From assembly GCA_005882135.1 (NCBI GenBank), contig VBDR01000056.1, positions 1-39,010 on the forward strand: DNA of 39,010 nt, written 5' to 3'. Of this stretch, positions 1 to 39,010 are shown piece after piece. Each line of letters starts with the position of its first letter. Position 1 is the first letter of the stretch. This DNA comes from Chloroflexota bacterium. GTDB lineage: Bacteria; Chloroflexota; Dormibacteria; Dormibacterales; Dormibacteraceae. Both the position numbers and the translations under genes were made by a program. The notes under the pieces were generated by a model. That model was not told the origin of the DNA. It did not search any database and was given only the letters and a program-made list of their open reading frames with translations.

Positions 1-645
1 TTCGGCAACCATGTGCACTATTTCAACCTGGTCCGCCCGCACTCGGGCCTGAGCATCATCAGCCGCTCCACAGTGGAAACCGGCATCGCGCTGGATGCGG
101 ACCCGGGCGAGGAGCTGGTGCACGACTTCCTTCGCTTTCGCTCGCCGGTAAGAGAGGTCGACGGCGTTCGAGAGCTCGCGCGCCGTTACGCCATCACCGA
201 TCCAGCGTCGCCCGCGTCGCTCGAGCAAGCGCTGGAGGAGCTGACGCTCGCCATCAGCCGCGATTTCACGTACGACCGCACGGTGACCAACGTCTACAGC
301 GCTGTCGACGAGGTCCTGACGCTGCGCGCCGGCGTGTGCCAGGACTTCGCGCATCTCTTCATCGCCGTGGCGCGAGCCATGGGCGTGCCGGCGCGTTACG
401 TGAGCGGCTACATCCATTTCCCGGGTGAGAAGACAGCGACAACCGCGTCCCATGCGTGGGCCGAGGCATGGGTCGCCGGGCGGGGATGGATCGGATTCGA
501 CGCCACACATCCGGTGCGCACCACCCAGCATCATGTCCGGCTCGCGGTGGGACGCGACTACACGGACGCGGCGCCGACGCGCGGAGTCTATGTCGGCTCA
601 GCCACCGGGACGATGGCGATCAGCGTCAAGACACTCGCGCTCTAA
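1..645 (+). CDS. Transglutaminase-like cysteine protease family protein (5' end cut by window)
   Basis: The frame is open from base 1 and ends at TAA 643-645, so the N-terminus lies outside the window. The GTG at 13 is only an internal codon. The visible part carries the tail of a bacterial transglutaminase N-terminal beta domain (PHSGLSI) followed by the transglutaminase core. The catalytic triad is visible: Cys in GVCQDFAHLF, His in ASHAWAEAW, Asp in GWIGFDATH. Family members act as amidases or proteases on peptides; the substrate cannot be told from sequence, and no signal peptide can be judged because the start is missing. It converges with the solute-binding protein gene, and the two stop codons overlap by four bases. 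Function at the family level is secure; any specific role is unknown. Confidence 0.88.
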   Translation, partial: FGNHVHYFNLVRPHSGLSIISRSTVETGIALDADPGEELVHDFLRFRSPVREVDGVRELARRYAITDPASPASLEQALEELTLAISRDFTYDRTVTNVYSAVDEVLTLRAGVCQDFAHLFIAVARAMGVPARYVSGYIHFPGEKTATTASHAWAEAWVAGRGWIGFDATHPVRTTQHHVRLAVGRDYTDAAPTRGVYVGSATGTMAISVKTLAL

Positions 646-1871
646 GGCGTTCCGAACTTATGGACCTGGACGAACTCCCAACGGCCGCCATGAACCCTGT
701 AGACGGACATCATCGGTGACATCGCATCGCCGTTCTCGTCAAACGAATACGTTCCGGTAACACCGACAAAATCTTTGGTTTGGGCCAGCGCAGACACGAC
801 CTGCGGACGGCTCGGCAGCTTGCCGCCATTGGCTTTGATGGCGCGCGTGATCGCATCGATCAGGATTCGCGCGCTGTCGTATGCGGCGAAGACGTAGGGC
901 CCGATATCGGATTCCTTTGGATACGCTTTGCGGTAATCGGCGATTTGCTTCTTGACCACGGGATCGGCACTTGTCGTCGGGTCGACGTAACCGTAGGTAG
1001 CCCACACCTGCGGGGGGCTGGAGCCGAGGTCGGCCAGGCAGTCGTCGTTCAACGTGATGCCGTCCGTGGCCAGAAAAATCGCACCAGGCATGATTCCGTT
1101 CATCTGAACCGCGGCTTGGCACGTGTTTTGGCTCCAGTCAGCCACCGCATATACCGCATCCGCACCGCTGGCTTTCGCCTGGGTCATGAAGGCCGAGAAA
1201 TTGTCTGGAGTTTCGTCATAAGTCTGCTGATAGACAAGCGCACCGCCATGCAGCGCGAGCTCCTTTGCAAACTCGTTGACGTAGAGTGTGCCCTCCGATC
1301 CGGACTCATTGAACGCAGCCACCCGTCGGACCCCCAGTTTCGTGGCGGCGTAGCTGGCCATAGCTTTGCCCTGAAGTGGATCGCGTGGCGTGATCCGGAA
1401 GTAATTGTTCGAACCGCTCGGGCGGAGCGAGGCAGCGGTTGGACTGCAAGGCCGCTCGGCCACCGTGAGACAGGAACCGGTGGTTGTAGGGCTGACCATG
1501 GCCAGGTGAGCGACGTTCGCCTCGGGCATCTCGACCGCGGCGATGAATGACGAGTGGGGGCCGACCATGCCTAGGACCCTCGGGTTCGCGATCATGCGCC
1601 TGACGTTTGCGCGGCCCCGCACCTGGCTGTGTTGTGCGCCCAGCGAGTTGTCGAGAGACCAGTAGGCGAGCTTGTAACCCTCGATGGTGGGCTGCTGGCC
1701 GATGGCAAACCCGATTGCTTGCTCGAGCGCAAGTATTTCGCCGGCGTTGTACGCCGACACCGGCAAGTCGCTGGTGATGATGATGTCCGGCCGTGAGGCC
1801 GCCTCCTCCACGCCCTGACATGCGACCGCGGCCAGCCCGGACACGATCACCGCAGCCAGAGCCCTTCTCAT
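642..1871 (-). CDS. ABC-type branched-chain amino acid-like substrate-binding lipoprotein
   Basis: This 409-residue protein starts with an n-region MRR, a hydrophobic stretch and a lipobox-like ending (AAVAC, Cys at about residue 18), so it should be a lipoprotein outside the membrane. The rest reads as a type I periplasmic binding fold of the Leu/Ile/Val family (Peripla_BP_6), with markers such as MVGPHSSFIA, YQQTYDE and GPYVFAAYDSARILIDAI. No permease or ATPase gene is adjacent. Instead its ATG overlaps the stop of the upstream LuxR-NHL gene as ATGA, so the two are translationally coupled. That context suggests it may sense a ligand for the regulator rather than feed a transporter, which is inference. 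The ligand is unknown; a stand-alone SBP for a distant transporter is the alternative. Confidence 0.85.
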   Translation of the reverse strand: MRRALAAVIVSGLAAVACQGVEEAASRPDIIITSDLPVSAYNAGEILALEQAIGFAIGQQPTIEGYKLAYWSLDNSLGAQHSQVRGRANVRRMIANPRVLGMVGPHSSFIAAVEMPEANVAHLAMVSPTTTGSCLTVAERPCSPTAASLRPSGSNNYFRITPRDPLQGKAMASYAATKLGVRRVAAFNESGSEGTLYVNEFAKELALHGGALVYQQTYDETPDNFSAFMTQAKASGADAVYAVADWSQNTCQAAVQMNGIMPGAIFLATDGITLNDDCLADLGSSPPQVWATYGYVDPTTSADPVVKKQIADYRKAYPKESDIGPYVFAAYDSARILIDAITRAIKANGGKLPSRPQVVSALAQTKDFVGVTGTYSFDENGDAMSPMMSVYRVHGGRWEFVQVHKFGTP

Positions 1872-3361
1872 GCCGAACCAAACAGGTTGGGTATCTCGCG
1901 GACGCGCTGGTTCTCGGTATCAGCGATGAATAGATTCCCCTTCGAATCCAGGGCTACCCCTTCAGGTCCGTCGAGCTCCGCCTGAGAGGCAGGCGATCCG
2001 TCACCGGAAAAGCCCCAGCGACCTGTGCCGGCCAGCGCATGGATCGTTCCGCCAGGCGTGACCGCCCGCAGCCTGTGGTTTCCAGTATCCGCAAAGACGA
2101 TCGTGCCGTCGGGTGCTACCGCGACATCGAAGGGAAAGCTGACGAGTGCGTCCTTGGCCAGGCCATCGTCGCCGCTGTTGCCTTCGAACTCGCCGGCTCC
2201 CCCGACGACCGTGGTGATGGTTCCTTTTGCGTGGTCCACTCTCCGGATCCGGTTGTTGCCCGTGTCTGCGACGTACAGGTTCTCGTCCTTGTCCAGCGCC
2301 AGACCGATCGGCCAGCTCAGCTGGGCACTCGTGGCGGCGCCTCCATCTCCCAGGACGTCGCCGGTGCCGGCGTAGGTCGAAGTCTTGCCATCGAATCTCA
2401 TGACACGGTTGCCCGTCCTGTCGGCGATGAACAGCACACCCTCTTTGGTGATCGCCAGCCCTCCTACCGGAAGGTTGGGCGCGAACCGGTTGATGGTGAT
2501 GTCCGAAGGACCCACCGCCACTATTGAATGCATGAAGCCGTTCTCGTCGATCCGCCAAACCTCGAGGACGCTATCGCGGCTGGTCAGCACATACAGCCGA
2601 TCCTGACCGTCGACCGCGACCGCGCTGGCGTAGCCAAGCGAGTCGCTTGAAACGGAAATACCCAGCTTGCCGTCCACAAGATCGTCCTTACCCCCACCGG
2701 CGATGGTCGTGATCACACCGCCGTCCACCTTCCGGATCCGGTGGTTGCCGTAGTCGGCGATGTACATGACGCCTTTGCGGTTGACGACGACCGAGGTCGG
2801 ACGTGCCAGCTGGGCGCCCAGCGCTCTCTGGTTGTCGCCGCCATAACATCCGCCGGGGTAAACCTGCTTGGCGCACTGGGACCCGGCGACCGTGTGGATG
2901 ATCGGAGGAGGCGGCGCGGTCAGTCGGAGCACACCTACCCCGGCCGCAAGGAGCGCCAGAACCAGCGCAGCGGCCAGCCACGCTCGTGGATGCGCGAAGG
3001 CCCATCTTCGTGGGACGACGACTGCGGGCGGGGGGGCCGGAATCGCGATCGGCGCCGATTCTCGGCGAACCACCCACGCGGTCACCTGCGCCCGCGTGTT
3101 GACCCCGAGCTTCTCTCTTATGTGCTCGAGATGACCGTCTGCCGTTCGCTCCGAGATGAAGAGCCTGGCGGCGATCTCGCGGTTGGTCAGGCCCTCCGCG
3201 ACCATGCCCGCCACCTCCAGCTCGCGAGGGCTCAGCCGAATAGAAGTCTGCTCTGCAGGTGTGGTGGCCAACTTACGGGGTATTGAACTCCTAAAAAGGG
3301 GTACCGGCACGGGTACCTGATCGGGTCCATTGCCCGCTGGTCCGGTGCTGGCAGGCCACAT
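1868..3361 (-). CDS. Membrane-anchored LuxR-type regulator with extracytoplasmic NHL beta-propeller
   Basis: From the chosen ATG at 3361 the protein has 497 residues. Residues about 41-100 are a LuxR/GerE helix-turn-helix (LSPRELEVAGMVAEGLTNRE, then FISERTADGHLEHIREKLG). A Pro/Val linker follows, then one membrane helix at about 127-147 (AWLAAALVLALLAAGVGVL), then NHL repeats to the end, with recurrent GVALDSKGNLFIADT-like blades ending in N-x-R-I/V-R. This is a one-component design: DNA-binding head inside, sensor propeller outside. The frame stays open to 3511, but that extension runs under the divergent small gene and is Ser/Ala-rich, so I reject it. Starts downstream of 3361 are possible, because no strong ribosome site is seen. 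It is coupled to the following binding-protein gene by ATGA. LuxR heads on NHL propellers occur in related phyla; the ligand is unknown. Confidence 0.82.
   Translation of the reverse strand: MWPASTGPAGNGPDQVPVPVPLFRSSIPRKLATTPAEQTSIRLSPRELEVAGMVAEGLTNREIAARLFISERTADGHLEHIREKLGVNTRAQVTAWVVRRESAPIAIPAPPPAVVVPRRWAFAHPRAWLAAALVLALLAAGVGVLRLTAPPPPIIHTVAGSQCAKQVYPGGCYGGDNQRALGAQLARPTSVVVNRKGVMYIADYGNHRIRKVDGGVITTIAGGGKDDLVDGKLGISVSSDSLGYASAVAVDGQDRLYVLTSRDSVLEVWRIDENGFMHSIVAVGPSDITINRFAPNLPVGGLAITKEGVLFIADRTGNRVMRFDGKTSTYAGTGDVLGDGGAATSAQLSWPIGLALDKDENLYVADTGNNRIRRVDHAKGTITTVVGGAGEFEGNSGDDGLAKDALVSFPFDVAVAPDGTIVFADTGNHRLRAVTPGGTIHALAGTGRWGFSGDGSPASQAELDGPEGVALDSKGNLFIADTENQRVREIPNLFGSA
3300..3317. 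repeat. Paired GGTACC palindromes between or near divergent starts
   Basis: GGTACC occurs at 3300-3305 and 3312-3317, separated by six bases. Each copy is its own palindrome, so the pair is both a direct and an inverted repeat with a 12-bp period. It falls inside the LuxR-NHL gene if the ATG at 3361 is used, and in the intergenic space if the real start is further in. It could be an operator; it could also just encode the Val-Pro run. Confidence 0.25.
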
Positions 3362-3419
3362 AGCTTGACGCCATCGCCTGGCCCCCGCCGGGCAACAGCC
3401 TCTAAGGAGGGCAAAGTCG

Positions 3420-3671
3420 ATGGAGATTCGACAAGGATTCCGCACCGTCCCGTCCCGTCCGATCGCGCTGGCCCTGGCCGTGCTCGCCGTGCTGGCGCTC
3501 GCGCTGACCACCTGGTACGTCTTCGGCGTCAGCGTTCAGACCCGCGGCATCGCCAACGACAGGACCCTCGTCACGAACGTGCAGCCGCAGGTTTGTGGTG
3601 ACGCTTACTCGCCGCACGATCCGGTGTGCGGCCCGAAGACCGACCCGTACTCGCCGCACGACAAGCTCTAG
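3420..3671 (+). CDS. Small single-pass membrane or secreted protein with YSPHD repeats
   Basis: This 83-residue protein has a strong ribosome site (AGGAGG at 3404-3409, about ten bases before ATG). Residues about 17-37 form one hydrophobic helix behind a basic N-terminus (MEIRQGFRTVPSRP), so it is either anchored N-in/C-out or exported. The 45-residue tail holds two copies of a D-x-YSPHD motif, each near a Cys (VCGDAYSPHDP and VCGPKTDPYSPHD). I do not recognise the family. It is divergent from the LuxR-NHL/binding-protein operon, and a strong hairpin follows it. The repeated His/Asp/Tyr plus two Cys could bind metal or be a processed peptide; both are guesses. The ribosome site, organised architecture and following terminator argue that it is a real gene. 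Confidence 0.7.
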   Translation: MEIRQGFRTVPSRPIALALAVLAVLALALTTWYVFGVSVQTRGIANDRTLVTNVQPQVCGDAYSPHDPVCGPKTDPYSPHDKL

Positions 3672-3684
3672 TCATGCGCGGAAA

Positions 3685-3713
3685 CGTGGCCGCCGCTAGA
3701 AGCGGCGGCCACG
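3685..3713. terminator. Bidirectional hairpin between convergent genes
   Basis: A perfect 13-bp stem (3685-3697 with 3701-3713) and a three-base AGA loop lie just after the small protein's stop (3671). The hairpin covers the last codons and stop of the convergent ACT-domain gene. There is no T-tract, so on either strand this would be an atypical intrinsic terminator or a processing stop. The perfect GC-rich stem makes it a convincing structure. Confidence 0.7.
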
Positions 3714-4358
3714 CACGTGCTCGATCGAGAACTTCGCGGTGTCGGCGATCAGCATCACGGCCATGACACCGGCCTCGACCGGGTCGCTCACCACGACATC
3801 CGCGGCGTCGGGCACGGAGCCTGCCATGCTGGTGCACAGGACGAGAATCCCCGCCTCGCGGATCTCACGCACCGCGTTGCTGATGTCCCCACCCATGATT
3901 GCGCCCGCGAGCACCAGGGCTCGCGCCCGGTGCAGCCGCGCAACCGCACGCACGGCGTCGGCCAGCTGCTCCTCGCCGACGAGCGGAATCGTGTCGACGG
4001 AGATGCGCTCGCCGCGGATGTTGTGGCGGTCCGCCTCGGAGATCGCGCCCTGCGCCACCATGCCGACCTGCGCCCCGCCGCCGATCACGATCACACGCTT
4101 GCCGTAGATCGTCTGGAAGGTCGGGACGACGCCCACTCGCGTCACACCCTGCACGGCTTCGAGATCGGCGATCAGGCGCTGTCGGTCCGGAGCCCCTGAC
4201 ACCTCGAGCTGCAGCTCCGCGATCGCCTCACGCCGCGCGCCTCCAGCGACATACGTGATGTTGGCGCCGTGCCTGAAGATCGCTTCGGCGACGCGGTACA
4301 GCACGCCCGGCTCGTCGCGACACTCCACCAAAAGACCCGTCGCCTGCGGCTCCGCCAT
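3696..4358 (-). CDS. ACT domain protein with DUF5612-like C-terminal domain
   Basis: The protein has 220 residues. Residues about 8-78 form an ACT-type small-molecule-binding fold (LLVECRDEPGVLYRVAEAIF, then ANITYVAG). The rest contains a glycine-rich loop (VIVIGGGAQVGMVAQGA) and the block ALVLAGAIMGGDISNAVREI. This arrangement matches proteins annotated as ACT plus DUF5612, best known from archaea; I assign it from memory of that family. The domain probably senses an amino acid or related effector, but no catalytic activity is known to me. It starts 21 bases after the IclR gene on the same strand and may be cotranscribed. The C-terminal codons overlap the hairpin at 3685-3713. The ACT fold is secure, the second domain less so. 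Confidence 0.75.
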   Translation of the reverse strand: MAEPQATGLLVECRDEPGVLYRVAEAIFRHGANITYVAGGARREAIAELQLEVSGAPDRQRLIADLEAVQGVTRVGVVPTFQTIYGKRVIVIGGGAQVGMVAQGAISEADRHNIRGERISVDTIPLVGEEQLADAVRAVARLHRARALVLAGAIMGGDISNAVREIREAGILVLCTSMAGSVPDAADVVVSDPVEAGVMAVMLIADTAKFSIEHVRGRRF

Positions 4359-4379
4359 GGCGGAGAAGATAACTCTTGC

Positions 4380-5186
4380 TCAGGCCTCGGCAGCGTGCGG
4401 CCAGCGCGGCGCGCCGAGTTCGCGCGACACGCCACGCGCGGCTTCGCCCAGCGCGGCCGGCAGCCCACGCGCAAGGCCGCGCGGAAAGATCCGCTCTGTT
4501 GAATCCACGACTCCAATCGCACCGACGGCCTGGCCGCCGTGGTCGAAGATCGGCGCCGCGACGCTCGACTCACCGAGCACGGCCTCGTCGCGTTCGGTCG
4601 CCACGCCGCTGTCGCGGATGACCTTGAGCTCGCGCTGGAGCTCAGCCTCGTTCAATGTCTGCTTGGTGAGGCGCGGCAGAGGCTCGGCCAGCACGTCCTC
4701 GAGGACCTGAGGCGGCGAAAACGCCAGGACCGCTTTGCCCAGCGCGCTGGCGTGCAGCGGAAGCTGGAGGCCGACCTCGAGCACCCCGAATGCCGCGTCC
4801 GGGCGGAAAACGTGGTGCACGACCACCACGCTCGAGCCGTGCATGACGCCGACCCGAACCGCGGCGCCGGTCCGGGTGGCGAGGTGGTCGGCGTAGGTGA
4901 TCGAGCGCGCACGCAGCTCGTTCAGGTCGAGGTACGAGTAGCCAAGCTGAAGCAAGCCCGGGCCGAGCTGGTACTTGTCGGAATGGCGGTCCTGCTCGAC
5001 GAAACCGTGGGACTGGAGCGTCTGCAGCAGGCCGTGGACAGTCGGCCGGGCGAGGCCGAGCCGGTCGGCCAGCTCGCTGACGCCGAGGCGCCGTGGACCG
5101 CTGGCGAGGGCCTGCAGGATCGCCGTCGCCCGGTCGATCGACTGGATCGATCCACGCCTTCTTTGGCCTGGGTTAGGATTCGGCAT
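4380..5186 (-). CDS. IclR-family transcriptional regulator, likely regulator of the DHA genes
   Basis: From ATG 5186 the protein has 268 residues, the normal IclR length. An N-terminal winged helix at about 15-75 (SIDRATAILQAL, then LGVSELADRLGLARPTVHGL) is followed by an IclR effector domain (VGLQLPLHASALGKAVLAF, ERDEAVLGESSVAAPIFDH). The frame is open up to 5936, but that extension is antisense to dhaM and the HPr gene, so I discard it. AGGA lies about nine bases before the ATG. It is divergent from dhaM, and the -35 box of the dhaM promoter overlaps its start codon, so binding here could control both directions. By context it may be the regulator that binds the palindrome in front of the aquaporin-dhaKL-EI operon; that is inference. 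Effector unknown, plausibly DHA or glycerol. Confidence 0.9.
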   Translation of the reverse strand: MPNPNPGQRRRGSIQSIDRATAILQALASGPRRLGVSELADRLGLARPTVHGLLQTLQSHGFVEQDRHSDKYQLGPGLLQLGYSYLDLNELRARSITYADHLATRTGAAVRVGVMHGSSVVVVHHVFRPDAAFGVLEVGLQLPLHASALGKAVLAFSPPQVLEDVLAEPLPRLTKQTLNEAELQRELKVIRDSGVATERDEAVLGESSVAAPIFDHGGQAVGAIGVVDSTERIFPRGLARGLPAALGEAARGVSRELGAPRWPHAAEA

Positions 5187-5214
5187 TGCTGAATTCCTGT
5201 CGGTAGTGTAGACT
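5186..5214 (+). promoter_or_regulatory. Sigma70-like promoter of dhaM-HPr
   Basis: TTGCTG (5186-5191) and TAGACT (5209-5214) are separated by exactly 17 bp and sit about 48 bases before the dhaM start. The -35 box overlaps the divergent iclR start codon. No second copy of the 15-bp palindrome seen at 10045-10059 was found here. Confidence 0.5.
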
Positions 5215-5261
5215 AGCGCCGTCGTCCGGAATTTGAGCCGGCAGCAACGGAGAGTGATTGA

Positions 5262-5648
5262 TTGGTCGGGATTGTACTGGTCTCCCACAGCTATGAGCTG
5301 GCCCATGGCCTCGCGGCGCTGGCCTCCCAGGTCGCGGGTGACGAGGTCCGCGTGGAGCCGGCGGGCGGGGCGCCCGACGGAACGCTCGGCACCACAGGCG
5401 ATGCCGTCCGGGATGCGATCAGCCGGGCCGACTGCGGCCAGGGAGTGGTCGTGCTGGCGGACCTCGGCAGCTCGGTCCTCACCGTGCGCCACCTGCTCGA
5501 AGAGGGTCGCGGCAACGGGCACATCAGGCTGGTCGACGCCCCGTTTGTCGAGGGCGCGATCGCGGCGGCCGTGATGTCGTCGGCCGGACAGGTGCTCGAG
5601 GACGTCGCGAGGGCGGCCGAGGAGGCACGTGGCGCAAGCAAGTTCTGA
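5262..5648 (+). CDS. dhaM: PTS-dependent DHA kinase phosphotransferase subunit DhaM (EIIA-Man-like domain only)
   Basis: This 128-residue protein is a single mannose-type EIIA domain. It opens with VGIVLVSHSYELAHGLA, where His9 is the expected phosphorylated residue, and contains VLADLGSSVLTVRHLLEE, typical of DhaM. It should pass phosphate from HPr to the ADP carried by DhaL, in the cytoplasm. In E. coli DhaM is a longer fusion with HPr and EI-like domains; here only the first domain is present and the others are separate neighbouring genes. The start is TTG with GGAGA about seven bases upstream. It overlaps the HPr gene by 20 bp, so translation is coupled. The iclR gene is divergent. Confidence 0.93.
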   Translation: MVGIVLVSHSYELAHGLAALASQVAGDEVRVEPAGGAPDGTLGTTGDAVRDAISRADCGQGVVVLADLGSSVLTVRHLLEEGRGNGHIRLVDAPFVEGAIAAAVMSSAGQVLEDVARAAEEARGASKF

Positions 5649-5901
5649 GATCCAGGTGGCCTTGCCCGCAACCGTGGCCCTGCACGCACGGCCCGCGGCC
5701 AACTTCGTCAAGACCGCAATGCGTTTCCGGTCTCGGGTCACCGTCGCCGTCAACGGCAAGCTCGCCGACGCGAAGAGCATCCTGGCGGTCCTCGCGCTCG
5801 GCGCCACCGGCGGCACGGTGTTGCGGCTCAACGCGGATGGCGAGGACGCGCCGGCGGCGTTAGACGCGCTGTCGGCTTGCGTGGCCGGACTGACCGAGTA
5901 G
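5629..5901 (+). CDS. HPr phosphocarrier protein
   Basis: This 90-residue protein has HPr length and motifs. The active-site block is VALHARPAANFVK with phospho-His at residue 19, and KSILAVLALGA places a Ser (residue 50) where HPr kinase acts in firmicutes. It takes phosphate from enzyme I and should hand it to DhaM. The GTG start lies inside the end of dhaM (20-bp overlap). Its 3' end overlaps the convergent enzyme I gene by 42 bp, an unusually long tail-to-tail overlap. Position between dhaM and the EI gene suggests a dedicated DHA phosphorelay, though it could also serve other PTS permeases elsewhere in the genome. Confidence 0.93.
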   Translation: MAQASSEIQVALPATVALHARPAANFVKTAMRFRSRVTVAVNGKLADAKSILAVLALGATGGTVLRLNADGEDAPAALDALSACVAGLTE

Positions 5902-7521
5902 CTCGTCCGACCGCCGGCGGCAGTCGGCGAAATCAAGCTCTCGCACCCACTGCCTCACCTGGCCCACGCGCGCCGCGGCCACGCTGAGCTCGTCGATCCC
6001 GAGACCGACCAGGATCGGCATCGCCTTTGGATCCGACGCGGCCTCGCCGCACACGTCGACAAGGATGCCGGCGGATCGCGCCGCCCGCGCCGTGGCGTCG
6101 ATGAGGCGCAGCACGCGAACGTCGGTCACGGGTGCGGTTTTCGATTGCTCGCGGTCCAGGCCCAGGACCAGCTGCGTCAGGTCGTTCGTGCCGATGCTCA
6201 GGAAGTCCGCGTGTTTCGCGATCGCATTCGCGTCGAGCGCGGCCTCCGGGGTCTCGATCATCGCCCCCAGCTGCGGCCGTCGCCTTCCGTCGAGGACCGC
6301 GTCCAACGCTCGGCGCACGGCCTGCAGCTGCCCGGCGCCGGTGACCATCGGGACCAGGATCCGCAGCTCGGCGTCCGCGCCGGCGGCCATGATCGCTGCC
6401 AGCTGCGAACGCAGCGCGCCGGGAGCGTCGAGCAGGATCTCGACCCCGCGCGCCGTGGTATCGCGCAGGAATGGCGGCGTCTTGTCCCCGCCGAAATCGA
6501 AGAGGCGGACCGTCGCGGCCCGGCCACCGAGGTGAGAAAGCACGGGGCGCAGGACGCCCACCTGCTCGTCGAATCCAGGCCAGGCCGCCGCCTCCAGGAA
6601 AAGCAGCTCGCTGCGCAGCAACCCGATACCCTCTGCTCCCTGCTGCGCCGCCTCGCGCAGCTCAGCATGCGTGGAGGCGTTCGCGAGCACGCGAATGGTG
6701 CGGCCGTCTTTGGTCTGGGCAGGCTCGAGGCGGCGCGCGATCGCGATCTCGCGGGCCGCGCGGCGACGACCGGCGTCGTTGCGCGCGAGGGCGATTCGCT
6801 CGGGGTCGGGCCGGCGGACCACGACGCCGCGATCGCCGTCGACAACGACCTCCTCCCCATCTGCGATTTGCAGCAGGTCCGGTCCCACACCGATGACCAT
6901 CGGCAGGCCCAGGCTGCGGGCCACGATCGCCGCGTGCGCGGTGATGCCCCCGGCGGCGAGCGCGATTCCTTTTGCCTTGGGCGCCCACTCCGCGACGTCC
7001 GCGGGACCGAGCGAGGTGGCGACCAGAACGCCCTCGGTCGCCTCCCGAGCGGTCCCCTGCGCATGGGCGGCCGCGCGCCGGCCCACGCTGCGAACGTCGT
7101 CGGCGCGCTGAGCCAGCGTGGCGTCCGCCACCTCCGCCAGCTCAGCGGCGGTCTGGTCCGCTCCGGCCCGCAACGCGTAGTCTGCCGGCAAGCCTGACTC
7201 GACGACCAGCGACTCCACCCGCGCGGTCAGGATCGGATCCATCGCCATCAGGACGCCGGTCTCGACGATGTCAGCCTCCTCGCGGCGACCATCACGCCGG
7301 AGGTCGGCTGTGATTTTTTCCAGCTCCGCGGCCGCCAACCGCAGCGCCTCGCCGGCGCGCTCTGCCTCCGCCGCGCGTTTGGCGCGGGGAACCACGCCGG
7401 ACCGGCCGCCTGTGGCTCGGTCCAGCACTACAGCCACGCCTGCGGCCACGCCTGGGGCGGCGCTCACCCCGGGCATGACGCTTTCGTGTCCAGCCAGGCG
7501 ACCTTTGCGCACCCGGCGCAT
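5860..7521 (-). CDS. ptsI: Phosphoenolpyruvate-protein phosphotransferase (PTS enzyme I)
   Basis: From ATG 7521 the protein has 553 residues, full length for enzyme I. The N-terminal part carries GVSAAPGVAAG and the phospho-His block GGITAHAAIVARSLGLPMVI. The C-terminal PEP-binding barrel carries LFDFGGDKTPPFL, SIGTNDLTQLVLGLDRE and the Cys active-site block VDVCGEAASDP. It moves phosphate from PEP to HPr. The ATG overlaps the dhaL stop as ATGA, so it belongs to the aquaporin-dhaK-dhaL-EI operon. A Met about 15 residues in is an alternative start. Its location argues for a DHA-dedicated enzyme I, but a general PTS role is not excluded. Confidence 0.94.
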   Translation of the reverse strand: MRRVRKGRLAGHESVMPGVSAAPGVAAGVAVVLDRATGGRSGVVPRAKRAAEAERAGEALRLAAAELEKITADLRRDGRREEADIVETGVLMAMDPILTARVESLVVESGLPADYALRAGADQTAAELAEVADATLAQRADDVRSVGRRAAAHAQGTAREATEGVLVATSLGPADVAEWAPKAKGIALAAGGITAHAAIVARSLGLPMVIGVGPDLLQIADGEEVVVDGDRGVVVRRPDPERIALARNDAGRRRAAREIAIARRLEPAQTKDGRTIRVLANASTHAELREAAQQGAEGIGLLRSELLFLEAAAWPGFDEQVGVLRPVLSHLGGRAATVRLFDFGGDKTPPFLRDTTARGVEILLDAPGALRSQLAAIMAAGADAELRILVPMVTGAGQLQAVRRALDAVLDGRRRPQLGAMIETPEAALDANAIAKHADFLSIGTNDLTQLVLGLDREQSKTAPVTDVRVLRLIDATARAARSAGILVDVCGEAASDPKAMPILVGLGIDELSVAAARVGQVRQWVRELDFADCRRRSDELLGQSGHASRQRV

Positions 7522-8153
7522 CAGGCTCCCTTGGTGGCCGCCTTTTGCAGAGCTCGCAGGATCAACGCGGTCGAGGTGGCGCCTGGATCCTGGTGGCCGA
7601 CCGACCGCTCGCCGAGGTAGGAAGCACGGCCCTTGCGCGCTTGCAGAGGGACGGTCGAGCGCATGCCGGCCTCCGCCGCCGCGGCAGCCGCATCGAGCGC
7701 CTGGTCGAGAGCCACGCCGTCGTGCAGACGGCTGCGAAGCGTGTCCACCGCAGGCTCCAGCGCGTCGACCATGGTCTTGTCGCCGACCGCCGCGGTGCCA
7801 AGGTCCTTGACCGAGGCCAGCGCGGCGGACAGGACTTCGACGAGCTGGTTGCCCTCGAACGTCATCTGCTCGCCGAGCACGCGGCCGCCGCTGCGCAGCG
7901 CCGAACCCCACAGGGGTCCGCTGGCTCCGCCCACGGTCGAGACGAGCGTCCGCCCGGCGAGCACGAGGAGCTTCCCTGGCGGCGACCCGTCATCCGCGCC
8001 GAGAGCCTGGACGACAGCCTCGAATCCTCTGACCATGTTGGTGCCGTGGTCCCCGTCGCCGATCGCCGCGTCGAGCTGGACCAGGTGGTCGCGCTCGGCG
8101 CGGACGGCGACATCGATCTCGCGCATCCAGGAGGTGATCGTGGCCGCGTCCAT
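7521..8153 (-). CDS. dhaL: Dihydroxyacetone kinase ADP-binding subunit DhaL
   Basis: DhaL holds a permanently bound ADP that is rephosphorylated by DhaM and used to phosphorylate DHA on DhaK. From ATG 8153 it has 210 residues, the family length. The Mg-coordinating Asp triplet is in QLDAAIGDGDHGTNM, and the nucleotide loops are STVGGASGPLWG and GERSVGHQDPGATST. Family alignment suits the ATG at 8153 (MDAATITSW); the in-frame TTG at 8171 adds six residues and has no ribosome site. Upstream dhaK ends at 8180 and downstream EI overlaps by ATGA. The presence of DhaM, and no ATP-dependent fusion, makes this the PTS type rather than the ATP-dependent DHA kinase. Confidence 0.93.
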   Translation of the reverse strand: MDAATITSWMREIDVAVRAERDHLVQLDAAIGDGDHGTNMVRGFEAVVQALGADDGSPPGKLLVLAGRTLVSTVGGASGPLWGSALRSGGRVLGEQMTFEGNQLVEVLSAALASVKDLGTAAVGDKTMVDALEPAVDTLRSRLHDGVALDQALDAAAAAAEAGMRSTVPLQARKGRASYLGERSVGHQDPGATSTALILRALQKAATKGA

Positions 8154-8179
8154 GACCCTGTGGCTGATCAAGTTAATCG

Positions 8180-9202
8180 CTACGCGCCCCAGCGCAACGC
8201 CGGGGTGTGGACAGGGGCGTCCCAGAGCCTGGTCAGCTCCTCGTCGAGCTCGAGCACAGTCAGCGAGGCGCCGGCCATCTCGAGAGATGTGATGTAGCTG
8301 CCGACGAGGTTGCGCACGGGCTCGAGGCCGGCGGCGCGGAGCTTCTTGTCGACCTCGCCATAGAGAAGGTAAAGCTCGAGCAGAGGGGTGCCGCCCATCC
8401 CGTTGACGAAGGCGAGGACCTTGGCCCCCTTCTTCGCCTTGAGGTCGGAGACGACCGCTTCCACCATCACGTCGACGATCTCGCTGGCGGGCCCGAGCTG
8501 CGCCCGGCGGCGACCCGGCTCTCCGTGGATGCCGATGCCGAGCTCGACCTGCCCTTCCGGCAGCTCAAAGATCGCCTTGCCCGACGCAGGCGGTACGCAT
8601 GACGAAAGCGCGACTCCAAAAGAGCGTGCACGCGCGTTGACGCGCTTGACCGTGTCGGTGACCTTGGCCAGGTCCGCCCCGCTTTCGGCCGCCGCGCCCG
8701 CGATCTTCTCCGCGAGCACGGTGGCGCCCACACCGCGGCGGCCCGCGGTATAGAGCGAGTCCTGAACCGCGACGTCGTCATCGATGACGACCGCCGTGAC
8801 CTTGATTCCCTCGTCGGCGGCGTCCTCGGCCGCGAGCTTGAAGTTGAGCACATCGCCCGTGTAGTTCTTGACGATGTGGACCACGCCCGCCCCGCCGTCG
8901 ACCGCCTTGGTCGCGGCGAGCATCTGGCCCGGCACGGGTGAGGTGAAGACCTCGCCCGGGCACGCCGCGTCGAGCATGCCGAGACCGACGAATCCGCCGT
9001 GGAGCGGCTCGTGGCCGGAGCCCCCGCCCGAGATGAGCGCCACCTTGCCACGCTTCGGCGCGCCCTGGCGGACGATGATCTGCGCCGCCGGGTCATAGCG
9101 AAGGAGGTCGGGGTGCGCGGCGGCCAGGCCGGCAAGCGATTCCTTGACGACATTCGCCGGGTCGTTGAGGAACTTGCGCATCTGGTTGGTTTCGACTGCC
9201 AT
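8180..9202 (-). CDS. dhaK: Dihydroxyacetone kinase DHA-binding subunit DhaK
   Basis: This 340-residue protein binds DHA covalently through a histidine and receives phosphate via DhaL to give DHAP for glycolysis. The fold markers are VALISGGGSGHEPLHGGFVG near residue 53 and FTSPVPGQML. The substrate-binding His is residue 226 in ELGIGIHGEPG, and VALSSCVPP and FVNGMGGTPLLELY follow. The ATG has AAGGAGAG upstream. It sits between the aquaporin gene (20-base gap) and dhaL in a four-gene minus-strand operon. All expected residues are present, so the enzyme should be active. Confidence 0.96.
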   Translation of the reverse strand: MAVETNQMRKFLNDPANVVKESLAGLAAAHPDLLRYDPAAQIIVRQGAPKRGKVALISGGGSGHEPLHGGFVGLGMLDAACPGEVFTSPVPGQMLAATKAVDGGAGVVHIVKNYTGDVLNFKLAAEDAADEGIKVTAVVIDDDVAVQDSLYTAGRRGVGATVLAEKIAGAAAESGADLAKVTDTVKRVNARARSFGVALSSCVPPASGKAIFELPEGQVELGIGIHGEPGRRRAQLGPASEIVDVMVEAVVSDLKAKKGAKVLAFVNGMGGTPLLELYLLYGEVDKKLRAAGLEPVRNLVGSYITSLEMAGASLTVLELDEELTRLWDAPVHTPALRWGA

Positions 9203-9221
9203 TCTTTCTCTCCTTGGTGCG

Positions 9222-10010
9222 CTAGTGCGCGGCAGCGACGTGCGCCGGCGCCTCTTCGTGGGACACGGCTTCTTCGATCGGCTGCTCGACGTGGCGCGGG
9301 TTGGCCAGGTAGTCGTAGGCGAATGACGCCAGGGCCGCTCCGACCAGGCCGGGAATCAGGTAGACGGGGATGTACTGCGCCCAGAAGGTCGAGCCGCCGG
9401 CGATCGCCTGCACGAGCTCGGGGCCAAAAGCGCGCGCCGGGTTGAGCGAGGCGCCGGTGACGGGGCCGAAGATCAGGATGATCCCGACCACCGCGCCGCC
9501 GATGACCAGGCCGGCCAGCTGCTGCGGTGAGCGGCCGTCGACGATGCCGAGGATGGCGAAGAGCAAAAGCCCCGTGCCGGCAGCTTCCGCCAGCGCGGCC
9601 TGCAGGTAATAAGAGGTCGAGGCGTCGGCCGCGAAATGTGTCTGTCCCATGCCGAACGTCACGGCGTTCGCGCCGAACACGCCCCAGATGCCGAATGCGC
9701 CGATGGCGGCGCCGACGTACTGGGCGATCCAGTAAACGGGGACCTCTCGCCACGGAAACCGCCGGGTGACTGCAAGGGCGAAGGTCACCGCCGGGTTGAT
9801 GTGGCAGCCGGAGACCTTGCCGATGGCGTAGACAAGCGCCGTGATGATGAAGCCGAAAGCGAAGCTGATCCCCAGCAGGTCAGCTTCGGTCACGGCCGGC
9901 ACCGCTTTGCCCGCCAGGGTCAAGGTCGCGATCACCGAACCGGGCCCGACCAGGACCAGGGCCGCCGTGCCCAGAACTTCAGCCAAGAAACGTTGTCGAA
10001 TCGAGTACAT
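9222..10010 (-). CDS. MIP-family channel (aquaporin / glycerol-DHA facilitator)
   Basis: This 262-residue protein has six membrane helices and the two NPA loops of the aquaporin family: SGCHINPAVTFAL and GASLNPARAFGPEL. The residue after NPAR is Ala, whereas glycerol facilitators usually have Asp there and water channels Ser, so selectivity cannot be read with confidence. As first gene of the operon with dhaK, dhaL and EI it most likely admits DHA or glycerol, which is inference from context. No glycerol dehydrogenase or glycerol kinase gene lies nearby. The C-terminal tail (about residues 240-262) is His/Glu/Ala-rich and hydrophilic. Its promoter and palindromic operator lie just upstream, and a second 11-bp half-site copy falls inside its first codons. 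Confidence 0.92.
   Translation of the reverse strand: MYSIRQRFLAEVLGTAALVLVGPGSVIATLTLAGKAVPAVTEADLLGISFAFGFIITALVYAIGKVSGCHINPAVTFALAVTRRFPWREVPVYWIAQYVGAAIGAFGIWGVFGANAVTFGMGQTHFAADASTSYYLQAALAEAAGTGLLLFAILGIVDGRSPQQLAGLVIGGAVVGIILIFGPVTGASLNPARAFGPELVQAIAGGSTFWAQYIPVYLIPGLVGAALASFAYDYLANPRHVEQPIEEAVSHEEAPAHVAAAH
9993..10003. promoter_or_regulatory. Second copy of operator half-site within the aquaporin start
   Basis: The 11-mer TTGTCGAATCG at 9993-10003 is repeated exactly at 10052-10062, where it forms the right half of the palindrome. The copies are 59 bp apart, about 5.6 helical turns. This copy overlaps codons 3-6 of the aquaporin gene and may be an auxiliary repressor site. Confidence 0.4.
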
Positions 10011-10044
10011 CGCCGTGAAACCCCCTCGTTAATTCTGACTAGTG

Positions 10045-10059
10045 TTCGACATTGTCGAA
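10045..10059. promoter_or_regulatory. Perfect 15-bp palindromic operator for the aquaporin-dhaKL-EI operon
   Basis: TTCGACA-T-TGTCGAA is a perfect palindrome with 7-bp arms. It lies 12 bases downstream of the -10 box of the operon promoter, so it covers the first transcribed bases. That position fits repression. The IclR protein encoded at 4380-5186 is the only local candidate regulator. Confidence 0.65.
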
Positions 10060-10071
10060 TCGGTTTCGCAA

Positions 10072-10100
10072 AACCTACGCTGCCCTGTGGATTTTGTCAA
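10072..10100 (-). promoter_or_regulatory. Sigma70 promoter of the aquaporin-dhaK-dhaL-EI operon
   Basis: On the minus strand a consensus TTGACA (10100-10095) and TAGGTT (10077-10072) are spaced by exactly 17 bp. Transcription would start near 10065, immediately before the palindrome at 10059-10045, giving a 5' leader of about 55 bases. Confidence 0.65.
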
Positions 10101-10110
10101 GAGAAAACTA

Positions 10111-10137
10111 TGGCGCCTGCGCCAGTTCGTCGCGAAC
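10111..10137. repeat. Two adjacent inverted repeats upstream of the DHA promoter
   Basis: TGGCGC-CT-GCGCCA (10111-10124) is directly followed by GTTCG-TCG-CGAAC (10125-10137). They begin 11 bp upstream of the -35 box at 10095-10100, on the far side from the operator. The position suits an activator site, or they could be a hairpin separating the divergent cimA leader. I see no gene in 10138-10246. Confidence 0.4.
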
Positions 10138-10246
10138 GCACGTGGACGCGACCCAGGTGTGTCAACGCCGCACCAACACGTGGACCCGGATTTGGTGGCC
10201 AAACCCATGCGCGCAGCGCCTCGAATGTCCTAGCCTTGCACCCAGC

Positions 10247-10303
10247 ATGCGCAACCAGCGCGGCATTGCGATCGAGATTAGCCGGGGAGGTCCCCCGACT
10301 TAG
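10247..10303 (+). CDS. Isoleucine leader peptide of the cimA attenuator
   Basis: ATG 10247 to TAG 10301-10303 encodes 18 residues, MRNQRGIAIEISRGGPPT, with Ile codons at 10265, 10271 and 10277 (three in a run of five). It ends 56 bases before the citramalate synthase start. No ribosome site is visible; a -10-like TAGCCT at 10231-10236 would start transcription close to the ATG, so a leaderless message is possible. Ile is the end product of the citramalate route, so enrichment of Ile codons here is what a ribosome-mediated attenuator needs. The arginine-glycine codons after the Ile run form segment A of the RNA switch. Confidence 0.72.
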   Translation: MRNQRGIAIEISRGGPPT

Positions 10304-10359
10304 CGCGCGTCGCTGATTCGGTGGACCTCCCGGCCTAAACAAGGTCGGGAGGTTTTTTT
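10285..10359 (+). promoter_or_regulatory. Transcription attenuator with terminator that also masks the Shine-Dalgarno
   Basis: Three segments can pair in alternative ways. Segment A (10285-10293, GGGAGGTCC) is exactly complementary to segment B (10323-10331, GGACCTCCC). Segment B also starts the terminator stem, 10325-10335 with 10343-10353 (11 bp with one G-U pair, loop TAAACAA), followed by seven T at 10353-10359. The cimA ATG follows immediately at 10360. A ribosome stalled at the first Ile codons leaves A free to pair with B, giving read-through; a ribosome reaching the stop covers A, giving termination. GGGAGG (10347-10352) in the terminator is also the only ribosome site for cimA. Confidence 0.75.
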
Positions 10360-11946
10360 ATGTCCGCCCGGAAGCCGATTGTCATCTACGACACGACGCT
10401 GCGCGACGGCGCGCAGGGTCCGGCCGTCTCTTTCTCGGCCGCGGACAAGGAGCGCATCGCGCGCATCCTCGACGGCCTGGGCTTCGACTATGTCGAGGGC
10501 GGCTTCCCGGGGTCGAACCCGAAGGACGAGGAGCTGTTCGCCGGCCTCGCGGCAGAGCCGCTCCGCCACTCGCGGCTGGCCGCCTTCGGCGCGACGCGGC
10601 GCGCGGGCGGGCGGTGCCAGGACGACGCCAACCTCAAGGCGCTGGTCGAAAGCCAGGCTCCGGTGTGGACGCTCGTGGGCAAGAGCGACACCTGGCAGGT
10701 GGCGACCGTGCTGCAGACGACGAACAACGAAAACCTCGCCATGGTCGAGGAGTCGGTTGCTTATGGCGTGGGGATGGGCCGCGAGGTCATCTTCGACGCG
10801 GAGCATTTCTTCGACGGCTTCGCCCGCGACGGCGAGTACGCCACCGAGGTCTGCCTAGTGGCGGCACGCGCTGGCGCATCGTGGGTCGTCCTTTGCGACA
10901 CCAACGGCGGCAGCCAGCCCGATGCGATCGAGGAAGGCGTGAAGGCGGTCCGCACGGCGCTGGCCGGCATCGGCAGCAAGACGCGCGTGGGCATCCACAC
11001 GCACAACGACTGCGAGCTCGCCGTTGCCAACTCTCTTGCCGGCGTGATCGCCGGCGCTGAGATGGTGCAGGGAACCATCAACGGCTACGGCGAGCGATGC
11101 GGCAACGCGAACCTCGTGTCCGTGGTCTCCAACCTCGTGCTGAAGCTCGGGTTGGACGCCCTTCCCCAGGCATCGGTCGAGCAGTTCAGCGAGCTCTCGC
11201 GCACGGTGGCGGAGATCGCCAACCTCGCGCTGCCGCTGCAGCAGCCGTTCGTGGGTCAAGGCGCGTTCGCGCACAAGGGCGGGCAGCACGTGGCCGCGGT
11301 GCTCAGGCACAAGGACGCCTACCAGCACATCGACCCGGCGCTGGTTGGCAACGAGGCGCGCGTGCTCGTATCCGAGCTTTCGGGACGCGGCAACGTGCTG
11401 GCGAAGGCGCGTGAGTTCGGTTTGGAGCTCGACCGTAACGACCCGCAGACGCGATGGTTGGTGAACCACCTGAAGGAGCTGGAGCACCAGGGCTATTCCT
11501 ATGAAGCAGCCGACGCGTCGTTCGAGATGCTGGTGCGCCGCCTGCAGCCCGGCTACTCGGCGCCGTGGACGGTGGCGGACTTCACGACGCAGGTGCGCAA
11601 GAACGGAGGCTCGGTGCACGCCGAGGCCACCGTCAAAGTCGAGGTCGACGGCATGCTCTACCACACGGCCGCGTCAGGGAATGGACCGGTCAATGCCCTG
11701 GACGCTGCCCTGCGCAAAGCCCTCGGTCCGCGATTCCCGGCGCTCGACGACGTGAGCCTGCACGATTACAAGGTGCGCATCCTCAACGGCGACGCCGGCA
11801 CCGCTGCGACGACGCGGGTGCTGGTCGAGTCGGGCAGAGGCACGAGACGTTGGACGACTGTCGGCTGCTCGGCGAACATCATCGAAGCGTCACTCCTGGC
11901 GCTCGTCGATTCGCTGGAGTACGCGGTTTCGGCTGCCGCGGATTGA
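10360..11946 (+). CDS. cimA: (R)-citramalate synthase (CimA type)
   Basis: This 528-residue protein condenses pyruvate with acetyl-CoA to citramalate, the first step of the threonine-independent isoleucine pathway. The catalytic barrel opens with DTTLRDGAQG (residues 11-20) and has GIHTHNDCELAVANS and GTINGYGERCGNANL with metal-binding His and Asn. The C-terminal regulatory domain runs from about residue 375 (SFEMLVRRL, then KVRILNGDAGTAATTRVLVE), the LeuA-type allosteric domain that should bind isoleucine. The length and the motif GAFAHKGGQHVAAVLRHK match the CimA/LeuA-like clade rather than isopropylmalate synthase proper. An Ile-codon attenuator in front agrees with the assignment. Its stop overlaps the PEP carboxylase start. 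Confidence 0.93.
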   Translation: MSARKPIVIYDTTLRDGAQGPAVSFSAADKERIARILDGLGFDYVEGGFPGSNPKDEELFAGLAAEPLRHSRLAAFGATRRAGGRCQDDANLKALVESQAPVWTLVGKSDTWQVATVLQTTNNENLAMVEESVAYGVGMGREVIFDAEHFFDGFARDGEYATEVCLVAARAGASWVVLCDTNGGSQPDAIEEGVKAVRTALAGIGSKTRVGIHTHNDCELAVANSLAGVIAGAEMVQGTINGYGERCGNANLVSVVSNLVLKLGLDALPQASVEQFSELSRTVAEIANLALPLQQPFVGQGAFAHKGGQHVAAVLRHKDAYQHIDPALVGNEARVLVSELSGRGNVLAKAREFGLELDRNDPQTRWLVNHLKELEHQGYSYEAADASFEMLVRRLQPGYSAPWTVADFTTQVRKNGGSVHAEATVKVEVDGMLYHTAASGNGPVNALDAALRKALGPRFPALDDVSLHDYKVRILNGDAGTAATTRVLVESGRGTRRWTTVGCSANIIEASLLALVDSLEYAVSAAAD

Positions 11947-14564
11947 CGGCACTCCCCGAGACCCGCGAGGCAGCCCGCCAGGAGATCCCGTCGCCCCTGC
12001 GACGCGACGTCCGCCTGCTGGGCGAGCTGTTGGGAAGGGTGATCGCCGACTACGGCGGCGCCAACCTGCTGCGGGATGTGGAGAGGCTGCGAGGTCTGGT
12101 CATCCGCGCCCGCGAGGACGACCGCTTTGAGCGCGACGCCGAAAAACTCGTGGCCTCCTGGCGCCTCGACCGCGCCGAGCAGGTGGCGCGCGCGTTCGCC
12201 TGCTACTTCCACCTGGCGAATCTCGCCGAGGAGCACCATCGGGCGCGGGTCATCCGCGAGCGCGACCGCGGATCGGAACCGCTGCCTGAGTCGCTGGAGG
12301 CGAGCGTCGGCGCGCTGCAACCCAAGCTGGGCCGCAAGCGCCTCGAGCAGCTCATCGCGACGCTCGAGATCCAACCGGTATTCACGGCGCACCCCACCGA
12401 GGCGAGGCGCCGTGCCGTGGTCACCGCGATCCGGCGCGTGGGCGACCAGCTCGAGCGCCTCGACGATCCCCGCATCTCCGACACCGAGCGCATCGACGCC
12501 GAGCGAAGGCTCATCGAGGAGATCGATGGGCTGTGGCGGACGGCGCAAGTCCGCACAGCGCACGTCGAGCCCCTGGACGAGGTGCGTTCGCTCATGGCCG
12601 TCTTCGACGAGACGCTGTTTCGAATCGTTCCTGAGCTGATGCGGGCGCTCGACGACGCGGTCGCCGGCGATCGGTCGGGCCGCGGCGCGCCGGTCGCGCC
12701 TCCGTTCCTCCGATTCGGGAGCTGGGTCGGCGGCGACCGCGACGGCAACCCGGCGGTAACGGCTCGCGTCACCGCGGAGACGATGAGGGTTCAAGCCGAG
12801 CACGCGCTGCTGGCCCTCGAGACCGCAGCGACGCGCATTGGTCGCTCGCTGACGGTGGATGCGGACACCACCCCGCCGTCGCCCGCTCTGCGGCGCCTCC
12901 TGGCGGCGGCGAGGCGATCAGATCCAAAACGGTTTGACGCCCTCGCCACGCGTTCGGCCGACGAGCCTCACCGCGTCTTCGTGCTGCACGTGGCGAATCG
13001 GATCCGTGCGACTCGCACGGGCGATCGCAAGCTTGCGTATCACTCGGCGGCGGAGCTGCGGACCGACCTGCGCGCGGCCCGCGATTCGCTGGCCACGGCC
13101 GGCGCGCCGCGCCTGGCCTTTGGCGAGATTCAACATCTGCTGTGGCAGGCAGAGACCTTCGGCTTTCATCTCGCTGAGCTCGAGGTCCGGCAGCACAGCA
13201 CACTGCACGAGCTCGCCCTCGCTGAGATCCGCGCCCGCGGTCGCCGCTCTGAGACCACTCGCGACGTCCTCGATACGCTGGGCGTCATGGCCTCGCTACA
13301 GGAACGATTCGGCCCCGCCAGCTGCCGCCGGTACGTGGTGAGCTTCACGCGCGGCGCGCATGACATCGCCGCGGTTTATGAGCTGGCTCGGCATGCGTCG
13401 GGTGGAAAGGCGCCGCTGCTCGACGTGGTGCCATTGTTTGAGACGCTCGACGATCTCGCGCAGGCGACACAGATAATGGACGAGGCGCTTGGGCTCGAGC
13501 CCGTGCGCAGCCGACTCGCCGCCAATGGCCGCCGCGTGGAGGTCATGCTCGGGTACTCCGACTCGGCGAAGCAGGCGGGACCGCTCTCGGCGACGCTTGC
13601 CCTGCACGACGCACAAGCGGCCCTGACGGCATGGGCGAAACGAAATCGCGTCCGGCTCACGCTGTTCCATGGCCGTGGCGGCGCGTTGGGGCGCGGCGGA
13701 GGTCCGGCCAACCGCGCGGTGCGCGCGCAGGCGCCGGGTTCGGTGGCGGGCCATTTCAAGGTCACGGAGCAAGGTGAGGTGATCTTCGCCCGCTACGGAA
13801 ACCGCGCGATCGCGCGGCGCCACCTCGAGCAGGTCACGTCCGCGGTGCTGGAGGCGTCGGCGCCGCAGCCGTCGCGGACCGACCCCGCGCGCGGATTTCG
13901 AGATCTGGTGGCGACCATCGACCGTCCCTCGCGCGAGGCCTACCGGCGACTCGTCGAGGCTCCCGGTTTCGAGAGCTGGTTCTTGCAGGTGAGCCCGATC
14001 GAGGAGCTCGGCCGGTTGCGGATCGCGTCACGACCCGCCAGACGGGCCGCGGGACGGCGGCTCGACGACCTGCGCGCGATCCCCTGGGTCTTCGCCTGGT
14101 CGCAGATGCGCCTGAATCTTCCCGGCTGGTATGGCATTGGCAGCGGGTTGGCCGCGGCCCCGGTGGCGGACCTGCAACGCGCCTACGCGGAGTGGCCGCT
14201 CTTCAACGTGATGCTCGACAACGCCGAGATGAGCCTGGCCAAGACCGATCGCCGGATCGCCGAGCGCTACCTCGCCCTCGGCGACCGACCCGACCTATCC
14301 GCCATGGTGCTTGACGAGTACGACCTCACCAAGGAGCGGGTGCTCGCGGTGACGGGGCATCGCCGGCTGCTCGAGGACCGGAGGGTCCTGTCGTGGGCGA
14401 TCGAGCTGCGCAACCCGTACGTGGACGCGCTCTCCCACCTGCAGCTGCGCGCCTTGCGGGCGATGCGAGACAAGAGAACGCCGCGCGCCGACCGCGCGCG
14501 GGCGGAGCGGGTCTTTCAGCTCACGGTCAACGGCGTCGCGGCGGGGTTGCAGAACACCGGATAA
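11943..14564 (+). CDS. ppc: Phosphoenolpyruvate carboxylase
   Basis: The enzyme carboxylates PEP to oxaloacetate. From TTG 11943, overlapping the cimA stop as TTGA, it has 873 residues, close to the usual 880-920. Motifs in order are: VFTAHPTEARRRAV (catalytic His150), FGSWVGGDRDGNPAVTARVT, VMLGYSDSAKQAG, FHGRGGALGRGGGP, GSVAGHFKVTEQGEVI, LNLPGWYGIGSGL, and the C-terminal LTVNGVAAGLQNTG that contributes to the allosteric site. The frame is open back to 11565, but that part is a shadow of cimA. Because the start is coupled to cimA, PEP carboxylase should share the isoleucine attenuator, which ties anaplerosis to branched-chain amino acid synthesis. No separate promoter is apparent. Confidence 0.95.
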   Translation: MTALPETREAARQEIPSPLRRDVRLLGELLGRVIADYGGANLLRDVERLRGLVIRAREDDRFERDAEKLVASWRLDRAEQVARAFACYFHLANLAEEHHRARVIRERDRGSEPLPESLEASVGALQPKLGRKRLEQLIATLEIQPVFTAHPTEARRRAVVTAIRRVGDQLERLDDPRISDTERIDAERRLIEEIDGLWRTAQVRTAHVEPLDEVRSLMAVFDETLFRIVPELMRALDDAVAGDRSGRGAPVAPPFLRFGSWVGGDRDGNPAVTARVTAETMRVQAEHALLALETAATRIGRSLTVDADTTPPSPALRRLLAAARRSDPKRFDALATRSADEPHRVFVLHVANRIRATRTGDRKLAYHSAAELRTDLRAARDSLATAGAPRLAFGEIQHLLWQAETFGFHLAELEVRQHSTLHELALAEIRARGRRSETTRDVLDTLGVMASLQERFGPASCRRYVVSFTRGAHDIAAVYELARHASGGKAPLLDVVPLFETLDDLAQATQIMDEALGLEPVRSRLAANGRRVEVMLGYSDSAKQAGPLSATLALHDAQAALTAWAKRNRVRLTLFHGRGGALGRGGGPANRAVRAQAPGSVAGHFKVTEQGEVIFARYGNRAIARRHLEQVTSAVLEASAPQPSRTDPARGFRDLVATIDRPSREAYRRLVEAPGFESWFLQVSPIEELGRLRIASRPARRAAGRRLDDLRAIPWVFAWSQMRLNLPGWYGIGSGLAAAPVADLQRAYAEWPLFNVMLDNAEMSLAKTDRRIAERYLALGDRPDLSAMVLDEYDLTKERVLAVTGHRRLLEDRRVLSWAIELRNPYVDALSHLQLRALRAMRDKRTPRADRARAERVFQLTVNGVAAGLQNTG

Positions 14565-14617
14565 CAAAGATGCCCTCCCCTCCCGCCCTGCGGGCCGCCT
14601 CCCACAGGGTGGCGAGG

Positions 14618-15577
14618 TTAAGCGGCGCCCAGGTGCTGGATGGTTGGTAGCTCGCTCGCGAGCAGCTCGACGGTCTCCGGGTCCCACTGCGAGCCCGATC
14701 CTGCGCGGAGCACGGCGAGCGCCTCCTCCGTCGAACGGCGCGTGCGGTAGGGACGGTCGTTGACGAGCGCATCGAATGCATCGCATACAGACACGATGCG
14801 GGCCACGCGCGGTATCTCTCGCGCGCGCAAACCATCTGGATATCCGTGCCCGTCGAAGCGCTCATGGTGGTGGCGGATGATCGGCAGCAGGCCAGAGGTC
14901 GAGCGCAGAGGTTTCACGATCGATTCGCCGATCGCGACGTGCGCCTGCATCTGGGGCACCTCGATCGCGTCCAGCGGCCCCGGCTTGTGCAGGATCGAGT
15001 CCGACACGCCGATCTTCCCGATGTCGTGGATCATGCCGCCGCGATAGAGCGTCTCCAGGGCATCGTCGCCAAGCCCCAGGCGCTGGCCCAGAAAACGGGC
15101 TGATTCGCCGACCCGCTGCGTGTGCCGCTCGGTGAACGAGTCCTTAGCTTCGACCGCAGTCGCGAGCGAGAAGATCACGTGCTCCGCGCCGTCGAGGGTG
15201 TTGTACAGCTCCTTGAGGCGAAGCGCGGAGCGGACGCGTGCGATGAGCTCGGCCCCTTCGACCGGCTTGGCCATGAAATCGTCAGCCCCCGCCTCGAGTG
15301 CCATCACCCTGTGCGTCGTCTGGCTGAGTCCGGTGATCATCACCACCGGCAGCAGCCGGCCGCCCGGCATCGCCTTGATCCGCCGGCATACCTCGTAGCC
15401 GTCCATGCGGGGCATGCGCACGTCGAGCAGCACCAGGTCTGGCGGGTCGATCCCAATCATGTCGAGCGCGGTCATCCCGTCCGCGGCCAGGCGCACCTCA
15501 CAGTCGATGGTCGAAAGGTACAGGCGAATCAGCTCGCGATTCGCCGCACCGTCGTCAACGACCAGAACCACTGGCAT
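14618..15577 (-). CDS. Response regulator with HD-GYP phosphodiesterase domain (RpfG-like)
   Basis: From ATG 15577 the protein has 319 residues. A receiver domain (about 1-120) has the acidic pair VVDDG, phospho-acceptor Asp52 in LLDVRMPRMDGYEV and the conserved Lys in FMAKPV. An HD-GYP domain follows, with metal ligands in GMIHDIGKIGVSD and HHHERFDGHGYPDGL. Such proteins hydrolyse cyclic di-GMP when phosphorylated. No partner kinase is adjacent; the nearest histidine kinase gene starts at 17732 on the other strand. The frame extends upstream to 15634, but homology begins at MPVVLVVDD. It converges with ppc, with a 53-base gap. Confidence 0.92.
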   Translation of the reverse strand: MPVVLVVDDGAANRELIRLYLSTIDCEVRLAADGMTALDMIGIDPPDLVLLDVRMPRMDGYEVCRRIKAMPGGRLLPVVMITGLSQTTHRVMALEAGADDFMAKPVEGAELIARVRSALRLKELYNTLDGAEHVIFSLATAVEAKDSFTERHTQRVGESARFLGQRLGLGDDALETLYRGGMIHDIGKIGVSDSILHKPGPLDAIEVPQMQAHVAIGESIVKPLRSTSGLLPIIRHHHERFDGHGYPDGLRAREIPRVARIVSVCDAFDALVNDRPYRTRRSTEEALAVLRAGSGSQWDPETVELLASELPTIQHLGAA

Positions 15578-15695
15578 CAGTCCCAACGCCCCCTTGAGCC
15601 ACGAAGTGGATGGGCCACCGGCCTCTATTGTCAACCCAGCCTAACCGCTGACCGCAAGTAGGAACGCCGGGCGCCCCCGCGCCAACCAAACTGGG

Positions 15696-17099
15696 TCAGG
15701 CGATGGCGATGCTGGGGGTGGCGGTCGACGTGGAGGAAGAGGTGCCGAGAGCCGCCAGGGCGAGCTTCAACTGCTGGTTGGCGGCGGCCAGGTCGCCACG
15801 TCGCTCCAGGACCTCTGCGTAGGCGGCGCGGTAGCGCGCATGGCGCTCGCGGCTGCCGCCGTCATCGGGATCGGCCAGCGAGGCGGCAAACTCGACGTCG
15901 ACCGCCTGTTGATCGTCGCGGGCAAGCGCGACCTGCGCCAGCCAATAGTGCCCATCGGAGGTGGTGCCCGTCTCGTGATGGCGCTCCGCGAGCGCAACCG
16001 CCTCCCGAGCCACACTCTCGGCGGTCGCCAGATCCCGTTTCGCGAGCAGCAGCTCGGCGAGGCTGAGGAGGAGCTGGGCCTTGCCGGTCTCCACCTCTGC
16101 CTGCTCGAAAAGGCTCAACGCGCGTTCGATGTGAGGCTCCGCCCGCGCCACGTCGCCCGCCCGCAGGAGCAAGATGCCGAGGTTGTTTTCAGATCGCGCC
16201 AGCGAGAGCCGGTCGTTGAGCGTCTGGTGGATCGCAAGCGCCTTCTGCGCGTAGCGGCCGGCCTGGTCGAGCTGACCCAGCTCCTGGTAAGCGACGCTCA
16301 GGCCGCTGTACATGAGCGACAGTTTGTACAGGTCCTGAACCACGTCGGCAGCCCGGATCGCCTCCTCGTAACACTCGATCGCGCCCTGCCAATCGCGGCT
16401 CGCGATGAGCGTGTGCCCGAGGACGCTGAGCAACCGCGACTCGACCACCTTGGGGACCGGCTTCAGCGAACGCACCGTGGCCAGCGCGCCTCGGGCGATC
16501 TTGACCGCGCTCGCGTCCTCCATCAGGTACGCGGCCGAGGCCTCGTTGCCTAGGGCTTCCGCGACCATCATCAGGTCGCCTGCACGCTCGAAGTGCTCGC
16601 GCGCGGCGGAGGCGAGCCGCCGTCCCACCACCGGCTGCGCCAGCCGGAGGTGAGCGAGCGATGTCACGAGCCTGATTCGGGCTTCGGTGTCAGGGTCGCA
16701 CTTGGTGTCGAGAGCGGCCTCGCCGGCGGTCACGACCGCAGTGTTGTCGCCGGTGGCGAGAAGTCGCTCGAGCTCGGCCAGCTTGGCGGCGGGGACGAAC
16801 TGCATCCCTTCCGAGCCGGCGAGGAAAAAGTCCACAGGCTGACCCGTCCGATCGGCGATCAGCTGCAGTGTCTCCATCGAGGGCTTGGCCTTGCCGGTCT
16901 CGACGAAGTAGATGGCGGTGCGGCTTATATCCCCGCGGGCGACGTCGCCGAGGCTGAGCCCCGCCTCCAGCCGGGCTTGCTTGACCGAGCCGGGCCTGAT
17001 CTCCACGCCCCGCCGCCGACCTCGACGACGGCCCGAGGCGGCTTTCGTCTGCCCACTCGAGCCGTCGGTCTCAGCCGGGCGCGCAACTTCGTCTGGCAC
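15696..17099 (-). CDS. XRE-family helix-turn-helix regulator with TPR sensor domain (RRNPP-like architecture)
   Basis: This 467-residue protein has a Lys/Arg-rich start (GRRRGRRRG), an XRE helix-turn-helix at about 32-95 (VKQARLEAGLSLGDVARGDISRT without gaps in the sequence, then ETGKAKPSMETLQLIADRTG), and then roughly eight tetratricopeptide units to residue 450 (for example YSGLSVAYQELGQLDQAGRY). HTH plus TPR is the architecture of RRNPP regulators, whose TPR cup binds a small secreted peptide (PlcR/PapR, Rgg, PrgX). The GTG start at 17099 has no clear ribosome site; a promoter-like TTGTCA-16-GTTAAT would make the message leaderless. GTG at codon 32 is an alternative start. Immediately upstream on the same strand is a 32-codon signal-peptide gene, which supports, but does not prove, a peptide partner. 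Confidence 0.85.
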   Translation of the reverse strand: MPDEVARPAETDGSSGQTKAASGRRRGRRRGVEIRPGSVKQARLEAGLSLGDVARGDISRTAIYFVETGKAKPSMETLQLIADRTGQPVDFFLAGSEGMQFVPAAKLAELERLLATGDNTAVVTAGEAALDTKCDPDTEARIRLVTSLAHLRLAQPVVGRRLASAAREHFERAGDLMMVAEALGNEASAAYLMEDASAVKIARGALATVRSLKPVPKVVESRLLSVLGHTLIASRDWQGAIECYEEAIRAADVVQDLYKLSLMYSGLSVAYQELGQLDQAGRYAQKALAIHQTLNDRLSLARSENNLGILLLRAGDVARAEPHIERALSLFEQAEVETGKAQLLLSLAELLLAKRDLATAESVAREAVALAERHHETGTTSDGHYWLAQVALARDDQQAVDVEFAASLADPDDGGSRERHARYRAAYAEVLERRGDLAAANQQLKLALAALGTSSSTSTATPSIAIA

Positions 17100-17132
17100 G
17101 ACGGCCAGATTAACGTAGAAGAGTTTGAATTG

Positions 17133-17150
17133 ACAAAACGCTTACAAAAC
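17133..17150. promoter_or_regulatory. Direct repeats upstream of the XRE-TPR gene
   Basis: ACAAAAC occurs at 17133-17139 and 17144-17150, an 11-bp period that puts both copies on the same face of the helix. The pair overlaps the candidate -35 box (TTGTCA on the minus strand) of the regulator and lies directly after the peptide gene's stop. It is a plausible autoregulatory site for the HTH protein. Confidence 0.4.
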
Positions 17151-17249
17151 TTAGCTACAGCACGGCGGGACGTTCCCCGCGGACACCGTGGCTGCCATGG
17201 TCAGGATCGCGGAAGTCGCCAGGATGGCGGCAAAAAGCAGCTTGCGCAT
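17151..17249 (-). CDS. Tiny secreted peptide precursor (32 aa), candidate signalling peptide
   Basis: ATG 17249 to TAA 17151 encodes 32 residues. A near-perfect anti-Shine-Dalgarno match (AAGGAGGTGATC) ends about seven bases before the ATG. The product is a textbook signal peptide: MRK, a 17-residue hydrophobic core (LLFAAILATSAILTMAA), and VSA at residues 22-24 as a signal-peptidase site. Cleavage would release the octapeptide GNVPPCCS. The Cys pair could form a disulfide or be modified. It lies 51 bases upstream of the XRE-TPR regulator and 51 bases downstream of an 82-residue membrane protein gene, all on the minus strand. A short exported peptide next to an HTH-TPR protein is the signature of RRNPP quorum-sensing pairs. 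Being too short for normal gene callers, it has probably been missed in relatives. Expression is unproven. Confidence 0.7.
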   Translation of the reverse strand: MRKLLFAAILATSAILTMAATVSAGNVPPCCS

Positions 17250-17300
17250 TGAAAAGATCACCTCCTTTGCCGTGCCGGCCCCGGGTTAAAAAAGTCGCGT

Positions 17301-17549
17301 CTAGTCGACGGAGGCGGAGGCGACCCGAAGCCCACGAGCGGTCGAGAATCGAACCGCCAGGCCGCCGGCCGCCACCGCCAACTTCACCCCGCCCGCGATC
17401 GCAACCAAGCTCCCCAAGCCGGCAGCCGGCCACCCTCCAGGTGCGGGCCGAAGCCCGAAGCCCACGAGGGCAGGCAGCACAGCTCGTGCCACGGCCACGC
17501 CTCCGACAACGAGAGCGGCGGCGACCCGGCCGGCGCTCGCGGTGGCCAC
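17301..17549 (-). CDS. Small two-helix membrane protein
   Basis: This 82-residue protein has two hydrophobic stretches, about residues 7-30 (rich in Ala/Val/Leu) and 43-66, with a short Pro/Gly loop between (RPAPGGWPAAG) and a polar C-terminus. The start is GTG 17549 with GGAGGGGG just upstream, a good ribosome site. I do not recognise a family. It is first in a three-gene minus-strand set with the tiny secreted peptide and the XRE-TPR regulator. It could help export, process or sense the peptide, but nothing in the sequence shows that. An overlapping 96-codon frame on the same strand is lower in quality. A palindrome sits immediately before the ribosome site. Confidence 0.55.
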   Translation of the reverse strand: MATASAGRVAAALVVGGVAVARAVLPALVGFGLRPAPGGWPAAGLGSLVAIAGGVKLAVAAGGLAVRFSTARGLRVASASVD

Positions 17550-17559
17550 GTCCCCCTCC

Positions 17560-17572
17560 AGGTCAGTGACCT
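17560..17572. promoter_or_regulatory. Perfect 13-bp palindrome before the small membrane protein
   Basis: AGGTCA-G-TGACCT is a perfect palindrome located 11 bp upstream of the GTG at 17549, directly before its ribosome site. It is a likely operator for the membrane-protein/peptide/regulator set. The rest of 17573-17731, up to the histidine kinase start, holds no gene that I can support. Confidence 0.5.
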
Positions 17573-17673
17573 CGCGCGCCGACCCCTTCTCCTCCCAATC
17601 CGCCGAAATCGCAGTCCTCCACTAAGCCGTGCTCCACGCCCTCGCGGCTGTGCTACAAGTAACTGCCCCGCCA

Positions 17674-17702
17674 TGTTAAATCAAAACCGAGATCACTTAA
17701 CA
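17674..17702. repeat. Inverted repeat upstream of the histidine kinase
   Basis: TGTTAA (17674-17679) and TTAACA (17697-17702) are inverted arms 17 bases apart in an AT-rich patch, 30 bases before the kinase GTG. A second small hairpin, CCCC-TAT-GGGG, lies between it and the start and includes part of the ribosome site. This could be a promoter region or an operator. Confidence 0.35.
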
Positions 17703-17731
17703 GGTCGATTTTCCCCTATGGGGGATCGAGC

Positions 17732-19912
17732 GTGAGCAGTCAGGCCTACGCTCGACGCGTGCAGGCGCAAGCCATCGCCGTCCCGCAACCGCGAACGTTC
17801 GCGGTCACCGGCCTTGGCCTCGAGGGATGGAGACCTTTCGGGATCGCGGCGGCGGCAGCCGTCCTGGTTTCGGTCCTGTTCGTCGAATGGACGGCCAATC
17901 GCTGGATCAGCGACGAGGCCACGATCGCCCTCGACGACATCGGCGAGGCGGTCGCGGCCTTGATCGCCGCCGGCAGCTGCGCGTTGGCGGCGACCCGCAA
18001 CACCGGCCGCACGCGGTGGGCCTGGTCGTTCTTCGCCGCCTCCGCATTCAGCTGGGCCCTGGGTGAGGTGGTCTGGTCTTATTTCGAGGTCGGACGCGGG
18101 ATTGAGGTCCCGTTCCCCTCGGCCGCCGATGCCGGCTACCTGCTTGCGATCCCGTTCGCGCTCCTTGGCGTCTTCGCTTTCACGTCAGCCCCAACACGCC
18201 TGGCCACCCGAAGCGAAACAGCGCTCGCGGGCTCGATCGTCGCCCTCTCTCTGCTGTTCATCGCGTGGGCGTTCGGGCTCGGCAAGGTTTACGAGTCCTC
18301 GTCGGCGACTCCGGCCGCCCAGGTCATCGGGCTCGCCTATCCGGTCGGCGACATCGTCATCGCGACCGTCCTGGTGGTCGCATTGCGCCGGGCACGCAGA
18401 GCGGAGGTGGGGCGATTGGCGCTGCTGCTCGGTGGACTTGCTTTCAACGCGCTGGCGGACAGCTCATTCGCGTATCTCACGGCCAACGGCACCTACAGCG
18501 CTATCGGCAGCGTGCTCGACGCCGGGTGGGTGATCGGCTACCTGATGATCGCCCTGGCTCCGCTGTGGCCGGCACGCGCGGTCGACGAGGTGCGGACCGA
18601 AGGTCCGATCGAGCTCTGGCAGCTCGCCCTGCCATGGGTCGCGGTGCTCGCCGCCGCTTTCACGGCATTCAGGCTCGCGCTGATCGACCAGAACATGGAC
18701 CGGTTCTCCACCGTGCTCGCCGCGGGCATCGCAATCCTGTTCGTCGCCAACCAGGTCCTGACCCACCGCGACTCGCTCGATCTGCTGCACAAGAGCCAGC
18801 ACACCGAAACTCAGCTGGGGCGGCGTAACAACCTGCTCGACGAAATCATCAACCACGCCCCGCTCGGCATCGCCCGGGTCGGCCCGGATATGAACATCGT
18901 CGACGTCAACCCGCGGATGGCAGCTCTGCTGCGCACCGACCCGCAGAAGATCATCGGAGTTCCGGTCGCGAAGTACCTCCACCCAGATGAGTTCGCACGG
19001 GTCTTTCAGATCTTCCAGCCTCTCTGGAACGGCTCCGTGGACACGGTCGAATCCGACAGCCGCGCGATTCGCGGTGACAACTCGGAGGTCTGGCTGCACT
19101 GGAGCGCGACCGGGGTGCGTAACGCCGCGGGCCGGATCGATTACTTCCTCGCGATGTACGAGGACACCGACGCGGAGCATGCAGCCAACGAGGCCGCCGC
19201 CGCGCATCTCGCGGGCCTCGAACGCCTGAATCGATTGAAGAGCGAGTTCGTCTCCCTGGTCAGCCACGAGTTCCGCACCGCGCTGGTGGGCATCTCAGGA
19301 TTCAGCGAGATGATCCGCGACGAAGATGTCTCCCTGGAGGAAGCCAAGGGCTTCGCCGCCGACATCAACAAAGACGCCGAACGGCTCAACCGCATGATCA
19401 ACGACATGCTCGACCTCGACCGCATCGAGGCCGGGCGGCTGACGATCCACCTGCAGCCCGTCGACCTCAACGGCCTGCTGGACGACGCGGTCGGCAGGGC
19501 CCGGGCTTCGAGCGCACGGCACGTCATCGTCTGCAAATTCGATGCTCAGCGGCCGATCGTGCAGTGCGATCCTGACCGGATCGCACAGGTTGTCGCCAAC
19601 CTGCTCAGCAACGCCATCAAGTACTCGCCTGACGGTGGAGAGATCATGGTCAGCAGCCTCGCGCGTGATGGCCAGGTCGACGTCAGCATCCGCGACCACG
19701 GTGTCGGCATCGCACCCGAATTCATCCAGCGGCTGTTCAGCCGTTACGAGCGGTACGAGAAGACGAGCAACAAGATCCTCGGCACGGGGCTCGGGCTCGC
19801 CATCACGAGGCAGATCATCGAGATGCACGGCGGCAAGATCTGGGTCGACAGCGACCCAGGCGCTGGTTCCGACTTCCACTTCAACCTGCCGGTGACCGCC
19901 GCGAGGGACTGA
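17732..19912 (+). CDS. Multi-pass membrane PAS sensor histidine kinase
   Basis: The protein has 726 residues. Residues about 35-335 contain roughly eight or nine membrane helices (an MHYT/7TM-like sensor, family not recognised). A PAS domain follows at about 370-490 (IINHAPLGIARVGPDMNIVD, then YFLAMYEDTDAEHAANEA). The HisKA helix has phospho-accepting His512 in SLVSHEFRTALVGI; the usual Pro after HEFRT is Ala here. The ATPase domain has NLLSNAIKYSPDGG, DHGVGIAPEF and GTGLGLAI. No response regulator is adjacent; the HD-GYP response regulator at 14618 is the nearest. The GTG start follows a GGGGGA ribosome site. Confidence 0.92.
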   Translation: MSSQAYARRVQAQAIAVPQPRTFAVTGLGLEGWRPFGIAAAAAVLVSVLFVEWTANRWISDEATIALDDIGEAVAALIAAGSCALAATRNTGRTRWAWSFFAASAFSWALGEVVWSYFEVGRGIEVPFPSAADAGYLLAIPFALLGVFAFTSAPTRLATRSETALAGSIVALSLLFIAWAFGLGKVYESSSATPAAQVIGLAYPVGDIVIATVLVVALRRARRAEVGRLALLLGGLAFNALADSSFAYLTANGTYSAIGSVLDAGWVIGYLMIALAPLWPARAVDEVRTEGPIELWQLALPWVAVLAAAFTAFRLALIDQNMDRFSTVLAAGIAILFVANQVLTHRDSLDLLHKSQHTETQLGRRNNLLDEIINHAPLGIARVGPDMNIVDVNPRMAALLRTDPQKIIGVPVAKYLHPDEFARVFQIFQPLWNGSVDTVESDSRAIRGDNSEVWLHWSATGVRNAAGRIDYFLAMYEDTDAEHAANEAAAAHLAGLERLNRLKSEFVSLVSHEFRTALVGISGFSEMIRDEDVSLEEAKGFAADINKDAERLNRMINDMLDLDRIEAGRLTIHLQPVDLNGLLDDAVGRARASSARHVIVCKFDAQRPIVQCDPDRIAQVVANLLSNAIKYSPDGGEIMVSSLARDGQVDVSIRDHGVGIAPEFIQRLFSRYERYEKTSNKILGTGLGLAITRQIIEMHGGKIWVDSDPGAGSDFHFNLPVTAARD

Positions 19913-19978
19913 CCTCCGAGGACCACCGCAACGCGCGGGCGCCCACCGTGCTCGAAGGCCGCTAAACCCACCGGATTT

Positions 19979-20812
19979 CTAGTCCTCTATATAGGGACGG
20001 ACCATCTTGCCCAGCTCGTCGAGCCTTTTAAGCGCTGCGTCCCGGCCGTCCGGAGGGACGTAGTAGATGCAGCGGTCGACACCGGAGCGGGCGACGCGCT
20101 CGATCTCTTCGGCGCCGGGCTTCGGGTAGTACGTGACCGGGATGCGCTCGCGCCCGGCGTCTGCAGCCAATCGCTGCAGCTCGGGAATTCGCTCGACGAC
20201 CTCGCCGCGGTTAGGCATCCAACCATCGGCGTAGCGGACGACCCGCTCGAGGATCCGCGGCCCGCTGCCGCCGAGGATGACCGGCGGGTGAGGCTTCTGC
20301 ACCGGTTTCGGATACTCCCACATGGGTCCGAAGTCGACCATCTCCCCGTGATACTCCGCGACGTCCTGGGTCCAGATGATCTTGATCGCCTCGACCCTCT
20401 CGCGGAGCAGCTTCCAGCGGCGGCTGAATTCGGTGCCGTGGTCGGCCATCTCCTCGCGGTTCCAGCCGCCGCCGATGCCGAAGATGAACCGGCCGTTCGA
20501 GATCTGGTCGACACTCGCGACCTGCTTGGCAGTGTGGATCGGATCGCGCTCGACGAGAAGGCAGATGCCGGTGGCGACGCGAATCGTCTTGCTCGCCAGG
20601 GCGGCCGCCGTCAGGGCGATGAACGGGTCGATTGTGTGCCAGTACTGCTTGGGGAGCTCCGCCCCGCCGGGCCACGGCGACTGCCTGCTGGTCGGGATGT
20701 GCGAGTGCTCAGCAACCCACAGCGATTCGAAGCCCAGCTGTTCAGCCGCCGGGGCAAGCTCGGTCATCGAGATTGCGTAGTCGGTGGGAAAGATCGCCAC
20801 GCCGAACTTCAC
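19979..20812 (-). CDS. LLM-class F420-dependent oxidoreductase
   Basis: This 277-residue protein is a luciferase-like monooxygenase-fold oxidoreductase. Markers include LGFESLWVAEHSHIP near the N-terminus, ATGICLLVERDPIHTAKQVA, FIFGIGGGWNREEM and PPVILGGSGPRILERVVRYAD. These match the F420-dependent subgroup (TIGR03619-type). The substrate is unknown; this family reduces or oxidises diverse metabolites using cofactor F420. No F420 biosynthesis gene lies in the window. It starts with GTG 20812, and AAAAG is the only weak ribosome site. The HD-GYP gene at 20842 lies upstream on the same strand, 29 bases away. Confidence 0.9.
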   Translation of the reverse strand: MKFGVAIFPTDYAISMTELAPAAEQLGFESLWVAEHSHIPTSRQSPWPGGAELPKQYWHTIDPFIALTAAALASKTIRVATGICLLVERDPIHTAKQVASVDQISNGRFIFGIGGGWNREEMADHGTEFSRRWKLLRERVEAIKIIWTQDVAEYHGEMVDFGPMWEYPKPVQKPHPPVILGGSGPRILERVVRYADGWMPNRGEVVERIPELQRLAADAGRERIPVTYYPKPGAEEIERVARSGVDRCIYYVPPDGRDAALKRLDELGKMVRPYIED

Positions 20813-20841
20813 CTTTTCATGGTGAAGGATTCAGCGACGCG

Positions 20842-21531
20842 TTAGAAAGCCAGGGCCACCCTCGAGGAGGATGCGAACGTTTCGACGTGGTGGTCGAGCA
20901 CAGTGAAGAGCGCTGACACCGCTTTCGGATCCAGGCGGGTGCCGGCTTCCTCGATCAACACCCGGCGTGCCTCGGCCTGGCTGCACGCCCCGCGGTACGG
21001 ACGGTCTGAGGTGAGTGCGTCGTAGGTGTCGGCGACGGCGACGATGCGCGCCTCGATCGGGATCGCCTCGGCCTTCAGGCCGTATGGATAGCCGCTTCCG
21101 TCAAGTCTTTCGTGGTGATAGAGCACAGCGAGCGTCTCGCGGCTCGACTGGCCGGCTCGATCCAGCAGGGTCAGCCCCATCTCGGGGTGAGTCCGCATCA
21201 GGCTCCACTCGGATTCGTCCAGCGGCGAATGCTTGCCGAGCACCGTGTCCGGGATGGCGAGCTTGCCGATATCGTGCATCAAGCCCGCGCGGGCGAGCAG
21301 GCGGAGCTCGTACGCGCTCATCGACATCTGGCGGCCGATGTGAACGCACAGCCTGGCCACGCGTAGGTTATGAGCTCGAGCCTCCCGGTCCTTGACCCTC
21401 AGGCCAAGCGCGAGAACCGCGTCGAACCATCCTTTGATCTGCTGCTGTACCGGCGGATGTACAGGCAATGGGAAACCTCCGAGGTGCTTATCGATTACTG
21501 CGATGTCTTCTGCGAACGTCCAGTACGTCAA
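20842..21531 (-). CDS. Stand-alone HD-GYP phosphodiesterase-like protein
   Basis: This 229-residue protein is mostly an HD-GYP domain: LMHDIGKLAIPD for the HD metal site, HHERLDGSGYPYGL for the GYP loop and VADTYDALTSDRPYR after it. It has no receiver domain, unlike the gene at 14618. The N-terminal 50 residues are unassigned. It probably hydrolyses cyclic di-GMP or a related dinucleotide. The start is TTG 21531, without a convincing ribosome site, so the first residues are uncertain. It may be cotranscribed with the LLM oxidoreductase gene, with a 29-base gap. Confidence 0.86.
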   Translation of the reverse strand: MTYWTFAEDIAVIDKHLGGFPLPVHPPVQQQIKGWFDAVLALGLRVKDREARAHNLRVARLCVHIGRQMSMSAYELRLLARAGLMHDIGKLAIPDTVLGKHSPLDESEWSLMRTHPEMGLTLLDRAGQSSRETLAVLYHHERLDGSGYPYGLKAEAIPIEARIVAVADTYDALTSDRPYRGACSQAEARRVLIEEAGTRLDPKAVSALFTVLDHHVETFASSSRVALAF

Positions 21532-21662
21532 CGGTCGGAAGGGCGATTGGGGTCGCCGTACATTCGACCGTCTGGCTGTGTTTTGTAGCCAAAGTATGAA
21601 TCAGTGACCGGCTGTGTGCAGCCGAGGCATGCCCGACCGGTTCGCATTACCCTAAGGCGGCT

Positions 21663-22241
21663 TTGAGCCAGAGCCCGAGCGCCACGGTCGGCCAGGTCTC
21701 CGCCGACGGCCAGTTTCGCTGGGACGGCCAGCAGTGGGTCCCCATCCCCAAAGGGACGCGCGAACCGACATCGTGGACTCGCCCGATGCAGCTGGCCGCC
21801 GCCGCTTTGTTTGCCGCGCAGGCTCTCTTCTCAATCATCACCTCGGCCCTCTACGTCAATCACGACACGATGGTGCGGGTGATCCGGGCCAACAGAACCG
21901 CGATCCCACAAGGGACCGATATCGACACCATCGTCGGGATCGCGATCTTTTTCGCCTTCGCCGTGGTGGTCGGGATCGCGCTCATCGAGCTGGTCGCGGC
22001 GCTTGGCAGCTACCTCGGCTGGCGCTGGATGTTCTGGGTGGCGCTGGTGCTCTGCGCGCTGGGCGGCCTGGGCGCGCTCACCAACCTGCAGTACTTCGCC
22101 AAGCCCGATACATCACCGGTCCCAATCTGGGGTGTGGCAATCAGCGAGCTCTTCGCGCTGGCGAGCCTGGGCGTCTTCGTCTGGCTCCTGATCGGGGTGA
22201 TCAAGTACGGCCCGTGGGCGATGAAGCGGCCTGGAACCTAG
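21663..22241 (+). CDS. Four-helix membrane protein with N-terminal tryptophan-rich motif
   Basis: This 192-residue protein starts at TTG 21663 with AAGG five bases upstream. The N-terminus holds a short SADGQFRWDGQQWVPIPKG motif, a pattern seen before membrane segments in many actinobacterial-type proteins. Four hydrophobic helices follow at about 44-64, 90-115, 122-140 and 155-178. I cannot assign a function. It converges with the redox operon, with a two-base gap to the DUF6510 stop. Reading frame, ribosome site and topology support a real gene. Confidence 0.75.
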   Translation: MSQSPSATVGQVSADGQFRWDGQQWVPIPKGTREPTSWTRPMQLAAAALFAAQALFSIITSALYVNHDTMVRVIRANRTAIPQGTDIDTIVGIAIFFAFAVVVGIALIELVAALGSYLGWRWMFWVALVLCALGGLGALTNLQYFAKPDTSPVPIWGVAISELFALASLGVFVWLLIGVIKYGPWAMKRPGT

Positions 22242-22242
22242 C

Positions 22243-22413
22243 TCAGCCTTCGGCAAACTCCAGACAGCGCGTCCCCGTAAGGTCGACCCAGTAGCGGCCG
22301 CGCCCGTGCACGATGCGCAGGAGGACTGAATCGCAGTCCGGGCATCGGACCACGATCTCACGCAGCAGGCCCCCGATCGCGTTGCCGTCGACTTTCATCT
22401 CGGATTGCAGCAT
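22243..22413 (-). CDS. Short DUF6510-like zinc-ribbon protein
   Basis: This 56-residue protein starts at ATG 22413, six bases after GGAGG; the ATG at 22419 would add two residues but overlaps the ribosome site. Recognisable blocks are VDGNAIGGLLREI, RCPDCDSVLLRIV and RYWVDLTGTRCLE, which match DUF6510. From memory, full DUF6510 proteins are about 85-90 residues and have a second CxxC pair between the first two blocks; that central part is missing here, so only one CxxC remains. It directly follows the FNR-like reductase gene, with a two-base gap. DUF6510 genes commonly travel with sulfite-oxidase-like and ferredoxin-reductase-like genes, as here. Its function is unknown. Confidence 0.75.
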   Translation of the reverse strand: MLQSEMKVDGNAIGGLLREIVVRCPDCDSVLLRIVHGRGRYWVDLTGTRCLEFAEG

Positions 22414-22415
22414 CG

Positions 22416-23162
22416 TCATCCTCCTCCAGTCGCTCCAAAGCGCTCTGTCTTGACCCAGCCCGGCTCATAACCCATGCCGACCAGAAGGGTGGCTGCGGCC
22501 TCCACAAAAGGCGTCGGTCCGCAGACATACACGGCGGGCTGCTGCGCGCTTGGCCACGCGACCTCCTTGACCATTTCGGCGTCGATCCTCCTCGTGAACC
22601 CTGTCCAGCCGGCGGGCTTGTCACGCGTCAGCGTGTGGTGGACGGTCAATCCGTCTTTCGCGCTGATCAGCCGATCGAGCTCCTCGCGGTAAATGATGTC
22701 GGCAAACGTACGAGAGGAATAGAGAAGACGGGCCGGGGTCTTGTGCGACCCTGCCGAGCGATGGCGAAGCATGGCCATCAGCGGCACGACGCCTGATCCT
22801 CCGGCCACCAGCAGCAGCGGCCTATCGTCTCCCCAGCGCCACACGAAATACCCGCCGATCGGCCCGCGCAGCTCGACCTTGTCCCCCACCTTCAGCTCGC
22901 CGACGAGATAGGGCGAAACCTCGCCATCGTCGAGGCGCTCAACGGTCAGCGCAAGCCGGGAGTCTTCAGGCGGCGATGCGATCGAGTAGCTGCGTTCGGC
23001 CTGGTACCCGTCCTCGGCGGTGAGCCGAACGTCGAGGTGCTGCCCGGCGAGGTGACCCGGCCAATCCGGCACGTCGAGGTAGAGGCTTGCCACGCGCGGA
23101 GTCTCCTGGACGATCTCGGCGAGCTCGCCGAGCTGCCAAAGGAGGGGTCCCCGCGAATTCAA
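22416..23162 (-). CDS. FNR-type flavin oxidoreductase (ferredoxin reductase-like)
   Basis: This 248-residue protein has an FAD-binding barrel with AERSYSIASPPE and an NAD(P)-binding domain with LLLVAGGSGVVPLMAMLRH and VYVCGPTPFVEAAA. There is no 2Fe-2S ferredoxin domain at either end. It most likely transfers electrons between NAD(P)H and a partner, probably the molybdoenzyme encoded just upstream. It starts at ATG 23162; the molybdoenzyme stop is at 23193. It is second in a three-gene redox set that ends with the DUF6510 gene. Confidence 0.9.
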   Translation of the reverse strand: MNSRGPLLWQLGELAEIVQETPRVASLYLDVPDWPGHLAGQHLDVRLTAEDGYQAERSYSIASPPEDSRLALTVERLDDGEVSPYLVGELKVGDKVELRGPIGGYFVWRWGDDRPLLLVAGGSGVVPLMAMLRHRSAGSHKTPARLLYSSRTFADIIYREELDRLISAKDGLTVHHTLTRDKPAGWTGFTRRIDAEMVKEVAWPSAQQPAVYVCGPTPFVEAAATLLVGMGYEPGWVKTERFGATGGG

Positions 23163-23192
23163 GGCGACGCCTCTGAATTCGTCGGGATCAGC

Positions 23193-23798
23193 TCAGTCTC
23201 CCCAGTACCGCTGTTCCAGCCAAGGATCTCCGCGTATGTGATAGCCGTTCGTCTCCCAGAACCCCGGGTGCTCTTCCTTCTGGAGCCGGATCCCCCTCGC
23301 CCACTTCGCGCTCTTCCAGAAGTAAAGGTGAGGGACCAGGAATCGCACCGGTCCGCCGTGTTCGGGATGCAGGGGCTGGCCGTCGAACTCATACACGAGC
23401 CACGCCTTGTTGCCGGTGATGTCGTCAAGCGGCAGGTTCGTGGTGTAGCCGCCGTCGGAGAACATGGTCGTGAACTCCGCCGCCGTCTCGACGCCCTCCA
23501 TCAGGGTGTCGATCGATACGCCTTTCCAGGTGGTGTCGAGCTTTGACCATTTCGTCACGCAGTGGATGTCCTTGGTCACGGTCTCGGACGCGAGGGCGAG
23601 GAATTCCTTCCACGTCCAGCGCTTCGGCTCGTCGATCTCGCCTTCGATGGAGAAGGTCCACTGGTCGAGATTGACGCGAGGTGTCGGCCCCGCCGAAAGC
23701 ACCGGGAAATCGTTCACCACGTACTGGCCCGGCGGAACGCGCGAGCTCGAGGCGGTGTCCCTGCGCTTGCCGCGGAAGCCGCGCGAGATGAATCCCAT
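23193..23798 (-). CDS. Sulfite-oxidase-like molybdopterin-dependent oxidoreductase
   Basis: From ATG 23798 the protein has 201 residues, the short single-domain form of the sulfite oxidase/YedY superfamily. The Mo-ligating Cys is in KDIHCVTKWSKLDTTWKGVS. Other markers are FSDGGYTTNLPL and GGPVRFLVPHLYFWKSAKW. There is no Tat signal, so it should be cytoplasmic, unlike periplasmic MsrP. The substrate is unknown. MGFISRGFRG fits family starts; the ATG at 23819 adds seven residues. TAATACT at 23814-23808 could be a -10 box giving a leaderless message. The adjacent FNR-type reductase is the probable electron partner. Confidence 0.9.
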   Translation of the reverse strand: MGFISRGFRGKRRDTASSSRVPPGQYVVNDFPVLSAGPTPRVNLDQWTFSIEGEIDEPKRWTWKEFLALASETVTKDIHCVTKWSKLDTTWKGVSIDTLMEGVETAAEFTTMFSDGGYTTNLPLDDITGNKAWLVYEFDGQPLHPEHGGPVRFLVPHLYFWKSAKWARGIRLQKEEHPGFWETNGYHIRGDPWLEQRYWGD

Positions 23799-23822
23799 CA
23801 AAGCTTGAGTATTACGCATGAT

Positions 23823-23844
23823 GCGGCGGCCCGGAGGCCGCCGC
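23823..23844. terminator. GC hairpin between the beta-propeller and molybdoenzyme genes
   Basis: A perfect 9-bp stem (23823-23831 with 23836-23844) and CGGA loop lies 14 bases after the beta-propeller stop. It should end or attenuate the sigma/anti-sigma/propeller transcript before the redox trio. It lacks a T-tract. Confidence 0.6.
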
Positions 23845-23858
23845 ACCGAGGCTTGGAG

Positions 23859-25028
23859 CTAGATCGCGACGAGACCAAATGGCGTTGCCCCGACGGGGAG
23901 GCTGAAGGCCGATCCGGAAATCTCGTTCAAGGCACCGCCGCTGACCGCGAAGGCGCTCACGGCGTTCAGCGCGGCGTCGACCACGTACAGGTCGGCGCCG
24001 GTTGGATCCAGTCGGGCATCGAAGGGACGAATCCCCGTCCCGCTTCTGAATCCGGTGGTCGAGACATTGGTCAGCGAGCCGTCTGCCGAGATGCGGTAGC
24101 CGGAGATCGTCGTGCTGCCTGTGTTGACGGCGAACAAGTAGGCGCCGTCGTGTGAGATCTCGACCCAGCACGGGGCCGTCTGGCCGTCCGCGTAAGGCGA
24201 CGCCCCGATCGAGGACAACGTGCCATTGCCGGCGACGTTGAAAGCCGACACTGATCCGTTGCCGGCTCCGCCGTGGGCGTTCGAGACGTAGAGACGTGAA
24301 GGGTCGGCTGGGGAGAATTCGCTCCCGAACGGGCCGGCGGCCTGCGCCGGGAAGGGCGAACCGGCGGCGGCCGCCAGGCTTCCGTGCTTGCCGACGACGA
24401 AGCTGTCGATCAGGAAGGTGCTGGGGTCGGAGGTGCCGACCTCGACGCCGACCAGGTTGGTCCCGGTCGAGTTGAAGAGGATGTCGCCCGGGTTGGCCGT
24501 CCTCGGCAGCGGCACCGTCGAGCCGGGCAGTGGTGTCAGATGACCGCCCCGATTGAGGGTGAAACCGGTGTAGTTGCTGCCGGTTCCTGTCGCCTTGTTC
24601 CCCTCGTTGGCCACGTAGACGAGGTTGTCATGGACCGCGATGCTGACCGGTTCGAAGCCGCCGGAATAGACGGGGCTGCCCTGCGCCTTGGCCAGAGAAC
24701 CATCAGGCCGGATGCGCAGGACCGAGATCTGGTTGCTGCCCGCGTCGGCCGCGAGCAGGTAGCGCCCGTCGCCGCTCCGCTGCAGCGCCCCCTGCGAGCC
24801 GATGATCGCGCCGGATCCCTGGCCGCCGGCGGCGAAGGGCGAGCCGGGCATCCGTGTCAGCGAACCGTCGCTGTGTCGGTCGAATGCGGCGACGGTGTTC
24901 TCACCGGCTGTGTTGTCGTTGACGTACACGTGACCGGTCACGTCTGATGCCGCCGCCGCGCTCGAGGCGGCACCCAAAGACAGCATGGCGAGAGCGAGTG
25001 CGGAAATCGTTCGAGAGGCGAGTCGCAA
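23859..25028 (-). CDS. Secreted lactonase-type beta-propeller protein
   Basis: This 389-residue protein starts with a Sec signal peptide (basic MRLASR, hydrophobic core, AAASSAAAAS before the likely cleavage site). The mature part consists of repeated blades such as VYVNDNTAGENTVAAFDRHS, LVYVANEGN and DLYVVDAALNAVSAFAVSGG, the pattern of the 6-phosphogluconolactonase-like (PF10282) seven-bladed propellers. Secretion makes a glycolytic lactonase role unlikely; it may be a surface or binding protein. The TTG start at 25028 is preceded by AAGGAGGATC, a strong ribosome site. It follows the anti-sigma gene by 81 bases on the same strand, so it could be a target of, or partner to, that sigma system. 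Confidence 0.85.
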   Translation of the reverse strand: MRLASRTISALALAMLSLGAASSAAAASDVTGHVYVNDNTAGENTVAAFDRHSDGSLTRMPGSPFAAGGQGSGAIIGSQGALQRSGDGRYLLAADAGSNQISVLRIRPDGSLAKAQGSPVYSGGFEPVSIAVHDNLVYVANEGNKATGTGSNYTGFTLNRGGHLTPLPGSTVPLPRTANPGDILFNSTGTNLVGVEVGTSDPSTFLIDSFVVGKHGSLAAAAGSPFPAQAAGPFGSEFSPADPSRLYVSNAHGGAGNGSVSAFNVAGNGTLSSIGASPYADGQTAPCWVEISHDGAYLFAVNTGSTTISGYRISADGSLTNVSTTGFRSGTGIRPFDARLDPTGADLYVVDAALNAVSAFAVSGGALNEISGSAFSLPVGATPFGLVAI

Positions 25029-25109
25029 AGATCCTCCTTCGGTGGGAAACCATGGCTTCGACCACCCACGTGGCCGCTCGCTGGTTCAGTGCGCGGGAGG
25101 GGCCCGGCG

Positions 25110-25358
25110 TTACGACGGCGTTGAGCGGCCGGTCGACTTCCAGCTGCGGAACGCTTCCAGCAGCTGCTCCTGCACGCGCTCGGGGATCGGCTCGTCGGCG
25201 AGCCTGTGCACCTGGCTCAGCGTAATGCGCATCTGCTCGAGATACGCGCGGCAGCCGTCGCACCCGGCGATGTGCTCCTCGAACCGGTGGCGGTCAATCG
25301 CCGAAAGCGCTCCTTCGAGGTAGTCGGTCATCAGCTCCACGACTTCGCGGCATTTCAT
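25110..25358 (-). CDS. Zinc-finger (zf-HC2) anti-sigma factor
   Basis: This 82-residue protein carries the zinc anti-sigma signature: Cys3 at the start (MKCREVVELMTDYLEGAL) and HIAGCDGC, the HxxxCxxC motif, at about residues 29-36. There is no membrane helix, so it is a soluble anti-sigma factor like those that sense redox state through zinc-thiol chemistry. It overlaps the sigma factor gene as ATGA, confirming the pair. Redox sensing is a family-based expectation, not shown here. Confidence 0.9.
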   Translation of the reverse strand: MKCREVVELMTDYLEGALSAIDRHRFEEHIAGCDGCRAYLEQMRITLSQVHRLADEPIPERVQEQLLEAFRSWKSTGRSTPS

Positions 25359-26005
25359 CCGAGGTACTCCTCGAGCCGCTTGCGGACCGCCGCCCGCGCC
25401 CGGTGCAGGCGCACGCGTTGGTTCTCGGCCGAAATCCCGAGCATGTCGCTGACCGTCCCCGCCTCGAGCTCGGCGACATCCCGCAGCACGATCACCTCGC
25501 GATGCTTGGGCGGAAGGTCCTCGATCGCGGCCTTGACCCTCTGCAGGGTCTCGCCGGCGATGAGCCTGGCTTCAGGGATGTTGTCCCACTGATTGGGGAG
25601 CGCGCGCCAGTCGCCGGCGGCCGTGAATCGAGAGGGGTCCACGGTGCGCTGGCGGCGGTCGGCATCATCGCGCCGCAGCAGTGCGGTGAACGGGAGCAGC
25701 CGCGACTCTTTGCGGCGCCTCGAGCGCGCGACATTGATCACGATGCCGAAGATCCACGTCTTCAGCGACGATCGCCCCTCGAACCGATCCAGCGCCCTGA
25801 TGGCGGTCAGCCAGGTCTCCTGAACCACGTCCTCGGCGACGTGGTGGTCGCGGACGTAGGCCATGGCGAGCCTCAGCATCGGACCGTGATAGCGCTGTAT
25901 GACATCGACGAACGTGGCCTCGTCGCCCCGCTTGAGAGCCTCGAGCTCGGCGCCAGAGGCTTCCCCCACTGTCGACCCAGAATACGGGCGCAGGTCAGCC
26001 GGCAA
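25355..26005 (-). CDS. ECF-type RNA polymerase sigma factor
   Basis: This 216-residue protein has sigma region 2 at about 35-100 (MLRLAMAYVRDHHVAEDVVQ, then TWIFGIVINVARSRRRK) and region 4 at about 160-212 (LPPKHREVIVLRDVAELEAG, then GISAENQRVRLHRARAAVRK). The linker between the regions is longer than usual, about 60 residues. The start is TTG 26005; GTG 25969 (VGEASG) is an alternative, with a TATTCT box just upstream of it. The anti-sigma gene overlaps its stop. Targets may include the propeller and redox genes downstream. Confidence 0.9.
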   Translation of the reverse strand: MPADLRPYSGSTVGEASGAELEALKRGDEATFVDVIQRYHGPMLRLAMAYVRDHHVAEDVVQETWLTAIRALDRFEGRSSLKTWIFGIVINVARSRRRKESRLLPFTALLRRDDADRRQRTVDPSRFTAAGDWRALPNQWDNIPEARLIAGETLQRVKAAIEDLPPKHREVIVLRDVAELEAGTVSDMLGISAENQRVRLHRARAAVRKRLEEYLG

Positions 26006-26097
26006 CGGTGACGCAACTGGACATCAAGGTTTGGTGCCCGAAGCCGGTGTTTCGTTACAACGAGATCAGCGCGGGCATCCGAAGGAAGACGCTGAGC

Positions 26098-27291
26098 TCA
26101 GAACGTGATCCGGGTCAGCCTCCACAGGCGACCCGGCGGATAGAGCGGGTCGGCGGTCACCAGAGGCACATCGAAGTTGTAGTCCCCGAGCACGACGTGC
26201 TCGGTCCCCTCCTGTGTGCTCGGCGCCACCGGGCGCTCGATGACGATGCGCTTGGCGTCGAGGTGCTGCCGCAGCACCATGCCCGGCCATTCGGCGAGGT
26301 CCACGTCCACCGTGGAGACCAGGTCTGACTGCTCGCCCCAGGGTGTCGTGTAGCTCGCCACCGATTGGTTGCGGGCGATGACCCGCCGCACACGGAGGGC
26401 CGCTGACGTGGCGGCGATCAGGGCTTGCGCGCTTGCAAACGCGGTTTGGAGCGTCGGCTGTCCCATCACGCTGCCGTAAATGACGATCGTGCGGTTGTCT
26501 ACCGTCGCGTTCGCCGCGAACAGGAAGTTCGCGCCGGCGTTGAGGCCGGAACCGGTCTTGATCCCGATGTTCCCGCCCTGGCCGAGGACGCCGTTGACGT
26601 TGTAAACCGTGCCTGCCACAGGCAGATCGGCCTGGCCCCGCGCCACGATCTGCGCGAAGACCTCGTTCTGCATCGCCACCATGCCGAGAGAGGTGAGATC
26701 GGTCGGCGTGCTCACGCTGGCGGCGGATGCGCCACTGGTGTCGGCGAACTTCGTATGCGTGAGATGCAGCTGGCCGGCGCGGCTGTTCATCTTGGCCACG
26801 AAAGCATCAATCGAGCCGGCATCCCAGCGGGCGACGGTCTCGGCGAGGTTGTTCGCGGACGGGATCAGCATTCCCTCGAGGACCTGGAAAAGCGTCAGCT
26901 GCTCGCCCAGCTCCACCTTCACGACCGACTGCTGGTCGGCGAGGTCTGCCTGGTACGAGCGCACGTCGGCGTCGCCGATCGTGATGTTCGCGCCGGAATC
27001 GCCCTTCTTCAGCTTGCTGTCTTCGAGCACGACCAATGCAGTCATCACCTTGGTCACGCTCGCGGCTGGAATCGCCTGCTCGTTGCCCGAGGTGCCCACG
27101 AAACCCAGCCCGGAAACCGCGACCGCGGCGGATCCCTTGGCGGGCCATGGCAGGGCGGGCGCATTGCCCGGGACGACTTCAGTCGCGTGGAGCAAAGGCG
27201 TGGCGGCGATCGCTGGTATCGGGCGCAGGTAGTTGAACGCCGCCAGGGCGACGATGATCAAAAGCAAGACGATCCCGACCCGCCGCCACAT
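26098..27291 (-). CDS. D-alanyl-D-alanine carboxypeptidase (S11 family, PBP5/6-like)
   Basis: This 397-residue protein is anchored or exported by an N-terminal hydrophobic helix (residues 5-20) after MWRR. All three penicillin-binding motifs are present: SVTK (Ser78, Lys81), SAN (145-147) and KTG (245-247). It trims the terminal D-Ala of peptidoglycan stem peptides outside the membrane. After residue 280 comes a C-terminal beta domain like that of PBP5. It lies between the metal-transport operon (12-base gap to the permease stop) and the sigma gene, all on the minus strand. Confidence 0.92.
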   Translation of the reverse strand: MWRRVGIVLLLIIVALAAFNYLRPIPAIAATPLLHATEVVPGNAPALPWPAKGSAAVAVSGLGFVGTSGNEQAIPAASVTKVMTALVVLEDSKLKKGDSGANITIGDADVRSYQADLADQQSVVKVELGEQLTLFQVLEGMLIPSANNLAETVARWDAGSIDAFVAKMNSRAGQLHLTHTKFADTSGASAASVSTPTDLTSLGMVAMQNEVFAQIVARGQADLPVAGTVYNVNGVLGQGGNIGIKTGSGLNAGANFLFAANATVDNRTIVIYGSVMGQPTLQTAFASAQALIAATSAALRVRRVIARNQSVASYTTPWGEQSDLVSTVDVDLAEWPGMVLRQHLDAKRIVIERPVAPSTQEGTEHVVLGDYNFDVPLVTADPLYPPGRLWRLTRITF

Positions 27292-27303
27292 CCCCGAAGA
27301 ACC

Positions 27304-28179
27304 TTAGCGGAGCGCCCGCCGCACCGGCCCCGAGAGGCGAACACCCACGTAGGTCGCAAAGGCCAGGGACGTGATGAAGAAGCTCACGGGATGCGGTGAG
27401 AAGTAAGCGATGCTCAATCCCAGCCAGGTGAACAGGAGTGCGAGCCCGACGCCGATCCCGATCGCATACGGAGGATGGCTCGTGAAGCGGATCGCGATCG
27501 CCGCCGGCGTGACGATGAGGGCAAAGATCAGCAGCACTCCGACGACCTGGACCGCTTCCGTCACGGCCACCGCGAGGATGGCCATGAAAACGATCGACAG
27601 CCCGGTGACGGGAACGCCTTTGGCGCTCGCGAGCTCTTCATCCACGGAGGAGAAGAGCAGCGGGCGATAAACCGTGACCAAGGCGACGATCGTGATCACG
27701 CCGGCGACAAGCGTCACGAGCACGTCGCGCTCGCTGATGCCGAGGATCTCGCCAAAGAGCAGCGCGTAAGCCTCGGTGGCGTAACCGCGATACAGCGAGA
27801 TGAACAGCACGCCCAGCCCGAGCGTCCAGGCGAGGACGATCCCGATCGTCACGTCGCGTCCCCGCAGGCGGTTGCCCAGGGCGCCGATGGCGACGCCGCT
27901 GCCCAGTGTGAACGCGAGCAAGCCGACCACCGGGCTCAGCCCTGCCACCACCGCGCCGGCGGCGCCCGCAAAACCGATGTGCGAAAGCGCGTGCGCCGCA
28001 AATGAGGATCCGCGCAGCACCACGAAGTAGCCGATCGAACCGGCCACGATGGCCACGATGGTTCCCGCCTGGAAAGCGTGGACCATGAAGTCGTAGTGGA
28101 AAAGGACGGCCAGGTCTTCGAGCGGATTCCAGCTCGGGGTCGGATTGACGATGGTCAACGGGAGCGCCACGTCAAGCAT
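27304..28179 (-). CDS. Zinc/manganese ABC transporter permease (ABC-3 family)
   Basis: This 291-residue integral membrane protein has about eight helices and family markers such as FVVLRGSSFAAHALSHIGFAG and LLFGEILGISERDVL. It forms the channel for Zn2+ or Mn2+ uptake with the binding protein and ATPase encoded upstream. The ATG at 28179 overlaps the end of the ATPase gene by eight bases. The metal cannot be fixed from the permease; the divergent Fur-family gene suggests zinc. Confidence 0.93.
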   Translation of the reverse strand: MLDVALPLTIVNPTPSWNPLEDLAVLFHYDFMVHAFQAGTIVAIVAGSIGYFVVLRGSSFAAHALSHIGFAGAAGAVVAGLSPVVGLLAFTLGSGVAIGALGNRLRGRDVTIGIVLAWTLGLGVLFISLYRGYATEAYALLFGEILGISERDVLVTLVAGVITIVALVTVYRPLLFSSVDEELASAKGVPVTGLSIVFMAILAVAVTEAVQVVGVLLIFALIVTPAAIAIRFTSHPPYAIGIGVGLALLFTWLGLSIAYFSPHPVSFFITSLAFATYVGVRLSGPVRRALR

Positions 28180-28966
28180 GAGGATGGCTCGTCTCCTCTT
28201 CGAGACCGACCACGAAAACGCGGCCGTGGCTGTCCTGGATCACCTCGACCGGCGCGGAGTAGATCTCAGACAGGCGCTCGGTGGTGATGATCTCGTCGGG
28301 CGTGCCCATCGCGATCTTTCCGGCGGCGACATAGAGGACGTGGTCGACGTGCGGCAGCAGCGGGTTGACGTCGTGCCCGATCAGCAACACCGTCAGTCCG
28401 CGCCGCCTCGCCACCTCGCGGATGAGCTGCACGATCGTTCGCTGGTTGCGGATGTCGAGGTGGGACAGCGGCTCGTCCATCAGCAAGAGACGAGGGCTGC
28501 CGACGAGCGCCTGGGCCAGGAGCAGCCGCTGCTGCTCGCCTCCAGACAGGCGGCCAAGCGGTTGATTCGCATACTCGCGGGCGCCGACGGAGTCAATCGA
28601 AGCGTCGGCCGCGGCCATGGCCTCCGCGCGTCCCACCAGGCGCACGCCCCACTGCCAGCCATCGACGCCGAGACCGACGAAGTCGCGGCCTCGGATCGAC
28701 AGCTCGGGGTCGAAGCCAGGCCGCTGCGGGATGTAACCGATCGTCGGATCGCCCCGCCGCGGCGTGCGACCGAACACTTCGAGCCGCCCGCCGGCCGGCG
28801 GCAGGAGGCCCAGGATCATGCGGATGAGGGTGGTCTTGCCGGAGCCGTTGGGGCCGAGGATGGCCGTGAACGACCCCGGCTCGATGGCAAACGTCGCGTC
28901 GGACCAAACCCTCCGGCCCGCGTAGCCAGCGGCAAGGTTGCGAGCCGAGATCGCTCCGTCGGTCAG
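28172..28966 (-). CDS. Zinc/manganese ABC transporter ATP-binding protein (non-canonical CTG start)
   Basis: The ATPase has Walker A GPNGSGKTT, signature LSGGEQQRL, Walker B RLLLMDEP, D-loop SHLD and H-loop LLIGHDV. An ORF search that allows only ATG/GTG/TTG begins at ATG 28819, after Walker A, and would give a dead protein. I checked the frame upstream to well inside the binding-protein gene and found no ATG, GTG or TTG. The protein reads naturally from CTG 28966 (then TDGAISARNLAAGY), which overlaps the binding-protein stop as CTGA. That gives 264 residues, the normal length. A CTG start with translational coupling is therefore the best model; ATC a few codons later is the only other rare candidate. 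Confidence 0.88.
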   Translation of the reverse strand: MTDGAISARNLAAGYAGRRVWSDATFAIEPGSFTAILGPNGSGKTTLIRMILGLLPPAGGRLEVFGRTPRRGDPTIGYIPQRPGFDPELSIRGRDFVGLGVDGWQWGVRLVGRAEAMAAADASIDSVGAREYANQPLGRLSGGEQQRLLLAQALVGSPRLLLMDEPLSHLDIRNQRTIVQLIREVARRRGLTVLLIGHDVNPLLPHVDHVLYVAAGKIAMGTPDEIITTERLSEIYSAPVEVIQDSHGRVFVVGLEEETSHPHA

Positions 28967-29847
28967 CTGGTCGACTTCAGCGCAGCCTCCAGCCCCTGCA
29001 GCTGCTTCAACTGCCAGTCCTGGAACGTCAGGTTGTCGGGCTGAAGCGTCTCGGTGACGCCGACGTTGGGGATGTGCCGCGACGCGGCGAGGGCCTTGAG
29101 GTTCGTGGTCACCGCGGTCGAAGCTTGCACGTTGTAGACGAGGACCTTGATCTGATTCCCGGAGATCTGGCCCTGGAAGGTGGCGACGGCACTCGCGGGT
29201 GGGTCGTTGCCCTCGGCCACCGCGTTCATGAACTCGGGCGGAGTCGTGAGGTTCAAACCGAGGGCCGTGGCCATGTAGGCGAAGATGCTCTCGGTCGCGC
29301 CGATCGGCACTCCTGAGTGCTTCTGGTTGATGTTTGCGACCGCCTCCAGGTAAGGCCTGAAGGCGATCGTCAGCCGGGAGCGCTGCTGGTCGAAGTAGCC
29401 CGCGTCCGGCGCGTCGATGGACTTGAGCGTCGAGGTGATCTTGTCCGCGACCTGCGTCACGTAGGCCGGGTTGTACCAGAAGTGTGGGTTGTCGCCCTCC
29501 TTCTTGCCCACCAGCTCGGCGACCTTGATGACCTCGCGGCTGCTTGCCTTGTTCGCGTCGAGCAGCTTCTGGCCCCAGTCGTCGTAACCAGCGCCGTTCA
29601 GGATGACGAGCCTGGCCTCGGCGAACGCGCGGGCGTCGTTGGTGCTGCTCTCATACTCATGCGGGTCGGCGTTGGGGTCGGTGACCACGCTCTGCACTCT
29701 GACCTTCGCACCGCCCAGCTGGGTGACCAGGCTGCCCCAGAAGTTCTCGCCGGCGACCACGTCGATGCTCGACGCCGCGGTGGAGGTCGTACCCCCGCAG
29801 GCGGCGAGCAGCAGCACACCGATAGCCGGAGCGAGCCATCTCCCCAT
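28963..29847 (-). CDS. Zinc/manganese-binding lipoprotein (ZnuA/TroA family)
   Basis: From ATG 29847 the protein has 294 residues. A lipoprotein signal ends LLLAACGG, placing it on the outer face of the membrane. Cluster A-1 binding-protein motifs are NADPHEYESSTNDAR and DNPHFWYNP (two metal His) and IGATESIFAYMA, which has Glu where many family members use His. There is no His-rich loop. The in-frame TTG at 29853 is an alternative start. It is first in the metal-uptake operon and divergent from the Fur-family gene. Confidence 0.92.
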   Translation of the reverse strand: MGRWLAPAIGVLLLAACGGTTSTAASSIDVVAGENFWGSLVTQLGGAKVRVQSVVTDPNADPHEYESSTNDARAFAEARLVILNGAGYDDWGQKLLDANKASSREVIKVAELVGKKEGDNPHFWYNPAYVTQVADKITSTLKSIDAPDAGYFDQQRSRLTIAFRPYLEAVANINQKHSGVPIGATESIFAYMATALGLNLTTPPEFMNAVAEGNDPPASAVATFQGQISGNQIKVLVYNVQASTAVTTNLKALAASRHIPNVGVTETLQPDNLTFQDWQLKQLQGLEAALKSTS

Positions 29848-29853
29848 GCGCAA

Positions 29854-29905
29854 GAGCTTTGCACAAGTTGATTGCGCAAGTCAAGTGCGCGTAAGCTTGA
29901 CGGCG
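29854..29905. promoter_or_regulatory. Divergent control region between metal uptake operon and Fur-family gene
   Basis: This short AT-richer gap holds TTGCACAA (29869-29876 region) and the self-palindrome TTGCGCAA nearby, then an inverted repeat GTCAAG (29880-29885) / CTTGAC (29896-29901) with a 10-base spacer. The near-repeated TTGCnCAA units about 14 bp apart could be a Zur-type operator. Both genes probably have very short leaders, because only 58 bases separate the starts. Confidence 0.5.
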
Positions 29906-30301
29906 ATGGCGAGGCCCAGCCCTGTCAGCGACCAGGTACGCACCCTGTTCGAGGCGGAACAGAAGCACCTCTGGTCGATCGACGAGCTCCACGAAGCCGT
30001 TGTCCAGTCACTGGGCGGCGCGGACTACTCGACCGTCTTTCGCGCCGTGACCGGAATGGAAAAGGAAGGCGCCATCAAGCGCATCGACCTTGGCGACGGC
30101 AAGGTCCACTACGAAATGTCAGAGGACCACCACGAGCACATCCGCTGCGATTCATGCGGCCGGGTCGTCGAGGTGCCGGGTTGCGTGCTCGAGGACGCGG
30201 AGCGTTCGGTCAAGAGCAGCACCGGTTTCGTCGTCACGAGCCACCAGCTTCTCTTCACGGGCGTCTGCCCGGACTGCAGCGTTAAAGCCGCGCGTCGGTA
30301 G
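29906..30301 (+). CDS. Fur-family metal-responsive repressor (probable Zur)
   Basis: From ATG 29906 the protein has 131 residues. A winged helix (WSIDELHEAVVQSLGGADYS, then TVFRAVTGMEKEGAI) is followed by the dimer domain with regulatory His ligands (HHEHIRCDSCGRVVEV) and the second structural CPDC pair. The frame is open upstream to 29603, but that part lies antisense to the lipoprotein gene and is discarded. Divergence from a ZnuA-type uptake operon suggests it is the zinc sensor; a manganese or iron role is possible. Its 3' end overlaps the antiporter gene by 20 bp. Confidence 0.92.
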   Translation: MARPSPVSDQVRTLFEAEQKHLWSIDELHEAVVQSLGGADYSTVFRAVTGMEKEGAIKRIDLGDGKVHYEMSEDHHEHIRCDSCGRVVEVPGCVLEDAERSVKSSTGFVVTSHQLLFTGVCPDCSVKAARR

Positions 30302-31499
30302 GTCGGCCTCGCAGGCGCAGCAGGTCGGCCACGGGGAGGAGCAGCCCACCCTGGATGACGAGCGACAGCACCACCATCCCGTAGGCGATCACGGAGACGG
30401 CTGGATTGACCTGTGGGTAGGCGGCGACCGAGAGCGCAAGCGCGACTGAGAGCGCGCCCCGAAGCCCGCCCCACAGCGTCATATGCCTCCAGCTCCACGG
30501 GATCGATGTGCCCTTGACGTCGGCGAGACCGAGGAGGGCGTAGACGGGCAGGACGCGTGCGGCGAGCATGATCACGTAGGCGCCCAGGGCAAGCCCCGCG
30601 AAGGCGGCCAGGCGCTGCGCCGGCAGCGCGATCCCGACCAGCAAGAAAAGAATTGCGTTGAGGACGAAGGCGAGCAGGCCCCAAAAGCCGTGCAGCTGCG
30701 TGCCCTGCAGCCTGCCGGTCCGGCTGCCGTACCGGGCGACCACGATCCCGGCCGCGACCACCGCGACGACACCCGATGCATGCACGAGATCGGCCGCCAA
30801 ATACGAGCCGTAGGCAAGCACCAGCGTGATGAGGATCTCGAGCTCCGCTTCGCGCACCAGGCGTAGGAAGACGACCGCCGCTGCGCCGGCCGCAGCGCCG
30901 ATGGCAATACCCGCGACCGTCACGTAGAGGAACCGCAATCCAGCGTCATTGAGCGACGGATGACCGGAGAGGATCGTGCCCAGCACAGCCGCGAAGACAG
31001 CCACGCCCGTGCCGTCGTTGAAGAGGCTCTCGCCGTCGAGGATGGCCTCGAGTCCGCGCGGGGCACCGATCTGGCGGAGGAGCTGCACCACAGCGATCGG
31101 GTCCGTGGCGGCGACGATCGCGCCGAGCAGAAATCCGCTCGCCCAATCCAGGCCGAGGCCGTAGTGGGCCATCGCGCCGATCAGCAAGACCGTCAAGAAC
31201 ACGCCCACCGTGGCCAGCAGGCTGATGGGCACGACCCGACGCCGCATCTCCTCGAGGTCGAGCGCCAGAGACGCCTCGAAGACGAGCCCGGGTACGAAGG
31301 CGAGCAGGATCAGGTCGGGCCCGACCGGCGGCAGGCGAAGGCCCCCTGTCAGTGGACTGAGGAGGCCGATCAGGATGCCGCCGATCGCCAGCAGCACGGG
31401 ATACGGGACGGTCGGGGTGGTGCGCGAGACGAGACGGAGCGCGGTCGCCGCCGCCCCAAGCACGATCAAGAAGAGAAGAAAGCCCTGGGCGCTGCTCAT
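30282..31499 (-). CDS. Na+/H+ antiporter (CPA1 / NhaP family)
   Basis: From ATG 31499 the protein has 405 residues with about twelve membrane helices. CPA1 markers are GAIVAATDPIAVVQLLRQIG and ILDGESLFNDGTGVAVFAA, with the ion-site Asp residues, and LWGGLRGALSVALALSV near the end. It exchanges cytoplasmic Na+ (or K+) for protons. No cytoplasmic regulatory domain follows. The frame opens at 31541, but residues before MSSAQG look like non-coding extension. It converges with the Fur-family gene and diverges from tdh. Confidence 0.92.
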   Translation of the reverse strand: MSSAQGFLLFLIVLGAAATALRLVSRTTPTVPYPVLLAIGGILIGLLSPLTGGLRLPPVGPDLILLAFVPGLVFEASLALDLEEMRRRVVPISLLATVGVFLTVLLIGAMAHYGLGLDWASGFLLGAIVAATDPIAVVQLLRQIGAPRGLEAILDGESLFNDGTGVAVFAAVLGTILSGHPSLNDAGLRFLYVTVAGIAIGAAAGAAAVVFLRLVREAELEILITLVLAYGSYLAADLVHASGVVAVVAAGIVVARYGSRTGRLQGTQLHGFWGLLAFVLNAILFLLVGIALPAQRLAAFAGLALGAYVIMLAARVLPVYALLGLADVKGTSIPWSWRHMTLWGGLRGALSVALALSVAAYPQVNPAVSVIAYGMVVLSLVIQGGLLLPVADLLRLRGRPTDARL

Positions 31500-31585
31500 C
31501 AGGACGGCCGTCGACCTCCTGCCGACCAGCCTTCCCGGCACACCAGTGGATTAGCGGTCCAAGACGGAGCCGCAGGCGGAATTCT

Positions 31586-31666
31586 ATGCCGGCGATATCG
31601 CCGTCGCGGCGTGCGATGGCGAGTTTTTTTGACTTCGAACGTATCTGTAAAGTGGCGACAGAGTGA
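31586..31666 (+). CDS. Possible 26-codon upstream ORF overlapping the tdh start
   Basis: ATG 31586 to TGA 31664-31666 encodes 26 residues and ends in a GTGA overlap with the tdh GTG at 31663, which would allow translational coupling. It spans the terminator-like hairpin and its T-run (read as Ser-Phe-Phe). There is no visible ribosome site and no strong bias for Thr or Gly codons, so it may be accidental. Confidence 0.22.
31590..31603. promoter_or_regulatory. Perfect 14-bp palindrome upstream of tdh
   Basis: CGGCGATATCGCCG is fully self-complementary. It lies 59 bases before tdh in the tdh/antiporter divergent gap and overlaps the left arm of the terminator-like hairpin. It may be an operator or an alternative RNA hairpin. 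Confidence 0.4.
31598..31630 (+). terminator. Intrinsic terminator-like hairpin in the tdh leader
   Basis: The arms 31598-31607 and 31613-31622 form a 10-bp stem with one G-U pair and a GGCGT loop, followed by one G and then seven T (31624-31630). It is oriented plus, yet no plus-strand gene lies just upstream, so a terminator 33 bases before tdh points to leader attenuation. Its left arm is shared with the palindrome at 31590-31603. I see no known riboswitch sequence in 31500-31590. Confidence 0.55.
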
Positions 31667-32691
31667 AGGCCCTGGTCAAGGCGAAGAGGGAACCAGGCCT
31701 GTGGCTGCAGGACGTCCCCCAACCGGAGCCAGGGCCCGGTGAGGTGTTGCTTCGCGTTCTCCGCACAGGCATCTGCGGCACCGACCTGCACATCGACAGC
31801 TGGAACGAGTGGGCCCAGCACACCATCAAGCCTCCGCTCGTGGTCGGCCACGAGTTCGTGGGCGAGGTCGTCGAGCTGGGCGAAGGCGTGGCGTCGGTGT
31901 TTCCCGGCGAGATCGTGGGTGCCGAAGGCCACATCGTCTGCGGCCGCTGCCGCAACTGCATGGCGGGCCGCCGCGCCCTGTGCGCAAACACCGTCGGCAT
32001 CGGAGTCCAGCGCGATGGCGCCTTCGCCGAGTTCATCGTCATGCCGGCCGGCAACCTGTGGCCGCACCTCACCAAGATCGACCTCGACGTGGCGTCGATC
32101 TTCGATCCGTTCGGCAACGCGGTCCACACCGCGACCCAGTTCCGGTTGGTCGCGGAGGACGTGCTGATCACCGGCGCCGGGCCGATCGGGATCATGGCTG
32201 CCCAGGTGGCTCGCCACAACGGGGCCCGCTTCGTCGTCATCACCGACGTGAGCGACTACCGCCTCGAGCTCGCGCGCAAAGCAGGCGTCACCCGGGCGGT
32301 GGACGTGCGCACGACCACGCTCCGGCAGGCACAGGACGAGCTGGGCATGAAGGAGGGCTTCGACGTCGGCTTCGAGATGTCGGGCCAGCCGAGCGCGATG
32401 CGCGACATGATCGGCAACATGGCGCATGGCGGCCGCGTCGCGGTGCTCGGCCTGCCTGACCATGAGTTCGCCATCGACTGGTCGCAGGTCGTGTTCAAGA
32501 TGCTCACCGTCAAAGGCGTCTACGGCCGGCAGATATTCGAGACCTGGTACCAGATGTCGGTCTTCGTCCAGAGCGGCCTCGACATCTCGCCGGTGATCAC
32601 CCACCGCTTTTCTTATCAGCAGTACAAGGAGGCGTTCGCCGTCGCCCACTCGGGACAGTGCGGCAAGGTTGTTCTGGACTGGAGTAACTGA
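31663..32691 (+). CDS. tdh: L-threonine 3-dehydrogenase
   Basis: This 342-residue zinc alcohol-dehydrogenase-family enzyme oxidises L-threonine to 2-amino-3-ketobutyrate with NAD+. The catalytic zinc ligands are Cys38 in [12 protein letters not shown] and the GHEFVGEV His/Glu. The structural zinc loop is [15 protein letters not shown]. The nucleotide fold is [16 protein letters not shown]. Downstream markers such as [13 protein letters not shown] are typical of Tdh. The GTG start has only a weak ribosome site. The stop overlaps the kbl ATG by one base (TGATG), and the two enzymes form the standard threonine-to-glycine pathway. Confidence 0.96.
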
Positions 32692-33872
32692 TGTTCGAAC
32701 GAATGCGATCGCATCTGACTCAGCAGCTGCAGGAGATCCGGGAGGCGGGGCTCGAGAAGCCGGAGCGCGTGATCGGCTCCCCGCAAGGCGCGACGGTCGC
32801 CGTCATGGACAGGCAGGTGCTCAATCTGTGCGCCAACAACTACCTGGGCCTCGCGGATCATCCCGAGGTCGTGGCAGCGGCCAAGGAGGCGCTCGACCGC
32901 TGGGGCTACGGCATGGCGTCGGTGCGCTTCATCTGTGGCACGCAGGAGGTGCACAAGGAGCTGGAGCAGGCGCTTACCGAGTTCCTCGGGACCGAGGACA
33001 CGATCCTTTACTCGTCCTGCTTCGACGCCAACGGCGGCATCTTCGAAGCGCTGCTCGACGAACGCGACGCCGTGATCTCGGACGCCCTCAACCACGCCAG
33101 CATCATCGACGGCATCCGCCTCTGCAAGGCGCAGCGTTTTCGCTACGCGAACCGCGACATGGAGGACCTCGAGCGCCAGCTCAAGGAGAGCGCAGGTGCG
33201 CGTTTCCGGATGGTGGTGACCGATGGCGTGTTCTCGATGGACGGCTACATGGCGCCCCTGCCGGAGATCTGCGACCTTGCGGAGCGTTACGACGCGACGG
33301 TCATGGTCGACGACTCGCACGCCGTCGGTTTCATCGGCGCGAACGGCCGGGGCACGCACGAGCACCACGGCGTGATGGGTCGCATCGACGCCATCTCGGG
33401 CACGCTCGGCAAGGCGCTAGGCGGGGCGAGCGGCGGCTACGTGTCGGGGCGCAAAGAGCTGGTCGCCATGCTGCGGCAGCGCTCTCGCCCATACCTGTTC
33501 TCGAACTCGGTCGCCCCGCCCATCGTCGCCGGGAGCCTGAAGGTACTGGAGCTTTTGCGAAACGCAAAAGAGCTGCGTCAGCGGCTCGCCGACAACACCA
33601 AGCTCTTCCGGGGGCGCATGACGGAGGAGGAGTTCGAGATCCTGCCGGGCGATCACCCGATCGTCCCGGTGATGGTGGGGGACGCGTCGCTGGCCGGCCG
33701 GATGGCCGCGGCCATGCTCGAGAAAGGGGTTTACGTGGTCGGGTTTTCGTACCCGGTCGTGCCCCAGGGCAAGGCCAGGATCCGAACCCAGGTCTCGGCC
33801 GCCCATTCCCGCGGCGACCTCGAGATGGCCGTCCGGGCCTTCATCGAAACCCGTGCCGAGGTGAGCCGGTAG
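32691..33872 (+). CDS. kbl: Glycine C-acetyltransferase (2-amino-3-ketobutyrate CoA ligase)
   Basis: This 393-residue PLP enzyme of the alpha-oxoamine synthase family cleaves 2-amino-3-ketobutyrate with CoA to glycine and acetyl-CoA. Markers are [48 protein letters not shown] and the PLP-Lys block [16 protein letters not shown], with Lys241. Length and motifs match KBL better than BioF or HemA, and the partner tdh overlaps it. A weak A/T-stem hairpin (33881-33896) follows the stop. Confidence 0.96.
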
Positions 33873-33901
33873 CCCGCGCCCGAAAAGCGTTTTTCGATTA
33901 C

Positions 33902-34150
33902 ATGAGCGAACACGAGCGACTCCTCGATCAGCTGGGGGAAGTCCTCTCCAAGATCGCCCGCCCCTACCGGTGTGACGACGTGCTTCCGGTCGACGTTCGA
34001 GCCAGCCTCTGGCAGCTGGGGCTGCAATGCAACGAGCTGACCTCGCGGGAGGAGTTGATCACCAGGCTCTGGGCCCGCAAGCGGAGCCTGCTGACGGCGA
34101 TGCAGTTCGAGTGGGGCGGTCCCGGAGTAACGCCACCGACCGCGGCATAG
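33902..34150 (+). CDS. Small hypothetical protein downstream of kbl
   Basis: ATG 33902 to TAG 34150 encodes 82 residues, mainly helical and charged (SEHERLLDQLGEVLSKIARP, then LTSREELITRLWARKRSLLT). It has no signal, no membrane segment and one Cys pair too far apart to be a motif. I do not recognise a family. There is no clear ribosome site, and the weak hairpin after kbl precedes it. It overlaps the likely topoisomerase start by 40 bases in another frame. Amino-acid composition is protein-like, so it is moderately likely to be real. Confidence 0.5.
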   Translation: MSEHERLLDQLGEVLSKIARPYRCDDVLPVDVRASLWQLGLQCNELTSREELITRLWARKRSLLTAMQFEWGGPGVTPPTAA

Positions 34151-35205
34151 CCGTCCTCCCTGACCCTGCGGCGGAGGCGGCCCAGGAAGCCGGGCTCGTT
34201 CACACGACGGACGACGAACCAGGCATCCGCCGTGTCCGCAAGGGCAGGCGCTTCCATTACGTCGGGCCCGACGGCAAGCTCATCCGCGACGCAGCCACGC
34301 TCGGCCGCATCCGCTCGCTGGTCATCCCGCCCGCCTGGGAGCACGTGTGGATCACGACGCGGCCGCGCGGCCACCTCCAGGCCACGGGACGCGATGCCCG
34401 CGGCCGCAAGCAGCACAAATATCACCCCCGCTGGCGCGAGGTCCGCGACGCCAACAAGTTCGACCGGATGACCGCCTTTGCGAGAGTGCTGCCGCGGATC
34501 AGGAGCCGCGTCGCGCGAGACCTCAGGCGCGACGGCCTGCCCAAAGCGAAGGTCGTAGCCACCATCGTCCGGCTCCTGGAGACCACGTTTGCCCGCATCG
34601 GCAACGAGGAGTATGCGAAGCAGAACAAATCGTTCGGGCTCACCACGCTGCGCAGCCGTCACGTCGACGTGAGGGGCGCCACCGTGCGGTTCGTGTTCAC
34701 GGGCAAGAGCGGCGTCGAGGTCCAGGTCGGGATCACGGACCGGCGCGTGGCTCGCGTGATCAAGCGTTGTGAAGACCTCCCTGGTCAGAGCCTGTTCCAG
34801 TACGTCGACATCGATGGCGAACATGGCTGCGTGACTTCCGACGACGTCAACGATTACCTGCGCGAGGTAACGGGGGAAGACTTCACCGCCAAGGACTTCC
34901 GCACCTGGGCAGGCACCGTGCTCGCCGCGAGCGCGCTCCGCGATGCCGTGGGCTTCGAGTCGGAAACCGAGGCGAAACGCAACGTGATCGCCGCGATCGA
35001 CAGCGTGGCGCGAAAGCTCGGTCACACGAGAGCCGTGTGCCGCAGCTCGTACGTCCACCCTGCCGTGATCGAGACCTACATGGAGGGCGGCCTCGAGGCC
35101 GCGCTCGGCGTCGCGATTGCGCGCACCCACGCGAGGCTGAGGGCCGATGAGGCGGCGGTGCTTGCGCTGCTGCGGCGAAACGGACGCAAAGCCCAGGCCG
35201 CGTAG
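34111..35205 (+). CDS. Type IB DNA topoisomerase
   Basis: From GTG 34111 the protein has 364 residues. It matches the bacterial (poxvirus-like) topoisomerase IB: the N-terminal domain has IRSLVIPPAWEHVWI and GHLQATGRDARGRKQ, and the catalytic core has RLLETTFARIGNEEYAKQN, FGLTTLRSRHV and EDFTAKDFRTWAGTVLAA. The nucleophile Tyr is in CRSSYVHPAVIETY. It relaxes supercoils by single-strand nicking. The frame extends back to 34027, but family alignment starts near LVHTTDDEPGIRRVRKG. The exact start is uncertain, with no ribosome site seen. The next gene starts immediately after its stop. Confidence 0.93.
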   Translation: MGRSRSNATDRGIAVLPDPAAEAAQEAGLVHTTDDEPGIRRVRKGRRFHYVGPDGKLIRDAATLGRIRSLVIPPAWEHVWITTRPRGHLQATGRDARGRKQHKYHPRWREVRDANKFDRMTAFARVLPRIRSRVARDLRRDGLPKAKVVATIVRLLETTFARIGNEEYAKQNKSFGLTTLRSRHVDVRGATVRFVFTGKSGVEVQVGITDRRVARVIKRCEDLPGQSLFQYVDIDGEHGCVTSDDVNDYLREVTGEDFTAKDFRTWAGTVLAASALRDAVGFESETEAKRNVIAAIDSVARKLGHTRAVCRSSYVHPAVIETYMEGGLEAALGVAIARTHARLRADEAAVLALLRRNGRKAQAA

Positions 35206-35550
35206 ATGAAAGACGTTCCGCTCCTTGCCGTGCGTGTCATCGCGGGCGGCGCTCTCGTGGTTGCGTTCGCGATGCTCAGCGACACGCTCAAGCCCAAGAC
35301 GTTTGCGGGACTCTTCTCGGCGGCGCCATCCGTCGCGACCGCGAGCCTGCTCGTGAGCGGCCTCGCGACGGGGCCGGCCAAAGACCAGGAGTACGCGTGG
35401 GGGATGATCGCGGGCGCGATCGGACTGGTGTTCTACAGCGTGGCCGCCGCCTTCCTGGTCAAGCAGCTGGGGGCGTTCGCGGGCAGCATCGTGGCCTGGG
35501 CGGCCTGGATCATCCCCGCGGCGTTGATCTACTGGCTCTTCCTGAGATGA
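35206..35550 (+). CDS. DUF3147-family small membrane protein (first of a pair)
   Basis: This 114-residue protein has four predicted helices. TFAGLFSAAPSVATASLLVS is the DUF3147 hallmark. Function is unknown for the family. It starts directly after the topoisomerase stop, and its own stop overlaps the next gene as ATGA. The pair probably forms a heteromeric membrane complex, which is inference from coupling and similarity. Confidence 0.8.
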   Translation: MKDVPLLAVRVIAGGALVVAFAMLSDTLKPKTFAGLFSAAPSVATASLLVSGLATGPAKDQEYAWGMIAGAIGLVFYSVAAAFLVKQLGAFAGSIVAWAAWIIPAALIYWLFLR

Positions 35551-35960
35551 GCGCCGGTCTCATCCCTGGGATCGACCCCGGAGAGGTCGGAACCCATCGC
35601 GTCCGGGATTACCTGATCCGATTTTGCTTCGGAGCCGGGATCTCGCTCGTGGCCGGCGTCATCGGCATGAAGTTCGGTCCGGTGCTCGGCGGGGTCTGGC
35701 TTGGGTTTCCTGCCATCCTGCCGGCCTCGTTGACATTGATCGAAAAGAAGGAAGGCAAAGAAGCGGCGTCAGTCGACTCGATCGGAGCGATCCTGGGCGC
35801 GATCGCGATGATCGCGTTCGCGATCGTGGTCTCTCTCGCGGCGACCCGCTGGGGTGTGGTGCCCGGACTGGTGGCGGCGCTGGCCGTCTGGCTGGTCGTG
35901 GCGGTCGGCTTGTACGGGCTGGTGGCGACCCTCTATGGCCGCGAGCCGTCGGCGCCCTAG
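35547..35960 (+). CDS. DUF3147-family small membrane protein (second of a pair)
   Basis: This 137-residue protein starts at ATG 35547 in an ATGA overlap. It has four helices, and GGVWLGFPAILPASLTLIEK corresponds to the GLFSAAPSVATASL region of its partner, so the two look like diverged duplicates. The N-terminus (SAGLIPGIDPGEVGTHRVRD) is soluble. The 3' end converges with gnd, with a one-base gap between stop codons. Function unknown. Confidence 0.8.
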   Translation: MSAGLIPGIDPGEVGTHRVRDYLIRFCFGAGISLVAGVIGMKFGPVLGGVWLGFPAILPASLTLIEKKEGKEAASVDSIGAILGAIAMIAFAIVVSLAATRWGVVPGLVAALAVWLVVAVGLYGLVATLYGREPSAP

Positions 35961-35961
35961 C

Positions 35962-37392
35962 CTAAGCGTCCGTTCTTATTTCCTCGCCATCCTGCGCCCA
36001 GCGCGTGTGGAAAGCGCCTTCGCGGTCGACGCGGTGGTAGGTGTGGGCGCCGAAGTAATCACGCAGGCCCTGGATCAGGTTGGCGGGACCGCGGGCGCGC
36101 CGGTAGCCGTCGTAGTACGCAAGCGAGGACGCGAAGGCGGGGATCGGGACCCCCTGGTCGACCGCTGTCTTGACGACGCGCCGCCAGGCGGGCTGCGCCG
36201 TGGCGAGCGCTTCCTGGAAGAAAGGGGCGAGCATCAGGCTCGGGAGGTTCGAGTCCTGCTCGTAAGCCTCTTTGATCCGGTCCAGGAATTTGGCCCGGAT
36301 GATGCACCCACCTCGCCAGATGGTGGCGAGCGCGCCGAGGTCGAGGTTCCACTCGAACTCCTTCGAGCCGGCCGCCAGGTGCTCGAAGCCCTGCGCGTAG
36401 GCGACGATCTTCGAGGCGTACAGGGCCTCCTGGACGTCATCGACCAGCCCGGCTCCGGCCTTCCCCGCCGCTGGTCCAGCCAGGATGGCTGACGCTTTCA
36501 CACGACGCGCCTTCTGGCTCGAAAGCGTGCGGGCGAACACCGCCTCGGTGATGCCGGTGAGAGGGACGCCGAGCTCGAGCGCCGACTGACTGGTCCAACG
36601 GCCCGTGCCTTTCTGCTCGGCCTCGTCTTCGATGCGATCGACCAGGGGCGCGCCGGCGCCGTCCTCGTGCTTCGACAGGACATAGGAGGTGATCTCGATC
36701 AGGTACGACTGCAGCCGGCCCTCGTTCCATCCCCGAAACACCGAAGCCAGCTCGTCTGGGGGCAGGCCCAAACCGTTACGCAGCAGGTCATAGGTCTCGG
36801 CGATGAGCTGGATGTCGGCGTACTCGATCCCGTTGTGGACCATCTTCACGAAGTGGCCCGCGCCGTCGGGCCCGATGTACGTGCAGCAGGGCACGCCCTC
36901 GACCTTCGCCGCGATGCCCGTCAGCATCTCTTCGACGCGTGCGTAGGACTGGTGCGTGCCGCCGGGCATCAGGCTCGGCCCGTGCAGGGCCCCCTCTTCC
37001 CCACCCGAAACGCCGCATCCGATGTAGCCGAGGCCCATCTTCTCGACCGCGGCGGCGCGCCGCTGCGTGTCCTGGAAGAAAGAGTTGCCCCCGTCGATGA
37101 TCGTGTCCCCCTTCTCGAGGACTTTCGTCAGGGCTTCGATCGTCTCGTCCACTGGAGGGCCGGCGTTCACCATCACGAGCACCGCGCGCGGCGCTTTCAA
37201 CACGCGAGCCAGCTCCTCGAAGGTCGCGGCCGGCGCAAAGTCACCCTCGTTTCCGTGGGCGGCGATGAAGTCCTCGGTGCGGCGATGCGTGCGGTTGTAG
37301 ACCGCGACCCGGGCGTCGTGCGAGGCGAGGTTGCGGGCCAAGTTCATGCCCATGGTGCCCAGACCGACGACCCCCATCTCCTTCTCGGGCAT
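35962..37392 (-). CDS. gnd: 6-phosphogluconate dehydrogenase (decarboxylating)
   Basis: This 476-residue enzyme converts 6-phosphogluconate to ribulose 5-phosphate, CO2 and NADPH in the oxidative pentose phosphate pathway. It has the dinucleotide loop VVGLGTMGMNLARNLA, YNRT for NADP, IIDGGNSFFQDTQRR, the substrate loop GVSGGEEGALHGPSLMPGG and catalytic Lys/His in GAGHFVKMVHNGIEYAD. Length matches the long dimeric form. No glucose-6-phosphate dehydrogenase or phosphogluconolactonase gene is adjacent. It diverges from the Rieske gene. Confidence 0.97.
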   Translation of the reverse strand: MPEKEMGVVGLGTMGMNLARNLASHDARVAVYNRTHRRTEDFIAAHGNEGDFAPAATFEELARVLKAPRAVLVMVNAGPPVDETIEALTKVLEKGDTIIDGGNSFFQDTQRRAAAVEKMGLGYIGCGVSGGEEGALHGPSLMPGGTHQSYARVEEMLTGIAAKVEGVPCCTYIGPDGAGHFVKMVHNGIEYADIQLIAETYDLLRNGLGLPPDELASVFRGWNEGRLQSYLIEITSYVLSKHEDGAGAPLVDRIEDEAEQKGTGRWTSQSALELGVPLTGITEAVFARTLSSQKARRVKASAILAGPAAGKAGAGLVDDVQEALYASKIVAYAQGFEHLAAGSKEFEWNLDLGALATIWRGGCIIRAKFLDRIKEAYEQDSNLPSLMLAPFFQEALATAQPAWRRVVKTAVDQGVPIPAFASSLAYYDGYRRARGPANLIQGLRDYFGAHTYHRVDREGAFHTRWAQDGEEIRTDA

Positions 37393-37427
37393 GCAGACAC
37401 CTTACCGCCGGGCGCTGCCCCCGGGCG

Positions 37428-37457
37428 GCAACCGCAAGTAAGTTTCCGGGCGGTTGC
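37428..37457. repeat. Inverted repeat in the gnd / Rieske divergent gap
   Basis: GCAACCGC (37428-37435) and GCGGTTGC (37450-37457) are exact inverted arms with a 14-base spacer, between gnd and the DUF2231-Rieske gene. It may be an operator or a leader hairpin of the Rieske transcript, whose start is 34 bases on. Confidence 0.4.
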
Positions 37458-37490
37458 GTTTCCGGATTGAGGCCGCGTTCCGGCTACAAG

Positions 37491-38429
37491 ATGGAGATCG
37501 ACAGCCGTCGCATCAGCCGCCTGATCCGCCAGAGCCGCACGCGGGAGCGGCGGCTGGATCAGCTGATCCGCAGCCAGGCCTGGCTCGATGGCGTCGCGGT
37601 GGCGGTGCAGAAGGCGGTCGGCGTCTCATACGAGGCCCTCGGTGCTCCGGGTCAGGCGATCAAGAACGTGATGCACGGGACGCGCTTTCTCGGCCATCCC
37701 CTCCACCCCGTGCTGACCGATATCCCGGTCGGGGCGTGGACGGTGGGCGTCCTGGCCGACTGGCTGTTCGTCGCGACGGGGCGCCTCCCCGCGGTGGCGG
37801 GCGACCTCGCCCTTGCCATCGGGGTGGCGGGCGCGATCCTGGCCGCCCTCACTGGCTATACCGACTTCCACGAGACAGACGGTCACGAGCGGCGGACCGC
37901 GATCGTCCACGGGCTGACCATGACAGCGGTGCTGTTGATCGAGTTGGTCTCGCTCGGCATGCGGCTGGGAGCGCCAGGGCTGCGACCGGGTGCGATCGTG
38001 CTTTCGACCGTGGCTTGGCTGATCGTGCTGGTCGGCGCCTACGTCGGTGGGCACCTCACGTTTGGGATCGGGTCCGCTGTCAATCACAACGCGTTCTTCG
38101 ATGGCCCCAAGGAGTACGTCAAGGTCGGCACCCGGGATGACTTTCCCGAGGGGCAGATGAGGCGGGTCGAGGCGAACGGGCTGCCGGTGTTGATCGTTCG
38201 GCAGGGGGGGTTGCTTCACGCGATGGGGGCGGTGTGCGCTCACGCGGGGGGTCCACTGGAGGAGGGGAAGCTCGAGGGGGGTGTGGTCACCTGCCCTTGG
38301 CATCAGTCGCGGTTCAGGTTTGGGGATGGGCGGGTGGTCGGCGGGCCGGCCACTTTCGACCAGCCTTTGCTCGGCGTGCGTGAGCGGGGCGGGATCGTGG
38401 AGGTCAGGCTGGCGCATCCGATCAAGTAG
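37491..38429 (+). CDS. DUF2231 membrane domain fused to Rieske 2Fe-2S protein
   Basis: From ATG 37491 the protein has 312 residues. After a basic N-terminus comes the DUF2231 block (FLGHPLHPVLTDIPVGAW) with four membrane helices to about residue 195. A Rieske domain ends the protein; its cluster ligands are VCAHAGG and TCPWHQSRF. It is probably a membrane-bound electron carrier or ferredoxin-like partner; the acceptor is unknown. This fusion is common in actinobacterial-type genomes. The frame opens at 37467, but MEIDSRRISRLI is the better start. A G-rich repeat follows its stop. Confidence 0.9.
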   Translation: MEIDSRRISRLIRQSRTRERRLDQLIRSQAWLDGVAVAVQKAVGVSYEALGAPGQAIKNVMHGTRFLGHPLHPVLTDIPVGAWTVGVLADWLFVATGRLPAVAGDLALAIGVAGAILAALTGYTDFHETDGHERRTAIVHGLTMTAVLLIELVSLGMRLGAPGLRPGAIVLSTVAWLIVLVGAYVGGHLTFGIGSAVNHNAFFDGPKEYVKVGTRDDFPEGQMRRVEANGLPVLIVRQGGLLHAMGAVCAHAGGPLEEGKLEGGVVTCPWHQSRFRFGDGRVVGGPATFDQPLLGVRERGGIVEVRLAHPIK

Positions 38430-38435
38430 TTCGTA

Positions 38436-38597
38436 GGGGAAGTACTGGGAAGGGGTGGCGGCGGATTCGTCTGGCGGCCTTGGGGTTGCGAGGGGAAGGG
38501 GCTGGGAAGGGGGTGGCGGGGATTCGTCTGAGTGGCCTGGAATTGCGCGGGGATAGGGGTCGGGAAAAGGGCGGCGGGGTGGCGCCTGGGTTGCGAT
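38436..38597 (+). repeat. Three-copy degenerate G-rich tandem repeat (period 56-57 bp)
   Basis: Units begin with GGGG at 38436, 38492 and 38549. Copies one and two share GGGGAA, CTGGGAAGGGG, TGGCGG, GGATTCGTCTG and GGCCT; copy three is more diverged. The plus strand is extremely G-rich and C-poor, with many GGG/GGGG runs that could form G-quadruplexes. I see no gene in 38430-38655. Confidence 0.7.
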
Positions 38598-38636
38598 GAA
38601 CTTTGCTTTTCTGGATCATTTTGTTCGTAAATTAAC

Positions 38637-38664
38637 TTGACATTTAGGCGAACATGTGTACGAC
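38637..38664 (+). promoter_or_regulatory. Candidate promoter of the DUF222 gene
   Basis: TTGACA (38637-38642) with TACGAC (38659-38664) at 16 bp would start transcription at about 38671, the A of the ATG, giving a leaderless message. It is flanked by inverted arms TGTTCG (38622-38627) and CGAACA (38649-38654). The -10 match is weak. Confidence 0.35.
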
Positions 38665-38670
38665 TTGGGC

Positions 38671-39010
38671 ATGCTCCAGATCGGCCCGACGATGGTCACC
38701 GCGGGTCAAAAGCTGGTTCACCATCAGGCTCGCATCGACCTCCTCCAGCTCGAGCAGTCGCGGCTGGCGGCGGAGTTGGACGCGGGCGAGGAGTGGGACC
38801 GTGACGGCTTCAACAGCCCTTACGACTGGATCCGCATCAACTGCCATCTCCCGGGCAATGTCGCCGGCAACTACCTGACGGTCGGCGCCCACCTGCCCCA
38901 GCTCGGTCAGAGCGTGGAGGCCGTACTCAAAGGTGAGATCGGCTACGCCCACCTGGCGGTGATGGCGCGGACCGCCGATGCAGTCGGTGCGGCCTTTGAC
39001 GAAAACCAGC
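38671..39010 (+). CDS. DUF222 (13E12-type) HNH endonuclease family protein, N-terminal part
   Basis: The frame is open from ATG 38671 to the window end (113 codons), so only the N-terminus is present. The helical N-terminal DUF222 pattern is visible: HQARIDLLQLEQSRLAAELD, then NSPYDWIRINCHLPGNVAG and GEIGYAHLAVMARTADAV. Family members usually carry a C-terminal HNH nuclease domain and occur in many near-identical copies in actinobacterial and Chloroflexota-type genomes, possibly mobile. The HNH part would lie outside the window. GTG 38656 is an alternative start. Confidence 0.75.
   Translation, partial: MLQIGPTMVTAGQKLVHHQARIDLLQLEQSRLAAELDAGEEWDRDGFNSPYDWIRINCHLPGNVAGNYLTVGAHLPQLGQSVEAVLKGEIGYAHLAVMARTADAVGAAFDENQ

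Follow-up and report, generated by a model that had tools for sequence, protein, structure and literature searches.

The window, the whole 39,010-nt stretch of DNA analysed from a Chloroflexota bacterium, carries a cassette of three minus-strand genes for a small membrane protein, a short propeptide and an HTH-TPR regulator. The cassette is real and conserved; gene order, strand and coordinates are as the sequence-only reading had given them, and both intergenic gaps measure 51 nt. The cassette is probably a peptide signalling module for self-sensing, acting in the manner of RRNPP quorum sensing, outside the Firmicutes. Judged from their sequences, soil Dormibacterota appear to encode tiny secreted peptides, each beside its own intracellular sensor-regulator, for cell-to-cell signalling. 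The features of the cassette and its surroundings are shown in Table 1.

Table 1. Coordinates of the cassette, its candidate regulatory elements and neighbouring genes in the window
Feature	Position	Strand	Remarks
REC-HD-GYP protein, predicted c-di-GMP phosphodiesterase	14618..15634	-	Directly downstream in 17/20 loci
XRE (HTH_3) protein with nine TPR-like helix pairs	15696..17099	-	Proposed cytosolic peptide receptor / transcription regulator
Candidate regulator promoter P2	17107..17136	-	-35 TTGTCA 17136-17131, 18-nt spacer, -10 TAATCT 17112-17107
Propeptide gene, 32 aa	17151..17249	-	Signal peptide up to Val-Ser-Ala, followed by GNVPPCCS
Shine-Dalgarno AAAGGAGGTGATC of the peptide gene	17256..17268	-	Ahead of the ATG, 17268-17256
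Small membrane protein	17301..17609	-	Possible ATT start 17609; GTG start 17549 of the sequence-only reading; accessory
Presumed transcribed P1 leader, conserved	17610..17672	-	Ends in GGAGGACTGCG; possible hairpin
Operator-like inverted repeat GTTAAGT-N15-TTAAC	17675..17701	-	Overlaps candidate promoter P1
Candidate promoter P1	-35 TTAAGT 17700-17695, -10 TAACAT 17678-17673	-	
PAS histidine kinase, divergent	17732..19912	+	Conserved clade neighbour, 20/20 loci compared

The propeptide reads MRKLLFAAILATSAILTMAATVSA|GNVPPCCS, the bar marking the predicted cleavage point. It is 32 aa long from the ATG, 36 aa if an upstream GTG is counted, and 30-32 aa long across 22 loci of the clade. The ribosome site GGAGGTGA precedes the peptide ORF in 22/22 clade loci, the window included, as counted with a clade-alignment peptide filter that required Cys-Cys; two other peptide scans carried no such requirement. 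All 22 peptides have an Arg-Lys start, a hydrophobic core, Val or Ala at position 22 and Ala at position 24 (Sec-type, judged by eye and composition). In the window's clade the tail measures 6-9 residues and the ORF lies about 50-70 nt 5' of the HTH-TPR regulator. The signal codons are under purifying selection (dN/dS 0.33-0.45), and tail codons 25-28 evolve faster than the signal part, at a dN/dS of 0.46-0.73 that does not exceed 1. Cys-Cys adjoins the stop codon in all examined clade members except one; in L075 the regulator and the operator-like repeat are kept and the peptide ends PPVG instead.

The regulator consists of 467 aa with HTH_3 at residues 39-91, and several TPR families score above the Pfam cut-offs. 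Its predicted model comprises the HTH and 18 TPR-like helices, which form nine helix pairs. With this predicted model as query, Foldseek listed 50 matches, of which the Rap receptors scored highest by TM (14 rows; query TM 0.48-0.60, target TM 0.61-0.76) and LGN/Pins, not Rap, had the best E-values. TPR superhelices are mutually alike, and TPR folds are generic. The sequence matches were likewise TPR proteins of a generic kind (LGN, kinesin light chain), and PDB phmmer, Pfam and NCBIfam searches yielded generic TPR/HTH families, with no RRNPP family and no sequence homology to known RRNPP receptors. Since no RRNPP entry is among the sequence matches, the cassette is filed as working like RRNPP and not as a proven member. 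The core of the earlier RRNPP-type proposal, an exported propeptide with a cytosolic HTH-TPR receptor in a non-Firmicute, passed the computational tests that were run; the part that these searches did not bear out is descent.

A check named beforehand was whether homologous regulators keep the short ORF next to them. They do at all 22 loci examined, the window included, where a putative exported peptide is encoded 5' of the HTH-TPR regulator. An unanchored peptide-profile search of 101 genomes of the class gave 41 hits at E<=0.01, a cut set after the list was seen, and 38 of these lie on the same strand as a regulator match and 28-120 nt 5' of it (match end to match start). Profile rows above the cut, up to E 1, are mostly short matches within long frames, with a few more beside regulators.

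A strict filter, which called for a ribosome site and an ORF resembling an exported peptide within 300 nt upstream, was applied to 77 of 81 regulators, leaving out L019 and L076 (N runs) and L127 and L108 (near a contig end). Such an ORF was present at 50 of the 77. As controls, 5652 random windows drawn from these loci gave 19, 1540 shuffles gave 4 and 77 antisense controls gave none. No candidate passed at the other 27, a figure that counts as misses four loci with a visible peptide and a weak ribosome site (L070, L073, L080, L081). Two ACT-linked clades had no candidate peptide under this filter in their 12 evaluable rows. The regulators without a candidate peptide, those of the ACT-linked clades included, indicate that the receptor fold can do without one.

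Beside paralogous regulators lie other putative exported peptides, whose tails differ (IGPTP, STGPGI, WPPHI). Tail types track the regulator tree: they require 18 changes, where shuffling gives 46 on average and 0/200 shuffles are as low. Not every tail type forms a single clade: Cys-Cys tails take 7 changes and WPP tails 3. The tree test took 79 of the 81 regulators, L076 and L123 being too short; it wrongly scored L019, which has a peptide, as 'none', and the 60-aa 'peptide' of L134 is doubtful. Among distant HTH-TPR genes 20 were taken (18 outside the class, 2 inside) and 17 (15 outside) were examinable upstream; L144 gave no hit, and in L139 and L147 the match starts inside the gene. One of the 17, L152, has a candidate peptide. 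No viral-contig relatives were found by tblastn among 160 pattern matches.

Mean distances between loci are 0.48 for the TPR domain, 0.21 for the HTH, 0.30 for the flanking kinase and 0.18 for HD-GYP. In Mantel tests on 16-17 loci (4, 15 and 6 comparisons in three rounds, uncorrected, with relatedness partly controlled), the tail diverges in step with the TPR domain once the kinase is corrected for (partial r 0.34 and 0.35; 2 and 1 of 2000 permutations), whereas the signal peptide does not (r 0.02 and 0.08; 841 and 527 of 2000). Tail and HTH, given the kinase, are weakly correlated (partial r 0.19; 56 of 2000). The first round used 17 loci, and two of its four tests were void because of missing data. 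The second used 16 loci after the near-copies L014, L011, L005 and L019 were dropped; the third also used 16, with L014, L011 and L019 dropped and L003 excluded for its partial kinase.

The regulator may bind the inverted repeat that overlaps P1, which is a better candidate site than the palindrome at 17560-17572. The repeat is the sole match in the source assembly (2.7 Mb, 85% complete) and has one match each in 15 of 17 same-genus genomes, the pattern read backwards having 4 matches in the 17. It is present in all 22 first-set clade loci and in no paralogue-clade locus examined. Two clades have private operator-like repeats that occur only at cassettes in the genomes searched, with patterns derived from the cassettes themselves and genomes that are incomplete MAGs; no regulator target beyond the operon was found in these genomes.

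Two other elements had been put forward as binding sites. The palindrome at 17560-17572 exists and has an odd centre. L003 and L005 carry it in imperfect form and the other aligned rows listed lack it, and it was rejected as an operator. It would fall within the longer, ATT-started membrane ORF. The supposed direct repeat at 17133-17150 is a repeat of a different make, two 7-nt GTTTTGT copies 11 nt apart; it is not conserved in the clade and was likewise discarded as an operator. Its second copy overlaps the -35 of the candidate regulator promoter.

The P1 leader has a mean column identity of 76% in an alignment of 16 loci, its structure is weak (8 pairs, one with a two-sided change), and the window contains no Rfam match. 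A GTCAAgTC...TAAGCTGGC-like pattern 5' of the regulator start codon is largely conserved in the clade and suggests a promoter, P2. As 7 nt separate its -10 from the start codon, the regulator mRNA is probably leaderless. The membrane protein matches no Pfam family at E<=0.1. A possible non-standard ATT start (17609-17607) lies 20 codons 5' of the GTG in the same frame, directly after GGAGGACTGCG, and the ORF may start there rather than at the GTG. The protein had been counted as a core part of the cassette, a role at odds with its shortened, different or unrecognisable form in several relatives; in some that retain the peptide it is degenerate.

In the proposed module the propeptide would be exported and cut after [VA]-x-A, which would free GNVPPCCS. 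The peptide would re-enter the cell through an Opp-type importer and bind its cognate regulator in the TPR groove; six SBP_bac_5 (Opp-type binding) proteins are encoded in the genome. This would alter how the regulator binds at the P1 repeat, perhaps also at related half-sites at P2, and the peptide operon, perhaps together with the genes of the divergent kinase and the HD-GYP protein downstream, would respond to peptide concentration. Because the repeat covers both the -35 and the -10 of P1, peptide-relieved repression (positive feedback) appears likelier than activation. The kinase and HD-GYP neighbourhood suggests c-di-GMP as a possible output; the kinase is itself a possible output, or a possible partner of the HD-GYP protein.

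Other explanations differ in what the peptide acts on. It could be an effector (a small RiPP, an antimicrobial or a membrane-active peptide) under the control of an HTH-TPR regulator that senses something else. A small exported two-cysteine peptide beside a small membrane protein, potentially an immunity protein, would fit an effector, and the RiPP-linked HaaT family gave a generic TPR match far below its cut-off. We nevertheless consider an effector unlikely: neither the cassette nor the five window genes compared across loci include a maturation enzyme or transporter, the potential immunity protein is unrecognisable or shortened in some relatives that keep the peptide, and the short tails of the clade diverge along with the TPR domain. 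It is very improbable that the short ORF is a cis-acting leader (an upstream-ORF attenuator), such as a cysteine sensor reading the terminal Cys-Cys codons, even though it precedes the regulator and all examined clade members but one carry these codons at the stop. Its signal-peptide part shows amino-acid conservation, and a candidate promoter of the regulator's own lies 3' of the ORF; cysteine attenuation was rejected on the absence of Cys-Cys from L075 and several sister clades.

Equally little weight is given to the exported peptide as a ligand of the divergent membrane histidine kinase instead of the TPR regulator. The kinase is a constant neighbour in the clade, and in the same uncorrected tests the tail correlates weakly with its N-terminal half given the catalytic part (r 0.25; 12 of 2000). 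Given the TPR domain, however, the tail follows neither the whole kinase (r 0.12; 257 of 2000) nor the N-terminal half (r 0.10; 366 of 2000), while it does follow the TPR domain given the kinase, and in other clades the peptide adjoins the HTH-TPR regulator. Least probable of all is a monitor of export status, in which uncleaved propeptide would build up in the cytosol on impaired secretion and bind the TPR regulator. Conservation of the signal part would agree with such a monitor, for which TPR binding of the unprocessed peptide is conjecture, but it is the tail and not the signal part that tracks the TPR domain.

Beyond the window, we lean slightly towards the self-sensing module being one of a diversified family of cytosolic-receptor peptide pheromones that Dormibacterota evolved, perhaps independently of Bacillota. 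The tails of this family would fall into five or more types, a single genome would hold as many as four systems, and two clades or more would have a private, self-directed operator confined to the cassette. The adjacent cysteines that end the tails of the window's clade could make the signal redox-dependent or cyclic. If true, this would add another diversified lineage, from an uncultured soil group, and extend the receptor-pheromone strategy beyond the Firmicutes and viruses surveyed; it would also offer an independent data set on the evolution of peptide-receptor specificity and a handle on Dormibacterota social behaviour. A literature search, with bioRxiv outside its scope and few subscription journals within it, found no such peptide signalling in Chloroflexi, Chloroflexota or Dormibacterota. 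According to the available sections of the RRNPP survey, only complete Firmicutes genomes were analysed, besides viruses (PMC10075063).

The RRNPP (RRNPPA) systems of Firmicutes include Rap, Rgg, NprR, PlcR, PrgX and AimR, and the same sections define them by a propeptide of 10-100 aa, Sec export (SignalP), a receptor of about 250-500 aa, TPRs and direct-neighbour genes (PMC10075063). The window cassette has a 32-aa propeptide, a 467-aa receptor, TPRs and genes 51 nt apart. Common to RRNPP and the window's family are a small Sec-type propeptide (here predicted from composition) beside a 250-500 aa TPR receptor, the HTH, the short tail, and many divergent pairs, several in some genomes. The nine TPR-like helix pairs resemble the nine-TPR clans described in the consulted part of a second source (PMC12700828). 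Unlike RRNPP, the putative signalling family belongs to a different phylum and has canonical TPR sequences, a Cys-Cys tail (in the window's clade) and an operator-like repeat at its own promoter only. In many RRNPP pairs the peptide gene lies downstream of the receptor, and here it lies upstream. Receptors of the NprR/NprX type have the same layout as predicted here, an HTH and nine TPRs, and no NprR chain was among the 50 Foldseek matches listed. The cysteine-responsive leader peptides of mycobacteria likewise have a short ORF ending in cysteine codons; the window's family differs from them in its conserved signal peptide, its non-Cys clades and its separate candidate regulator promoter. Rap/Phr, with receptors of nine TPRs and Rap-Phr complexes deposited in the PDB, comes closest to the regulator model by TM-score among those 50 matches; the Rap subfamily has lost the HTH, as stated in the part consulted (PMC12700828), whereas the window regulator carries it.

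The small minus-strand cassette (table) is best read as a diversified RRNPP-like peptide-sensing module in Dormibacterota. The three genes described in the sequence-only reading (an ORF for a small membrane protein, another of 32 codons and a gene for a 467-aa HTH-TPR regulator) were re-derived with their 51-nt spacings, and the HTH plus TPR assignment of the regulator was borne out by Pfam, which places HTH_3 at residues 39-91 and recognises more than one family of TPR. Contig C2, which makes up the window, belongs to an assembly of 2.7 Mb (85% complete), and all relatives in the named collection (20 of 20 loci) are soil Chloroflexi/Candidatus Dormiibacterota MAGs.

Coordinates of the cassette and adjoining features in the window
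Feature	Position	Strand
HTH-TPR regulator	15696-17099	-
Peptide gene	17151-17249	-
Membrane ORF	17301-17549 (to 17609 with the possible ATT start)	-
Possible ATT start of membrane ORF	17607-17609	-
Conserved 63-nt leader	17610-17672	-
Repeat at candidate promoter of membrane gene	17675-17701	
Stretches of high AT skew	26000-33000	

In many relatives the membrane ORF possibly starts at a non-standard ATT or ATC directly after GGAGG...CTGC(G); a GTG lies ahead of it at L012 and L020, and at L008/L014 the ATT stands in another frame. The leader upstream of this ORF is strongly conserved, evidence for a hairpin in it is weak, and no Rfam family was found for it. Elsewhere in the window, the composition profile has stretches of exceptionally high AT skew, with a maximum of 0.205.

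At sequence level the short ORF is conserved beside homologous regulators, as the check set by the sequence-only reading required: 30-32 codons, upstream, at 22 of 22 loci (20 relatives, the window and the further locus L024), a count for which Cys-Cys was a filter requirement and which includes the near-copies L008/L014, L010/L011 and L003/L005. All 22 peptides start with MRK[LF]..AA... and end in Cys-Cys plus 0-1 residue, and GGAGGTGA precedes every start codon. Ala at position 24 and Val/Ala at position 22, which we take to be the classical signal-peptidase pattern, are likewise found in all 22, and the tail (the residues after predicted cleavage) is GNVPPCCS in the window. A broader filter without Cys-Cys added one clade member among further loci, L075, whose peptide ends PPVG. 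The dN/dS values of 0.33-0.45 for signal-part codons and 0.46-0.73 for tail codons 25-28 are as would be expected for a translated ORF maintained as protein.

Pairing with the regulator was recovered when a peptide profile was run on 101 class genomes independently of regulator position. With the cut (E<=0.01) fixed after the list was seen, 38 of 41 matches lay on the same strand as a regulator match, with 28-120 nt between the two. The others were a 307-aa frame in G376, a match at the end of contig G396:C154, where the regulator would fall off the contig, and a G405 peptide 1.3 kb from an opposite-strand regulator. When ORFs were filtered generically for a length of 22-40 codons, a basic start, a hydrophobic core, a ribosome site and a cleavage motif of small residues, a candidate turned up in the 300 nt upstream of 50 of 77 regulators. 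Controls gave 19 of 5652 for random windows of these loci, 4 of 1540 for shuffles and 0 of 77 for antisense stretches. Regulators were detected in 38 genomes of the 42 in the window's family and in 54 of the 101 sampled from the class. Of the distant regulators, 17 could be examined, 15 of them from outside the class; a candidate was seen at one, L152, from the phylum but outside the class, where an exported peptide ending CVPGWGC is predicted before the HTH-TPR gene.

Tail and TPR domain also co-diverge. Over 16 loci of the clade the mean distance was highest for the TPR part (0.48), followed by the flanking kinase (0.30) and the HTH (0.21); that of HD-GYP was 0.18 (15 loci). In distance-correlation tests (sets of 4, 15 and 6, p uncorrected, relatedness partly removed), tail followed TPR given kinase (partial r 0.34, 2/2000 permutations; second run 0.35, 1/2000), the signal part did not (r 0.02, 841/2000; 0.08, 527/2000), and tail against kinase given TPR gave r 0.12 (257/2000). 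Tail against HTH given kinase (r 0.19, 56/2000) and against the kinase N-terminal half given its catalytic part (r 0.25, 12/2000) count against a clean picture.

The AlphaFold2 model of the regulator (19 alignment rows, mean pLDDT 83.7, pTM 0.67) places 18 TPR-like helices, in nine pairs, after an N-terminal HTH; PMC12700828 describes nine-TPR clans among RRNPPA receptors. Among the best 50 of 215 Foldseek matches in the PDB (E<=0.001), LGN/Pins came first by E-value (query TM 0.39-0.51), followed, among the matches listed, by at least 14 rows of Rap (query TM 0.48-0.60, target TM 0.61-0.76). This comparison of a predicted fold lends some support to a TPR superhelix of the peptide-binding kind, not to RRNPP descent; searches of PDB, Pfam and NCBIfam gave no RRNPP match by sequence.

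Operator-like repeats appear private to the cassettes. GTTAA[GT]T-N13..16-TTAAC is conserved at the candidate promoter ahead of the membrane gene (22 of 22 clade loci), with 1 match in the window's own assembly and 1 each in 15 of 17 genus genomes. In 14 of the 15 the match is upstream of a paired peptide and regulator; in the other, G095, it is at matching distance from a contig end holding only the peptide's first codons. The reversed pattern has 4 matches in the same 17 genomes. TTGACA-N3..7-GTNAA[CG]TCA, from the clade with IGPT tails, is present at 9 of 9 such cassettes (8 genomes), with no other match in 10 genomes searched and none for the reversed pattern; the site in G027 gives a match on either strand. 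Since both patterns were derived from cassettes, their presence there is by construction, and the result is their rarity elsewhere, in incomplete genomes. By eye, the half-site GT[TC]AA[GC]TCA is common to the candidate promoter ahead of the membrane gene and the candidate regulator promoter between peptide gene and regulator. There, promoter-like TTGTCA...TAATCT (TAAGCT in most relatives) stands just ahead of the regulator start codon, so that the mRNA is probably leaderless. Repeats at the cassettes' own promoters suggest a mainly self-directed regulatory loop.

Paralogous regulators have their own peptides, with a similar signal part and a different tail: WPP tails (DGWPPHI, GSWPPGT, DVWPPVR, DSWPSGH), STGPG[IV]/STGPHI, IGPT(P/G), CHC[SF] and DGIPAPWAPVGP. 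Sister-family tails are WPNP/WPAP, at L124, L125, L132 and L133 with a lipobox-like Cys ahead, an arrangement reminiscent of pheromones released from the signal peptides of lipoproteins. In a phylogeny of 79 regulators, 18 changes of tail type were required, where shuffling gave a mean of 46 and none of 200 shuffles was as low; near-copies inflate clustering of this kind. STGP tails form a single clade (100/99); with 7 changes required for Cys-Cys tails and 3 for WPP tails, repeated gain or loss of a tail type is possible. Genome G247 holds four systems: WPP (L035), STGP and IGPT (both L107) and IGPT (L108). Further peptide-like ORFs without a neighbouring regulator match end ...ALADGPCCYSSALSAQN (L103, contig end) and ...ALADYIGPHVPTS (L102). 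Upstream of the L043 regulator, a possible peptide ending GSWSPFAP fell outside the filter because the basic character of its start is weak.

Two neighbouring clades had no peptide at 13 rows (12 evaluable), and these are either an internal negative control or orphan receptors. The peptide-less regulators (L037, L040, L044-L051, L113, L126, L127) mostly adjoin a small ACT-type ORF, seen by eye upstream in 8 of 10 loci viewed and confirmed by Pfam ACT for the one scanned. Several have in common, by eye, a GGGAAGCACTCTGACCGCGACC-like stretch ahead of the regulator.

A divergent PAS kinase is present at 20 of 20 loci compared and a REC-HD-GYP gene directly downstream at 17; the latter was not found at L009 and L013, and the L022 contig ends within the regulator. 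Both may be an output. Six Opp-type binding proteins in the window's own genome make peptide uptake possible. Sequence comparison shows conservation of the peptide, its pairing and co-divergence with the regulator, and the private operator-like repeats. For the diversified RRNPP-like module, we infer peptide export, uptake, binding to the regulator, the sign of regulation and the output. No earlier description of such a module in Dormibacterota was found in the literature searched. RRNPP membership by descent is not claimed; of the five criteria published for RRNPP systems (PMC10075063), the cassette shows four, and for the fifth, Sec export, the peptide is a candidate by the composition of its signal part.
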